Below, piece after piece: positions 1-51,620 of a stretch of DNA of 51,620 nt. The notes beneath the pieces were generated by a model. The model did no database searches and had not been told where the DNA came from. It was given only the letters and a program-made list of their open reading frames with translations. How positions within the stretch are numbered: the stretch's first letter is position 1; each line of letters opens with the position of its first letter. A program made the translations under genes and the position numbers. Source of the DNA: a virus; IMG/VR virus record IMGVR_UViG_3300006754_000027, positions 1 to 51,620 of that record. One strand, given 5' to 3'.

Positions 1-378
1 GTGGTCTCCTTTCGGACGAATCTTTGAAACATTAAATCCGACACCTCCCCCCGCACAGGAGATTCTATACATATCTTGGACGGTCTTCCCGATAGAATCC
101 ACGCTGTCTTCTGGGTTAATGACGTAACAATTAAGCAGGTTATGATGACCCCTATTACGACCAGCACCATAAATAATCCTCCCGCCAGGGATAAAGTCTC
201 CAGAACCGATAGCTTCATAGAATGATTTTTCAACTTTTTCTTTCTCCTCATCTCTCTCTGCGGATGCCACAGTTTTAGCAATAACCTTAGCCCGTTCAGA
301 CCACTTGGTTTCTCCAGGGTAAGCATACCGAGATTCAAAAATTTCCTGCCCTAGTTCGTTTAGATTTGCGTTTGCCAT
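1..378 (-). CDS. nrdJ: Ribonucleotide reductase, class II (B12-dependent) type, N-terminal part
   Basis: The first 126 codons of a gene that runs off the left edge. Ribonucleotide reductase makes deoxynucleotides from ribonucleotides for phage DNA synthesis. The read protein contains FIPGGRIIYGAGR (residues 62-74), then NLLNCYVI with the early conserved Cys84, then SIGKTVQDMYRISC and AGGGVGFNVSKIRPKG (109-124). This is the usual N-terminal layout of adenosylcobalamin-dependent enzymes, which lack a separate small subunit. Start at ATG 376-378, one base after the gp46 stop, so it is the last gene seen in the replication operon. The class II assignment rests on the N-terminus only; the catalytic centre is outside the window. 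A class I large subunit is less likely because no NrdB-like gene is nearby. Confidence 0.82.
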   Translation of the reverse strand, partial: MANANLNELGQEIFESRYAYPGETKWSERAKVIAKTVASAERDEEKEKVEKSFYEAIGSGDFIPGGRIIYGAGRNRGHHNLLNCYVINPEDSVDSIGKTVQDMYRISCAGGGVGFNVSKIRPKGDH

Positions 379-379
379 A

Positions 380-1966
380 TTATGCCTTAATTTTAGAGAT
401 ACCTTTGTGTTTAATAATAGTGACTCGTTTGGAGGAATCCAAAAGAGTTTTCAAATGTTTATTATGAGTTATAATAAAAATAGTTTTATTCTTTTTAATT
501 TCTTGAAGAAGTTGAAACAACCCCTGCACTCCTTCTTCATCTATGTTTTCTGCTACCTCATCAAAGAATAACAAATCTACATGAGATTTATCCGTAAGCA
601 GAAGAAGATCTTTTAAACCCAACATGATAGCTAGGTTTACTTTTCTCTTCTCTCCACCCGACAAAGATATATACGAAAGAAGCCTCCCACTTGTCTCAAT
701 TTTTTCGGTTAATTCTTGATCAAATTCTACAGAATATTTAGAATTTGTTAAATATGATACATAATAATTACACCTTTCATTAAAGTACTCTAAAACATTA
801 TTTATTATATATTTAATAACTCCTTGTTCGGAAAATGCCTTCTCCCAGAACCTCATTACCTCGTACTGTAGTTTACTTTCTTCCTTAGCTTTCTGGGCAC
901 AGGCTATGGAATTACTAAACTCTTCTTTAATCGTATTATAATTAGTTTCATCCCTACAAAGTTCTCTATAGTCTAGAAACTGAGCATAGTCCTTGGAGGA
1001 AATACTCACCTCCATAATCGTCTCCTGTTGGTGCTTAAGACCTCTCTCTAGTTCTCTCAAGTCTACCTGCTGTATATTAATCTGATTGGTAATACTATCA
1101 TCAGTCTCCGAAGCTAGTGGCTGATTACAACTCCAACAAGTTCTCTCTTTAAAAGGAGTTTGTAATACCTTCTTAAGTTTCTTAATAGATTGTTGTTTTT
1201 TATTTATTCTGTCTTTTAGCTTTGTTATTTGCCACTTAGTGGCTTCTACTTCCTTCTCAGTATTTATTATCTCTTCTAAAGTTAAAGAGGTGGGGTAATC
1301 CTCAAACCTACTGTACTGTTCCTTAGCTGTTTCAAGTTTAGTAATTTTAGTATTGAGGAGGTTTATATTCTTTTGGTTCTCTTCTATAACGGCATCTTTA
1401 GTCTTAGCATCTTGATAATAAGAGGATTTAAGGGTGCGAATCCTATCCCTCATCTCAAAGATATCATCCAAGTTCAAAAAGTTTCTGATAATAGTTCTCT
1501 TATCATCAGCACTACAGTCTAAGAAATTAACATCGTTAGACTGTCCGAAGAACATGGAGGCTAGGAGAACCTTGTGGTTAATATTCAAGAAGGAATCAAT
1601 AGCAGCCTGTGTAGTTGCAACTGATTGTTGAGTTCTATTCTCCTCCCCCACTAAGAACTTAAGCTTAGTAGGTTTTTTTCTACGAGTGATTACCACATAC
1701 TGATCGTTGTGGGTAAGATGTACCTCTACCAAACAATGCTTCTTAGCTTGATTATTAACCAAGCTATCTTCTGTACTTTTACGGATAGTCTTACCAGTAA
1801 GACCAAAGTAAACAGCTTCAATTAAAACACTCTTGCCTGACCCGTTGGAGCCCTTAGTATCTTTATTAATTCCCTTAATTAAGGTCAGACCACTATAGTC
1901 TCCTAAAGAAAATTCTTGGTCTTTAAAAGAATAAAAATTTTGTATCTTAATTTTTTCAATCTTCAT
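380..1966 (-). CDS. gp46: gp46-like recombination/repair ATPase (SbcC/Rad50 family)
   Basis: ATPase subunit of the Mre11-Rad50-type complex. With gp47 it resects DNA ends for recombination-dependent replication and host DNA breakdown. The 528-residue protein has Walker A at residues 39-46 (GSNGSGKS) and long charged coiled-coil arms from about 175 to 265 and 290 to 350. A zinc hook CWSC lies at 277-280. The ABC signature LSGGEKRK and Walker B LLFFDEVAENID sit near the C-terminus, ending with a switch His in IITHN. Length is close to T4 gp46 (560 residues). It overlaps the gp47 end by 11 bases and is followed one base later by the reductase, so translation is probably coupled. Confidence 0.95.
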   Translation of the reverse strand: MKIEKIKIQNFYSFKDQEFSLGDYSGLTLIKGINKDTKGSNGSGKSVLIEAVYFGLTGKTIRKSTEDSLVNNQAKKHCLVEVHLTHNDQYVVITRRKKPTKLKFLVGEENRTQQSVATTQAAIDSFLNINHKVLLASMFFGQSNDVNFLDCSADDKRTIIRNFLNLDDIFEMRDRIRTLKSSYYQDAKTKDAVIEENQKNINLLNTKITKLETAKEQYSRFEDYPTSLTLEEIINTEKEVEATKWQITKLKDRINKKQQSIKKLKKVLQTPFKERTCWSCNQPLASETDDSITNQINIQQVDLRELERGLKHQQETIMEVSISSKDYAQFLDYRELCRDETNYNTIKEEFSNSIACAQKAKEESKLQYEVMRFWEKAFSEQGVIKYIINNVLEYFNERCNYYVSYLTNSKYSVEFDQELTEKIETSGRLLSYISLSGGEKRKVNLAIMLGLKDLLLLTDKSHVDLLFFDEVAENIDEEGVQGLFQLLQEIKKNKTIFIITHNKHLKTLLDSSKRVTIIKHKGISKIKA

Positions 1967-2927
1967 CTTGAAGAGACCTATAGCCTTTCATTAAAACTTC
2001 TTTAGGAATTATAGAATTAGCTCCATCAACATAGTCTTCAATAATCATCTCATTAATAGAGAACAAGTTTCTCTCAGGCTCATAAGAGGAGACCTCCTCC
2101 TCATTAAACACGGGGTTATATTTAACATCAATATAAGGCACCCTCAACTTATCGTATGGAATAGGGTGATGGTCTACGTCCACAAGGATACGGAGCATGG
2201 TGAACCACTCTGGGTCATTAATATCCTCCAAGTTATCTTCAATATCCTTGGCAGCATATACTAAGTGACGAGGACCATGATGAAGAGTGCGTAATGTTAC
2301 TTTATTATCATCTTCTACAATAGCATAAAAACTATCCTTAAAAGCTTCTCCAAAATTTGTAGTGTATGGAGTGCCTAAAATTGTAACATTTTCTTTCTCC
2401 AAGTATCCATGAACATGACCCAGAAAAGTAGGAGTACGAAAATCAGACAACTTAATATTAAAATCAGCGTCCCCAACAGAGTTAAGGGAACCATAATAAC
2501 CGAAGTGACCGTATACTGTATACCCTTCAGGAATTTCTTTAAGCAATTTTTTAATATAATTCTCATCTTCATAGTGAGGAATCCAAGCCCTCCTCCACTG
2601 ATGGTCTACCTCATACTCGGTAATCACATCAGCATGGTAATTATATAGGCTAAGAGCAGTGATTCCATCATCAGCTTTAGTCTCACTATCATGGTTTCCT
2701 CTTAGAACAGTAAGAGGAATATCCTTTTTCTCTAAACAGTCTACAATATCTTTAAGAGCAAGAAGCACCCTAGGAGATGGCTTTCTATACATCATCAGAT
2801 CTCCCATGATGATAACCTCTTGTGGTCTCTCTTCTTGGATAATTCTAATGATACACTTTCTCTGTGCATCTAACAACCCTTTAGGCTTGTCAGTAAAATG
2901 AAGATCAGTTAATAAGAGAATTCGCAT
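1956..2927 (-). CDS. gp47: gp47-like recombination nuclease (SbcD/Mre11 family)
   Basis: Metal-dependent phosphoesterase partner of gp46. All calcineurin-type metal motifs are visible in order: TDLHF at the N-terminus (Asp and His), GDLMMYRK, RGNHDSE, VYGHFGYYG and FLGHVHGY. I chose ATG 2925-2927, giving MRILLLTDLHF, because the family starts right at this strand. A TTG 12 bases upstream in the same frame would add MGCL and is less likely. The start lies inside the end of thyX (19-base overlap) and the end overlaps gp46, so thyX-47-46 looks like one translationally coupled unit. Size (323 residues) matches T4 gp47 (339). Confidence 0.94.
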   Translation of the reverse strand: MRILLLTDLHFTDKPKGLLDAQRKCIIRIIQEERPQEVIIMGDLMMYRKPSPRVLLALKDIVDCLEKKDIPLTVLRGNHDSETKADDGITALSLYNYHADVITEYEVDHQWRRAWIPHYEDENYIKKLLKEIPEGYTVYGHFGYYGSLNSVGDADFNIKLSDFRTPTFLGHVHGYLEKENVTILGTPYTTNFGEAFKDSFYAIVEDDNKVTLRTLHHGPRHLVYAAKDIEDNLEDINDPEWFTMLRILVDVDHHPIPYDKLRVPYIDVKYNPVFNEEEVSSYEPERNLFSINEMIIEDYVDGANSIIPKEVLMKGYRSLQDED

Positions 2928-3592
2928 AAGGCAGCCCAACTTTCAGGAAAGAGTTCTTCCATAATCTCAGAGATTGCCAAGGCATACTCCTGTGTCTCTT
3001 TTTGAGTATGCCTTTCAGTTCTCATATTACACAGATGATACCAACCAAGGAGAGAACCTGTTACTACGGTAGTAGTAAACATAGATTGGGGAAGAAGTAT
3101 TCTAGCTTGTTCAGGACAAACACCTAGATCTAACATATTAATATAAGCATGGTAAGCAGAATCATAGATATTTTCTAACTCCTTATCTGCCTCAATCGCA
3201 TCATGATTAGGGAGAAGATCCTTAGAACTACCTTGCTTTACATCAGCGGAAGCTTCTCTCCACTCATCAGTAGAGGGGTGATAAAATACTGGGTCTGAGC
3301 TAACATACCTACGAGAAACCTCACTCCAAGAGAATCCTACCTGATGCTTACCTAGCTGACGCAGTACAAATATAGGCGCGACGATGCGTAAAGTACATAC
3401 AGGATGACGGAAAGGCAGTAAATGTCCATTCGCCGCCAGATAATTAATAAGTTTTGTATCAGTTTTGTGATCATAAAGTTCATGCTCCTTATCAAAAGAA
3501 CACCTAGCTGCATTTACAACCAGTAAATCTCCATTACAAGTACGGCTCATCAACTCTACCGAACCGTGATGTAGTATGTTTTCTATCTCCAT
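2909..3592 (-). CDS. thyX: Flavin-dependent thymidylate synthase ThyX
   Basis: Makes dTMP from dUMP using FAD, NADPH and methylene-tetrahydrofolate. The 227-residue length is normal for the family. The ThyX signature (classically RHRx7S) is present in the variant form KHQVGFSWSEVSRRY at residues 82-96, with the SRRY end intact and Lys/Gln replacing the two arginines. Other family-like stretches are LPFRHPVCTLRIVAPIFVLRQ (59-79) and, toward the C-terminus, EQARILLPQSMFT and MRTERHTQKETQ, the region that normally supplies the dUMP-binding Arg. It overlaps the polymerase gene by 10 bases and gp47 by 19. T4 itself uses the unrelated ThyA (gene td), so this is a non-T4-type metabolic gene in a T4-like phage. 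Confidence 0.93.
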   Translation of the reverse strand: MEIENILHHGSVELMSRTCNGDLLVVNAARCSFDKEHELYDHKTDTKLINYLAANGHLLPFRHPVCTLRIVAPIFVLRQLGKHQVGFSWSEVSRRYVSSDPVFYHPSTDEWREASADVKQGSSKDLLPNHDAIEADKELENIYDSAYHAYINMLDLGVCPEQARILLPQSMFTTTVVTGSLLGWYHLCNMRTERHTQKETQEYALAISEIMEELFPESWAALCEFSY

Positions 3593-4671
3593 AGGGGTTT
3601 TCCATCCTTAAATTCTACGGGTTGGCCGTCACCAAAAGAAGAGCCGACTTCAGCATCAATAGCTAACGGCACATCAAAATGAATATTAAAATTTTCCTTA
3701 ACAAAGGGGTAGTTTACAAGCTCATCATAGAGAATTTCTAGACATTTTTCAACATGATTAGCTTTACATACAACTTCTATACTATCGTGGACTGTAGCTA
3801 CTGGGTAAGCTTCCACAGCTTCCTCTCTAAGCCTCCTGTAAGCTCCTAGGAGCCCACATAAGAGGATATCTGATGCGGTGGACTGGATGGTGAAGTTAAG
3901 CCCTTGACGGAGCGCACGATTGACCACAGAGAAGTCCCTGGATTCTACGTTAGGGAGGTTTCGTCGTCTCCCAAAAATAGTATACGCATATTTATTAGAT
4001 TTAATATAATTATTCACGAAATCCATATACTCAAAGATTCCTGGGTACACGTTCTTATAATTAGAAATGATCTTCTTGGCTCTGGGGAGAGAAATACCTG
4101 TCGTCTCGGCTAAATTAAACGCTCCTCCCCCATATACAATAAGGAAAGAAACTGCTTTGGAAATTTGCCTCTCCTCTTTAGAGATTTTTTGCTTATTAAA
4201 TAGCATCCTAGCAGTATAAGTATGAAGATCCTCTCCATTATTAAATGCTGTTTGCATATTACCTTCCTTGGCAATATGAGCTAGAACTCTAAGCTCCATC
4301 GCTGCGTAGTCAATAGTAATAAACTTATACCCCTTAGGAGCTACAAACAAACTACGAATATTGTTCTTCGTTTCTCTGGGTAAGGTGTGGAACGAGACCC
4401 CCATAGCCTTTTGGGCTGAATACGCCGCACAAGACAACCTACCTGTAGCAGTACCATCAAACCTATAATCTACATAAACCTTCGGTCTCTCATTATACTT
4501 AATAGCGTTGGAGGTTCCTTTGATATAGGTCTTCTCCAGCTTTTGAGACTTGCGAAGCTCCAAAAGACCTTTGATAAAGTTTTGCGAATTTCTTAGGTCT
4601 TCGGTACTTTTCTCTTGGAGGAGGGCTTGGCTAATCCTTTTACCTTCGTCCCTATAATTCCACTTACCCAC
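3583..4671 (-). CDS. polA: Family A DNA polymerase, catalytic (palm/fingers) piece
   Basis: C-terminal catalytic part of a DNA polymerase I-type replicase on its own gene (362 residues). Visible: TATGRLS (74-80); motif A TIDYAAMELR with Asp121 and Glu126; the O-helix RQISKAVSFLIVYG with Arg168, Lys172, Phe176 and Tyr180 in exact family A spacing; a FGRRRNLP loop; NFTIQSTASDI; motif C VATVHDSIEV with Asp296. Motif C has Ser where the textbook motif has Glu (HDE). The thumb tip and exonuclease are not here but in the next two polymerase genes upstream. Start is GTG 4669-4671, which overlaps the upstream stop; AGAGGAA about a dozen bases upstream can serve as ribosome binding site. A +1 frameshift from the upstream gene is a possible alternative to re-initiation. 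Confidence 0.95.
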   Translation of the reverse strand: MGKWNYRDEGKRISQALLQEKSTEDLRNSQNFIKGLLELRKSQKLEKTYIKGTSNAIKYNERPKVYVDYRFDGTATGRLSCAAYSAQKAMGVSFHTLPRETKNNIRSLFVAPKGYKFITIDYAAMELRVLAHIAKEGNMQTAFNNGEDLHTYTARMLFNKQKISKEERQISKAVSFLIVYGGGAFNLAETTGISLPRAKKIISNYKNVYPGIFEYMDFVNNYIKSNKYAYTIFGRRRNLPNVESRDFSVVNRALRQGLNFTIQSTASDILLCGLLGAYRRLREEAVEAYPVATVHDSIEVVCKANHVEKCLEILYDELVNYPFVKENFNIHFDVPLAIDAEVGSSFGDGQPVEFKDGKPLWR

Positions 4672-5143
4672 GTTTTTCCAGTTCCTCTTCTATCTGTGCT
4701 AGTAATAGTTTTAAAGTGGGAGCAGATACGGATGGTGCCCCCTTCCCAGTCCTATCAGGAGGGTACATCTCAAACGCCCCCTCTCTGGTATATAATATCT
4801 CAATCAGATCGTTATTTGAAGACAGATTATCAGAAGTTTTTACCTCATCGAAAGAGTATAGGCTATCTTCTTCATTGATATTAGCATCTCTCAATTGTTT
4901 TCCCACAACTTTAAGTTGTTTCTCCGAAACATTCATGCCCTTGTACTCCATATCAACAAACATGGGGAGTGCTGGCATGATGAGATTTTCTAGAATCTTA
5001 TCCATCCCCATCTCTGATAGCTTCTCGCTAATGAGATCAAAGATTTTGAGGGTAAAATACGCATCAGCCGCATTCCCTTCCACGCAATCAGAAAGAGCCA
5101 TGTTAGCCCAATCAAAAGTCTTAGGATTATTAACTGTAAGCAT
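4664..5143 (-). CDS. Family A DNA polymerase, middle piece (Exo III motif and thumb)
   Basis: A 159-residue protein that aligns, by eye, to the middle of DNA polymerase I. Residues 20-33 (CVEGNAADAYFTLK) match the Exo III region, which supplies the last metal-binding Asp of the 3'-5' exonuclease. LIMPALPMFVDMEYKGMNVS is the usual link into the thumb, and RTGKGAPSVSAPTLKLL is the thumb motif just before the palm. The exonuclease motifs I and II are in the gene at 5419-6441 and the catalytic centre in 3583-4671, so this piece cannot work alone. ATG follows the stop of the membrane-protein gene directly (TAA ATG) and lacks a clear Shine-Dalgarno, suggesting coupling. Confidence 0.88.
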   Translation of the reverse strand: MLTVNNPKTFDWANMALSDCVEGNAADAYFTLKIFDLISEKLSEMGMDKILENLIMPALPMFVDMEYKGMNVSEKQLKVVGKQLRDANINEEDSLYSFDEVKTSDNLSSNNDLIEILYTREGAFEMYPPDRTGKGAPSVSAPTLKLLLAQIEEELEKRG

Positions 5144-5419
5144 TTAGTTAACCACATTCCTTAACAGTAGTAACATACTTGTTGATCCGACTACCATAGC
5201 ACAAGCGCAACAGAATGTAATTTTTAAACGCACTAGAGTCTCCTTGCAGTCGATGAAATACTTAATACTTAAGAAGTTAATGAAGGGGAGAGAGAATCCT
5301 AAAAACATCTGAGCTACGATGTATTCATGTGCGATCAAATAACCATAGCAGGAAGCAACAAAGTCTCCCAGAACGGTTAAGAGAAAGACAGTTAGGTATT
5401 TCTTGGGCGTCATTTCCAT
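5144..5419 (-). CDS. Small membrane protein inserted between polymerase pieces
   Basis: A 91-residue hydrophobic protein with three likely transmembrane segments: about 8-28, 32-54 and 64-86. A short charged loop (CKETLVRLK) precedes the third. No family recognised with confidence; no signal peptide cleavage motif or enzyme motif. Its position is the striking point: its start overlaps the stop of the UDG/exonuclease gene (TAATG) and its stop abuts the ATG of the polymerase middle piece, so it sits between Exo II and Exo III of one ancestral exonuclease domain. It may be an inserted passenger gene or could anchor the replisome to the membrane. That role is inference only. A holin is possible by size, but it is not near lysis genes. 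Confidence 0.75.
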   Translation of the reverse strand: MEMTPKKYLTVFLLTVLGDFVASCYGYLIAHEYIVAQMFLGFSLPFINFLSIKYFIDCKETLVRLKITFCCACAMVVGSTSMLLLLRNVVN

Positions 5420-6441
5420 TACAGATTCTCCAACTCATCAGAAAAGTATAGTTTTACGAGGTCCATCAATCCTTTCGGTGCGTTCTCATTAATAAAATGG
5501 TGCATCACCTTTGTATCCCACGCATTACAAACCTCAATTCCATAGTTTAAAAGAAACTTAAGATCAAACTTAGCGTTGTGAAATACTTTCTTATTGTTAG
5601 GGTTATTTAACATCTTCCTGAGAAGTACCCACACCTTAGCGTAATGTGGTTGTCCTTTGCGGAAGGGGCTATCCTTATGGTCCAGAGGAATTACCCAGTT
5701 AGTATCCTTAGAAGAGAAAGCAATCGTCTGAATACTATCCGTAAGGAAATTCAGCCCAGTCGTCTCAATATCAATAGCTACTGTGTCGTCAGTAGTTGAT
5801 AAGAGGTCAGCTAATTCTTCTACCTCTTCTATCTCCCCCACCAACTTATAGGCGAAATTTCCTTGGCTTTCTTTGCCGAGGATGTATTTTTCGTAGGCAT
5901 TTCGTATGTCCGTTTCAAATAGATATCTATGACTCGGTTCTTTAAGAACAGAATAAGGGTGATAGATAGGTACAACAACGCAAGAATGCCCACTATCTGT
6001 AGTGTATTCATAAGAAGAACCTCTCTTGTTCATAATGCCACTCTTTTTAACCAACATCTTCATGGCTAAATTACCACAAGCATAGATTAGGCGCGGCGTT
6101 ACTTTATCTACTGTGGCTTCCAAGTGTTTCCTACATGAATTCATATTATTAGGAGACATATCTCCCTCTTTAACAGAGGGGCATTTAATAGAGGCAGTAT
6201 ACTGCACCCTAGCTGGGTATAAACTTTCCAATAACTTCTTCTCTTTGTTAGAGAAAGGGTTCATAGATCCGTACTTATATTTGAACGAGTCTGCGACGAA
6301 AAGAACATCTCCCTGAGATAACTTCTCATAATCCATGAAAGAATACTCTGGTTTATTCTGAGATAAAACCGTACATCCTTCGCATAAATCATTACTACAA
6401 GTAGGTTTAAGACCAGAGTAAAGGTTTTCAAGCTCTTTCAT
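5419..6441 (-). CDS. UDG family 4-like domain fused to 3'-5' exonuclease (polymerase N-terminal piece)
   Basis: 340 residues, two domains. The first (about 10-190) resembles Fe-S uracil-DNA glycosylases: cysteines C20-x2-C23 and C87-x15-C103 fit the 4Fe-4S ligand spacing, with TPRLIYACGNLAMKML (115-130) and IYHPYSVLKEP (159-169) in the family order. The usual GEAPG catalytic loop is replaced by VADSFKYKYG, so glycosylase activity is doubtful. The second (about 205-340) is a DnaQ/Pol I-type proofreading exonuclease with Exo I IDIETTG (Asp224, Glu226) and Exo II HNAKFD (Asp293). It stops right after LVKLYFSDEL, before Exo III, which is on the gene at 4664-5143. The start ATG lies 4 bases after a CTATAATAG box, so the mRNA may be leaderless. 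Confidence 0.88.
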   Translation of the reverse strand: MKELENLYSGLKPTCSNDLCEGCTVLSQNKPEYSFMDYEKLSQGDVLFVADSFKYKYGSMNPFSNKEKKLLESLYPARVQYTASIKCPSVKEGDMSPNNMNSCRKHLEATVDKVTPRLIYACGNLAMKMLVKKSGIMNKRGSSYEYTTDSGHSCVVVPIYHPYSVLKEPSHRYLFETDIRNAYEKYILGKESQGNFAYKLVGEIEEVEELADLLSTTDDTVAIDIETTGLNFLTDSIQTIAFSSKDTNWVIPLDHKDSPFRKGQPHYAKVWVLLRKMLNNPNNKKVFHNAKFDLKFLLNYGIEVCNAWDTKVMHHFINENAPKGLMDLVKLYFSDELENL

Positions 6442-6445
6442 AACG

Positions 6446-6454
6446 CTATTATAG
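6446..6454. promoter_or_regulatory. Near-palindromic bidirectional promoter box CTATTATAG
   Basis: In the 16-base gap between the divergent exonuclease (minus) and sigma (plus) genes. It reads CTATTATAG on plus and CTATAATAG on minus, so each strand has a -10-like box. No TTGACA-like -35 is visible 17 bases upstream on the minus side. On the T4 late-promoter geometry the minus start site would fall on the ATG at 6439-6441 and the plus start around 6460. The same box recurs at 7467-7475. Promoter function is inferred. Confidence 0.6.
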
Positions 6455-6457
6455 GGT

Positions 6458-6814
6458 ATGGGTAAGAAGATGCATTACATTAACAATAAAAGATTTGAAG
6501 AAATCATACCATTGTACTTACAAAATCCAAGTGAGTACGAGGATGAGTTAATGGCCCTATTTGATCTCTTGATAACTAACATCATAGAAAGTTTTAAATT
6601 TAAAATTGATAAAGACGATGCGAAACAAGAATGTTTTTTACTAATACTTAAGACTCTTAAGAACTTCAAACCTTCCAAGGGAAGTGCGTTTAATTATTTT
6701 ACAACAGTAATAGTAAATAATCTAAAGCTACTGTACACTAAAAATAAAAAGTACCAAAAGAAGCTGGAAGAGTATCAAGACCGTCTAGGAGATTCTAGAC
6801 CTAAACTTCGATAG
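6458..6814 (+). CDS. gp55: gp55-like late sigma factor (sigma-70 region 2 only)
   Basis: 118 residues with a helical sigma region 2: a family-like start LMALFDLLITNIIESF, then DDAKQECFLLILKTLKNF and GSAFNYFTTVIVNNLKLLYTKNKKY, which match regions 2.1 to 2.4 (core RNA polymerase binding and -10 recognition). There is no region 3 or 4, as in T4 gp55, which recognises only a -10-type late promoter (TATAAATA). One of only two plus-strand genes in the window. Two in-frame starts are possible, ATG 6458 and ATG 6470 (M5). If the box at 6446-6454 is its promoter, the later start fits the transcript better. Its 3' end overlaps a convergent gene by 40 bases. Confidence 0.8.
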   Translation: MGKKMHYINNKRFEEIIPLYLQNPSEYEDELMALFDLLITNIIESFKFKIDKDDAKQECFLLILKTLKNFKPSKGSAFNYFTTVIVNNLKLLYTKNKKYQKKLEEYQDRLGDSRPKLR

Positions 6815-7098
6815 ATTTGAGATAAGTAATCCTCAGATCTTAATTCCCTTCTACCTAGGGTTACTAGGTGAGGAAGTTTAGTTGTGTGAAAAATAACAAA
6901 AGCATGGGGCATTGTAAAGCTGTTTACAATATACACAGGTTTTTTACCTGTACTTTTTTTAAGCTTTTCAACTAAATCATTAGAGAACTTATCCCATAAA
7001 GACACGAAGAGAATTGATAACGGTTCTCTCGTCCTTTTCTGCTGGCGAACAAGTTTGTTTAATTGATTTTCTGTTTTCAAGAAAATAGGTGTGTACAT
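6775..7098 (-). CDS. Thioredoxin-fold-like small protein without CxxC
   Basis: 107 residues. The pattern resembles a thioredoxin fold: a strand SILFVSLWDKFSNDLVEKL where thioredoxins have WCxxC, then KPVYIVNS, a cis-Pro-like TMPHAFVIF strand, LVTLGRR and a C-terminal helix. The catalytic cysteines are absent (WDKF in their place), so redox activity is not expected. It may be a binding or scaffold protein. It lies 3 bases after the gene at 7102-7455 and probably shares its promoter; its end overlaps the convergent sigma gene by 40 bases. The fold call is by eye; a plain hypothetical protein is the safe alternative. Confidence 0.6.
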   Translation of the reverse strand: MYTPIFLKTENQLNKLVRQQKRTREPLSILFVSLWDKFSNDLVEKLKKSTGKKPVYIVNSFTMPHAFVIFHTTKLPHLVTLGRRELRSEDYLSQIYRSLGLESPRRS

Positions 7099-7101
7099 TA
7101 A

Positions 7102-7455
7102 TTATTCAACTACTTCTACAGAACCTTCGGCAATCTCTTCATCAACACCTGTTAGATTCCCTTCCTCATCGAAGGTAAACCCAGAAGCCTCATAGTCAGA
7201 CCTATTCTCTTCCATGTGCTTTACGAGGTTGCTCGTAATACTCTCTTCTATAGAGCGTATCCCTGCGAAAAAGATAGACCGCACGAAGTCGTTCATCTGA
7301 ACATTGTCAGGCTTCACACTATTAGCAAAGTTAGTAAAAGCCGCAGCTTCTTCTTGATTTAATTTTACTTGAAATTTCATTCTTCTTCTACTCCGTTCAA
7401 AGGTTTTAATCTTCCACTCATCGGGGTGGAATTCAAATTTGAGATCTTGGGTCAT
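7102..7455 (-). CDS. Small acidic-tailed protein, possible ribbon-helix-helix regulator
   Basis: 117 residues. Residues 26-70 (MKFQVKLNQEEAAAFTNF ... NDFVRSIFFAGIRSIEESI) have the strand-helix-helix rhythm of ribbon-helix-helix DNA-binding proteins. The rest is an acidic tail ending in EEIAEGSVEVVE. Start ATG 7453-7455, about 6 bases after the expected transcript start from the box at 7467-7475. Located beside the gp55-like sigma, so a role in late transcription (as gp33 or another sigma partner) is conceivable, but no sequence match to gp33 is claimed. Function unknown. Confidence 0.7.
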   Translation of the reverse strand: MTQDLKFEFHPDEWKIKTFERSRRRMKFQVKLNQEEAAAFTNFANSVKPDNVQMNDFVRSIFFAGIRSIEESITSNLVKHMEENRSDYEASGFTFDEEGNLTGVDEEIAEGSVEVVE

Positions 7456-7466
7456 GGCAATTCCCC

Positions 7467-7475
7467 CTATTATAG
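7467..7475. promoter_or_regulatory. Near-palindromic bidirectional promoter box CTATTATAG
   Basis: Centre of the 36-base gap between divergent starts at 7455 (minus) and 7492 (plus). Identical 9-mer to 6446-6454. Minus strand reads CTATAATAG followed by GGGGGAATTGCC and ATG; plus strand reads CTATTATAG with ATG 16 bases later. No -35 element visible. Leaders would be about 6 and 11 bases. Function inferred from position and recurrence. Confidence 0.6.
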
Positions 7476-7491
7476 TACGAGGCCAACACTT

Positions 7492-8007
7492 ATGGAAGAC
7501 AATTACGATTTATCTAACCTTCGCAAAAAACCTAAGCGCAAGAACAGCAGGGCGAAGGGCAGCACTTTTGAAAGGCAGATAGCAAAGATATTCAATGATC
7601 GTTTTAAAACTGAAGAGTTCTGTAGAAGCCCTGGATCAGGGGCCTTTGCTACTACCCATACATTACCAGAGTACTTAAAGATATATGGAGATCTAATAAC
7701 CCCTATTAAATTTAAATATTGTATAGAATGTAAGAAAGGATACAATAAAGAAAACTTATATAGTTTATATAATTATAGCTCAGATACCTGGAAATTCATA
7801 AAACAATGTGAAAAAGATTCAGAAAAATGTAATAAGGTGCCAATGGTTATCTTTAAACAAGACAGACAAAAGACTCTAGCTATAGTACCTTCAAGTAATG
7901 ATTTTTATATAGATAAATATATAGAAATCCATAACGATAACAAAAAATATAAAGTATATCTGTTCGAAGAAATTCTAAAGTGCTGGGATTCTATGTGGTT
8001 TGACTAA
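7492..8007 (+). CDS. Holliday-junction-resolvase-like PD-(D/E)xK nuclease
   Basis: 171 residues from ATG 7492-7494. The nuclease core is visible: GSTFERQIAKIF (Glu27), CRSPGSGAF, then YGDLI (Asp67) and YCIECKKGY (Glu79-x-Lys81), the typical order for archaeal Hjc-like and phage resolvases of the restriction-endonuclease fold. A basic N-terminus (RKKPKRKNSRAKG) may contact DNA. It would cut branched DNA made during replication and recombination before packaging; T4 uses the unrelated gp49. The frame is open further upstream, but those codons overlap the divergent gene and its promoter, so the ATG after the CTATTATAG box is preferred. The 3' end overlaps the convergent gene by 17 bases. Confidence 0.85.
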   Translation: MEDNYDLSNLRKKPKRKNSRAKGSTFERQIAKIFNDRFKTEEFCRSPGSGAFATTHTLPEYLKIYGDLITPIKFKYCIECKKGYNKENLYSLYNYSSDTWKFIKQCEKDSEKCNKVPMVIFKQDRQKTLAIVPSSNDFYIDKYIEIHNDNKKYKVYLFEEILKCWDSMWFD

Positions 8008-10975
8008 GAAGTTTTTCAAGAAGACTCTGCTGGCCTTGTAAAAATTGAACAAACATATCTTCTATTGGTTCACCTTTTTCTCTTTTAACCCACTTCCCAT
8101 CCCTCTTCACCATACCTTTGGCATGCTGTCGAGCAGTCTCCTCGGCAGTATCCTCATCACCAAGTTGGCGATATAGATCTTTAGCACCACCAGTCCTTAC
8201 TTTATACTCACCTCTTTCTGGAGATAGACTGGCTCTATTTTGATTGTCCTCATGCATGCGTGGATCAATGAGAGTAGCAGTTCCACCCCATGCTGTCTCT
8301 TCTGCTAACTCTTCTGGAGCTTCGGAGAAGTCCTTGCCCTCAGGGTCTGACTTAGGCAATTGTGTTCTTTGAGGTTGTACTTGTACTTTTTCTCCCTCAT
8401 CATCAGTCTCCTCTCCTTCAACAGTTATTTTATTTCTTCTAAACTTCATCTCTGGATTGCCAAGGTTAGCTTCAATTTCAGCATTGCGTAAGCCAGCCTT
8501 TTGTATGTTATCACTTAACCCTCTCTTCTCATTAAGAACTTCTTGGTCAGAGCCAGCTACAGATATGTACATCAACTGTAAAAAGGCTTTACCTCTACCA
8601 GACACATACCCCTTCTTGTCTGTATACTTATCCAACTCACGATTCATTATTAAATTTTTTACTTCGGATTTTAATTTATCTAAATGTTCACAAGATTTCT
8701 TACCCTTCTTGGTCCCCTCTCCTTCGTTCCTTAAACATTTTTTTGCTTCTTCGGCTCTTGTTTTATCGTCCTTATCGGGTTTTTTCTTATTAGCAAGCCA
8801 TTGATCTATGTAACCTTCTGAAGCACCCTCCATAGCTTCCCCATCCTCACCCTCCACCCAACTTCCAGGAGTTAGTATAGCATCCACTCTGTCTAATCGA
8901 GGAGCTATATCATCCATAAACCCTACAGCCTCTTTCACAGTACCCGCACCCACACACTTTTCTAAAAGGCTACTTACAGCATCTAGCCTCTCTGTTTCTG
9001 CATCTTGTAACCCATCACTACCCTTCCCCCCAAGATAACTAAACATCTCTCTTTGCTTTTGTTGTGACATTTGCCCCAAAGCGGAAGGTTTTTTAGAACT
9101 ATCATGAGTCTTAGGTTCTCTTCCTATAACTAAACATCCTTCATCATCTCCCACCCCATCTTTAATCATACTACCTATTGCTGCATCTATATTCGCCTCC
9201 CTTTTCTCCTCCTTGGTCTGAGGCTTCTCTCCTTTCTTCGGTCGGGTAAGGTTTCCTTTTTCATTTAGCCCACCATTACACCTATTAGGTTTAGCATAAT
9301 GATCTAACTGTTCGGGACTTAAAATATTCTCTCTAATATTCGTAACTAATTTTTTCCTTAATTCTTCAGGGCTATCCTTTTCGAACTCCCCCTCTCCTGG
9401 ACAGTAAACATCTTCAACATCTTTTTTAGCACCTATAACATTTGAAGCTCTTTTTTTTCCCTCTTCTCCTCCACTTTCCTGTCCTTGACCCACTCCATTA
9501 GTACGGGTTGGAATAATATCAGCATGTATTTGCTGAGAAAATTTTCTATTAGCCATCACTACTAAAAGAAGTGCTTTAGGTCCGTTATTTTCTTCCACTA
9601 CCTTTTCTACAAAAGCTTTAGCATCTTCTCTACTTAACCTCCCCTCAGACTGTTCAACTAATCTATCAATAATAAAGTTAGTGGCATTACGATCAAAATC
9701 TTCTTCGGGTCCAGTAAAAATTAAACTGTCCTCTGCTAACAGTCCAACAGATAATGCTGTTAATAATTTTTCAAAACTAGCTCCAACCTCTTTTCCACAA
9801 GCTATCTTAGATCCCCTCGCCCTCTCTTTTTTACAGTTCTCCCACGCTTCATGTTTTTTAAGAGAAGTAATGACCGCTGTTTTTATAGTTTCAGCACATT
9901 TCACCATCTCTTTTCTATCCGTTATACCTAAGCACCTCTCTAACATAGGAGATAAGTTATCTGCATCCTCGATAGCTACCCCTCTAATAGCATCTGAACT
10001 TCCTTTAGCTGCTCTTTTGCTGGGTATATCTTTTGCAACACTAGCTTTACCATTTTGTTCTCTATCTTTTCTTTGTACCTCTTCTAGTTGGGGACGGAAC
10101 TCTGCTAAAGCTTTGTAGGTAGGAGTATCTCCACGACAGAGAGCTATACTTATTTCATCAAAATAAAGACACCCATCTTTATCTTTAGTTATTTTATACT
10201 TCTCAATTAAGTCATTAATTTTGCCAGAAAACCCCATCTTCCCTGCCATACCTGGGTTGTTAGCTATCTCATCCCCTAACCTTAGAAAATCGTTCACACC
10301 ATTAAAGGTTTGTACAATAGTCTCCTCATCCATCTTTGTTAACTGGCCTGTTTTACGGGCAGCTTCTTTTAATCTTTCCGTTTCTTCCAACCACTTATCT
10401 TCCTGGGCTTGGGTTAAAGCTACGTACTCCTCATCTTCTATCTCTGGATCATCACTCTCAGGTTCATCCTCTGCTACATTAGAACGAACTTTACTTAAAG
10501 TATCTCCTAATGAGTCTGCTGCTTTTTCTGCGGGGCTTTCTTGTGGTACAAGCTCCTCCCCCCCAGGTTGAGCCTCTCCTCCCTCCTCCTCTTCTTCTCC
10601 CGCACCTTGCTGCCCTGCTTGTGGCGCACCACCACCAAACCACTGCTCCAACTCCTTCATATTGTCACGACCTGCTTCTGTGCGAGCCCCTACTAATTTC
10701 CCAGACTTAGCATCTGCAAGAATCCTACCAAAGCCTTTCCCAAAATTTACTTTAATAAAGCTGTTATCTGTAACCTCTGCTGTAGCAGATTTCTTAGGAT
10801 CGTGAGGATGTGCAAACTTTTTTGTTGATCCAGGAGCTTGTCCTACCATAGCTTTAATCAGAGAGTCAGCATCTGGAACGCTCTCTCCCTGTTCCTCGTC
10901 CTCCCGAAGAGATAATTTAAACTTTCTGCGCTTTAGGAGTTCGTAACTTTCTAATAATGAATAGTAGTAGTCCAT
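7991..10975 (-). CDS. Large charged protein of unknown function (994 aa)
   Basis: No family recognised. The N-terminus (MDYYYSLLESYELLKRRKFK) is helical. Residues about 45-110 look like a small globular part (KVNFGKGFGRILADAKSGKLVG). A Gly/Glu/Pro-rich acidic linker follows (about 115-185), then a long, highly charged, mostly helical body with scattered cysteines (for example KKCLRNEG and KKSCEHL). No membrane segment. It directly follows the tail tube gene but has its own box (TATAATAA) three bases before the ATG and no Shine-Dalgarno. It could be an internal or structural virion protein or a host-takeover protein; nothing decides between these. Its end overlaps the plus-strand nuclease gene by 17 bases. 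Confidence 0.85.
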   Translation of the reverse strand: MDYYYSLLESYELLKRRKFKLSLREDEEQGESVPDADSLIKAMVGQAPGSTKKFAHPHDPKKSATAEVTDNSFIKVNFGKGFGRILADAKSGKLVGARTEAGRDNMKELEQWFGGGAPQAGQQGAGEEEEEGGEAQPGGEELVPQESPAEKAADSLGDTLSKVRSNVAEDEPESDDPEIEDEEYVALTQAQEDKWLEETERLKEAARKTGQLTKMDEETIVQTFNGVNDFLRLGDEIANNPGMAGKMGFSGKINDLIEKYKITKDKDGCLYFDEISIALCRGDTPTYKALAEFRPQLEEVQRKDREQNGKASVAKDIPSKRAAKGSSDAIRGVAIEDADNLSPMLERCLGITDRKEMVKCAETIKTAVITSLKKHEAWENCKKERARGSKIACGKEVGASFEKLLTALSVGLLAEDSLIFTGPEEDFDRNATNFIIDRLVEQSEGRLSREDAKAFVEKVVEENNGPKALLLVVMANRKFSQQIHADIIPTRTNGVGQGQESGGEEGKKRASNVIGAKKDVEDVYCPGEGEFEKDSPEELRKKLVTNIRENILSPEQLDHYAKPNRCNGGLNEKGNLTRPKKGEKPQTKEEKREANIDAAIGSMIKDGVGDDEGCLVIGREPKTHDSSKKPSALGQMSQQKQREMFSYLGGKGSDGLQDAETERLDAVSSLLEKCVGAGTVKEAVGFMDDIAPRLDRVDAILTPGSWVEGEDGEAMEGASEGYIDQWLANKKKPDKDDKTRAEEAKKCLRNEGEGTKKGKKSCEHLDKLKSEVKNLIMNRELDKYTDKKGYVSGRGKAFLQLMYISVAGSDQEVLNEKRGLSDNIQKAGLRNAEIEANLGNPEMKFRRNKITVEGEETDDEGEKVQVQPQRTQLPKSDPEGKDFSEAPEELAEETAWGGTATLIDPRMHEDNQNRASLSPERGEYKVRTGGAKDLYRQLGDEDTAEETARQHAKGMVKRDGKWVKREKGEPIEDMFVQFLQGQQSLLEKLLSQTT

Positions 10976-10978
10976 AGT

Positions 10979-10986
10979 TTATTATA
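10979..10986 (-). promoter_or_regulatory. Promoter-like box TATAATAA before the 994-aa gene
   Basis: Minus strand reads CCTATAATAAACTATGG: the box ends 3 bases before the start codon. Matches the CTATAATAG boxes at 6446 and 7467 except the last base. No -35-like element. The expected transcript start falls at the ATG, implying a leaderless mRNA; no ribosome binding site lies between box and start. Inferred. Confidence 0.5.
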
Positions 10987-10989
10987 GGA

Positions 10990-11029
10990 GAAAAGCCCAA
11001 CCCAGAAGATAACTCTAGGCTGGGCTTTT
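10990..11029 (-). terminator. Hairpin terminator after the tail tube gene
   Basis: Inverted repeat: AAAAGCCCA (left) pairs with TGGGCTTTT (right), with further imperfect CC/GG pairs inside. On the minus strand the second arm ends in GGGCTTTT, then CTCC, giving a short T run. It separates the tube gene (ends 11070) from the 994-aa gene. On the plus strand it is followed by a T-rich stretch, so it could also stop transcripts from the other side. Confidence 0.6.
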
Positions 11030-11069
11030 GTTATTTATTTATTTATTAAAGCTGTTTAGTTTTAGATAC

Positions 11070-11708
11070 TTAGATGTCTTTTGCTTTAGAGGGTATTTCT
11101 TTCATACCCGCCAAATCCGTTTGCTCCATGTAGTCATAGCGGAATACCATTTCAATAGTGTGAAACTCGTTAGTACCATAATTAAACTCAGCAGTCTTCC
11201 AGGAAATAGGCATAACCCCATAAAGTCTAGTTTCAGCATGCGGTTGTCCTTGTGCATCTAGCTGAAGAACGGTGCATTTTATGGCTTTAAAATTAAACTT
11301 CTTTTTGGACGGATCAAACTCACCATTTTTTCCTAAAAATCTACCAGTCAAAGGGTTGTAGATACGAGAATACCACTGCCAAAGCGATGCAGCTATTTGA
11401 GGTTGATAAAGGTTATCAAAAGTAGCCGTAAGCTCTTCTGTCTGACCCTTCCCAGGGTAGAAAACTTTATCATTAACACGATGCACTTCAATAGGTTCAA
11501 AAGTAAATCCAACGGCTGTTAGTTGCTTACAAGCTAAAACTAAATCAGTTTGCAAATTCGTATCAGAACCAGGAACACCTTGAAAATGCATTTCCCATTG
11601 ATAAGTCCGTACAGAGTCTAATCCCTGAGAAATAACAGGAAGACCAGTACCTACTTTCTCTCTTTTACTAGCACCTGCATCCGTATAATAATTATCTAAC
11701 TGAGCCAT
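11070..11708 (-). CDS. gp19: Tail tube protein (gp19-like)
   Basis: 212 residues; forms the inner tube of the contractile tail through which DNA passes. Family features by eye: TYQWEMHFQGVPG near the N-terminus, LVLACKQLTAVGFTFEPIEVHRVNDKVFYPGKG, a TATFDNLYQP strand, LWQWYSRIYNPLTG, and the end strands YGVMPISWKTAEFNYGTNE and EMVFRYDYME. Length is close to T4 gp19 (163) with a longer N-terminal arm. Strong ribosome binding site AGGAG 8 bases before ATG; the leader AGGAGAATATAAATGGC is nearly identical to that of the sheath gene. Follows the sheath gene after 11 bases, as in T4. Confidence 0.93.
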   Translation of the reverse strand: MAQLDNYYTDAGASKREKVGTGLPVISQGLDSVRTYQWEMHFQGVPGSDTNLQTDLVLACKQLTAVGFTFEPIEVHRVNDKVFYPGKGQTEELTATFDNLYQPQIAASLWQWYSRIYNPLTGRFLGKNGEFDPSKKKFNFKAIKCTVLQLDAQGQPHAETRLYGVMPISWKTAEFNYGTNEFHTIEMVFRYDYMEQTDLAGMKEIPSKAKDI

Positions 11709-11719
11709 TTATATTCTCC

Positions 11720-13879
11720 TTAAAATTGTGCTGATTGGTTAGTGAGGTTAAGTTCAAATATCACCATCTCAGCAGTTTTGGTGGGTTTAATCAGTACCTT
11801 ACACCACATTTCATTTCTATCAACTCGCACTGGAGTATTTACTGATGCATCACAAACTACCTTATACTGAGTGATGCCTCTTCTATTTGCGATATCCCCT
11901 AACAAAGGGTTAATTAAATCTTCAACTCTCGCCCAAGTAAATCTATCGTTAGGCTCAAAGACAAGTCTTTGAGTAGAAGCAAGAATAACCTTCTTAATGT
12001 AAATCATTAAGCGTCTAACATTAATTCTATCTAACGCAGTAGGCTGTCTTTGAGTAGTTCTTTGTCCAAAGATAGCAATACCATTCTGAGGGAAGTTAAC
12101 CACTGGATTAATACAGTTACCACCAGAGTACATAGAATCTCTATCTCCTTGGTTGAGGATCACTTCCACATCCGTAGGCTTAGTTAAACGACCTCTAACG
12201 AAGCCAGCAGGAGCCCACCAAGGGTCTGCAACCTCATCAGTGTAGGTCATCTGTCTTGCTGCAAAGATCTCTGGAGCAAGCCAACGGTTTTTACCATCGG
12301 CTACAGAAAAGACTTGGAGCCAAGGCCAGTAAATGGCTGCATAAGAACTATTAATCGCTGAATCCCTCGTAGTAGAGAAACCATTAGTCCAATCAATTGC
12401 ATCCCCAGGTCTGCCAACAGCGTAAGGAGGAGAGAGCAGGGCTAAGAAATTGCTAGTAGCTTCGGCTTTAGTAACCAAAGCATTTTGAACAGTTTGAAGA
12501 TCTCCTACCCCAGTGCCTGGAGCAAGAGCTATAGAAATGTTAAGAACATCATCATCTAATGCTTCAATACCTGTCTTACCGCCATCACTTTCCACCGCAC
12601 CTATAACAGCCGTAGCCACACCATTATCCGTAGCAGGGATTCCATTAGAACCTCCAGCTAAATTATAAGTACCTTGAACTAATTTAGCAAAGCGTGGGTT
12701 AGAATCAACAGTAGCAACTCCTCCTTGACTACCCCCTAAAGTACCTAAGGCTCCTAAATCTTTTAAGGGCTTTTCAAAAGAGGTAAGAGCGGTTACATCA
12801 ACCGCAGTACCATCATCTTTGTCTATAGCAGCAGTAACATAATCAGAGGTTCTATCATCATAAGTGGTTCCAATACTATCCTCTAAGAAAGCAGAAGATA
12901 ACATCCCAGCCTTAAAGCTTTCAACCGCAGTTCCTAAGTTATTTACTTGATCCACATTAGTAGTAGCCCCATTTACTTGCACTTCAAAAGACATCCCACT
13001 GGTTCCCCCACCAGTTTCTGCTCCAGCATTGTACCCCGCTCCAGGCCAAAGACTTTGAACAAGATAAGCAGCATCCGTAGTTGTAATACTCAGTCCAGAA
13101 GCAGTAACAGAGGCTATAGGATCACCCGCCCAATTCCCTTGGTGATCAACAACTTGGAAAATAGGCCCTGCAACATAAACTCCAGCATCATTTTTAATTC
13201 CCGCACTTAATTCCAAACTGCATAGTCCACCAGCAGCAGGATTAACAATGAAAGTAGAAGCATCAACAGAACTAGAATCCGAAAAGACCCCAATCCTATC
13301 TGCATCCATAGAACCACCTAAGACTTTACTTAATCCTTTCATAGTAGTACCACCATTAGAGGCAGATACAGTAAGAGTACCTACAGGAATATCATAAGTT
13401 TTAGAACTGATAGTAGCGGCTCTCAACTCATCATAACAAGTAGCAATAATTCTAACATCAGAAGTACCTAAATCTGCCCCACCAATAACCTTCATACCCG
13501 TATCAGCGGGATCAACTTTAATAGGATTGGACTCAGTACCGCTTACTGTAACCGCAGGACATCCCCCTAAGGTAACAGCAGCAGACGCTTCAGTAGCAGT
13601 AGCATCAGCAACACGAATGAATCTCATAGAGGTGGTAGTCTCTAAGATTTCTTGCGCCCCTTCAATAGCTTGACCTTTAATATCTTCTGAGGGCTTTCCA
13701 AAAATATCAATTAACTGTTGTATACTAGTAATTAAAGTAGCCTTCTGCCCACTCTGACCAGCGATAGGCCCTCTTCCTGCAAAACCAACAATCCCTACTA
13801 CTGAGGAATTAATTGAAGCAGGATAATCAGAAATATCCTTCTCTATAACATAGACACCTGGGCTAACAAAATTTGCCAT
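11720..13879 (-). CDS. gp18: Tail sheath protein (gp18-like)
   Basis: 719 residues, near the T4 sheath (659). N-terminus FVSPGVYVIEKDIS followed by SSVVGIVGFAGRGPIAG is typical of contractile sheaths. Toward the C-terminus come DRDSMYSGGNCINPVVNFPQ, FGQRTTQRQPTALDRINVRR (the conserved 'R..T.LDRINVRRL' stretch) and PVRVDRNEMWCKVLIKPTKT, the C-terminal strand that interlocks subunits. The middle (about 90-450) is a variable Gly/Ser/Thr-rich surface insertion. Strong AGGAG 8 bases before ATG. Clustered with neck (gp13-15) and tube genes. Confidence 0.95.
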   Translation of the reverse strand: MANFVSPGVYVIEKDISDYPASINSSVVGIVGFAGRGPIAGQSGQKATLITSIQQLIDIFGKPSEDIKGQAIEGAQEILETTTSMRFIRVADATATEASAAVTLGGCPAVTVSGTESNPIKVDPADTGMKVIGGADLGTSDVRIIATCYDELRAATISSKTYDIPVGTLTVSASNGGTTMKGLSKVLGGSMDADRIGVFSDSSSVDASTFIVNPAAGGLCSLELSAGIKNDAGVYVAGPIFQVVDHQGNWAGDPIASVTASGLSITTTDAAYLVQSLWPGAGYNAGAETGGGTSGMSFEVQVNGATTNVDQVNNLGTAVESFKAGMLSSAFLEDSIGTTYDDRTSDYVTAAIDKDDGTAVDVTALTSFEKPLKDLGALGTLGGSQGGVATVDSNPRFAKLVQGTYNLAGGSNGIPATDNGVATAVIGAVESDGGKTGIEALDDDVLNISIALAPGTGVGDLQTVQNALVTKAEATSNFLALLSPPYAVGRPGDAIDWTNGFSTTRDSAINSSYAAIYWPWLQVFSVADGKNRWLAPEIFAARQMTYTDEVADPWWAPAGFVRGRLTKPTDVEVILNQGDRDSMYSGGNCINPVVNFPQNGIAIFGQRTTQRQPTALDRINVRRLMIYIKKVILASTQRLVFEPNDRFTWARVEDLINPLLGDIANRRGITQYKVVCDASVNTPVRVDRNEMWCKVLIKPTKTAEMVIFELNLTNQSAQF

Positions 13880-13892
13880 TTATATTCTCCTA

Positions 13893-14069
13893 TTAAGCGT
13901 TTCTTATTGCGATGAGTTTTCGTTGTTCAAATCTCAGCACATGATCAGTAATGTAAGAAGCAGGAACCTTAATAACCTGTTTAGGCATAAGGTAATAACT
14001 CTTTACTCCTTGGGGAGTCCTAAAAGGGAGACTCCAACTTTGTAGACTAGTATTCGTAATTTGTTTCAT
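13893..14069 (-). CDS. Small neck-region protein, 58 aa
   Basis: Short gene read directly: it begins MKQITNTSLQSWSLPF and ends KLIAIRNA. GGAG lies about 9 bases before the ATG, and the gene fits between gp15 and the sheath without overlap. It carries the pattern seen in small phage proteins of this region: strands around 10-16 and 22-28 and the motif LMPKQVIKVP (27-36), comparable to ITPGQLLDLP and INNGDIVDIP in the two small genes after the capsid gene. Probably a small beta-rich structural protein; function unknown. Confidence 0.75.
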   Translation of the reverse strand: MKQITNTSLQSWSLPFRTPQGVKSYYLMPKQVIKVPASYITDHVLRFEQRKLIAIRNA

Positions 14070-14122
14070 AACTAAGCTCCAATATATTTAGGATTCTTCT
14101 ACCCTATTTTGTACAATAATTT

Positions 14123-14851
14123 TTAATATAATGTAGTTTCTGAATTAAATTCCTCAATTTCTCCCGTTGAGGTAATTAAAAATTTTGGATTAGGGATATA
14201 AGCTTCTAACTTTACTTTAAAAGTTCTCCTAATAACTCTATCCTGTCTGTCGCTAGACTCTACGGTAGAATTATCCGATTCCATATCTAAAAAAGCATGA
14301 GCCACATTACTGTATTTGGTATCTACTATCAGATGAGGGTTAAACATCAAACGGACTTGCTCCACAATTTGATCTAAGTTATTCTTGTATTTAGCCCAGA
14401 TATTAATACCATATTCCACAGTAATAGCCCTGGGTGCTAAGGCGACAACCCTAAAAGCTCTCTGTTTCTTATCACTCCACCAATTAGTATTAATTAAAGA
14501 GGTTTCGGGTCTTCTTCTTTTTTCATCATTATCAGAGGTGTTCTGATTAATACTAACGATTGGTAGAATGATATTATTTTCTTGTTTTAGTTTAGCTATA
14601 GTGCGTTCGGGGTTTGCATGAACACACTTAATAGGAATAACCTCATCCTCTGAGTTTATATAAACTAAGTTTCCTAGTTTTGAAATCATAAATCTTAAAG
14701 ATTCTCTATAAAAAAATGGAATTTTTTGAGGATCCTTCGACCTTAACGCTATCTGATCTCTTGCCCACGCACTAGGCTTTGCATAAGTACTAGAAGTGGA
14801 AGGTATATCTCCTGTGCCGAAAGATTCAATCATGTTTACCCTATAGGCCAT
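14123..14851 (-). CDS. gp15: Tail terminator / sheath-completion protein (gp15-like)
   Basis: About 242 residues from MAYRVNMIESF. gp15 caps the tail tube and sheath and joins tail to neck. Family-like stretches: VIPIKCVHANPERTIAKL, NIILPIVSI, ITVEYGINIWAKYKNNLDQIVEQVRLMFNPHLIVD and the end RTFKVKLEAYIPNPKFL. The order (DNA-side strand, helix 'QI.EQ....F.P', final strand) matches T4 gp15. Start chosen at ATG 14849-14851, 5 bases after GAGGAGG; ATG 14854 or TTG 14866 are alternatives. Overlaps the gp14 gene end. Confidence 0.82.
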   Translation of the reverse strand: MAYRVNMIESFGTGDIPSTSSTYAKPSAWARDQIALRSKDPQKIPFFYRESLRFMISKLGNLVYINSEDEVIPIKCVHANPERTIAKLKQENNIILPIVSINQNTSDNDEKRRRPETSLINTNWWSDKKQRAFRVVALAPRAITVEYGINIWAKYKNNLDQIVEQVRLMFNPHLIVDTKYSNVAHAFLDMESDNSTVESSDRQDRVIRRTFKVKLEAYIPNPKFLITSTGEIEEFNSETTLY

Positions 14852-15440
14852 CATACTCCTCCTCAATAGTAGCTGTAGGTCCAGGTATACTCATCTTATC
14901 AGACACCTCCGTTAAGGGAGTATCCTGAACATCCGAAGAATCACGCAGCAGTTTAGCAGAACAAACTAAATGATAAACCCCATAAATCTCAAAGCTATCT
15001 TCCTGCACTTCAAAAATCTCATACTTTTGGTCCTGAAATCTAGGTTTAATAACATCCCCAGGAATTATTTCTCCCCGTAATCGTTGTTCAATATAACTCT
15101 TATTAAAAATAAAGATCTGATCATTAGTAAGTTCAATTCCAAACTGACTCAAATTCTCTTCTAAAACTTTAGGCTCATAATGCCCATATACAACAATAGG
15201 TTCTGTAGCAATAGGCTTATTTCTAGCTTCCATATACACCTTATCAAATTGAGCATCTCCCTGAAGATACTTGTAATATAATAATTCAGATCCTGAGATC
15301 TTAATCATCTCATCATCTATTAAATTAAAGAGATTTATGTCTGGGTTGGTAGGATCAAAAAAGTTTAGTTCTCCCCCTGGCTCCTCTAAAACAGGAAGAG
15401 GGGGTGGAGAAGCTTTAACTGTGTAGTTGCGATTAGACAT
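14841..15440 (-). CDS. gp14: Neck protein (gp14-like)
   Basis: 199 residues. Placed between gp13- and gp15-like genes, as in T4, where gp13 and gp14 form the neck that seals the DNA-filled head and accepts the tail. Family-like part: FGIELTNDQIFIFNKSYIEQRLRGEIIPGDVIKPRFQDQKYEIFEVQ, followed by FEIYGVYHLVCSAKLLRDSS. The N-terminus is Pro-rich (KASPPPLPVLEEPGGE). Start overlaps the gp13 stop (TAATG). Shorter than T4 gp14 (256), so the call leans on gene order plus the central motif. Confidence 0.78.
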   Translation of the reverse strand: MSNRNYTVKASPPPLPVLEEPGGELNFFDPTNPDINLFNLIDDEMIKISGSELLYYKYLQGDAQFDKVYMEARNKPIATEPIVVYGHYEPKVLEENLSQFGIELTNDQIFIFNKSYIEQRLRGEIIPGDVIKPRFQDQKYEIFEVQEDSFEIYGVYHLVCSAKLLRDSSDVQDTPLTEVSDKMSIPGPTATIEEEYDGL

Positions 15441-16318
15441 TAGTAAGTAGAGAATCTAGCTGGTTCTTCAAATTCATCCAACAGTCTTTTGATAAGTTTT
15501 TCCTTCTCTTCTTGGCTCTCTTTAATTAAAAGATCTCCATTAAGTTTAGCCCCACCTCCAGGAGAGGGGACTGTCTGATACTTCCCTCTAATCTGTCCTA
15601 ATACTCCTTTAGCACATGCGGTAGCGTACTGTTGGATCCAGTTTCTGTAAGCTGGGTGAATGGTATCGGAATTTAAAGCTCTGTAAATAACGATAACAGG
15701 TTGGGGGGTCATCACAGGCTTAGGTTCAAGCTGTAAGTAACGATTATCTAAGACCGTAAAGCTACCTTCTTGTCCTAAAACCTTTCTCATCATCTCTAAA
15801 TTTTGTTGAAGTAGATAGAAATCCCCTACTCCAAAGTTTTGAAAGAGATAGTTGTCTTGGAAGTATTTAATGAAAAAGTCAAATTCTAAAGTACCTCCTT
15901 GGCTTTGAATACTAAGGAGGGTCTTCTTGTATACCACATACTCTAAATTATTTAAAATATAACTAGGTAACTTATACAAAGTAATCCCTGCGGAGGCATC
16001 AAAAACTACGAATTGCGTAGAGAATAGGGGAGCATGATTATACATGGTTCCTACAGCCTCATCTATACAAGTCTTTACTTGAAAGGGAGTAAGCTCCACT
16101 CTCACTACGGGATGCCCCAGCCTAGCAAAGATAAAATCTTTTAAAGTTTCTTCAAAATGAGTCCACTCTACTCCATCAGCAAAGGTAGTAGCATTAAGCT
16201 TCTCATAATTGATTTCATTTTCACCTAAATGACCATCTGCCTTTCCTGCTAATACGCTATCACCAGCGTATTTACTAAAACTATTCCCCCAACTTGCTAG
16301 TTTCGGAGTCGCTACCAT
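15440..16318 (-). CDS. gp13: Neck protein (gp13-like)
   Basis: 292 residues (T4 gp13: 309). Hallmark stretch FIFARLGHPVVRVELTPFQVKTCIDEAVGTMYNHAP (about 67-102); this helical part packs against the portal in T4 neck proteins. Further matches: VLDNRYLQLEPKP and a helical C-terminus with AYRNWIQQYATACAKGVLGQIRGKY. AAGGTAG about 7 bases before ATG supports the start, which lies 38 bases inside the preceding small gene. Acts with gp14 to stabilise the packaged head. Confidence 0.85.
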   Translation of the reverse strand: MVATPKLASWGNSFSKYAGDSVLAGKADGHLGENEINYEKLNATTFADGVEWTHFEETLKDFIFARLGHPVVRVELTPFQVKTCIDEAVGTMYNHAPLFSTQFVVFDASAGITLYKLPSYILNNLEYVVYKKTLLSIQSQGGTLEFDFFIKYFQDNYLFQNFGVGDFYLLQQNLEMMRKVLGQEGSFTVLDNRYLQLEPKPVMTPQPVIVIYRALNSDTIHPAYRNWIQQYATACAKGVLGQIRGKYQTVPSPGGGAKLNGDLLIKESQEEKEKLIKRLLDEFEEPARFSTY

Positions 16319-16532
16319 CAGTTACTACCTTTTTTGTAGAAGTACGCTTTTTATATGAGCGTTTAATCGGAGGTGGAGAGTTTTGAACTGTGGATTTTTT
16401 TGGCTTCTCTTGTAATACAAAATCAGAAGAAGGTGCCTCTGGTAAATCAAGAAGCTGACCTGGAGTAATTTCTACAAAATCACCTCCCAAAACCAACACC
16501 GTAGTAACAGACCCTTTATAAAGATACTTCAT
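16281..16532 (-). CDS. Small protein with basic tail, 83 aa
   Basis: N-terminus MKYLYKGSVTTVLVLGGDFVEITPGQLLDLP (two segments) reads as a small beta domain. A basic linker follows (KRSYKKRTSTKKVVT). Same plan as the neighbour at 16538-16771 (beta start, then Lys/Thr/Ser tail), so the two are likely paralogues. AGAGGTAG 5-6 bases before ATG is a good ribosome binding site. The end overlaps the gp13 start by 38 bases. Likely a minor head/neck component; function unknown. Confidence 0.75.
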   Translation of the reverse strand: MKYLYKGSVTTVLVLGGDFVEITPGQLLDLPEAPSSDFVLQEKPKKSTVQNSPPPIKRSYKKRTSTKKVVTDGSDSETSKLGE

Positions 16533-16537
16533 AAAAA

Positions 16538-16771
16538 CTACCTCTTCTTTTTCTTGGTACTTTTTTTGGTACTTTTTTTGGTACTTTTCGTAGGGGAAAA
16601 GATTGATTTCTTAACGGGCTCCTCAACTTTAGGCTCTTCGTAAGGGAATAACATTTTTACCTTATCATTGGGGATAAAGGGGATATCAACAATATCCCCA
16701 TTATTAATAACCACAAGTTTACCATCAATCTTCATTTCTAATAGCTCATTAGCTACATATATACATTTCAT
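16538..16771 (-). CDS. Small protein with KSTK-repeat tail, 77 aa
   Basis: Begins MKCIYVANELLEMKIDGKL with INNGDIVDIPFIP following, a small beta domain like that of the next gene. The C-terminus is four-residue repeats (KSTKKSTKKSTKKKKR), histone-H1-like and probably able to contact DNA or acidic core protein. First gene after the capsid terminator. AT-rich sequence between terminator and gene (CCTATATATTG near 16785-16795) could hold a promoter, and AGAGG lies before ATG. Function unknown; a minor head protein is a guess from place and charge. Confidence 0.75.
   Translation of the reverse strand: MKCIYVANELLEMKIDGKLVVINNGDIVDIPFIPNDKVKMLFPYEEPKVEEPVKKSIFSPTKSTKKSTKKSTKKKKR
16554..16590 (-). 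repeat. 12-bp tandem repeat coding KSTK
   Basis: GGTAC followed by seven T repeats with a period of 12 bases, about three copies, on the plus strand. It encodes the KSTK tail of the 77-aa protein. In-frame copy change would lengthen or shorten the basic tail without a frameshift. Confidence 0.8.
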
Positions 16772-16802
16772 AGGAGATACCTCTACAATATATAGGTATA
16801 AA

Positions 16803-16838
16803 AGAAGAGCCAGGAAGATTATTTCCTGGCTCTTCTTG
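16803..16838. terminator. Strong hairpin terminator after the capsid gene
   Basis: Perfect 15-bp stem: AAGAAGAGCCAGGAA (16803-16817), loop GATTAT, TTCCTGGCTCTTCTT (16824-16838). On the minus strand the second arm runs into a T stretch (TTCTTTTTAT), the classical intrinsic form. On the plus strand it is followed by GTTTTC. It lies 19 bases after the gp23 stop and would end the head transcript. Confidence 0.88.
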
Positions 16839-16856
16839 TTTTCTACCTAGTTACTC

Positions 16857-18446
16857 TCAGTTACCAACTAAGTTACCAGTGGCATCACCGCTCGTACTTT
16901 GAGCAGTCTTGATTCCAGGCTGATACATGAAGTTGTTGGAGAGACCCACTAACCTAATGATCCGATAGAATCTACCAGCAGGAGCAACAGCAGCCTTACC
17001 GTAACGGGTAAGGATACCTTTCCTGGGCTGGAAGGTCGAAGGATCAGTAATGGTCGGCAGTTGCTGAAGCGGGATGTAGGGGCAGTAAACGTAACCTGCA
17101 TCCATCGGGCCAGCACCCTTGTAACCAATCATGATCTCGTCCTCAGGGTACATAGGATCAATATAAAGATCATACTTACCAGCGAACTTACCACGGTACT
17201 CAATAGAGTTCGCAGTGATGTTCGTAGGACGATCAGAAGGAGCCATACCCCCTTCTAACTTGGCAGCAGACTCAAGCATCGAAGCGATAATAGGCGAGGT
17301 AACAAGCCAAGTACCAGGACCACGGAAAGTGGTGCGGTAGATATCGTTCGAAGCGAAGTTAATTGCTGCAAGAAGGTTAGCGTAGACCTGACCAACGTGC
17401 TGAGGAGCAAACGGGTTCGAAGTTCTAATGAACTGGCCCGAAAGATCGACAAGGTAAACATTACTGTTCGTGCCCGAAGGGTTGAAAGCGTTGTTATTGG
17501 CAAAATCGTACAGGTACTCCGTAGGAGTAAAGCCCTCAGTGTTGCTACCAGCCGTACCACCACCAGGAACGGTAGGAGTATGAAGAGTACCAGTTTGACC
17601 GAAGTTATTGGAGTTTGCGTTATCCAATGCAGTACGGTTCCAACCAGTCAGACCAGACGGATCATAAGCGATCATGCGAAGGTCTTCCACAAGCTCTCTG
17701 TCGATTTCCAAGGTAAGCTCCTTAGAAAGCAAATCAGTAAGCTCACTCTCAAGATTAAGGTTGTGATAAGCCCGAAGGTCTTGTGCAGCCTCAAGAGTCC
17801 AAAGGGCTCTCATCTTGCGAGTACGGGCAACAACAGGTTGTTGCTCAATGTGCATGTTAATCTCAGGGATTTCATCATCCTTGAGAGCTTCACCAGCGGA
17901 GACACTATAACCAAGAATGGTTGAAGCATCAGGCCAAGCAGCGATCTGACCACCCATCGTCGTAGATGGGGCACCAGTTGTATCACTCATGATAGAACTG
18001 AAAAAATTAGTTGCAGTACCATCAACATTACCCGCAGGAGTACCATCAGCATTACGGAAGTTAGCACTTGCCGTATTTCCACCATAAGTAAGACGATACT
18101 TACTATAAACCGTTTCGGTTCTATCCCAGGCACCAGCAACTCGGTCATTACCGAGATAGAAGATCTGAGAAACAGGGCCACCCATAGGCTGGACCCCTAC
18201 AATACTATTTGCGATAAGCTGGGGATAAACCCGACGAACGAGAGGGAAAGCAAATTTCTGAAAAGTACCGAGCTTACCAACCGTAGTCGGAGCATCAGCC
18301 TCGTCAACTCTATCTTGCTTCTCAGCAAGGATAGCTTTGGCTTGGTTTTCTAAAAGTTGAGCAGTTACCTTCTTGGTATACTCATTACTAATCCCCTCAA
18401 GAACGGGTTCCCACTTATTAACAACATCTGAATTATCTTGTAACAT
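16857..18446 (-). CDS. gp23: Major capsid protein (gp23-like)
   Basis: 529 residues (T4 gp23: 521). Forms the head shell. Family features: helical delta region at the N-terminus (VNKWEPVLEGISNEYTKK), TFQKFAFPLVRRVYPQLIAN, GVQPMGGPVSQIFYL, the central EINMHIEQQPVVARTRKMRALWTLEAAQDL and the C-terminal YCPYIPLQQLPTI with KGILTRYGKAAV. A likely gp21 cleavage site (consensus L/I-x-E) is LAE at 40-42 or LLE at 31-33. Ribosome binding site AAGGAAAT 6 bases before ATG. Directly after the scaffold gene and closed by a strong terminator, as expected for the most abundant virion protein. Confidence 0.97.
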   Translation of the reverse strand: MLQDNSDVVNKWEPVLEGISNEYTKKVTAQLLENQAKAILAEKQDRVDEADAPTTVGKLGTFQKFAFPLVRRVYPQLIANSIVGVQPMGGPVSQIFYLGNDRVAGAWDRTETVYSKYRLTYGGNTASANFRNADGTPAGNVDGTATNFFSSIMSDTTGAPSTTMGGQIAAWPDASTILGYSVSAGEALKDDEIPEINMHIEQQPVVARTRKMRALWTLEAAQDLRAYHNLNLESELTDLLSKELTLEIDRELVEDLRMIAYDPSGLTGWNRTALDNANSNNFGQTGTLHTPTVPGGGTAGSNTEGFTPTEYLYDFANNNAFNPSGTNSNVYLVDLSGQFIRTSNPFAPQHVGQVYANLLAAINFASNDIYRTTFRGPGTWLVTSPIIASMLESAAKLEGGMAPSDRPTNITANSIEYRGKFAGKYDLYIDPMYPEDEIMIGYKGAGPMDAGYVYCPYIPLQQLPTITDPSTFQPRKGILTRYGKAAVAPAGRFYRIIRLVGLSNNFMYQPGIKTAQSTSGDATGNLVGN

Positions 18447-18462
18447 TTAGAAATTTCCTTAC

Positions 18463-19101
18463 TTAAGAATTAGGGTTAGAGGGCATGAACTTCATGACCT
18501 CGGGGGTTAAGAAATCATTATTCATAATGCTATGAGATTTCTCAGGTTTTTTGTCAACATTCTCTGTAATGATGACTGCTTTTTCAGAAGATTTAAAAGG
18601 CTGCTCGCTAGATTCCTCTAAGACATCGACTGCCTCTAACAAAGTAACCTTATCTTCTTCAAGCTTGGTAACTTTTACAGCAAGAGCTTTAAGTTGGGCA
18701 TGGGCTTTTTCCGTTTCTTCAAATGATTTTTTGAGTTCATCGGTAAGAACTTCCACTTCCACTTCATACTCCTTCTGCTCTTGAACGAGTTCAGAAATAG
18801 CACTTTCTTCATCGTCCTTACTCAACTCTAAAGCCATAACAGTTTTAACGGATTCAAAAAGTTCAGCATTTCTAATGAAACTTTCATCTTCACGCAACTC
18901 TTTCATGGCTTGCTCTTTTAACTCATCCACACGCAGACGCATAAACCCTTTGATTTTTGCTTCTAGTTCGTGAGTTTTTTCTTCTACTTGTTCTGTAATA
19001 ACAGTATTAACCAGATTAGCAATCTCAGAAACCGCAGCTTCCGAAAGAGACTCAGGTAACAATTCTGCAATAGGAAGAACTTGTTCTTTTTTTGATTTCA
19101 T
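18463..19101 (-). CDS. gp22: Prohead core scaffold (gp22-like)
   Basis: 212 residues, almost all charged helix (VEEKTHELEAKIKGFMRLRVDELKEQ, EYEVEVEVLTDELKKSFEETEKAH), with a C-terminus SIMNNDFLTPEVMKFMPSNPNS of the kind that contacts the capsid in T4 gp22. The scaffold is digested by gp21 during maturation; several (L/I)-x-E sites occur near the N-terminus. Located between protease and capsid genes as in T4. GGAG about 8 bases before ATG and a promoter-like box at 19129-19137. Confidence 0.88.
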   Translation of the reverse strand: MKSKKEQVLPIAELLPESLSEAAVSEIANLVNTVITEQVEEKTHELEAKIKGFMRLRVDELKEQAMKELREDESFIRNAELFESVKTVMALELSKDDEESAISELVQEQKEYEVEVEVLTDELKKSFEETEKAHAQLKALAVKVTKLEEDKVTLLEAVDVLEESSEQPFKSSEKAVIITENVDKKPEKSHSIMNNDFLTPEVMKFMPSNPNS

Positions 19102-19128
19102 AGTATAAACTCCAGTCGTTATAAGTAT

Positions 19129-19137
19129 CTATAATAC
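19129..19137 (-). promoter_or_regulatory. Promoter-like box GTATTATAG upstream of scaffold/capsid genes
   Basis: Minus strand GTATTATAG lies 27 bases before the gp22 ATG, in the 60-base gap after gp21. It matches the plus-strand form of the boxes at 6446 and 7467 except the first base. A transcript starting near 19123 would carry a 22-base leader with GGAG. It would drive gp22-gp23 up to the terminator at 16803-16838. Inferred. Confidence 0.5.
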
Positions 19138-19161
19138 TTGTGATTAATTTTTAAAAAAATT

Positions 19162-19770
19162 TTATTTTTTGTTTAGTTCATTACGAAGCATTGTAATAAA
19201 AACTTTTTCAGACAATGCTTTACTGTAAGTGTTGGTGATAGTATCCTCAATAAATTTAGAGGTTTTACTCTCATTTACAAGCCCTGGGAAAGCCCCCTTA
19301 GTAGAAGGATCAGCTACTAAATCAAAGGTTACTAACTTAAAATCAGCATTAACCATAGCATGTCCCTTAGGTCCTTCCGTTAAACTACCCATTCCTCTAG
19401 AGGAGATGCCCAATTTTACCCCCCCTTTAATAAGAGCTTGTGCTACCTGACCACAAGGGGTATTAAGAATCTCAGCCTCGCCTAACATTTCATTACCTCT
19501 CATATTAAGTTTAGTAACAAGATGGGAAACATTTTGAAGTTTAACAGCATCATGGCTTGGGTGATCTAATTCCCCCATTAATCTTCTTTCCTGAATAGAC
19601 TCCTCTAATCTACCTATTTCTCTAACCAAAAGGGTTCGTTCATAAATCCTATTATTATGGTTAGGGGTATTAGCTCTTTGAAATACCCCAGCGATTCTCA
19701 TAGTTCCTGTAGTTTTAGACTCCTCTAAAACTTGTAAGTTTTCAATAATAAAAGTATCTGTAATAAACAT
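19162..19770 (-). CDS. gp21: Prohead protease (gp21-like)
   Basis: 202 residues (T4 gp21: 212). Serine protease of the herpesvirus-assemblin-like fold that digests the scaffold and trims the capsid protein. Catalytic His70 in GELDHPSH; catalytic Ser in GVKLGISSRGMGSL (Ser123 or Ser124). N-terminus GVFQRANTPNHNNRIYERTLL is the usual substrate-strand region, and FKLVTFDLVADPSTKGAF is the C-terminal family motif. Start overlaps the previous stop (TAATG). First of the classic 21-22-23 order. Confidence 0.95.
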   Translation of the reverse strand: MFITDTFIIENLQVLEESKTTGTMRIAGVFQRANTPNHNNRIYERTLLVREIGRLEESIQERRLMGELDHPSHDAVKLQNVSHLVTKLNMRGNEMLGEAEILNTPCGQVAQALIKGGVKLGISSRGMGSLTEGPKGHAMVNADFKLVTFDLVADPSTKGAFPGLVNESKTSKFIEDTITNTYSKALSEKVFITMLRNELNKK

Positions 19771-20204
19771 TATTTAACCTTCTTCTTAGAGTTGTCTATC
19801 TTATTCTTGGCCCCTGGTCCATATAATTTTTTAAGTCGTCCTGATTTAACTGCACCGTGTTTCACCATAGTACGGGCAGCGTGTGCTTTGACACTGCTAA
19901 AATCAGAAGAGGGAGTAGAGCTTCCTGGGGTAAAGCCCTTGGCAATCTTTCCACTACTTTTTGCTCCCCAACCTGCTTTAGAGATTACATATAAACGATC
20001 CGAACCATCGGTGCTAAAAATCTCTCCCACTTTTCCACTAGAAAGAGCCTTAGCAATAGTATCATAAATCCTGGCTCTAGATTTGGCTGCCTTAACAGCA
20101 CCCTTTTTCTTAGCCCCTTCCTTCGAAGTATATTTACTCCTACCTTTTTTAGATCCTTTTCCTTTAGAAGCATCCTCATGCAGAATATCAAAAATAGAAA
20201 TCAT
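19770..20204 (-). CDS. Basic low-complexity head-core protein, 144 aa
   Basis: Strongly basic at both ends (GKGSKKGRSKYTSKEGAKKK; KNKIDNSKKKVK) with a more ordered middle (ARIYDTIAKALSSGKVGEIF, RLYVISKAGWGAK, VKAHAARTMVKHGAV). T4 has prohead core genes 67 and 68 just before gene 21, and this gene holds the place of 68. No clear sequence match to gp68 is claimed. ATGA overlap with the preceding gene. Likely packed in the prohead core or bound to DNA. Confidence 0.65.
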   Translation of the reverse strand: MISIFDILHEDASKGKGSKKGRSKYTSKEGAKKKGAVKAAKSRARIYDTIAKALSSGKVGEIFSTDGSDRLYVISKAGWGAKSSGKIAKGFTPGSSTPSSDFSSVKAHAARTMVKHGAVKSGRLKKLYGPGAKNKIDNSKKKVK

Positions 20205-20641
20205 TTACGGGTCTTTTTTTTGCGTATTTTAGTTAATAAATCTTGTAGCTTATCGTCTTCGGGGTCTTCTTCTTTTGGAGCTTTTCCTGGGCCCACACCC
20301 ATCATACCCACAGTACTCATCTCGTTTAATTGAACTTTAAGATCCTCTAAAAGACCTTTAACCTCTTGTAATAACCCAGTAAGACCCTCATCAACCTTCA
20401 CCTTCTCTACTATACGAGGTGTATCCACACGGGCTACTTCAACTTCAGCTTTTTCTTGATTCTCTACTAAAGAAGAAATAAAATCATTAGGTACTTCAAT
20501 CTTTGAAATATCTGGGGCTTGATCATCAAGTCCTGTAGGTAAATGACTAGGAGTAGGATTAAAAGTAGGCGCAGAATTTCCTTTTGGCAAGGAATCCATT
20601 GCCATTACTTGTTCTGCAAAATCTCCAACTGAGATATCCAT
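20201..20641 (-). CDS. Head-region protein of unknown function, 146 aa
   Basis: Acidic N-terminal two thirds with one amphipathic helix (LTGLLQEVKGLLEDLKVQLNEM, two heptad-rich segments) and a basic tail (LLTKIRKKKTRK). No family recognised. It sits between the acidic 149-aa gene and the basic 144-aa gene before gp21, the region of T4 core proteins. AAGGT about 14 bases before ATG; the end overlaps the next start (ATGA). A structural core or assembly role is a guess from position. Confidence 0.65.
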   Translation of the reverse strand: MDISVGDFAEQVMAMDSLPKGNSAPTFNPTPSHLPTGLDDQAPDISKIEVPNDFISSLVENQEKAEVEVARVDTPRIVEKVKVDEGLTGLLQEVKGLLEDLKVQLNEMSTVGMMGVGPGKAPKEEDPEDDKLQDLLTKIRKKKTRK

Positions 20642-20648
20642 TCTACTT

Positions 20649-21098
20649 TCACTTACCTTTCATAGTTTGAATCTTAGCTAACATCTTATCCCTCTTAGAA
20701 ACAGGAGCGTCAGAAGTATCTTCTTCCACTTCTTCTTCTTCTTCTTCAGAGGCTTCTTCTAAGGCTTGTAAAGCTGTTTGAATCTGGGAGACATGCTCAA
20801 AGATAACATCATCAGAAAGCTCCTCTTCAAGAACGGACTCACAGAGAGGGCATTCATGCACCTCAACGGCTTCCTTCATCTCAGTACCTTCGAAGTCCTT
20901 CTTACCCTTATTGGTCTTGGACTTGTCGCCCCTACGAGCATCAGTAGTGAAGTCGGCCTCATCACCTTCGTCTTCTTTAGAAGGCTTATCGCCTCTTTTG
21001 CCTCCTCTCTCAACCAGGGAAACTCTTGCGGTATCCCACGCAGCATCTTCTACAAGAGCTTTAATATAGCCCTCGTCTACTTTAATGAATTCTGTCAT
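20649..21098 (-). CDS. Acidic head-core protein (position of gp67), 149 aa
   Basis: First gene of the head cluster. It contains a run of glutamates (SEEEEEEVEEDTSD) and a C-terminal basic helix (KRDKMLAKIQTMKGK). The acidic character and position match T4 gp67, the prohead core protein. It also has a CPLC pair (about 88-91) of unknown meaning. AAGGA about 8 bases before ATG. Preceded by an exact TATAAATA late-promoter box at 21166-21173. Homology to gp67 is not shown, only analogy. Confidence 0.62.
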   Translation of the reverse strand: MTEFIKVDEGYIKALVEDAAWDTARVSLVERGGKRGDKPSKEDEGDEADFTTDARRGDKSKTNKGKKDFEGTEMKEAVEVHECPLCESVLEEELSDDVIFEHVSQIQTALQALEEASEEEEEEVEEDTSDAPVSKRDKMLAKIQTMKGK

Positions 21099-21165
21099 AA
21101 TAAATCCTTATGGTATTTTAACTTGGGAATAGTGTTCCCATAGTATATGTAGGTTCTCTATACTA

Positions 21166-21173
21166 TATTTATA
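21166..21173 (-). promoter_or_regulatory. T4-type late promoter TATAAATA
   Basis: Minus strand reads CTATTATAAATATAG: the exact T4 late consensus TATAAATA. It lies in the 131-base gap between the baseplate cluster and the head cluster, 68 bases upstream of the 149-aa gene, giving a leader of about 62 bases. With a gp55-like sigma encoded in the window, a late promoter for the head operon is a reasonable inference. The rest of the gap (21099-21229) is AT-rich with no gene or hairpin that I can support. Confidence 0.7.
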
Positions 21174-21229
21174 ATAGTTTCCTTTATTTGTATAAAAAAT
21201 AATTAATTTTGCTTAGTTGTATTAATAAA

Positions 21230-21547
21230 TTAAATTGTTTGACCCCCACCTGGGGATCCTGTTCCATTGGCATAAACATTAGGAGATGCACCGAATGCTT
21301 TACTCCCACAGGTAACAGGATCTCCGACCCTCCCCACAGGTAAATTATCAGCATAAACATCAGGAGATCCTTGCGCTAAATTTCCAGGGTGACAAGATTT
21401 TTTGCAACAATGACTAGGCCACCCATCGGTAACGCGATGCCAACCTTGCCCGTTTACTAATACAGTAGTAGATCCTCCACTATTGTTTCTAGGGGGCCAA
21501 CATCCATGACCTGTTCCAATATCTCCAAATCTATGTGCGGCGGGCAT
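21230..21547 (-). CDS. PAAR-like spike-tip protein
   Basis: 105 residues from MPAAHRFGD. PAAR proteins form the sharp metal-binding tip of the central spike in contractile tails. Pattern: PAAHRFGDIGTGHGCWPPR, repeated Gly-rich turns, SPDVYADNLPVGRVGDPVTC and SPNVYANGTGSP, with His and Cys residues (HCCKKSCH) available for metal. Start chosen at ATG 21545-21547, because AAGGAG lies upstream of it; a start 33 bases earlier would overlap the previous gene further without a better site. It overlaps the 1244-aa gene end by 17 bases and is the last gene of the tail operon. Confidence 0.85.
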   Translation of the reverse strand: MPAAHRFGDIGTGHGCWPPRNNSGGSTTVLVNGQGWHRVTDGWPSHCCKKSCHPGNLAQGSPDVYADNLPVGRVGDPVTCGSKAFGASPNVYANGTGSPGGGQTI

Positions 21548-24500
21548 AAGTAAATAATACTCCTTCGTACTTATCGTCAAAATAATGTGAGTCTAAATTA
21601 GGTACTTTAGTATAATACCTAGAACTTTCTAAACTAGTCTGTCCAGATCGTAATCTGTCTGAAGATATATAGGTTTTTTCAACCTCTACATCTAATATAT
21701 TTATAATCTTGATGTTATTATATGCTCCTGCAAAGAGTTTATTTCTTATTTGGGGAGGTACTGAGAAAAGATATTGGGCTACCTCATCTACCGTAAAGAA
21801 AGAAAACAAATCGGCTTGTGGGATAGCGTCTATTCCTGGACTACTTTCTATATTATAGGCTGCTTTAATTTCATCTATTTTTGAGAAGAATCTTCCTAGT
21901 ATAGATTGATTAGTAGTGGGATCTTCACTAGTAAGCACAGCTTGTTTAACTGTAGCCTCATTAAACTCTTTAGAAAACATCGTCGCCCAAGCATCTCCTT
22001 TACTATTCCAACCCTTTTCATCTGGTTTTTTAGCAGGACTTATGTACCCCGTATTAAATACTCTAGAAAGAGGGGAGATCATAATTCTAACATCTCTTAT
22101 TACTCCCTCTGAAGTATATTGAGTGAGTTCCGACTCCCCTTGTAAAAGATTATAATCTATTTTTTCTACTGGAACCAACAACATATCTACGTTTACCCTT
22201 CTGGGATAAATATAATTATCGAAACCGTCAATATCTAAATCCATATAAGTAGCAGTTAATGTTCTCGTTTTTAAAAAGTGATTCCACCACGGATCTCCTG
22301 CTTCAATATAGATAATATTTCTAGGACCAGAGTACGAAGAAACTGTAGCATTAAATAAAGTATCATCATCCCCCTCCTCCCAAGCACTAACATACACAGC
22401 ACTGGTTTGTCTAAAGTTTACAATCTCCTCTTCTATACTACCAATACTACTAGGAGTTATTTTTACTAAGTAAGCAGCCTTTAAATCCGTCCCACTAGAT
22501 AGCTCTACATTATCCTCATAAGAAGTACTTACTGATAAATTAAACGAATACTTAGGATCGGAAGAAAGATCTCCTTTGTTTCCTCTTTTTAAATAACCGT
22601 GAATGATAGAAAGATCTGGTAAATTAAACGCTTGAGCTTTAGATCTTCTAGATTTTAAAGTTATCCCTACTTCATCCCCAGAGCTTTTTCTAACAGTTAA
22701 GTAATCATTTTTTTCTCCTACTTTAGCATGAACCCCACTCCAGGCCAAAACATCAATAGAATCATCATCCCCCACTCGCACCCCTGTTACTCCACTTCTA
22801 GTATAAACAGGCACTTTTAAATTATAATCACTGGGAAGCATGTGATAAGCTTGGACTCGTCTCTGCATATCTCCATTAGCAGTCTTTTTGGCATACATGC
22901 TATACCTGCTATTTCTTATTCTATCTAATCCAACAGCCCTATTACTAGAAGGGACATTTTGATTATGCAAAATAGGAATAGGCTCTGTTAATTGGTCTGC
23001 TGACTCAAGTAATTCTTTAAATATACTATGATCATATTCCTCATAAGTATTCGTATAAGCAGATCTTTTTAATGCTTTATACATCATTTGGGTAAGATCT
23101 AAAGAAGCCATATTAAAACTATTAAGGGCATTAATCAATTGTTTAGTATAGGAAGATAAGTTGTTTTGAATTATCCCTTCTTGATAAATAAAAGTAGATA
23201 AAGTTGTTCCATTGTAAGGAACAAAGGAAGCACTTGGTTTAGAGGATAAAAAAGTATTAAGAGATTGGTTAATAATATCTTTAAATAACTCATTATTATC
23301 TAAGATACTTTTTTGTATGGTTCTAGTTGCTAATTTAGCTCTGAAAGCATCATTAGAAATTCTTATATTATACTCATCACTATACGGATCTAAACTTGGA
23401 TCAGAGGGTTTTAAATTGTCTGCGGTTAACGCTTGAGAACCTCCAAAAAGAGGATTACCTTCATCATCAAACAAATCTCCTCCTACAGAATTTATAATAT
23501 CAGATTTATCAAAATTCCCATCTCCATCTATGCCTCCTGCTCCAGTATCATCTCTGATATCCGTAGTTTCTCCATCAAAGAAATCATCTCCACCACCCCC
23601 ATTTTGACAATTACCTAAACACATAGCCTTAGTAGGATACCTAGTTTCTCCTGGCCCAAATTTACTAGTCCATATACAACTTTTAACTCCACCACTATCT
23701 ACACATCTCCATGCAGGACCTAATTCTGGGGGTTGTGGGGGTGGTGGAGGAGTTGGAGGCCCTGGACCTGGAGGAGTAAAGGGAGGTAATTTTATACAAT
23801 CTTTCTTACATAAACCTCTAGTAGGATACCAAGTTTCTCCTGCTCCAAACTTATCTGTTTTAATACAATCCTTGTTACCAGCAATCTCTACACATTTCCA
23901 GCCAGGAGGGGGAGGAGGAGGGGTAGGAGGACCCGCTCCTCCTTTTAGACAATATTGTTCACAAGCCACTCTAGTAGGATACCTAGTTTCTCCTGGCCCA
24001 AATTTCTTAGTCCATATACATCCCTTAACACCACCAGTGTCCACACATCTCCATGCAGGTTCTCCAGGAGGAGGTGGAGGTGGGGGTGGAGTTTTTATAC
24101 AGTTAGCTTCACATTGTTGTTTAGTAGTAAATCGTGTTTCTTTAGGACCAAATCTATCCGTCCAGATACAACTTCTAATTCCTAGAGAATCTACACATCT
24201 CCAAGCCATGTTTCCAGGGGAAATAGGACCGCTAGGACCGCTAGGACCTGAAGGACCTGAATGACCTATGGGGCCTGTAACGTCAGGCCGACACTCACAC
24301 CAAGTTAGTTTAATAGGAACACACTTACCATTAGGATCAGTACAAGGGTTTTTATTACTAGTAATAGTCCAATCCTTACAATCCTTTTGTATATCCCCTT
24401 GATTTACATTAAAGCATAGAGGTCCTTGATTAGAATATTGTTGTCTAAGCTGTTCATAGCTCATAGGAGGAGCAGGAGGACCTGTAAGAGGGACTCGCTC

Positions 24501-25265
24501 ACATGTTTGCGTCCATGTAGCAGTCATAATACGGCAACCTGGGGGGCATTGTGGACAGTCGTAAGCGGTTCCTTGTATTGTGGGGGTCTTTTCCATAACA
24601 CACGCACAAGCCCTCTCAATTCCAGGGCCACCCCCTGGGGGGATACCTCCACCAGAGATAGGATCCCCACCTCCTCCAGGACCACCCCCACCACCACTAT
24701 CACAATTAGCTTTACACGCTGCTAAGGTTGTCCAGGCTCCAGGAGGAGGAGGCAAATCTGAGGATTGAGTTATAGATACACATTTTTTAGTCCAAGGATT
24801 TATTTGTGTACAAATCCAGTATGTAGTCTGTCCACCCCCAGGATCTCCAGGATCAACTGGCCCACCGCAATTAGCTTTACACGCTCCTAAGGTTGTCCAG
24901 GATCCAGGAGGGGGAGGGACACTGGAAGGTCGGGTTATGGATGTACAAATACCCTGTGTACAAAGCCAGTAAGTAATAGTCTCATCATCACCATCGGGAG
25001 GTATAGGAGGCCCAGGAGGAGGATCAGGAGGGTCCCCACAATCTCCACCAAACCCATCAGGATGACCTCCCCCACCAGGCTCAAAACCATCATCATCATC
25101 ATCGTCAACAAACCCAGTTAAACATTGGGCAGGACAATACGGATCTCCCCCGTTATCATCATCATCTATATCACAATCAGGGAAAACGACACAAGAGCAG
25201 CAAGCTTTTATAAGAACTCCACTACATGGCCCAGGCCCACAAATATCTGGAGTGTTGCAACCCAT
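21531..25265 (-). CDS. Cys/Pro/Gly-rich modular tail protein, 1244 aa
   Basis: Two very different halves. Residues 1-560: cysteine-rich modules joined by Pro/Gly linkers, Asp runs and a short collagen-like GPSGPSGPSGP (about 337-347). Six modules (about 99-133, 149-188, 354-389, 404-439, 455-490, 518-553) share the plan W-x-C ... C-I-x-T ... T-x-x-x-C-x3-C, for example the ends LGACKANC and KAMCLGNC. Residues 565-635 are an Asp-rich linker. Residues 640-1244 look like an ordinary structural domain (helical about 640-760, then beta-rich to the end FTYARRT). It lies between a fibre-like gene and the PAAR tip gene, so it is probably a baseplate or host-contact protein. No known family recognised for either half. 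Start ATG directly after the previous stop. Confidence 0.85.
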   Translation of the reverse strand: MGCNTPDICGPGPCSGVLIKACCSCVVFPDCDIDDDDNGGDPYCPAQCLTGFVDDDDDDGFEPGGGGHPDGFGGDCGDPPDPPPGPPIPPDGDDETITYWLCTQGICTSITRPSSVPPPPGSWTTLGACKANCGGPVDPGDPGGGQTTYWICTQINPWTKKCVSITQSSDLPPPPGAWTTLAACKANCDSGGGGGPGGGGDPISGGGIPPGGGPGIERACACVMEKTPTIQGTAYDCPQCPPGCRIMTATWTQTCERVPLTGPPAPPMSYEQLRQQYSNQGPLCFNVNQGDIQKDCKDWTITSNKNPCTDPNGKCVPIKLTWCECRPDVTGPIGHSGPSGPSGPSGPISPGNMAWRCVDSLGIRSCIWTDRFGPKETRFTTKQQCEANCIKTPPPPPPPPGEPAWRCVDTGGVKGCIWTKKFGPGETRYPTRVACEQYCLKGGAGPPTPPPPPPGWKCVEIAGNKDCIKTDKFGAGETWYPTRGLCKKDCIKLPPFTPPGPGPPTPPPPPQPPELGPAWRCVDSGGVKSCIWTSKFGPGETRYPTKAMCLGNCQNGGGGDDFFDGETTDIRDDTGAGGIDGDGNFDKSDIINSVGGDLFDDEGNPLFGGSQALTADNLKPSDPSLDPYSDEYNIRISNDAFRAKLATRTIQKSILDNNELFKDIINQSLNTFLSSKPSASFVPYNGTTLSTFIYQEGIIQNNLSSYTKQLINALNSFNMASLDLTQMMYKALKRSAYTNTYEEYDHSIFKELLESADQLTEPIPILHNQNVPSSNRAVGLDRIRNSRYSMYAKKTANGDMQRRVQAYHMLPSDYNLKVPVYTRSGVTGVRVGDDDSIDVLAWSGVHAKVGEKNDYLTVRKSSGDEVGITLKSRRSKAQAFNLPDLSIIHGYLKRGNKGDLSSDPKYSFNLSVSTSYEDNVELSSGTDLKAAYLVKITPSSIGSIEEEIVNFRQTSAVYVSAWEEGDDDTLFNATVSSYSGPRNIIYIEAGDPWWNHFLKTRTLTATYMDLDIDGFDNYIYPRRVNVDMLLVPVEKIDYNLLQGESELTQYTSEGVIRDVRIMISPLSRVFNTGYISPAKKPDEKGWNSKGDAWATMFSKEFNEATVKQAVLTSEDPTTNQSILGRFFSKIDEIKAAYNIESSPGIDAIPQADLFSFFTVDEVAQYLFSVPPQIRNKLFAGAYNNIKIINILDVEVEKTYISSDRLRSGQTSLESSRYYTKVPNLDSHYFDDKYEGVLFTYARRT
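23606..24206 (-). repeat. Four tandem Cys-rich modules (coding repeat)
   Basis: DNA of the four most alike modules (residues 354-553 of the 1244-aa protein). Each begins (A/G)W(R/K)CV and carries the pattern FG-x-x-ET-x-(Y/F)-x-T then C-x3-C. Spaced about 50 residues, separated by poly-Pro/Gly linkers. Two more distant copies are encoded at about 24701-24971. DNA similarity between copies suggests recent duplication or recombination. Confidence 0.8.
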
Positions 25266-25266
25266 T

Positions 25267-27999
25267 TTAGTAATCTACTTTAGATATATCAATAAAGCTT
25301 TGGGCATATACAGGAGCGGTTCCAGCAAGAAGATCATCATGAGACCCTCCAACAGTTTGAGAGGGGATAAGAGTTTTGGTTCCTGAATTAGCTGTATTAT
25401 TATTGAGAGGAGAGACTGGGTAGCCTGTAACAGTAAATCTAACCGTAGGATAGTAGGCCGCTCCCATTTTAGGAGTAAATCTTAAATTATTAGAAGTGTC
25501 TGCACCAGCCTGAGTTTTTGTTCTCCACTGCTCATTAGCCCACTGGGGTAAACAAACCGAATAAGCTAACCATTGATAAAGATTATTTCCAATAGGAGAT
25601 CTTTGATTAGCAGCATCTGGAGTCCCCTCTTGATCCATAATTTGACCATATTGAATCATGCTCTCTGGAAGTCCTTGTGCAGCAGAATAAATAGTAAAAT
25701 TAGCAAAAGGATCAGGATTAGTTGAATTAGTTCTTATTTCTCCTTTATATATATAAAGACCAGTACCCATAAAAATTTCTCCAGTCGTTCTGTTATAAGA
25801 AGACTGTCCCGCAAAAGGACTACAGTTAACATACTCTACTGAAACATCATAATCAACTACCCAGCTTGGAAAAGTTATAATTATTCTTTTCATAGATGTT
25901 TGGATAAATCCTTCAGCTTCCAGCCCGCCGAGATCCCCAAAACCTGGGAGATATTCTTTATCTAGATCTGCGGTATTAGCCGCATTTACTGTAGATGTTA
26001 CGGCCCCTGGTACATATCTTAAAGGTCTATTTTTAGTCATCCCCTCTAGCCACATCCACCAAGTAGGCTCTGGTGTTGAATTAAATACTTGAGTATCATT
26101 TCCAGCATCCATTACAGGCTCCCATTCGGGGAATAAAGGAATATCTCTAGAAGATCCTAAATTTAAATAACTAGTGGAGCCCATTTCCCAACCTGAATTA
26201 ATTCCTCCAAGCCACTGCTTAAGATCATCTTGTCTGTTTGTATAGAAATATTGTAGGAGAGCTTTTCTTCTATTTAAATTAACATCATCTAAAAATACTT
26301 TAGAATTAATATATGAAGAAAAATCATAACCTAAATAATTAGTAACAGATCTAGTTTGAGACCCCCAAGGATCGGAAGATTGTTTACTTTGATTATTCAT
26401 GGTTAGCATAGTACCCTCTACTCCATAAGCTAATCCCCCCATAACATAATCAGTATAAAGCACCTTACCAGCGTCACCATCATTTCCACCACCAGTAGTT
26501 GACATAGCAGTATAAACTCTTCTTACAGCATCCTTTAATTGATACGCGCCAATAGCAGGGTTGGCAAAAGATAAGGGGGGGTTAGCGGCTGCCACTCCTG
26601 CTCTTTCATTGTAAGTTAATTCTGTAGTGCGTAAGAATGGTCTAATATCAATGATATCTTCAGTAGTTAATGCTGCTTCCCCTTTCTTAACAACAATATA
26701 CGCTAAAGGTAGTGCTGTTTCTCCAATAAACTGAAAATCATCAGTATCTGTTCCTACCGCTAAATGGGCTGCCTGATTAATCATGTCATCGGGACTAGGG
26801 AATGAACCATATACTTTAGTACCAGCCGAATTGGTGATACCATAATTAGAACCCGTGTCTGAATCAAATACATTAGCCACCATTCTTTTAGATCCTGGAA
26901 TTCCAGTTTCATCACACCCTTCAGTTACATCTACTGAGGTAGGAATACCATTACTACTACTAATTTTTCTAAGGCCAATCCCAGCCCCTCTCACCACTCC
27001 TAATATAGGACTAGTAACAGTTTTAGGGTTTAAAGCACCCCCATCTACACAATAATTATCCTCATAATTATTAAGAGTAGTAGAACTAACATCAATGGGC
27101 ATCGCATAAGCAACAAGTAAATCTATTCTTTGATCTGCCGTAGTTATTAATTGCTTATTATTATTATCATCATAATAATAAAAATCATTATCATCCCACG
27201 GGCTAATTTCTATAGTACTTTCAGGAAAATCCACTACTGCTGTACGGAAAGGAGATCTCCACATACGCACAAAACTTAAATGAATATCTTGTAAAGTAGC
27301 AGCAATATAAGTAACACCAAAATCTAATAACGCAGCCGCATTCCCAGGAGTAAGACTCCCCAAACTCTGAAAAGGCCACCTTCTAGAGGATGAAACTCCG
27401 TTGTTATAACGAGGATAATTAGGTTGGGTAGGACTGGTAGTAGTCTCCCAACTTCTTCCTAAACCATCTGGAGATTGGTGAAAAGAATAAACAAACTCTA
27501 ACCCATTAAGATTATAAGCTTTATTTATCCCAACAACTGAGGGATCAGTAAAATCAGACCATACGGTACTGATATCATCACCACTCCAAGCAGTCATTAA
27601 AGCCCCTATAATTTCAGGCTCCGCACCAGGGTTACTTCCCGTATCTCCAGGACCCGTGTATCGGTAAATAAGTTTGGCAAGAGGGTGTGTCACATTATAC
27701 GCATCATTAACTCTACTGTTAAACTTACCCGCATTAACCTGAACAGTTCTCCCCTGTACTAACTTAGGTCTAAGCTGTTTGATATTGGTCATATCTAACT
27801 CACTAGCGTCAGTTAAATAACCTCCTCCTCCTCCATCACTACCATCTCCATCACCAGTATAATCACCCCTTTCTAATTTTTGTTTAAGATGTAGGATATT
27901 CTCCTCTAACTGCTTAACAGGAAGGTTGTCTACCTCATAATAATAAGGATCATTAGCTTTATAATATCTAATAGGTTGGTAAAAACTATACTTACTCAT
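25267..27999 (-). CDS. Large tail/baseplate structural protein, 910 aa
   Basis: Not recognised as a named family. The N-terminus holds YYYEVDNLPVKQLEENI followed by a coiled-coil-like stretch (LHLKQKLERGD) and a Gly/Asp linker; the neighbour at 28002-31451 has a similar DNLP motif. The rest is beta-rich with many aromatic and Asn/Thr residues, including ALPLAYIVVKKGEAALTTEDIIDIRPF (a strand-turn common in phage fibre and baseplate proteins). The C-terminus is TAPVYAQSFIDISKVDY. Probably a wedge-attached fibre or baseplate protein. AGAGG about 12 bases before ATG. Abuts its neighbours by 1-2 bases. Confidence 0.78.
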   Translation of the reverse strand: MSKYSFYQPIRYYKANDPYYYEVDNLPVKQLEENILHLKQKLERGDYTGDGDGSDGGGGGYLTDASELDMTNIKQLRPKLVQGRTVQVNAGKFNSRVNDAYNVTHPLAKLIYRYTGPGDTGSNPGAEPEIIGALMTAWSGDDISTVWSDFTDPSVVGINKAYNLNGLEFVYSFHQSPDGLGRSWETTTSPTQPNYPRYNNGVSSSRRWPFQSLGSLTPGNAAALLDFGVTYIAATLQDIHLSFVRMWRSPFRTAVVDFPESTIEISPWDDNDFYYYDDNNNKQLITTADQRIDLLVAYAMPIDVSSTTLNNYEDNYCVDGGALNPKTVTSPILGVVRGAGIGLRKISSSNGIPTSVDVTEGCDETGIPGSKRMVANVFDSDTGSNYGITNSAGTKVYGSFPSPDDMINQAAHLAVGTDTDDFQFIGETALPLAYIVVKKGEAALTTEDIIDIRPFLRTTELTYNERAGVAAANPPLSFANPAIGAYQLKDAVRRVYTAMSTTGGGNDGDAGKVLYTDYVMGGLAYGVEGTMLTMNNQSKQSSDPWGSQTRSVTNYLGYDFSSYINSKVFLDDVNLNRRKALLQYFYTNRQDDLKQWLGGINSGWEMGSTSYLNLGSSRDIPLFPEWEPVMDAGNDTQVFNSTPEPTWWMWLEGMTKNRPLRYVPGAVTSTVNAANTADLDKEYLPGFGDLGGLEAEGFIQTSMKRIIITFPSWVVDYDVSVEYVNCSPFAGQSSYNRTTGEIFMGTGLYIYKGEIRTNSTNPDPFANFTIYSAAQGLPESMIQYGQIMDQEGTPDAANQRSPIGNNLYQWLAYSVCLPQWANEQWRTKTQAGADTSNNLRFTPKMGAAYYPTVRFTVTGYPVSPLNNNTANSGTKTLIPSQTVGGSHDDLLAGTAPVYAQSFIDISKVDY

Positions 28000-28001
28000 G
28001 T

Positions 28002-31000
28002 TTATAAATTCCTCTCAAGATCGAATAGATTAAGAGAACCTATTCCTTTTCCTTTAGTTGTTCTCCACCATGCTTCCCCTGGATAGTTAGTAGCAGCAGC
28101 ATAATAGTTTACAAATCTCTTCCGGCCAGATGAATTTAGAGTTCCATTCTTAGCATTAGCAAAAAGATTCATACCTGATTCATCTAACCAAATATTATTC
28201 TCGTTCGTATCTAACATTGCGGATGTATAATAAAAAGAAGACGCATCATTCTCTAGTTGCTGGGGAGTAGGCAAAGTGATGATGTGCCCACTAAAAGCTA
28301 AATCATTATAAATAGAACTTACAGTATCAATAAAAGACGCACTACAGTCCCCAGAGGGATTATATCCTTGAGCTATCACCTGATAAGGGGCTCCAATATC
28401 AATACCAGTTGCTATAAAATCAAAGCCCATACTGTAAAATGCTGCGGGAGGTACAGCAGGAGCAAAATAACCCCCAGCATTGTAAGGATACCCTAAGAAC
28501 TTGGCTTTAGGAGTAGGAGATACATATAATCTAAAAGGTCCTACATTTTCAAAATCAGTTTTTCCATAAAACCCTATTTCTCCCTCTTCATCTTTTCCTT
28601 TTCCAAAACTATCTAGTACACTTAATCTCGAAGTAGAGGGGGTACTAGAAGGACATCCCGAAAGAGAAACTTCTGTTCCCGATGCCCATACAGCACTAGG
28701 CCCATAGTAAGAAGCACTTACTTCTTGAGGATGAACCCCATTAACCGAAGCATAAGATACCTTTAATTTAGAACTATCTGCGATATTCCAAATTTTTAAT
28801 AATTCACACTCACTAGCTGAAGCATCATAGTATGCTCCAGAAGTATTAGCCCAATTAACAGGGAAGTTAACATTACGAACTTCCACCTCACTATTATCCA
28901 CTGCTCGTACACACATCCCTCCATACGATACGCTACTTAAATCAGTTAGCGCAATATTAAGCCAGCCCCTTTGAGCGTCCCCAGCCATAGTGGTTACATT
29001 AGTAGGAGCAGCTTGATCATCTAAGTTTAATTTATTTGCCCCAGTCCCATAATAAGCAAAGGGGTTAGGATAAAAATTCATTGAACCTGAAACACAATAA
29101 GCTTCATCTGCACTTCTATTAGTTCCGTAATATAAAGACGTATTAGTATCTGTAGGATAATCCGCATCATAACTGGTCCCAATTAGATCTTCTTTATACT
29201 TATCAGCCCATCTGTCATTAAAATCTCCCATATCTTTCATTACAATTTGAGAGTTCTTATTAGCCACTAAACCTGCTCTAGTAGAATGAACCTGGACTTT
29301 GGTTTGATTATTTGTAGTTGTTAAATTAAACCCACTAACATTAAAGTACCCATCTATTAAATGGGGACCAAACCCTACAACGGATTCATTTTCTGCTAAG
29401 GCACCTACCCCGTATTGAGCAATAGTAGTAGGTCCTGCAACATATACTTTAGATTGATCTCCTGCATATATTCCAGCCAAAACTTGTTGCTGAATGGCGG
29501 GACCAGGGCCTAATATAAAAGTACTATCGTTTTGATGCCCTTCTAACTCTAAAGTACTTTGACTAGTAACCCTAAAGGCAAACCCCTTTAATGCTCTATA
29601 AAAAGATATTTTACCTGCATCATCATTAGCCGCATTATAACTCTGGCTTTTAGAAGCAACCGCTCTCATGTAAGAACCATCATCTACTACCACCGCAGGA
29701 AGAGTTTGCAAGAAGGCACCATGAGTATTGACTGCAAAGTTCTCTTTAAAAGCCAATCTAGTATAAACAGTATCCATATCAACCACAGGAGTTGGTACAA
29801 ATCTCGATTTAGACAGAAGCGCATGCTGTCCATTTCTGTAAAAAGTTGTCTGAGGATAGAAAGGCCCCGCAGTAAGACCAAATGCTATCGCATCTTTATT
29901 ATAATTAAATGTAGAGTTAGCGGATTTTAAGCCAGCTTCTTGGTTGTGATCCGCAGTAATTTGGTAAATATTAAATACAGAATTATCTAACCTAACTCCA
30001 ATATTATTTTGGAAAGCTGATACTCTTTGACCAATATTAACAACAGAATCTTTTGCTCTTATCCCGTCTAAAAGATTAAAAAAGGATTGAAGAACTATGG
30101 TTTGTGATCCGTTATTTTCTGTAATGGAAGCACCCTCCACATCTCTAGAATAAGTTTGTTTTAGTGGTGTTTCTAGATTGGAGTTTATGAGTTCAACACC
30201 AACTTTATTACGATAGAAACAGAAAGGGGCATCAATAGGAAGCCCAGTATCGTCTGCTGTAGTCGCACTTAGAGTAATATTAGAGGAAATGGCTTTTAGT
30301 CCAGGAGTTTCTTGAGGCTCTTTATCACTAAGATTAGCTCCCCCTGTGGTAAGACCGTAATTATGGAAAGCAATAAACCCTCTATTTAATATAATATTTG
30401 AGTTTACAGCTTCTAACCCAGCAACACTACATCTAGCCGCAGTACAATTTTCTAACACTACATTAGAATTATTAATCTCAAAACCTTTTGCAGTTCTTTG
30501 AGTTCCCCCACTTAAAAGACTTGCTTGAGAACCTCCATCTACACAGAAACCTCTAAGATAAACATTACCATTACAATCATTGATATAAACATCAGTAAGA
30601 GCATTAGCATATACCATGCCTATAGCTCTCGTATCGTCATCGGCTACCCCTAAAGCGGTTCTTTGTACTAGTGTAGAGTCTACCTCATTTGTTATGGTTA
30701 AATCAGAGCTTACAGAGTTATCCTCATAAACATCAACATTATACACACTAGCAGTTCCCATAAAGTCCCCAGCGGAGTCCTTAAACTTAGAAGAGATAGT
30801 AATAGTTCTATTAGAGGCAGCAGCATTCTTACTCCACTCAGGGGTAAGAATGAAAGCTCTAGTATAATTACTCCACCAAGCAGCAGCATCAGGGTTATTA
30901 TCCCAAACCGTGGTACTTACACCTAATGCCTCAGAGTCTGTCATCGTAGTACTTAAATCTACGGAGCTAAAAGTAGTAATAGAACTAGAGTTTGTACCTA

Positions 31001-31451
31001 AAGATTCATAAGTAGAAGATGGGGTAGCAGATCCACAGAAGGCTTTAGCAAATCCTCTATTGATGATCTCTAGTCCTGCACCCGAACCCTCAAACTGTAA
31101 ATTATCTAAACGCAAAGAGCCTAACTCACCGCTAGTAGCCACCTCAACAATGATAGGGAAACGAATAGTATTAGGAAGGGCACTTACTACATCTTCTAGA
31201 GACCCAAATACTTTTTTATTATCAATACCACAATCAGAAACCGTAAGCATCATCCCCTGTACAGAGGAGGTGGGGTATCCCGCCATCTCAAACATAAGGT
31301 CATCCCGTTCTTCTAAATCATAGATGGGCAGATTGTCTTGCTCCCAGTTATAGAAAGAACTAGAATCAAATTTATAAACAGGATCAGTCCATGTATTAGC
31401 CAGTTGTGCGGTTCCTGACGCTAAGTATAAATCATTTGGTAGAAAAGGCAT
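28002..31451 (-). CDS. Beta-helix tail spike/fibre-like protein, 1149 aa
   Basis: N-terminus with NWEQDNLPIYDLEERDDLMFEM, the same DNLP-LEE motif as the next gene, likely an attachment element. Residues about 310-570 show repeated strand-turn units (NVVLENCTAARCSVAGLEAV, NSNIILNRGFIAFHNYGL, NVGEL-type rungs such as FNIYQITADHNQEAGLKSAN) typical of right-handed parallel beta-helices, as in tail spikes and pectate lyases. Further strand-rich units follow to about 960. Such proteins bind or cut surface polysaccharides; no catalytic residues can be named. Starts one base after the previous stop. Host range role inferred. Confidence 0.8.
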   Translation of the reverse strand: MPFLPNDLYLASGTAQLANTWTDPVYKFDSSSFYNWEQDNLPIYDLEERDDLMFEMAGYPTSSVQGMMLTVSDCGIDNKKVFGSLEDVVSALPNTIRFPIIVEVATSGELGSLRLDNLQFEGSGAGLEIINRGFAKAFCGSATPSSTYESLGTNSSSITTFSSVDLSTTMTDSEALGVSTTVWDNNPDAAAWWSNYTRAFILTPEWSKNAAASNRTITISSKFKDSAGDFMGTASVYNVDVYEDNSVSSDLTITNEVDSTLVQRTALGVADDDTRAIGMVYANALTDVYINDCNGNVYLRGFCVDGGSQASLLSGGTQRTAKGFEINNSNVVLENCTAARCSVAGLEAVNSNIILNRGFIAFHNYGLTTGGANLSDKEPQETPGLKAISSNITLSATTADDTGLPIDAPFCFYRNKVGVELINSNLETPLKQTYSRDVEGASITENNGSQTIVLQSFFNLLDGIRAKDSVVNIGQRVSAFQNNIGVRLDNSVFNIYQITADHNQEAGLKSANSTFNYNKDAIAFGLTAGPFYPQTTFYRNGQHALLSKSRFVPTPVVDMDTVYTRLAFKENFAVNTHGAFLQTLPAVVVDDGSYMRAVASKSQSYNAANDDAGKISFYRALKGFAFRVTSQSTLELEGHQNDSTFILGPGPAIQQQVLAGIYAGDQSKVYVAGPTTIAQYGVGALAENESVVGFGPHLIDGYFNVSGFNLTTTNNQTKVQVHSTRAGLVANKNSQIVMKDMGDFNDRWADKYKEDLIGTSYDADYPTDTNTSLYYGTNRSADEAYCVSGSMNFYPNPFAYYGTGANKLNLDDQAAPTNVTTMAGDAQRGWLNIALTDLSSVSYGGMCVRAVDNSEVEVRNVNFPVNWANTSGAYYDASASECELLKIWNIADSSKLKVSYASVNGVHPQEVSASYYGPSAVWASGTEVSLSGCPSSTPSTSRLSVLDSFGKGKDEEGEIGFYGKTDFENVGPFRLYVSPTPKAKFLGYPYNAGGYFAPAVPPAAFYSMGFDFIATGIDIGAPYQVIAQGYNPSGDCSASFIDTVSSIYNDLAFSGHIITLPTPQQLENDASSFYYTSAMLDTNENNIWLDESGMNLFANAKNGTLNSSGRKRFVNYYAAATNYPGEAWWRTTKGKGIGSLNLFDLERNL

Positions 31452-31452
31452 T

Positions 31453-32076
31453 TTAAAAATTTAAGGTCCATTTGAAAACTAATGCAAAATCACTAGTTTT
31501 TGAAATATTTGTAAAGGGTCTATACGCTACTAAATTAGAACGATAAGGATCTAACCCAATAGGGTTCTGCATAAAGAGCCCTATTTCGTTTAGTATTTGA
31601 GAATTACAAGTATCTCGGTCTAAGTATATTATATAGGTAACAGAGTTACGGTCTACTCTTTTAATAGAATTATCTGTTAAAAGCCCAAAGAACCAACTAT
31701 CTCCAAAGCTCCCATCAACGGTACTTTTAGCAGTACCATCCCAATCCATTAACTCTTGTACTGTAAGCCCTATCCCAGACTCCGTACCTGAATAGTCTGT
31801 GCCTCCATTAACTTGGCCTAACGCAGACACTAAACTAACTTGATCGACTCCATAAGTAGTTAATACCGTATCTCCCTGCACCCCTAATTGAAAGTATCTG
31901 ATTTGAAAATTTGTTATATCGGTAGCACCTGATCCTGCATAAAGCAACCCTAACCCTACTCCCATGCCAGAGGTGATCGTATTATCTTCATCAAATACTA
32001 AAGCCTCCTCTCCATTAGGGTAGATTTTCCAAATCTCTAAGTGACCCTTAGGGTCAAGTGTTTCTACGTTTTTCAT
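31453..32076 (-). CDS. Tail protein paralogue C, 207 aa
   Basis: One of three tandem related proteins (with 32084-32794 and 32787-34028). Shared N-terminal plan: GHLEIWKIYPNGEEALVFDEDNTITSGMG. Shared end: NEIGLFMQNP, then NLVAYRPFTNISKTSDFALVFKWTLNF. Beta-rich, no membrane or coiled coil. The shared scaffold suggests they arose by duplication and form parts of the same or adjoining baseplate rings. AGGTGATAG about 8 bases before ATG. Function not recognised; structural role inferred from place. Confidence 0.75.
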   Translation of the reverse strand: MKNVETLDPKGHLEIWKIYPNGEEALVFDEDNTITSGMGVGLGLLYAGSGATDITNFQIRYFQLGVQGDTVLTTYGVDQVSLVSALGQVNGGTDYSGTESGIGLTVQELMDWDGTAKSTVDGSFGDSWFFGLLTDNSIKRVDRNSVTYIIYLDRDTCNSQILNEIGLFMQNPIGLDPYRSNLVAYRPFTNISKTSDFALVFKWTLNF

Positions 32077-32083
32077 ATTTCTA

Positions 32084-32794
32084 TCACCTACTTCCTCTGG
32101 GGTCTAACGCTGGATTTCCCCCACCTGTGTACACCCTATCAGGGTAATTAGATACCCCTAAAAACCCTATAGACCAGTGAATTATTATAGAAAACTCTTC
32201 CTCTTTAGAAATAGCATTGAATTTTTTATAAGCAATTAATAAAGGAGAATCCTCATTTAATCCCCTCGGGTTTTTTATATATAATCCTACCTCAGTAATA
32301 TCTTTTCCATTCCCACTCTTCTCATCTAAAACAATCTCCGACTCAAAAGAATCCATATACCATTTAGTTACTCTGGTAGCTTGCAATCTTCCAAAGTAAT
32401 CGTCCGTACCTGAGTAAATGGTAGAAGAGAAAGTAGCACTTGTTAAAAACAACTCAGAATAGTTTCTTCCATAATCTGCTGTTGAAGCAACAAAACACCT
32501 GTACCGTTCAACAACAGGTATTTCAGTATCTTCCCCATACTCTTCCCAATCAAAAGCAGAAGATAGTTTAAAAAATACAGCCGATGCACTATCAGTTATA
32601 TCATAATCCACAGTACTTGTTCCTACTTGAAAGTAGCGCGGAGCATAATCTTTAATAACGTCAGACCCTTTCCCTTCCAAAAGATCCGCTAAAGAAGACC
32701 CTAAACCTGCGGTAATTAAATTTTCTCTATCTAAAACTACCTCTTTAGTTCCGTCTTTAAATATTTTACAAACTGTAATATGACCACTAATCAT
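32084..32794 (-). CDS. Tail protein paralogue B, 236 aa
   Basis: N-terminus GHITVCKIFKDGTKEVVLDRENLITAGLGSSLADLL and end TEVGLYIKNPRGL, LIAYKKFNAISKEEEFSIIIHWSIGF match the two neighbours. A short C-terminal extension (VYTGGGNPALDPRGSR) is unique. The first strand pair ends in N-L-I-x-x-G-x-G as in paralogues A and C. Overlaps the preceding gene by 8 bases. Likely structural baseplate/tail protein; function unknown. Confidence 0.75.
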   Translation of the reverse strand: MISGHITVCKIFKDGTKEVVLDRENLITAGLGSSLADLLEGKGSDVIKDYAPRYFQVGTSTVDYDITDSASAVFFKLSSAFDWEEYGEDTEIPVVERYRCFVASTADYGRNYSELFLTSATFSSTIYSGTDDYFGRLQATRVTKWYMDSFESEIVLDEKSGNGKDITEVGLYIKNPRGLNEDSPLLIAYKKFNAISKEEEFSIIIHWSIGFLGVSNYPDRVYTGGGNPALDPRGSR

Positions 32795-34028
32795 GTTTAG
32801 ACCTCAAATCAATAGTCCATCTAATCGTTAAATAATTTTCAGATTGTATACCTTGGATTGTCGAAAAATCTTTTCTACTAGTTAAATTCTCAGTAAAAGT
32901 TTTTTTTGCGAATAATCTATATTCACGATCATTATCTCCCAAAGTTGTAGTAGGTTGCCACTCCCAAGGAGGAGAAGAGTTTTTCATGGATTCTTTAACA
33001 TTAGTAGTCCATAATCCAATATGATGTAATCCTCCAAACATATTAAACATATTTAAATCATCATAATGTAGTTTAGTAGTCATTTGAATTCTAGGGTCAG
33101 TAACAAAATCAATCGGATTCCTTAACTCACCCACCCCAGATAACCAAGCTGTTCCAGTCCATTTAGTAGGGTCCCCAGGCCAAGTACTATAAAGAGCTTC
33201 AGCCTCGGCATAAGTAGGACACCTAATAAACCCCCTGGCATCTACATTTCCTTGCCCATCGTAGTTCATGCTGCTCATCCCATTATAACTTCTTGTACTT
33301 CCAATCCCCCCCTCACTACAAACTACATTAAGCCCAGGTTCATTTCTAAAATCCCCTTCTAGTGAAGATACCGCAGCTACAATAATATCCACTTCGTTCT
33401 GCGCGTACTCATTTCCTGCGTTAAACCCTGGGCAATATGCCCCTACCACATAACCAGAAGCAGCGTTTTCTCCAGATACATTCCATGCTAATCTATTTTC
33501 AAACTGCCCAAAAGAAACAGCCCCGTCAGCACTTACATTAACATAAGCACTATTTCCTGGCTCTAATCTTGTATCTAAAGGATCTGGATAAGAAGGTAGA
33601 TAAATAGGAGGTTCATAAGAAGTATCATCACTTCCTGGAATACTGGCTGACACCCATAAAGATCTAATTACCTGATTACCCGATACAGTTCTATCAGGAT
33701 TAACCCAAGAAGTTGGATCATTAATAGCATCAGAAGTTACATAATACGCAGTTGCTCCAACAAGAGGAGGAGCTATATCAGTACAGCAAGTTTCTGCATA
33801 TACTGGATTATTACCTAAGTTCTTATTAGAAGTACCAAAGCTAATAGCATTTATACGCCAGTTAGAAGTATCCATAACTCTAGGCTCAATACCTAAAGTA
33901 CTAGAGGGGACAGTAAGCATATCTACAATACTTTCTCCTGCTCCATCTACAACTAAGTTATCTTCTGAAGCAATTAATTCAGAAGTCCCGTCATGGGCTA
34001 TAGCAAAAACCTCTACCTTACCCCTCAT
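32787..34028 (-). CDS. Tail protein paralogue A, 413 aa
   Basis: Longest of the three paralogues. N-terminus GKVEVFAIAHDGTSELIASEDNLVVDGAGESIVDML; end LFAKKTFTENLTSRKDF, YLTIRWTIDL. Between them is a long insertion (about 80-340) absent from the others, with LPSYPDPLDTRLEPG and several Gly/Asn-rich loops, perhaps a surface domain. Very good ribosome binding site GGAGGTGG about 7 bases before ATG. Overlaps the gp7-like gene by 11 bases. Related small structural proteins occur in other T4-like phages to my memory, but no name is secure. Confidence 0.75.
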   Translation of the reverse strand: MRGKVEVFAIAHDGTSELIASEDNLVVDGAGESIVDMLTVPSSTLGIEPRVMDTSNWRINAISFGTSNKNLGNNPVYAETCCTDIAPPLVGATAYYVTSDAINDPTSWVNPDRTVSGNQVIRSLWVSASIPGSDDTSYEPPIYLPSYPDPLDTRLEPGNSAYVNVSADGAVSFGQFENRLAWNVSGENAASGYVVGAYCPGFNAGNEYAQNEVDIIVAAVSSLEGDFRNEPGLNVVCSEGGIGSTRSYNGMSSMNYDGQGNVDARGFIRCPTYAEAEALYSTWPGDPTKWTGTAWLSGVGELRNPIDFVTDPRIQMTTKLHYDDLNMFNMFGGLHHIGLWTTNVKESMKNSSPPWEWQPTTTLGDNDREYRLFAKKTFTENLTSRKDFSTIQGIQSENYLTIRWTIDLRSKHD

Positions 34029-37000
34029 GAATATCCACCTCCGTTAATTGGTCGGCTGCGAACACATCAACCACATTTCCAGTTGATACCACATTAGGAT
34101 ACATTTCATAATTAGATCGGTAATTTAATCTCGATCCCCCACTCGCTTCCATAACTCCAGAAGTAGTAGTAGCATTTCTACTAGCAATTCCAGTTTGTAA
34201 ATCTTTAAAGAACCTAAATACAGCTTTTAAATCACTTTTATCTAACTCAATATTTCCATACTGTGTTTCAATCACCGCATAATCCTCTTTATTAGTTAAG
34301 TCCGTAATAGAGATCTTTTCAAATACTATAAACTTTGTATCATCACCTGTCATAGTGAAGAACTCTAAAACATATTTTTGATCAGTTCTATGAATTTTTC
34401 CAAAAGTATCTTTATACCTATCAGGGGGGACGGCACCCTTATTATTATAGGTACTAAACTTAAACTCAAACTCTTCTCTAGTATCCTTCCCTATTTTTAT
34501 AATAGTTTGAGGGCTAGTTCCTAAAGTAACTGAAGGTAATAACGCTTCATAGCAATGAATCCCTTCATTATTCAAAACCACATTAGGATTAAACTCTGCA
34601 TGCTCTGCTTCTTTTATAGGAAAGGTAAAGGTTTGAGCATATGATTTTATGGTATTAATACCCTTAGAGTGCAAATCAGATACAGGTATTTGTACCCAGG
34701 AATCATAATATAATCCACACTCATCATACACTCCGTTAGGATCAAATATCCAAACTTTTCCGTCTTCAGGCTCCGTCCTTAGAGTATACCCTAGAGTTTG
34801 ACCACCAATAATTACAGAATTTAAATCACTGTTATGAGCGGTAAGTTTAACTGAATATCTATGATTAGGCTCTAACAAATTTCTAGCTTTGTTAGTTGAA
34901 TCACTATTATCTATTCTAACTCTTACTCTCGGGAAGAGGCTATTATCAGAAGATCTATGGTATTTAATAATAGGATTATTTACTAAATACTTATTATAAT
35001 CGAACTCATTAACTTGAGATCTAGACCACTTAAATATAGAAAAGATTGGGTGCTGTTTAAACACGGTAGGAGCAGAGGTATCCACTAACTCTATAGAACT
35101 TACTAAATGTCTGTTATAAAATTCTGGGCTGTTTAAATACACATCTGCTGCTCCAGAAGCAGCCGAAGTCCCAAGCTGATGGTCTCCAAACATCCCTGAT
35201 ATACTAAGGATACCACTCCCTCCATAGTAAGAAATATCTACCTCATTTAAAGGAGAACTGGTTTGGAGGAAAGAGCTTACTTCTATCGCAGAACCATCTG
35301 TATCAAAATTAGCATTATAAATTAAAGGACTATATGTATGGGAGAATATATTAGGACCTCCAGATAACCTACTATAATTATCAGACATAGGGTGAGAACC
35401 ATAAACAGAATTGTAAGTATTATACAACCTATTAACCATTTGTCCAAATTTAAAATGTTCATAATAAGAAAGGCTCTCATCGGATCCTTCATTATTAATC
35501 AACTGATTTGCTATAGATTTCACCACACTAATGGTCCAACCAGATCTCGCACCTTCCGCATACCAAGAGCTTAAATCGTTAGGAGCTAATAAGGAACTGC
35601 TGGCAGTCCAATCCCTATTAATGTACCCATCATCATTATAATACCCAGATACAATAGAGCTTGCTTGTAAAAACTTTTCTTTATCATGCATTTTATTCAT
35701 TACATACATGATATCATCTAACTGTCCTCTTCTTCCATAAGTTTGGCAAGAAGAGGATTGTAAGTTTAAGTTTGCTCTAGATGCAAAAGTATTACTGATA
35801 TCATAACCAAACATAGAGCTTGGTGAAGTTAGATTTTGACATATATCCCAAACAGGATGAACATTGAATAATCTACGACCTATACCATAACCATTACGGT
35901 TTGGGATTGTATTAACAGGTTGAAAGTCTTGAGAAGATGGTACAAACCCTAAAGGGATATACCCAATAGCTGATGTATAATAAGAGTTTGAAAGAGTTAA
36001 TGAGCCTGGATTATTTCTTCCTATTCTCGTAAACATCTTAGTCTCTGGTAAGAGATTATGATAATTTCTTCTTCGTAAAGAGTTTCTATTAACTGAATCT
36101 AAAGGTTGAAAGGTATTACCAGAGAGTAAGAAATCATGGGTATCCTCCACTTGACCTCGTTTAAAGCGATTAGGGAGGAGACCATTAGTAGTTGCCATAG
36201 CAGCCATATCTACCGCACTAACTGCAAATCCAGTTGTAACAGTAGAAGATCCTTCATAGAGATCATAAAAATTCGGTCGTAGTTCTCTACAATCATTATC
36301 CGCTATCGCATCCATACCATCTATAACACTGGATAGAGATAGAATAACTTCAGGAATGGCGTGAGCAGGGACCACTTGATCCAAGATTTTAAGCATCTGT
36401 GAGAGACCGTAATGGGTATTGTAACTTAATAAGTGAGACCCCCAATCAAAACTACTAGCATCAAACATCATCAAGAAGTGAGAAGATTTTCCATTCCACA
36501 GACTAAGAAGACTAACAGGATCAGGAGTTTTATCCTTGGTAGCTTCCTTAATAATTACATCATAATTGGGAGGATAAGTAGGATCAGTCCCAAACATAAG
36601 GAAAGCGTTTAAAATTCTAGTAGTATCCACCGTCTCAGTGGTATATTCTCTGATGTATTTTACAACTGATGCAGTAAATGTTTTATCTACTCCGTAACAC
36701 TGTAAGTAATAAGCCACCCTTTCAACTAATTTATTACTAACCATACAGTCCGTATAGTACTGCCTTTTCTCATATGGAGGAATATAAAACTCTCTGCCTC
36801 TATACTGGAAAACAAACCTAGGATCGTATTGAAGCTTTATTGTAATAGAATCCTCTGTTTCTACCTCTCCAGTTCTATAAACTCTTCTTCCATCATCATA
36901 ATCAATATAATGATAAGGACCTTCCCACACAGCTATATCAGGCTCTAGTCCTAAAAGCCAATCTATTTTCTGGGCATCAATAGGATAAACAAAAGCTAAT

Positions 37001-38481
37001 GTTGGAAAAGGCTTTCCTCCCAACATAAACTGATCTGGGAATTCCCTAACGAGATTAAAGAGAATAGTATCAACAGCGTACTTTACATTAACATCCATAC
37101 TACTAGAAGAATAGTCTAGAATTCCTAACTGTTGGGCAACTTCTGGAGTATAAGTTTTAAAGTTTTTAAATGCAGCAGAACTTGTAGCTAAAGAATAGTA
37201 AAGAAGGTCTGGTAAGTAAGACTCCCAAAGCTCTTGGATATGGGCATCAACATTGTATACATCAGTCCCAAAAAGAAGATCTAATAAAATTTGAATAGAC
37301 TTCTTAGTTCCTTTAGCTTTATAAATAGAGACCGCATTTCTAAGTTGAACTCTCCACTTATCAACATCTGCACCGATCATACGCCAACCAATCAACTCAC
37401 CTAAAAGCTCTAAAAACTCGTCTGGACATTTTCCTATATCATAAAGAACCCCAAGTTCATTCCCCTCATTTGTTCTATCTGCCAAGCTAAAGGAAGTACC
37501 TTCCAAAAATCTAGTAAACGGTCCTACATTTTGAACATCGGTTATTTTAGCCTCTGTATTAATATAAGTATTAAAAGCATCCTCCACCTTTTGGTCTGGG
37601 CTGTTGAGGTAGTGTGGAGAATAAATAATACTATTTAAAGTTTTAAGGTTGTCTAATAACTGCGTACCGCTAGTCCATGTACCAGCACTCATCTCGACAG
37701 AAGACAAATAAGAAGTAGGAACAATATCGTCAATCCCCCACCATTGCTTATTTCTCCATAAGTATTCTTGATAAATGTTTATGGTATCTTCTAGAACAAT
37801 AGATCTTCCTTTCCATAGATTAGTAGTGATTAATTCAGCTACTGCGTTGGAGGGATCAAAACCGTTAGTAGGACCTTCTCTATTTAAAAAGAACAACCAC
37901 CCTAAATTATCAGCTAAAAACTTATAAGTACCAGAAGAATCATTTGCGTATGCGCTTGCTGTAAGAGTGGCTAAGTTTTGAACCCCTACATCAACAGGGA
38001 TTGTTGGAAGAAAGGTTCCACTAATATAATCTAAAAACTCCCCACTAGAGGAATAGGCTTTATAACTCTTTGTTAGGGGAAGTAAGAAATATCTTTCAAA
38101 ATCATCAGGAGATATAGTAGCAGGGTTTTGATCTTTAAAGAAATAAGAAGCAAATCCTGATGGTGTATTTATCGCAGATAAATAAGTGTCATCCGTTAAG
38201 GAGGAAAGAGGAAGGATAGTAGCCTGATGAGCATTAGCAACTAAGTGGCTATTTATAACTTGATTAACAAAACCAATATGCTCCCCACTCAGGGTCTGCT
38301 CATCACTAAAATAAAAAGACGGAATAATCTTTTTTATAGCTTCTAAATAGTTCTGTTTAAAATAAGTTTGTGCTTTTTTAGTCTGCTCTACATTATCCTT
38401 AGCTGAAACTACAGCTACAATCTCAGGAACAGGCTGATCCAGACTGTTAAACTTAGAGCTTTTTACATATCTTCTTGACAT
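34018..38481 (-). CDS. gp7: Baseplate wedge protein (gp7-like, P2 gpI-type domain), 1487 aa
   Basis: Large wedge protein. Residues about 345-410 (DIGKCPDEFLELLGELIGW ... LRNAVSIYKAKGTKKSIQILLDLLFG) match the tail-protein-I domain of P2, found at the core of T4 gp7. Directly follows gp6- and gp25-like genes, matching the (gp6)2-gp7-gp25 wedge. Longer than T4 gp7 (1032 residues), with a beta-rich C-terminal half (about 900-1487). Start overlaps the gp6 stop (TAATG). The wedge initiates baseplate assembly and transmits the contraction signal. Confidence 0.82.
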   Translation of the reverse strand: MSRRYVKSSKFNSLDQPVPEIVAVVSAKDNVEQTKKAQTYFKQNYLEAIKKIIPSFYFSDEQTLSGEHIGFVNQVINSHLVANAHQATILPLSSLTDDTYLSAINTPSGFASYFFKDQNPATISPDDFERYFLLPLTKSYKAYSSSGEFLDYISGTFLPTIPVDVGVQNLATLTASAYANDSSGTYKFLADNLGWLFFLNREGPTNGFDPSNAVAELITTNLWKGRSIVLEDTINIYQEYLWRNKQWWGIDDIVPTSYLSSVEMSAGTWTSGTQLLDNLKTLNSIIYSPHYLNSPDQKVEDAFNTYINTEAKITDVQNVGPFTRFLEGTSFSLADRTNEGNELGVLYDIGKCPDEFLELLGELIGWRMIGADVDKWRVQLRNAVSIYKAKGTKKSIQILLDLLFGTDVYNVDAHIQELWESYLPDLLYYSLATSSAAFKNFKTYTPEVAQQLGILDYSSSSMDVNVKYAVDTILFNLVREFPDQFMLGGKPFPTLAFVYPIDAQKIDWLLGLEPDIAVWEGPYHYIDYDDGRRVYRTGEVETEDSITIKLQYDPRFVFQYRGREFYIPPYEKRQYYTDCMVSNKLVERVAYYLQCYGVDKTFTASVVKYIREYTTETVDTTRILNAFLMFGTDPTYPPNYDVIIKEATKDKTPDPVSLLSLWNGKSSHFLMMFDASSFDWGSHLLSYNTHYGLSQMLKILDQVVPAHAIPEVILSLSSVIDGMDAIADNDCRELRPNFYDLYEGSSTVTTGFAVSAVDMAAMATTNGLLPNRFKRGQVEDTHDFLLSGNTFQPLDSVNRNSLRRRNYHNLLPETKMFTRIGRNNPGSLTLSNSYYTSAIGYIPLGFVPSSQDFQPVNTIPNRNGYGIGRRLFNVHPVWDICQNLTSPSSMFGYDISNTFASRANLNLQSSSCQTYGRRGQLDDIMYVMNKMHDKEKFLQASSIVSGYYNDDGYINRDWTASSSLLAPNDLSSWYAEGARSGWTISVVKSIANQLINNEGSDESLSYYEHFKFGQMVNRLYNTYNSVYGSHPMSDNYSRLSGGPNIFSHTYSPLIYNANFDTDGSAIEVSSFLQTSSPLNEVDISYYGGSGILSISGMFGDHQLGTSAASGAADVYLNSPEFYNRHLVSSIELVDTSAPTVFKQHPIFSIFKWSRSQVNEFDYNKYLVNNPIIKYHRSSDNSLFPRVRVRIDNSDSTNKARNLLEPNHRYSVKLTAHNSDLNSVIIGGQTLGYTLRTEPEDGKVWIFDPNGVYDECGLYYDSWVQIPVSDLHSKGINTIKSYAQTFTFPIKEAEHAEFNPNVVLNNEGIHCYEALLPSVTLGTSPQTIIKIGKDTREEFEFKFSTYNNKGAVPPDRYKDTFGKIHRTDQKYVLEFFTMTGDDTKFIVFEKISITDLTNKEDYAVIETQYGNIELDKSDLKAVFRFFKDLQTGIASRNATTTSGVMEASGGSRLNYRSNYEMYPNVVSTGNVVDVFAADQLTEVDIHEG

Positions 38482-40082
38482 TACACCAGAACTGTATTAA
38501 TTGTAAAATTATTTAATTGAATAATCTCATTAAACTCCACATCAATCACCTGGGGAACATTATCTACGGTAGAATATCGAACTTGAGGCAACGCAAAAAT
38601 ATCTCTATTAAGCTCCATAGCTACAAAAGGTTTTCCAAAATCAAAATTATCCGTATTAAAATGTTCTAAAATTACTGTGGATACTTGTTGTTGAATATCA
38701 CCTTCTATAGGCTCTAAATCTTTATCTATTCTGATAGTTACCACCAAATCTAAAGTTCTAATAAGACCGTCTACTACTACAACCTCATCAGTTAACATTT
38801 TTTTAGGTTCAATCTCTTCTAATAATTCTTTCTTAAAAGAAGTAGATGCCTTTTGCAAAGTAATAGGCGTATCTCTTTCCAGAGTATAAACATCAATCAC
38901 ATTCGCTGAGGAGAAAGCATCTCTTACTACAGCAGTTGTTTTTCCTATAGTCCCCTGCTTTGATCTAAAAGTATTACCTATAGCAATATAATCTTCTAGT
39001 GTAACCACACGATCCTGTCTTTTAAAAGTATAAGGAGCATACTTTTTAGCATGTTCAGAAGTTTCAGCATTAGCTCCACCAGTAGCCGCTGTTCTATTCT
39101 CGGTAACAGCATTAAAAACCCGATCATCAGCACCAACAATAGTAGTATTAACATTGATAGCTGATTGAATAGTATTACCTCTGGGTCCTCCCCCTACACG
39201 ATAAAGAATTGTAAAGGTAGACCCTTGAGGAGGGGAAAGCCCTAATGCGTTATCCCCAAATACAACAGTGGCAGCATAGCTGTCATTATAAACTACTTGG
39301 AAAAGTTTATCATCTCCACCAGATGCTGAATACAGTCTTTCTACTTGTTTATAAGCCCCTGTTGCTATATGACCATCACCAGCGTTAACATAGACTTGTA
39401 CACTTCCATCAATGATAGGGCTGTCTAATAAAGGTATTGTTTTATTAGATTCTAAAGTATCAAAAGTCCCTTGCTGTCTATTAAGAGATCCTTCTAGAAA
39501 GGCCACATTAGTAAACACACTACTCAAAGCGTTATCAGCTTCACTTCCTTCAAAATAAATCATACCATCACTATTTTGAATATCTTGAATAGCATTATCT
39601 ACTACTTTATAAATAGTATAATTAGCAGGCTCCCCATCTTCTTTAGAGGTTATAGAAAATACTCTGGATCCTGTATTATAATGTAAAGGAAAATTAGCTA
39701 CATCTGGATCTGAATCTAAAGTAAGTTTACCCCCCGCAGCAGCCGCAAGAGGACCTTTCATGGATACTCCTACTAACTCTAAAAGCTTTTTTAAATTGTG
39801 TCTATTCTTTACAGTACGCAAATAATTTTCATTAGCAAGCATGTCTGCTTTTAAAGAGGTAACTGCTCCCATATAGGATACTATCTCAATAAGCATCATA
39901 CCCAAATCTGATTCAGAAAAGTTTTGATAATCTTCAGGGTATACAGATTTAATATATTCTATTAAATCTGCTCTAATAGAGTAAAAATCATTACCTGCAT
40001 AATCAATAAAGTCTTGCTTTTTTCTATCTGGGATAGCACCCAACTTCATAAAGTCTGTAGTAGTTGTTCCTGAAAAAATCAT
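38481..40082 (-). CDS. gp6: Baseplate wedge protein (gp6 / baseplate J-like)
   Basis: 533 residues. J-type features: ESDLGMMLIEIVSYMGAVTSLKADMLANENYLRTVKNRHNLKKLLELVG (about 60-108), the 'NL..LL..VG' hallmark, and the later HAKKYAPYTFKRQDRVVTLEDYIAI with a C-terminal VVTIRIDKDLEP strand. Forms the iris ring of the wedge with gp7 and gp25. ATGA overlap with gp25 upstream and TAATG with gp7 downstream, so the three are made in a coupled way. Slightly shorter than T4 gp6 (660). Confidence 0.93.
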   Translation of the reverse strand: MIFSGTTTTDFMKLGAIPDRKKQDFIDYAGNDFYSIRADLIEYIKSVYPEDYQNFSESDLGMMLIEIVSYMGAVTSLKADMLANENYLRTVKNRHNLKKLLELVGVSMKGPLAAAAGGKLTLDSDPDVANFPLHYNTGSRVFSITSKEDGEPANYTIYKVVDNAIQDIQNSDGMIYFEGSEADNALSSVFTNVAFLEGSLNRQQGTFDTLESNKTIPLLDSPIIDGSVQVYVNAGDGHIATGAYKQVERLYSASGGDDKLFQVVYNDSYAATVVFGDNALGLSPPQGSTFTILYRVGGGPRGNTIQSAINVNTTIVGADDRVFNAVTENRTAATGGANAETSEHAKKYAPYTFKRQDRVVTLEDYIAIGNTFRSKQGTIGKTTAVVRDAFSSANVIDVYTLERDTPITLQKASTSFKKELLEEIEPKKMLTDEVVVVDGLIRTLDLVVTIRIDKDLEPIEGDIQQQVSTVILEHFNTDNFDFGKPFVAMELNRDIFALPQVRYSTVDNVPQVIDVEFNEIIQLNNFTINTVLV

Positions 40083-40579
40083 CCTAATCTAACCTCAACA
40101 TCAAATATATCTAAAGACTCATCCAAAAGCTGGAGAGTTAATTCTACTCGTAAAGTATGGTTTTCTATTTCTCTATCGTCACTACTAATTGTTAAGACTA
40201 AAGGTTTCGCTATAGAAAAATAAGTAGATAATGTTAACAAAATATCTCTTCTTATTAAATTAAAAGTAGTTTCATCTAATGGCTCAAATACATATCTTCT
40301 TAAGTCTAGCCCAAACTCAGGAAGCATTACTCTTTCTCCCTTTTGAGTAAGAAGTAATTGTCGTAAATTGTTTCTAATTAACTCTACACCATATGCCTTA
40401 CTAAAATAATTAGACTGTGAGGTATTTTTCGGAGGTACTCCAGGGGGTACAGTATTATCTAAAGGCTCTATTAAAGGATACGAGAACCCCGCTCTGCGCT
40501 TACGCTCAGATGCTATACTCTTTTTTACAGAAAGAGATACAGGAACTCCATAAGTGTTATGTATAGTAGTAGTAGCCAT
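40079..40579 (-). CDS. gp25: Baseplate wedge protein (gp25-like)
   Basis: 166 residues. Sheath-initiator wedge component shared by contractile tails (P2 W, type VI TssE). Signature: LIRNNLRQLLLTQKGERVMLPEFGLDLRRYVFEP, i.e. 'N..Q.L.T..GER...P.FG..L....FEP', then helix LIRRDILLTLSTYF and a final strand pair HTLRVELTLQLLD. Some 35 extra N-terminal residues (ERKRRAGFSYPLIEPLD) compared with T4 gp25. Starts on the stop of the upstream gene (TAATG). Confidence 0.95.
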   Translation of the reverse strand: MATTTIHNTYGVPVSLSVKKSIASERKRRAGFSYPLIEPLDNTVPPGVPPKNTSQSNYFSKAYGVELIRNNLRQLLLTQKGERVMLPEFGLDLRRYVFEPLDETTFNLIRRDILLTLSTYFSIAKPLVLTISSDDREIENHTLRVELTLQLLDESLDIFDVEVRLG

Positions 40580-43500
40580 TAGGTTTTAAGATTCTCAAAG
40601 AACCCTTTTTGTCCATTATAATTTTTTAGAACTTCATTAGAAGCTATTGCTTTATTATATAGTTTAAAACTACCTAAGAACCCATACAGACCACTTTTTC
40701 TACCACCCCATCTACCGCCCATAAAATTCATACCGTTTGTCACTCCTGGAGTATAGGTAGATAATTCCCTACAGTGCATACCATCCGTATAGCCTCCTCC
40801 AATAATCCACGGAGTAATAGGAGGAGAACCTCCCCTACCCCTGAATTGGGGACCATTCCAATACCAAAAATCATTGGAGCCTAAACTATTAGGTGGGAAG
40901 AAGGGCGCGTTTTTAGGTAAAGTACCTTCAAAAGTATCCGTATACTGGAAAGAACTCGTATCAATTAGACTAGGTATATTTGGAGAAGTAGCTATTCCAA
41001 AAGTAGCCTGGATACTTTGAGACTTCATTAAAACTCCGTTTAGATAAATACTTACTAAATCCCTACTATAATCAATAGTAGTCGTTGCTAAACAGAATTT
41101 AGAAGAGACATCATTAAATTTAATCCCGCTCACAGCAGTTGAAGTATCTATCGTTATACCATAGAAACCAGATGCTCCTGCATAATCATGAGGGCAATTC
41201 CCTTCATCAGCAGATGCATTTAAGAAAGTTACCCCACTTGTGTTTACTGATTGAGTAGGGGCCATGTAAAAAACAAGACCACTATCAATACTATTATCAC
41301 TGGGGTTATTGCTAGGTGGAGCCCCTTGCGTTAATCTTCTATCTCTAGAGAACCCCATAAGCAGTCCTTTAACCGCAGTATCGCCGTTAGCAGGACCCAC
41401 AATCCACTTGTCGTCAACGGAGGATAAGGTCCCTCCTCTGTTCTCACACCCTAAGATCACCCTATGCAGGGCTGATACCTCACTATCCGTATTCCATCCC
41501 TTACTATTTGCATCTGCTAAATCAGGCACATGAACCCAGGATTCAATTGTAGCTCCTCCACTAGCATACAAAAGACTATCAATATCATTCCAACCTCCCT
41601 CCAGACGAGCATAACTATAAGGTCTATAAGGGCTTAAAAGATACTCATCATTAGAAGTATAACTAGAGACTTTGGGGTTTCCGTCCCCATCTGTACCAGA
41701 GAATAGATTACAAACTCCTCTAAAATAAGGAAGACCTATTCCCGAAGGGAAAGTGCTATCAATAGAAGATGCTACTAATTGGGCAGCTTTCTCACTAGAA
41801 GAACTAGTAGTACAGTTAAGAACTTTATATTTTGTAGAATTAGGATTAACTAAATCAGTATCTAAGAAATTATAAATAGCTACTAATTTATCAGTTGTAA
41901 TATGATCATTTAATGATAACACAGTTCCACTCGTACCCGACTCTAAATCTTTATCAGTATTAATAATTCCCCCCACTCCCACAGGAGCCACCATTAATTC
42001 CTCTACTGTAAACTCATCTTGGGGTACATCACTTTTTATATACTCAGGGCATAACGGAAGTACAATACCTGATACTTCATCAGGTTGAAACATTATTCTT
42101 TCTTGTAAGCCTAATTGAGCTTTTATCTTACTCTTATCTAAGGATTTTAAATTATTAATAGGGATCTGACCCATAATGGCAGGGTTATCATCGGGTGATA
42201 ATATAACATGGATCTCAATTTGCTTCTTTCTTTTATTAATCTTATTATCATGAGAACTGATTTTAGAATATAATACTTGTCTTTGGTTAATTAAAAGTGC
42301 TGAATCTTCTCCATATCCCTCAGTCTGATAATCAGTGATTAGTGTAGACAGATCATATACTTCTCTATTTCTCTGTCCAATTAAAACTTGTAAAAAATGA
42401 TCATCATCATAGAACTCTTGGATGCTAGGGTCTTCACTTATGGTTTCCATATCAAAAACCGTATCTACCCACTGGTTAAAAGTGTTCCAAGATATTGATT
42501 TTCCTTTTCCTCCTAAGTTTGGATTGTACTGTAGCATCCATTTAACTGCTTGAGAAGGAACCCCTCTTCCTAAGATAGGCCCAGAAGAATCAAAATAAAC
42601 CGCACTTACTATATTAGTAATACACCCTTCATAATCTAAACCTCCTCCATAAGAATCATAATAAATACCTGTTCTAGAAAATAAGAACTGGCCTTTTTTA
42701 GCAACAGGGGGTCCTATACCGCTGGTATTAATAATTGATTTAGTAGTGTCTGCTTCTGTTCCGCTTAAAGACGTAGGGATAATCCACTCCCCTGTTTCGG
42801 GATCCCTTTGTAATCCTGTGGCAATGTCAAAGGTAGTAGAGTCTCCTACTACCTCACTTAGTGTAGAACCATCATAAATACTATTGGGATCGTCTAAAAC
42901 TACATCCCCATTAAAAACAGGTTCTGGGTGGTTTAAAGGATCAGCTAATCTAGCTTGCTTCACTTCAGCAATAGCATTTAGCTGGCTGGCACATTTATCA
43001 GAAAAGGCTACGGCTCTTTCTAAAGTATCTTTATGCTTATCATAAACAAGACTAGCTGCTTCCGTAGCAGGAGGGGGAGCAAAATACGATATAGGCTCTC
43101 CAGTAATGGGGTCTGTCCCATCAAAACCTACAAAGGTAGAGGCTGCTCCTGCGGGACCATTTTGAAGAGCTTCATAAGTCTTCATCTGATCTATACAGGT
43201 TTTAATATCTGTATAGCTATTTACTAAACCTTCTCCAATTAACCATGCTTCTGCTCCAAAACCTATAATCTTACCTAAACCAGCTAAATCTCCCAAACCT
43301 TGAAGAGCATTTTCTTCTACACCTACCCCAGAAGATTTAGATACAAATACAAATTTACCTTTATCTGTGTCATACTCCATAATCCCCGTATCAATAAATA
43401 TAGCTCTAAGAATATCTTTATATACAGAATCGGCTTGATCTTTCCCCGCTTGAATACCCCCTCCTATATCATCTAAAATAGAACCAGGAAACATACTCAA

Positions 43501-43623
43501 CACATCTTTAGTTAAACTTAAAAGACACGCAGGTACTCCGTGTTGGATTGCCATAGCATCCAATATAGGAGTAGGCGATGTAGTAATAATCGCCGCCAAT
43601 TTGCTCATATCAAGTGTTGCCAT
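40579..43623 (-). CDS. LamG-like domain virion protein, 1014 aa
   Basis: C-terminal part (about 690-1014) has the look of a concanavalin/LamG fold: ATIESWVHVPDL, a middle strand DYSRDLVSIYLNGVLMKSQ and the typical end FLGSFKLYNKAIASNEVLKNYNGQKGFF. LamG domains bind sugars or proteins. The N-terminal 160 residues are helical with a hydrophobic stretch near 115-132 (LGDLAGLGKIIGFGAEAWL), and the middle carries Gly/Asp loops. It lies between gp25 and the spike, a wedge position, so it may be a peripheral baseplate or host-contact protein. AAAGGTAAG before ATG. Confidence 0.82.
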   Translation of the reverse strand: MATLDMSKLAAIITTSPTPILDAMAIQHGVPACLLSLTKDVLSMFPGSILDDIGGGIQAGKDQADSVYKDILRAIFIDTGIMEYDTDKGKFVFVSKSSGVGVEENALQGLGDLAGLGKIIGFGAEAWLIGEGLVNSYTDIKTCIDQMKTYEALQNGPAGAASTFVGFDGTDPITGEPISYFAPPPATEAASLVYDKHKDTLERAVAFSDKCASQLNAIAEVKQARLADPLNHPEPVFNGDVVLDDPNSIYDGSTLSEVVGDSTTFDIATGLQRDPETGEWIIPTSLSGTEADTTKSIINTSGIGPPVAKKGQFLFSRTGIYYDSYGGGLDYEGCITNIVSAVYFDSSGPILGRGVPSQAVKWMLQYNPNLGGKGKSISWNTFNQWVDTVFDMETISEDPSIQEFYDDDHFLQVLIGQRNREVYDLSTLITDYQTEGYGEDSALLINQRQVLYSKISSHDNKINKRKKQIEIHVILSPDDNPAIMGQIPINNLKSLDKSKIKAQLGLQERIMFQPDEVSGIVLPLCPEYIKSDVPQDEFTVEELMVAPVGVGGIINTDKDLESGTSGTVLSLNDHITTDKLVAIYNFLDTDLVNPNSTKYKVLNCTTSSSSEKAAQLVASSIDSTFPSGIGLPYFRGVCNLFSGTDGDGNPKVSSYTSNDEYLLSPYRPYSYARLEGGWNDIDSLLYASGGATIESWVHVPDLADANSKGWNTDSEVSALHRVILGCENRGGTLSSVDDKWIVGPANGDTAVKGLLMGFSRDRRLTQGAPPSNNPSDNSIDSGLVFYMAPTQSVNTSGVTFLNASADEGNCPHDYAGASGFYGITIDTSTAVSGIKFNDVSSKFCLATTTIDYSRDLVSIYLNGVLMKSQSIQATFGIATSPNIPSLIDTSSFQYTDTFEGTLPKNAPFFPPNSLGSNDFWYWNGPQFRGRGGSPPITPWIIGGGYTDGMHCRELSTYTPGVTNGMNFMGGRWGGRKSGLYGFLGSFKLYNKAIASNEVLKNYNGQKGFFENLKT

Positions 43624-43635
43624 AATTCTTACCTT

Positions 43636-44862
43636 TTATAATACTGGAGCAGTGTCGGGATCATTGAGTCTAACATCTGGTCCACCATCTATATATACGG
43701 TATCTGAACCATTAATATCTATGATGGGAGCGTTTAACTCAATCTCCGTGTCACTTTGTAAAGTAATTTTTTGTTCTGCTACTATATCTACTGTTCCTCC
43801 AGTATTTATAATTACTTTAGTGTTTGTTCCTGGAGCGTTTACACGGATTACAGAATCATCTGCTTCTCCCTCAATGATAATGTTATTATGTTGAGAGCGA
43901 ATTTCTACGCATCCATACCCCTCATGTCCTAAATCTACAATTCTTGCACGGGCTCCAGGTTGGGTGTTAGTTACTTTTGTTTGAGAGCTATTTCCAGCAT
44001 TATCCTTGTCACTTAAATTTCCATATGCTAAGTTTTCAAGTCGTATATTATAACCCTCTTGGACCCAGAAGTGCATCCCATTAGCCATAGTATACATATT
44101 CACAGGTCCATGAGTACGCATATGCCACTCACCTTTAGAAAACGGACTCTGTGGTGAATTACCTGTGCTAAATATAAAATACTCTTTACCCTGCGTAGCT
44201 GGGTCCATAACGATACCCTCCACAATAGGACTGTCTACGCACTTTACTGTTTTCCCCTTTCCACTTTGTATCTGAACCCTATGATCTTGATAAGCCCCTA
44301 CAGCATCATTATCTCTACTTCTAGATGATAATAACATATTACTATTAAAAACATCAACCATGCCGTACTGCTCAGGAACAATCCCTTTAGCATTATACAT
44401 ATCTCTAAAAGCATTAGGGAAAGCCCAATCCTCTTTCACAAAAGGGACTTCTCCAGGAGCTAAAGGGGGACCTGCAATTCCTGGGTCTGTCTTAGGTACA
44501 TACTCTTTTCCAGCGATTGAGTCAGCGACTCCCCCGCCAGCAAGACCAAAATCGTCCTCGACTGTAGGTACTCGATCATTTAAGCCAGGGATATTCCCCA
44601 TTACAGATCCTAAATAATACCACCCTTTTGCTACTGTCGTATCATCGTTTTTTCCAGAAGCACGGGCACAAAGCACCGTACTGCCTGGAGTGGGAATACC
44701 TATAAATCCTGAGTGCTTACTTCCAAAAGGAGAAACATATTGCACAATCTCAGGCTTTCCTTGTGCTGGCTCCTCTTTCTTTGCTAGATCAAAAAGAACC
44801 GTAAAGGTGCCGTTATTAGCCAACGAAGTATTTTCGTCTACTGTTCCTATTCTTAGTTCCAT
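43636..44862 (-). CDS. gp5: Central spike (gp5/VgrG-like) without lysozyme
   Basis: 408 residues. N-terminal OB-fold-like part (about 1-80: GKPEIVQYVSPFGSKHSGFIGIPTPGSTVLC). C-terminal repetitive strands typical of the spike beta-helix: EIRSQHNNIIIEGEADDSVIRV, NTKVIINTGGTVDIVAEQKITLQSDTEIELNAPIIDINGS. Unlike T4 gp5 there is no lysozyme domain between them. GGAGGA before ATG, TAATG overlap with the hub gene. The PAAR tip is encoded far downstream at 21230-21547. It pierces the outer membrane after sheath contraction. Confidence 0.82.
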   Translation of the reverse strand: MELRIGTVDENTSLANNGTFTVLFDLAKKEEPAQGKPEIVQYVSPFGSKHSGFIGIPTPGSTVLCARASGKNDDTTVAKGWYYLGSVMGNIPGLNDRVPTVEDDFGLAGGGVADSIAGKEYVPKTDPGIAGPPLAPGEVPFVKEDWAFPNAFRDMYNAKGIVPEQYGMVDVFNSNMLLSSRSRDNDAVGAYQDHRVQIQSGKGKTVKCVDSPIVEGIVMDPATQGKEYFIFSTGNSPQSPFSKGEWHMRTHGPVNMYTMANGMHFWVQEGYNIRLENLAYGNLSDKDNAGNSSQTKVTNTQPGARARIVDLGHEGYGCVEIRSQHNNIIIEGEADDSVIRVNAPGTNTKVIINTGGTVDIVAEQKITLQSDTEIELNAPIIDINGSDTVYIDGGPDVRLNDPDTAPVL

Positions 44863-47696
44863 TAGTTTATAAATCCTCCTGTAGATAAAGGTTTAGCCAC
44901 TGCAAACTCAGAATAAACCCCACCCTTTGTTATAGTATGCTTAAACCCGTTTAACAGATATATTCCTGAAAACCAAGTAGCAGTAGGAGGGGGAGATTTT
45001 GAATCCGTACCAAAAAACTTAGGTTCTATCCCTAACACTACCGCTTCTCTAGCCACTGCTCTTCTTGCAGTTGATAAATGAAACATTGGAACAGTTTTAA
45101 TAGTTCCTAAGTAACTTTCCCTGGAAAGTATATCTGCTATACCAATATGGTTATTAAGCATTTGTTTAATTGGATTAACTCCCCTTAGCCTTAAACTTGA
45201 TCTAGGAACATCTCCTTGAGTTAAAGAACAAAAAGCACTCCATAAGTAGAATACAAAATCCTCCTTACCCTCAAATTCTCGGTCTAAAGTATACTCAGGG
45301 GCTAGTATAGCCAACACTTCGTCTAAGTCTGAGGATTGGAGCAAAGTACCTCCTGTACTACCTTTCTTCTCTTCCCAAAACTTAGTAGCAATATCTACAA
45401 AATCTATAGGTACTCCGTCTTTATTAACAGGCCCTGTAAAAGTAACAGTTTGAAACTCTGTAGCCATAGAAAGTAAATTACAAGCGTCTTCACACTCTTG
45501 AGCATTCGGTGCTAAGATAGCAGTTGTAACACCAAAGGCTGGATCAACAATATAATTACATGTACCTAATAATTTAGTATATTGTTTATTTATATCCATA
45601 TTAAAATTTAAAATATTAGGATTTTTTGTACCAAAAGAAAATATAGGCATTCTACTAAATCTATTGGGTTGTTCTTTTTTTATAGTTTCATATGCTGTTG
45701 AGTCTAGGTTAGTGTCCCCTGGCAAGAAATTCTCTATATTCTCATTTGCTGTTGGACCAAACGGGCCTAACCACGGAATTGGCATTTCTATCTCATATAA
45801 CTCTTTCATCAAGTTCATATGATACCCATCTTCAATATCAAAATCATGTAAAACAGATGTTACATTAGCGGTATAGTCGTAAGTATCATCCGTAGGAGGA
45901 GGAGTATCTTCATAGAATCTTCCTTCTAAAACATATCTAATAGTATTCTGTTCTCCGAAAATTAAAGCAGGTTTAGTTCCATCTTTTATTAAACCATAGC
46001 CTTCCAATACTCTAAGAACATTATAATCCGTTTCATAAAACCACCCCACAGTAAAAGGTTTAGCCTCACCATAAGTATTTGCTATTGTATTGGTGAGCTT
46101 CTCCCCAACGGAGGTGAGCTTATCTTTTACCGTATCATAAAGTCCATTAGTGCTTAATTCACATCTAAAATCTCTATCCTCTAGCCAGTCTAAAACTGAC
46201 TCAGGGGATGCAGGAGTACCTAGTTTTTTAGGATTACTTATAACACCTCTAAGTGCTGGTCTATTAGGATTCCACACAACAACATCATCCACTTGACGCT
46301 CTAAGGCATTAAATATAGAATCCCCCATTCTACCTTTATAGCTATTACGACTACAAGACATTGTAAAACCCAACCCCTCTAATGCTTCTTTAGTGGCTTC
46401 TATATTCCAAACATTATCTCCTACTATTTGTTCAGTATCGTTTGTATAATTTTTATCTGCATTACTACTTTTAACAGATTCATATTCTTGTTTATAGTAA
46501 TTAGCTAATAATTTATCTAAATTAGGAAATAAGACCAAAACATTCCTACTATTAGTAGAACTTTGAAGAAAACTTTTCAAAGTATCCGTTATTATTTTAT
46601 GAAGACTAGGCTTCCATACAGCACGGGCTATACCAGCACTTGGAAGGGCAGCGTCTGCTAAATCTGGGTAATCCAGTAATAATTGTTCATGAGCATCTTT
46701 ACTAAATATTCGTCTAGAGGTTCCATTAAAAACAGCCCCCAAACCCAAAGAACCTAAAGGCAAGATCCCCATTGGAGTTAAATTAGGGTGTTCTTCTCCC
46801 TCACCTCCATATATCAACTTCATAGTTCTTCCTTTAGTAGCATCAAAAGAGAACTCAACCATAGTAACTTGATTAAAACACATTGGAGGACACCAATCCC
46901 TTAAGTCATCACCAACACCGTAGGTTATCCAAATAGACTGGTTCAAAGTGCCATTATAAGCGTCTATTTGTTTCTGTATCAGGGCTACCTCCTTCTTCCC
47001 ATCATACTCCTCAAGATCTTTTACCTCCTTTCTTAAAGTATCTATCCTTGCCTGGACCCACGCATTATCTGTCTTATTCTTTAATAACTCCGCATAGCCC
47101 TCTACAGGATTACCCGTCTTTATCCACCACGCCTCATCTTTCCTCTGCTCCGCTTCCCACAACGCCCAGTCATCCAACTCCTCTTGTATTTCTGGGTTCC
47201 TATTGTTCCAACTTTTAGTTAGTGTATTCCAGGTTTGACCCTCGGCGTTGGTCGGAGGAGTGAGTCCATAATAGGAAGCATTAGCCATCTCATCTGTGAA
47301 AGCATCCCACTTTTGTTTAAGTAGATACTGCTCATTCTTATTAGCGGCTAGTTCAAACACATCCAGTTCTTCCCTTTTCTTCTCTAAAGCTTGTGCTACT
47401 AAATCATCATTAGGATCTAATAAAGTATGTGGGTTAAAATTTAATCTATCATCAAATATCCCTTTAGGATCAATAAACTCTATTTCAACTCTTGGGTAGT
47501 TCCCCTCTCCTCCTCCTGCGCTATCATAATTAAAATCATGAGTTAAAGAAATGAAATTAGAATTAGGAGAGTTACTAAAAACTTGTACATCTTCATCTTC
47601 TAACCGCTTAAACATCTCTAAAGATCCTGTTTCTTGAAACTTCATCATCTTCGCAGGATTATATGTCATTACAACATTAACAGTGGGGACATTCAT
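44862..47696 (-). CDS. Baseplate hub protein (gp27/gpD-like), 944 aa
   Basis: Beside the spike gene and with hub features: N-terminal YPRVEIEFIDPKGIF strand, a charged helical insertion (about 85-250) with coiled-coil look, and a C-terminal IYLLNGFKHTITKGGVYSEFAVAKP typical of hub proteins (the strand-turn 'G.....V.H.....G..T'). Longer than T4 gp27 (391), so the hub seems enlarged by insertions. VPMFHLS occurs near the end. ATG follows the stop of the gp53-like gene by two bases. Family name by motif and context; homology not computed. Confidence 0.75.
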   Translation of the reverse strand: MNVPTVNVVMTYNPAKMMKFQETGSLEMFKRLEDEDVQVFSNSPNSNFISLTHDFNYDSAGGGEGNYPRVEIEFIDPKGIFDDRLNFNPHTLLDPNDDLVAQALEKKREELDVFELAANKNEQYLLKQKWDAFTDEMANASYYGLTPPTNAEGQTWNTLTKSWNNRNPEIQEELDDWALWEAEQRKDEAWWIKTGNPVEGYAELLKNKTDNAWVQARIDTLRKEVKDLEEYDGKKEVALIQKQIDAYNGTLNQSIWITYGVGDDLRDWCPPMCFNQVTMVEFSFDATKGRTMKLIYGGEGEEHPNLTPMGILPLGSLGLGAVFNGTSRRIFSKDAHEQLLLDYPDLADAALPSAGIARAVWKPSLHKIITDTLKSFLQSSTNSRNVLVLFPNLDKLLANYYKQEYESVKSSNADKNYTNDTEQIVGDNVWNIEATKEALEGLGFTMSCSRNSYKGRMGDSIFNALERQVDDVVVWNPNRPALRGVISNPKKLGTPASPESVLDWLEDRDFRCELSTNGLYDTVKDKLTSVGEKLTNTIANTYGEAKPFTVGWFYETDYNVLRVLEGYGLIKDGTKPALIFGEQNTIRYVLEGRFYEDTPPPTDDTYDYTANVTSVLHDFDIEDGYHMNLMKELYEIEMPIPWLGPFGPTANENIENFLPGDTNLDSTAYETIKKEQPNRFSRMPIFSFGTKNPNILNFNMDINKQYTKLLGTCNYIVDPAFGVTTAILAPNAQECEDACNLLSMATEFQTVTFTGPVNKDGVPIDFVDIATKFWEEKKGSTGGTLLQSSDLDEVLAILAPEYTLDREFEGKEDFVFYLWSAFCSLTQGDVPRSSLRLRGVNPIKQMLNNHIGIADILSRESYLGTIKTVPMFHLSTARRAVAREAVVLGIEPKFFGTDSKSPPPTATWFSGIYLLNGFKHTITKGGVYSEFAVAKPLSTGGFIN

Positions 47697-47698
47697 AA

Positions 47699-47998
47699 CT
47701 AGGGCAAAAAGATTTGATCTCCAGAGTTTAACTGTTCAAATACATCAAAAATGTTATTTACTTCACAAATTCTCCACCAAGCATTGGGGGTATTGTAAAA
47801 TAAATTAGAAATTAAATCAGGTCTATGTTCAAACCCATAAGGGATATTACCTGTTCTATGACCTCTTAAAGCAGCAGGGTTAGTCCCACAAAACAACCTC
47901 TCATAAGGTTTACTTCCCACTGTCGTAGATATTACTTTTCCTTTATGTCGGATCAAGATAGTATTAATTTTAGATAATTGTTTTTTTCTATTACGCAT
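47699..47998 (-). CDS. gp53: Baseplate wedge protein gp53-like (LysM-type)
   Basis: 99 residues. C-terminal part FEHRPDLISNLFYNTPNAWWRICEVNNIFDVFEQLNSGDQIFLP fits the LysM-like pattern of gp53 and related P2 X proteins (hydrophobic helix, aromatic WW, then 'N.I.DPF.L..G..I.IP'). It joins wedge to hub in T4. Starts with the TAATG overlap of the previous gene and ends two bases before the hub gene. Short N-terminal basic part KKQLSKINTILIRHKGK. Confidence 0.78.
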   Translation of the reverse strand: MRNRKKQLSKINTILIRHKGKVISTTVGSKPYERLFCGTNPAALRGHRTGNIPYGFEHRPDLISNLFYNTPNAWWRICEVNNIFDVFEQLNSGDQIFLP

Positions 47999-48882
47999 TA
48001 GTTTGTAAGCTCCCCTGGATCAATAGAGTTAGGTTCAGCAATAACGGATTCCCATCCTGTAATGTTGTCTCTTTTAATCATCACTCCTTTCTCATAATGA
48101 CCAAAATCTCCAACTCTTACTTCGTTTAATTCTACACTAATTTTTACTCTGTTAGGGGTTAGAGTGTACAGATCATAACCTGCTTCTTCTTCCCACCCTA
48201 TATTATAGTTTTTAACAATACAAGGAATGTCTTGATATAATGATCCAAAATTTAATCTTACCAAAGGAGGTCCTTCAATAGGGTTCTTCGCATTATTAAG
48301 AATAGAGCTTCTAAACATAGCAACAAAGAATACTAAGGTATCAATAACTTCAACATTTCCCATCCCTTTAATAAACTCCTGTTCGGGAAGTTTAGTGGTT
48401 GGAATAAAAATAGGAGTACCTCCCACAAAAGTTACCGTTCCCTCCTGTTCAATAGGATCCCCCCTAGATTCTCTTATATTATAATACTCTTTTCCTAAAG
48501 CAGTAGCAATGGAGGTAGTAGTAGTTAATTTAGGTAAAGATTGTTGCATATTAGAAAACTGAAAAAACTGAGCTTTCCAATACTCCTCTCCTGTATTATT
48601 AAAAATTCTTAAATACTTTTCAATACCCATAGGAAAATTCTGTAAATGAGGAATGGTATAGAATAGATCTAATTTAATTTTTCTAGATTTAGTTCCCGTA
48701 TAAACATACATAGAACCCGCTCTTGCTAGAGGGTTATACTCCACATAATTAGCTGTAGCACTTTCTGTAATTTTAGGATTTTCAAAAAAGGGAATATTTA
48801 ATACAGTATCCCCATCAGGATATACAAAAGTTAATTTACCCCTTTCTAATAGTCTATTATCTGGTTGATCTCCAATTCTCAT
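47998..48882 (-). CDS. Tail-tube initiator / baseplate cap (gp48/gp54-like)
   Basis: 294 residues. The second half (GPPLVRLNFGSLYQDIPCIVKNYNIGWEEEAGYDLYTLTPNRVKISVELNEVRVG) resembles the beta-barrel of tube-initiator proteins ('G...Y....Y.I......YD..T..P..I.I...L.E') of T4 gp48 and gp54. The first part has TIPHLQNFPMGIEKYLRIF. Located between the tape measure and the gp53-like gene. The exact T4 counterpart (gp48 or gp54) cannot be decided. Confidence 0.7.
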   Translation of the reverse strand: MRIGDQPDNRLLERGKLTFVYPDGDTVLNIPFFENPKITESATANYVEYNPLARAGSMYVYTGTKSRKIKLDLFYTIPHLQNFPMGIEKYLRIFNNTGEEYWKAQFFQFSNMQQSLPKLTTTTSIATALGKEYYNIRESRGDPIEQEGTVTFVGGTPIFIPTTKLPEQEFIKGMGNVEVIDTLVFFVAMFRSSILNNAKNPIEGPPLVRLNFGSLYQDIPCIVKNYNIGWEEEAGYDLYTLTPNRVKISVELNEVRVGDFGHYEKGVMIKRDNITGWESVIAEPNSIDPGELTN

Positions 48883-51216
48883 TTATCCTGGACTCCTACC
48901 ATTACGATCTCTAGGTCTAGTCTCGGGTGCAGATTGACCTTGGGCTCTCTGAGCATTAGCAGTCTCTCTCTGCGCGTTAGCTACCTCAAGTGTGTCCCGT
49001 TGTTCTTTTGCCTCAGTTAGGGCTTCCGATAATTTAGTATTCATAGCGGCTAATTGATCTTGAGTCTGCTTATTCCGTAATACTGTTTCAGCATGAGCAG
49101 CCTGTCTAAGTTCTTGAATGTTTATGGGTTCCCTATCAAGAGATACTCTTAGAGTAGGCCCTTCAGCATATGTTGAAATTGCTTCTTCACCTCCTCCTCC
49201 TCCTCCTCCTCCTCCTAAAATCGCGGGGCGATTGTCCCACATCTCCTGTATGGTTTCTCCTAACCAATTAATAACCCACATCAGCCCTTGAATTGCTTTA
49301 CCTAATAAAATTAAAGGTGCAGCAATAACCATTATTGCAGCTACAAGAACTCCCCCTACTGCCCATCCAATAACCCTACCTATGCCATGTAGAATATCTC
49401 CTAACCATTTAAAATTCTTACCTAATCCTCCAAATGATTTTTTTAAAGAAGCCCACATGTTACCTATCCTCGCCCACTCTGGCACCAAATCATCAAACTT
49501 AGTAATTAAACTCTTTAACCAACCCCAAACATCTTTAAGGCCATTAATAATTCCAGGACCGAGGAGCAGTAGTGCCGTTATTAACCATCCTATAGGACCT
49601 GTTAACTTAGTAACGGCGTGACCCAAGAACCTAGTGACTGGTAATAACTTAGAAAGAATTCCCGCCCTAGGTGCTACAGCTACGCGACCTTTCGCAGCCC
49701 CTCCAAACACCCCTCTAACTTTATCACCAAAACCCCTAAGTCCTTTTCGGGGGGGTGCGTACTTCATCGGCCATGACCCTGGCGCACCCATTTGATACTT
49801 CTTACCAGTATCCCAACCAATCCTTTTGCCTCTCCTTCCCCTAGTAATAAAAGAAGCATAATTCTTACCACTGGCTACTAACATAGCTCTAGTATTTGCT
49901 GTAATAGCCGCCATAGTCTGGTAGCCCTGCGTTATCTGCTTGACCAACAGACTATTGTTTAACTTGCTCAGAGACACAGCCGCAGTCAAAATGGCAATAA
50001 GACCTACTACAACAGAAGCGATCTCAGCCACCCAAGGCATATCCATTAGCTTATAAGCTATCTTACCAAACCAAGCAAATAATTTTTGGAAAGGGGATAA
50101 AACTCTTTCTTTAAAGTTTGACCAAGTAGCTCTAAATTCTTCACTTATCTTGTGTTGACGCTGCACTCCCTTTACATAAGCCTCTACGCTCTTACCTTGT
50201 GCTGCGGCTAATTCCACCATGCGCCGTCTAACTTGCATTAATTGAGCAACTTCTTTTCCATAAAGCTTAGTTGCTAGCTGCAACATAAAAGCAGGATCTT
50301 TAGCCCCCTTAGTCCATTGATTCGTTATCTTTTCAGCATTTTTAGAAGCTGTTAAAATTAAATCAAAGGCATTTCTATTCATATCCCCTTCCTTCCTGAG
50401 AATAGCCTCTCTCTGCTTAGTAACTCCTAGAAGTTGAGCTTGAATCATCGAGGAGCCCTTTGTAAGGGATCCCAGCAGTTGAGGACCTAGCTCTGCCATA
50501 GAAGGCCCAAGTGCAGCAGCGAGGCGCATAGAAGCCTCATTCATCTCTGCTCCTATACCCAAGGCTCCAAAGTTAACAAGCTCATCAGATAATTTACCTA
50601 CAGCATTTACTAATTCGGTAGTCGTTAATCCGTATTGTTGGCTAAGTCCCATTGTAGACTCTGCAAGAACTGCCATCTCTTTAGTTGTTACTCCCAACCC
50701 CTGAGTATTTTTAACTAATTGTTTAAATACCGCTTTTTGTTGACCACCAGTAACCTTGGTATATACACCCAATTTAGTTATCTCAGTACTACTTTTTACT
50801 AAACCTACCTGTAGTTGAGAACTAACAACTTCAAGAGCATTTCCATATCCAGTAAGATGAGAATCCAAGGCTGCTGTAGTAGTTGCATACTTCTCTGCTA
50901 CTTGTTGTAAAGAGAACCCTCTGGATAAACTTTCTTTTTGAAGTGTCTCCATTCTTCTTGCCATATCCATTATGGCTTTTCCAACAACATAAACACCTGT
51001 TACAACACTAGTGAGTTGTCTTGTTACATTTGTCCCAAAAGTATCTGCTTTCTTATCTCGGTTCTGTCCCCTCGTACTAAGTTTCCCACCCATACTAATT
51101 AGGTGTTCATTTTGCTGAAGCATTCGTTGTTGTATGCCTAATCCCAACTCTGACGCTCTAGAGATAGTCGCTAAAGAATCATTTAAGCTTTCAAGTTGTT
51201 CTTCACTAAATGCCAT
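48883..51216 (-). CDS. Tape measure protein
   Basis: 777 residues, helical N-terminal two thirds, three hydrophobic stretches: about 387-410 (WVAEIASVVVGLIAILTAAVSL), 545-562 (LITALLLLGPGIINGL) and 615-640 (VGGVLVAAIMVIAAPLILLG). A Gly run (9 residues) leads into a C-terminal coiled coil (LEVANAQRETANAQRAQG). This mix of helices and hydrophobic parts is typical of tape measures, which set tail length and form a channel in the inner membrane. The usual rule of about 0.15 nm per residue would give a tail near 115 nm. Followed directly by the gp48/54-like gene. Call by composition and place. Confidence 0.82.
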   Translation of the reverse strand: MAFSEEQLESLNDSLATISRASELGLGIQQRMLQQNEHLISMGGKLSTRGQNRDKKADTFGTNVTRQLTSVVTGVYVVGKAIMDMARRMETLQKESLSRGFSLQQVAEKYATTTAALDSHLTGYGNALEVVSSQLQVGLVKSSTEITKLGVYTKVTGGQQKAVFKQLVKNTQGLGVTTKEMAVLAESTMGLSQQYGLTTTELVNAVGKLSDELVNFGALGIGAEMNEASMRLAAALGPSMAELGPQLLGSLTKGSSMIQAQLLGVTKQREAILRKEGDMNRNAFDLILTASKNAEKITNQWTKGAKDPAFMLQLATKLYGKEVAQLMQVRRRMVELAAAQGKSVEAYVKGVQRQHKISEEFRATWSNFKERVLSPFQKLFAWFGKIAYKLMDMPWVAEIASVVVGLIAILTAAVSLSKLNNSLLVKQITQGYQTMAAITANTRAMLVASGKNYASFITRGRRGKRIGWDTGKKYQMGAPGSWPMKYAPPRKGLRGFGDKVRGVFGGAAKGRVAVAPRAGILSKLLPVTRFLGHAVTKLTGPIGWLITALLLLGPGIINGLKDVWGWLKSLITKFDDLVPEWARIGNMWASLKKSFGGLGKNFKWLGDILHGIGRVIGWAVGGVLVAAIMVIAAPLILLGKAIQGLMWVINWLGETIQEMWDNRPAILGGGGGGGGGEEAISTYAEGPTLRVSLDREPINIQELRQAAHAETVLRNKQTQDQLAAMNTKLSEALTEAKEQRDTLEVANAQRETANAQRAQGQSAPETRPRDRNGRSPG
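49190..49216 (-). repeat. (CCT)9 triplet repeat coding a poly-Gly linker
   Basis: Nine CCT triplets on the plus strand code nine glycines in the tape measure protein between LGG-like start and EEAISTYA. Flexible hinge before the C-terminal coiled coil; triplet length change by slippage would alter the linker in frame. Confidence 0.9.
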
Positions 51217-51217
51217 G

Positions 51218-51620
51218 CTACACCTTTATTGCTAACTTATAGATTTCCTTCATGCTTTCCAGCTTATAGGTCCTGAAGGAATCTTTTCCTAATATCTTAA
51301 TAAGACTATTTTTTATCTTTCCATAGTAAGAAGCTCGTCTTCTCTTCTTATATAGGTTATCTAGGATAGTATCAATAATCACATCTGATTTCCCATCTAA
51401 TTTGAAACAGCTTACTAATGTACCTGTTTTTCCTGGGAAGGCACCATCCCCTCTTTTACATTTAACTATCAAGACTACCCTCTGGGTTCTACTGCCAGGA
51501 CCAACCCCTAGGTAATATCTAAAGATTAAAACCTCTCCAGGGGTCATACGGTCTGCGCTGGGTGGGATCTCCGTAAGTATCTTCTTACGGTCTCCTCCAA
51601 CTTCTTTTAAAAAAATCTGA
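51218..51620 (-). CDS. Conserved-looking hypothetical protein next to tape measure (N-terminus cut)
   Basis: The frame stays open to the right edge (bases 51218-51619), reading upstream of ATG 51545-51547 as ...KEVGGDRKKILTEIPPSADR. That upstream stretch is protein-like and no ribosome binding site precedes the ATG, so the gene probably starts beyond the window. Visible features: MTPGEVLIFRYYLGVGPGSRT, RVVLIVKCKRGDG, LVSCFKLDGKSD, and a basic helical end KKRRRASYYGKIKNSLIKIL. Small mixed alpha/beta protein; no name secure. Its stop is one base from the tape measure ATG. A tail assembly chaperone would be natural here but is not shown. Confidence 0.7.
   Translation of the reverse strand, partial: QIFLKEVGGDRKKILTEIPPSADRMTPGEVLIFRYYLGVGPGSRTQRVVLIVKCKRGDGAFPGKTGTLVSCFKLDGKSDVIIDTILDNLYKKRRRASYYGKIKNSLIKILGKDSFRTYKLESMKEIYKLAIKV

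Follow-up and report, generated by a model that had tools for sequence, protein, structure and literature searches.

Can a phage family A DNA polymerase still be one working enzyme when its gene lies in three pieces, with a membrane-protein gene inside its exonuclease? The question is raised by a 51.6-kb fragment of a viral genome (IMG/VR record IMGVR_UViG_3300006754_000027, positions 1 to 51,620; hereafter, the window), in which an original prediction, made from the sequence alone, had described such a split. An open reading frame (ORF) check of the window found all four genes on the minus strand, exactly at the predicted coordinates. Piece 1 (exoN; 5419 to 6441; 340 aa) holds a UDG-like domain and the start of the exonuclease, with Exo I and Exo II. 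Piece 2 (4664 to 5143; 159 aa) holds the exonuclease end, with the Exo III aspartate D27 (equivalent to D501), plus the thumb. Piece 3 (3583 to 4671; 362 aa, GTG start) holds motifs A, B, and C in its palm and fingers. Pieces 1 and 2 are separated by a gene for a 91-aa membrane protein (5144 to 5419), whose start codon overlaps the exoN stop; a Shine-Dalgarno-like GGAG (5417 to 5431, minus strand, GGAGAATCTGTAATG) sits within the 3' end of exoN, 8 nt ahead of the next ATG. At junction 2 (4664 to 4671, minus strand), the last 8 nt of piece 2 are also the first 8 of piece 3 (GTGGGTAA). The next gene in the polymerase cluster, thyX (flavin-dependent thymidylate synthase; 2909 to 3592, minus strand; Pfam Thy1, E value 2e-42), overlaps the pol piece by 10 nt.

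The identity of the outer pieces was evident from Pfam, which returned the UDG superfamily (E value, 1.1e-7) and DNA_pol_A_exo1 (E value, 4.8e-19) on 5419 to 6441 and DNA_pol_A (PF00476; E value, 9.4e-76) on 3583 to 4671; neither piece 2 nor the 5144 to 5419 gene matched any Pfam family at a meaningful E value. Pfam alone being too weak for piece 2, its identity was settled by a profile of its orthologues, which matched positions 160 to 293 of the Klenow chain (E value, 6.7e-10). The profiles of pieces 1 and 3 matched positions 7 to 136 and 301 to 585, so that the pieces tile Klenow in order, with a Klenow-like exonuclease and thumb in register. In E. coli numbering (Klenow chain position n taken as residue n+323), pieces 1, 2, and 3 correspond to residues ~330 to 459, 483 to 616, and 624 to 908, and the breaks fall at residues ~460 to 482, within the exonuclease domain between Exo II and Exo III, and 617 to 623, near the thumb/palm border. 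These profiles, together with the alignments, bear out the predicted placing of Exo I and II, of Exo III and thumb, and of palm and fingers on the three genes. An AF2 model of piece 2 alone had a low pTM (0.32), weak evidence that may fit a part needing its partners, and its top Foldseek matches were to Pol I with E values above 0.09; neither the model nor the Foldseek matches were taken as proof of identity.

Piece 1 also carries an N-terminal UDG-like domain, which the original prediction had overlooked. Its profile matched the UDG structure 4zbx in the PDB (E value, 1.7e-13), and its AF2 model (pLDDT, 85) matched both UDG and Pol I in Foldseek; the best structural and profile matches of the UDG part were family-4 UDGs. 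Four cysteines (C20, C23, C87, and C103) were invariant among the aligned relatives (alignment A2), and we take these to be the ones expected of an iron-sulphur family-4-like UDG fold.

Residue invariance was judged in alignments of 18 to 20 relatives (A1 to A3). Piece 1 retains D224 and E226 (Exo I) and D293 (Exo II) without exception (A2), piece 2 retains the Exo III D27 (A3), and piece 3 retains D121 (motif A), R168-K172-F176-Y180 (O-helix), and D296 (motif C) (A1). The equivalents of D355, E357, D424, and D501 of the DEDD(Y) exonuclease site are therefore all invariant, whereas in every aligned relative Gly replaces the Exo III tyrosine, Y497 (A3 column 23), and Ser replaces E883, as it also does in the Herelleviridae enzyme. 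The view that all metal and O-helix residues are intact thus holds for the metal ligands and the O-helix and does not extend to these other motif residues. From the sequence, proofreading chemistry is probably kept in the split polymerase; since the Exo III Tyr has become Gly throughout, proofreading may be weak or altered.

A misassembly in the window could in principle mimic a split, and the original prediction had proposed looking for the same junctions in relatives. Searches of IMG/VR gave 105 distinct relatives among the matches listed, 84 of them with all three pieces, and in 83 of these 84 the same two junctions divide the polymerase into separate ORFs. Neither an intact single gene nor an exoN-thumb fusion occurs in any of the 84 three-piece loci among the matches listed. 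Recurrence of both junctions at more than 80 distinct loci contradicts an assembly error; the loci are mutually related, and the counts are not independent events. Identity of the pol piece to the window ranges from ~60% to 96% among clean contigs; the closest relative (L003) is 93 to 96% identical across the three pieces, and another record (L002) holds an identical copy of the locus, including the membrane gene. The sole exception to the split is a locus (L106) in which a small indel puts thumb and pol in one reading frame; its contig ends inside pol. This locus suggests that split and joined forms of junction 2 are equivalent. An apparent exoN-thumb fusion in L018 was discounted because the contig is error-ridden, with many frameshifts. 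In L091/L137, the thumb piece is broken; these too have further frameshifts, and neither they nor L018 were relied on. Among 80 of 228 matches per search, with alignments A4 and A8 as queries to reach relatives further away, there was no unsplit close relative: all belonged to the same group and all were split. No named isolate at ≥60% identity was found in 50,697 phage records.

The two junctions differ in structure. Junction 1 is a 1-nt stop/start overlap (TAATG) in 45 of 86 loci, and the GGAG inside the exoN end is conserved in these empty-site relatives (GGAGAAyCTnTAATG); in the other 41 of 86, it is interrupted by a gene. The inserts read include genes for a glycosyltransferase and a 2OG-Fe(II) oxygenase, a lipoprotein-like gene on the opposite strand, and small ORFs of unknown function; inserts at this junction are often on the opposite strand, with a TATATAG motif directly ahead of the thumb ATG. 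Junction 2 is interrupted in 1 of 87 loci, by a 585-bp gene, and the pol-thyX junction in 14 of 38. The contrast in interruption between junctions 1 and 2 is large despite the non-independence of the counts. Elsewhere, pieces 2 and 3 share 8, 17, 23, 29, or 32 nt in one frame relation or, in 18 loci, 4 nt (ATGA) in the other.

These structures bear on whether programmed frameshifting or splicing yields a single protein from pieces 2 and 3 or from all three. Such joining would be favored by the +1 relative frame that most loci share at junction 2 and by the single thumb-pol ORF of L106. Yet a conserved frameshift is unlikely given that the codon before the piece 2 stop (TAA) varies (GGG, GAG, GTC, GGC, or AAA) and no conserved slippery site is present, and the 18 loci in the other frame and the one with a 585-bp gene between the pieces also speak against it. 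A programmed +1 frameshift at junction 2 was rejected on these grounds, namely, no constant slippery codon, varied overlaps, two frames, and one insert. Splicing at junction 1 is argued against by the 45 loci with a bare stop/start overlap, which have no intervening sequence, and opposite-strand genes stand at this junction in other loci. No Rfam match to an intron or other RNA element was found in 10 loci with junction-1 inserts; with the bare overlaps, this led us to reject a group I/II intron, and an intein was rejected because the pieces tile without extra residues. No intron, intein, or homing endonuclease was found at the junctions, and none of the inserts read was a homing endonuclease. 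We therefore regard joining as very unlikely; coupled re-initiation is probably the simplest reading of the overlapping genes at junction 2. That pieces 2 and 3 overlap so strictly suggests a need to make both together; piece 1 can be uncoupled.

The membrane gene in the window was predicted as a 91-residue, three-helix protein placed exactly in the Exo II-Exo III gap, and the placement and three hydrophobic stretches agree with this. The protein matched no Pfam or PHROG family and nothing in named phages. A role as a fourth subunit or anchor, tethering the polymerase to the membrane, would be in keeping with its position inside the split exonuclease, with coupled translation, and with purifying selection on the gene where it is present (dN/dS of 0.019/0.362, window versus L039). 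Against a tether, the gene is present in 8 of 86 loci and missing from the remaining 78 (~90% of relatives), the window's closest relative included. In a tree built from the concatenated pieces, the gene turns up in at least four separate positions (the window; L039; L107; L103/L105), with sisters that lack it, L003 and L109 among them; L090 carries it as well. The gene has also moved horizontally: between the window and L039 its DNA is 92.4% identical, compared with 66 to 72% for the adjoining pieces. In another contig (L194), a 73% identical homologue lies between tRNA-Ile and tRNA-Arg genes, with no polymerase piece in reach. Given these patchy carriers, the higher DNA identity than in the flanks, the homologue at tRNA genes, and the unrelated genes that fill the same junction in other loci, the 91-aa gene is, on sequence comparison, a mobile and optional passenger in a tolerant junction 1, with no needed role in the polymerase. 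The proposed tie to the membrane is accordingly not upheld, and we consider a tether extremely unlikely.

Could the locus instead be a decaying polymerase, superseded by that of the host or by another viral one? The fragmentation of the gene and the replacement of the Exo III Tyr and the motif C Glu (E883) might be read that way. In opposition to decay, the metal ligands and the O-helix are invariant, and selection is strongly purifying: window versus L003, dN/dS is 0.039/0.474, 0.019/0.478, and 0.023/0.502 for the three pieces. Judged by these ratios, purifying selection is acting on every piece, and the evolutionary distances of the three correlate (r, 0.76 to 0.84). An intact second polymerase elsewhere in the genome, which the original prediction had named as evidence against itself, did not appear: in seven long relatives of 40.7 to 130.6 kb (including records of 130,604 and 129,906 bp; none carries a completeness estimate), PF00476 matched once, and the family B (PF00136) and family C (PF07733) profiles gave no match, the search covering families A, B, and C. 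The window's own virus, seen as a 51.6-kb fragment, probably lacks a second polymerase as well. Identical junctions over a large group likewise count against decay, to which we give next to no chance, the least of any reading considered here. That this is unlikely to be a dead gene was thus a sound call: the metal ligands are invariant, dN lies well below dS, and the junctions recur. An enzyme assembled from pieces, as first proposed, is probable in view of the recurrent junctions, the purifying selection, and the lack of another family A, B, or C polymerase in those relatives.

We conclude, with a probability of roughly 85%, that the locus encodes a functional, three-gene replicative polymerase of the SPO1/Herelleviridae type that is an obligate three-subunit assembly, with the membrane gene as a passenger. 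A family A polymerase gene would have been broken into three before the last common ancestor of the group and would have stayed split, its three polypeptides presumably associating non-covalently into one enzyme. With Exo II and Exo III on opposite sides of junction 1, the exonuclease site and its four acidic metal ligands would be complete only once piece 1 meets piece 2; with junction 2 so near the thumb/palm border, piece 2 would have to dock on piece 3, and the grip on DNA would also require assembly. Pieces 2 and 3 would be kept as overlapping genes, probably with coupled re-initiation, and piece 1 could stand apart from them, with other genes in between, including some on the opposite strand.

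A special form of this main explanation, and compatible with it, is that pieces 2 and 3 together serve as the replicative polymerase, with piece 1 as a separable, independently dosed proofreading subunit, the split being regulatory. The contrast in interruption between the two junctions favors this, and opposite-strand inserts with TATATAG could give pieces 2 and 3 their own promoter; on the other side, every complete locus has piece 1, which is conserved about as well as piece 2. We hold such regulation to be rather unlikely, though not far-fetched. Equally tentative is the corresponding model in which pieces 2 and 3 might form a basal, stoichiometric polymerase and a detachable piece 1, on its own transcript in some lineages, might switch proofreading on.

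The carriers of the split polymerase are a large uncultured group, mostly marine tailed phages (myoviruses). Among cellular records, a relative turned up only once, as a 130,604-bp contig in AG-409-P03, a single-cell genome of Prochlorococcus; the host may therefore be ecologically important, although the contig may be a co-sorted virus. The psbA family, a cyanophage signature, was absent from 7 records. If the main explanation is true, a replicative family A polymerase consists of three polypeptides, fixed group-wide, with its exonuclease active site divided over two. Such an enzyme permits tests of how far Klenow-like enzymes tolerate cutting and still self-assemble and of whether proofreading is a separable subunit, and it bears on how gene breaks become permanent without intron or intein. 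In phages that carry it, annotation pipelines will show partial or unknown genes.

Among the closest known polymerases is the SPO1/Herelleviridae type. Pieces 1, 2, and 3 matched phrog_17 in order, at 482 to 785, 805 to 926 (E value, 0.017, a weak match), and 932 to 1238, and they tile the polymerase of Lysinibacillus phage LysYB1 (891 aa) at 45 to 308, 355 to 445, and 529 to 853. This ordered mapping points to a probable SPO1-type ancestor that had a UDG-like domain at its N terminus. The order of UDG-like domain, exonuclease, thumb, and palm/fingers is the same, and a VHDS motif C is common to both; that type, however, is a single gene, keeps the Exo III Tyr (YAAAD), and is ~30% identical to the pieces, whereas all complete loci here have three genes except L106, with its joined thumb and pol. 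According to the original prediction, Rhodothermus phage RM378 has its exonuclease on a gene separate from the polymerase and, if so arranged, would share with our locus an exonuclease that stands apart; the papers found name RM378 but do not describe such a layout. The OM43 phages MEP401 and MEP402 (Zobellviridae) have a family A polymerase of two ORFs that flank a third of 77 aa, as do most related metagenomic genomes (PMC10580990). There too, the PolA of a marine phage is divided among ORFs, and a small unrelated ORF fills the gap exactly, but the pieces are two, the break is at motif A, and the phage family is another; the 77-aa ORF is not hydrophobic, and no UDG-like domain was seen in the first ORF. 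With its break at motif A, this split is an independent event. In the T4-like Aeromonas phages 25 and 44RR, gp43A and gp43B, on two genes, are reported to co-purify (PMC2988022); these differ in being family B, in two pieces, and in having a break linked to an untranslated spacer or to a homing endonuclease of the seg type. In the literature searched, mostly without subscription papers, a family A polymerase in three genes was nowhere described. The view that a three-way split with an inner membrane gene differs from what is known accordingly stands for the three-gene form, whereas the inner gene has a precedent in MEP401 and MEP402. The splitting of phage polymerases into two pieces is already known; the three-gene family A form is new in the literature searched.

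The 91-aa membrane protein gene found at junction 1 (the boundary between the exoN and thumb pieces of the split polymerase; window 5144-5419) is a small mobile gene that inserts into narrow spaces between genes. A homologue in L194, a viral contig of 73 kb, lies at 2998-3270 between genes for tRNA-Ile and tRNA-Arg, with no polymerase piece near it. In another relative (L090), the exoN tail (GAGTTGGAGAGTCTTTAG) is repeated at 7244-7265, directly after the membrane gene, and a lipoprotein-like open reading frame follows, as if the end of exoN had been duplicated by an insertion. Junction 2, between the thumb and pol pieces, holds a gene in one locus only (L096, 8135-8719), where junction 1 is occupied by a 2OG-Fe(II) oxygenase gene. 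At a further locus (L106, 6276-7118), a small indel at junction 2 merges the thumb and pol pieces into a single open reading frame, and the contig runs out within pol.

Divergent from exoN in the window, a 118-aa protein (6458-6814) resembles sigma-70 region 2 (Pfam E value, 7.4e-5, just below the cut-off), and such a gene adjoins the polymerase in nearly all relatives; it is possibly the late sigma factor. The motif CTATAATAG lies between the two divergent genes (6441-6458), close to either start codon (within a few bases), and similar motifs directly precede the window open reading frames starting at 7455 and 10975.

Only one cellular genome record contained a relative, the Prochlorococcus single-cell genome AG-409-P03, and Prochlorococcus may be the host of this virus group, because a 130,604-bp contig in that record (QCKN01000003.1), equal in length to an IMG/VR record (L064), bears the split polymerase. 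psbA was not found in any of the seven records tested.

Several relatives, including L061, L058, L088, and L089, carry TATATAG a few bases or less before the thumb ATG. Loci with this motif have opposite-strand inserts and no clear Shine-Dalgarno sequence there, and TATATAG may act as a divergent promoter that gives the thumb and pol pieces a leaderless start. Junction-1 inserts in L043, L049, L091, L094, and L097 are opposite-strand genes whose proteins begin with MNDKDYELIGESIWDTYRxMAYxLxE or similar, and a related start occurs in L042 (MNFYDRVYTLLLE). These N termini resemble the capsid-targeting peptides of phage internal proteins, and the products may be packaged in the virion.
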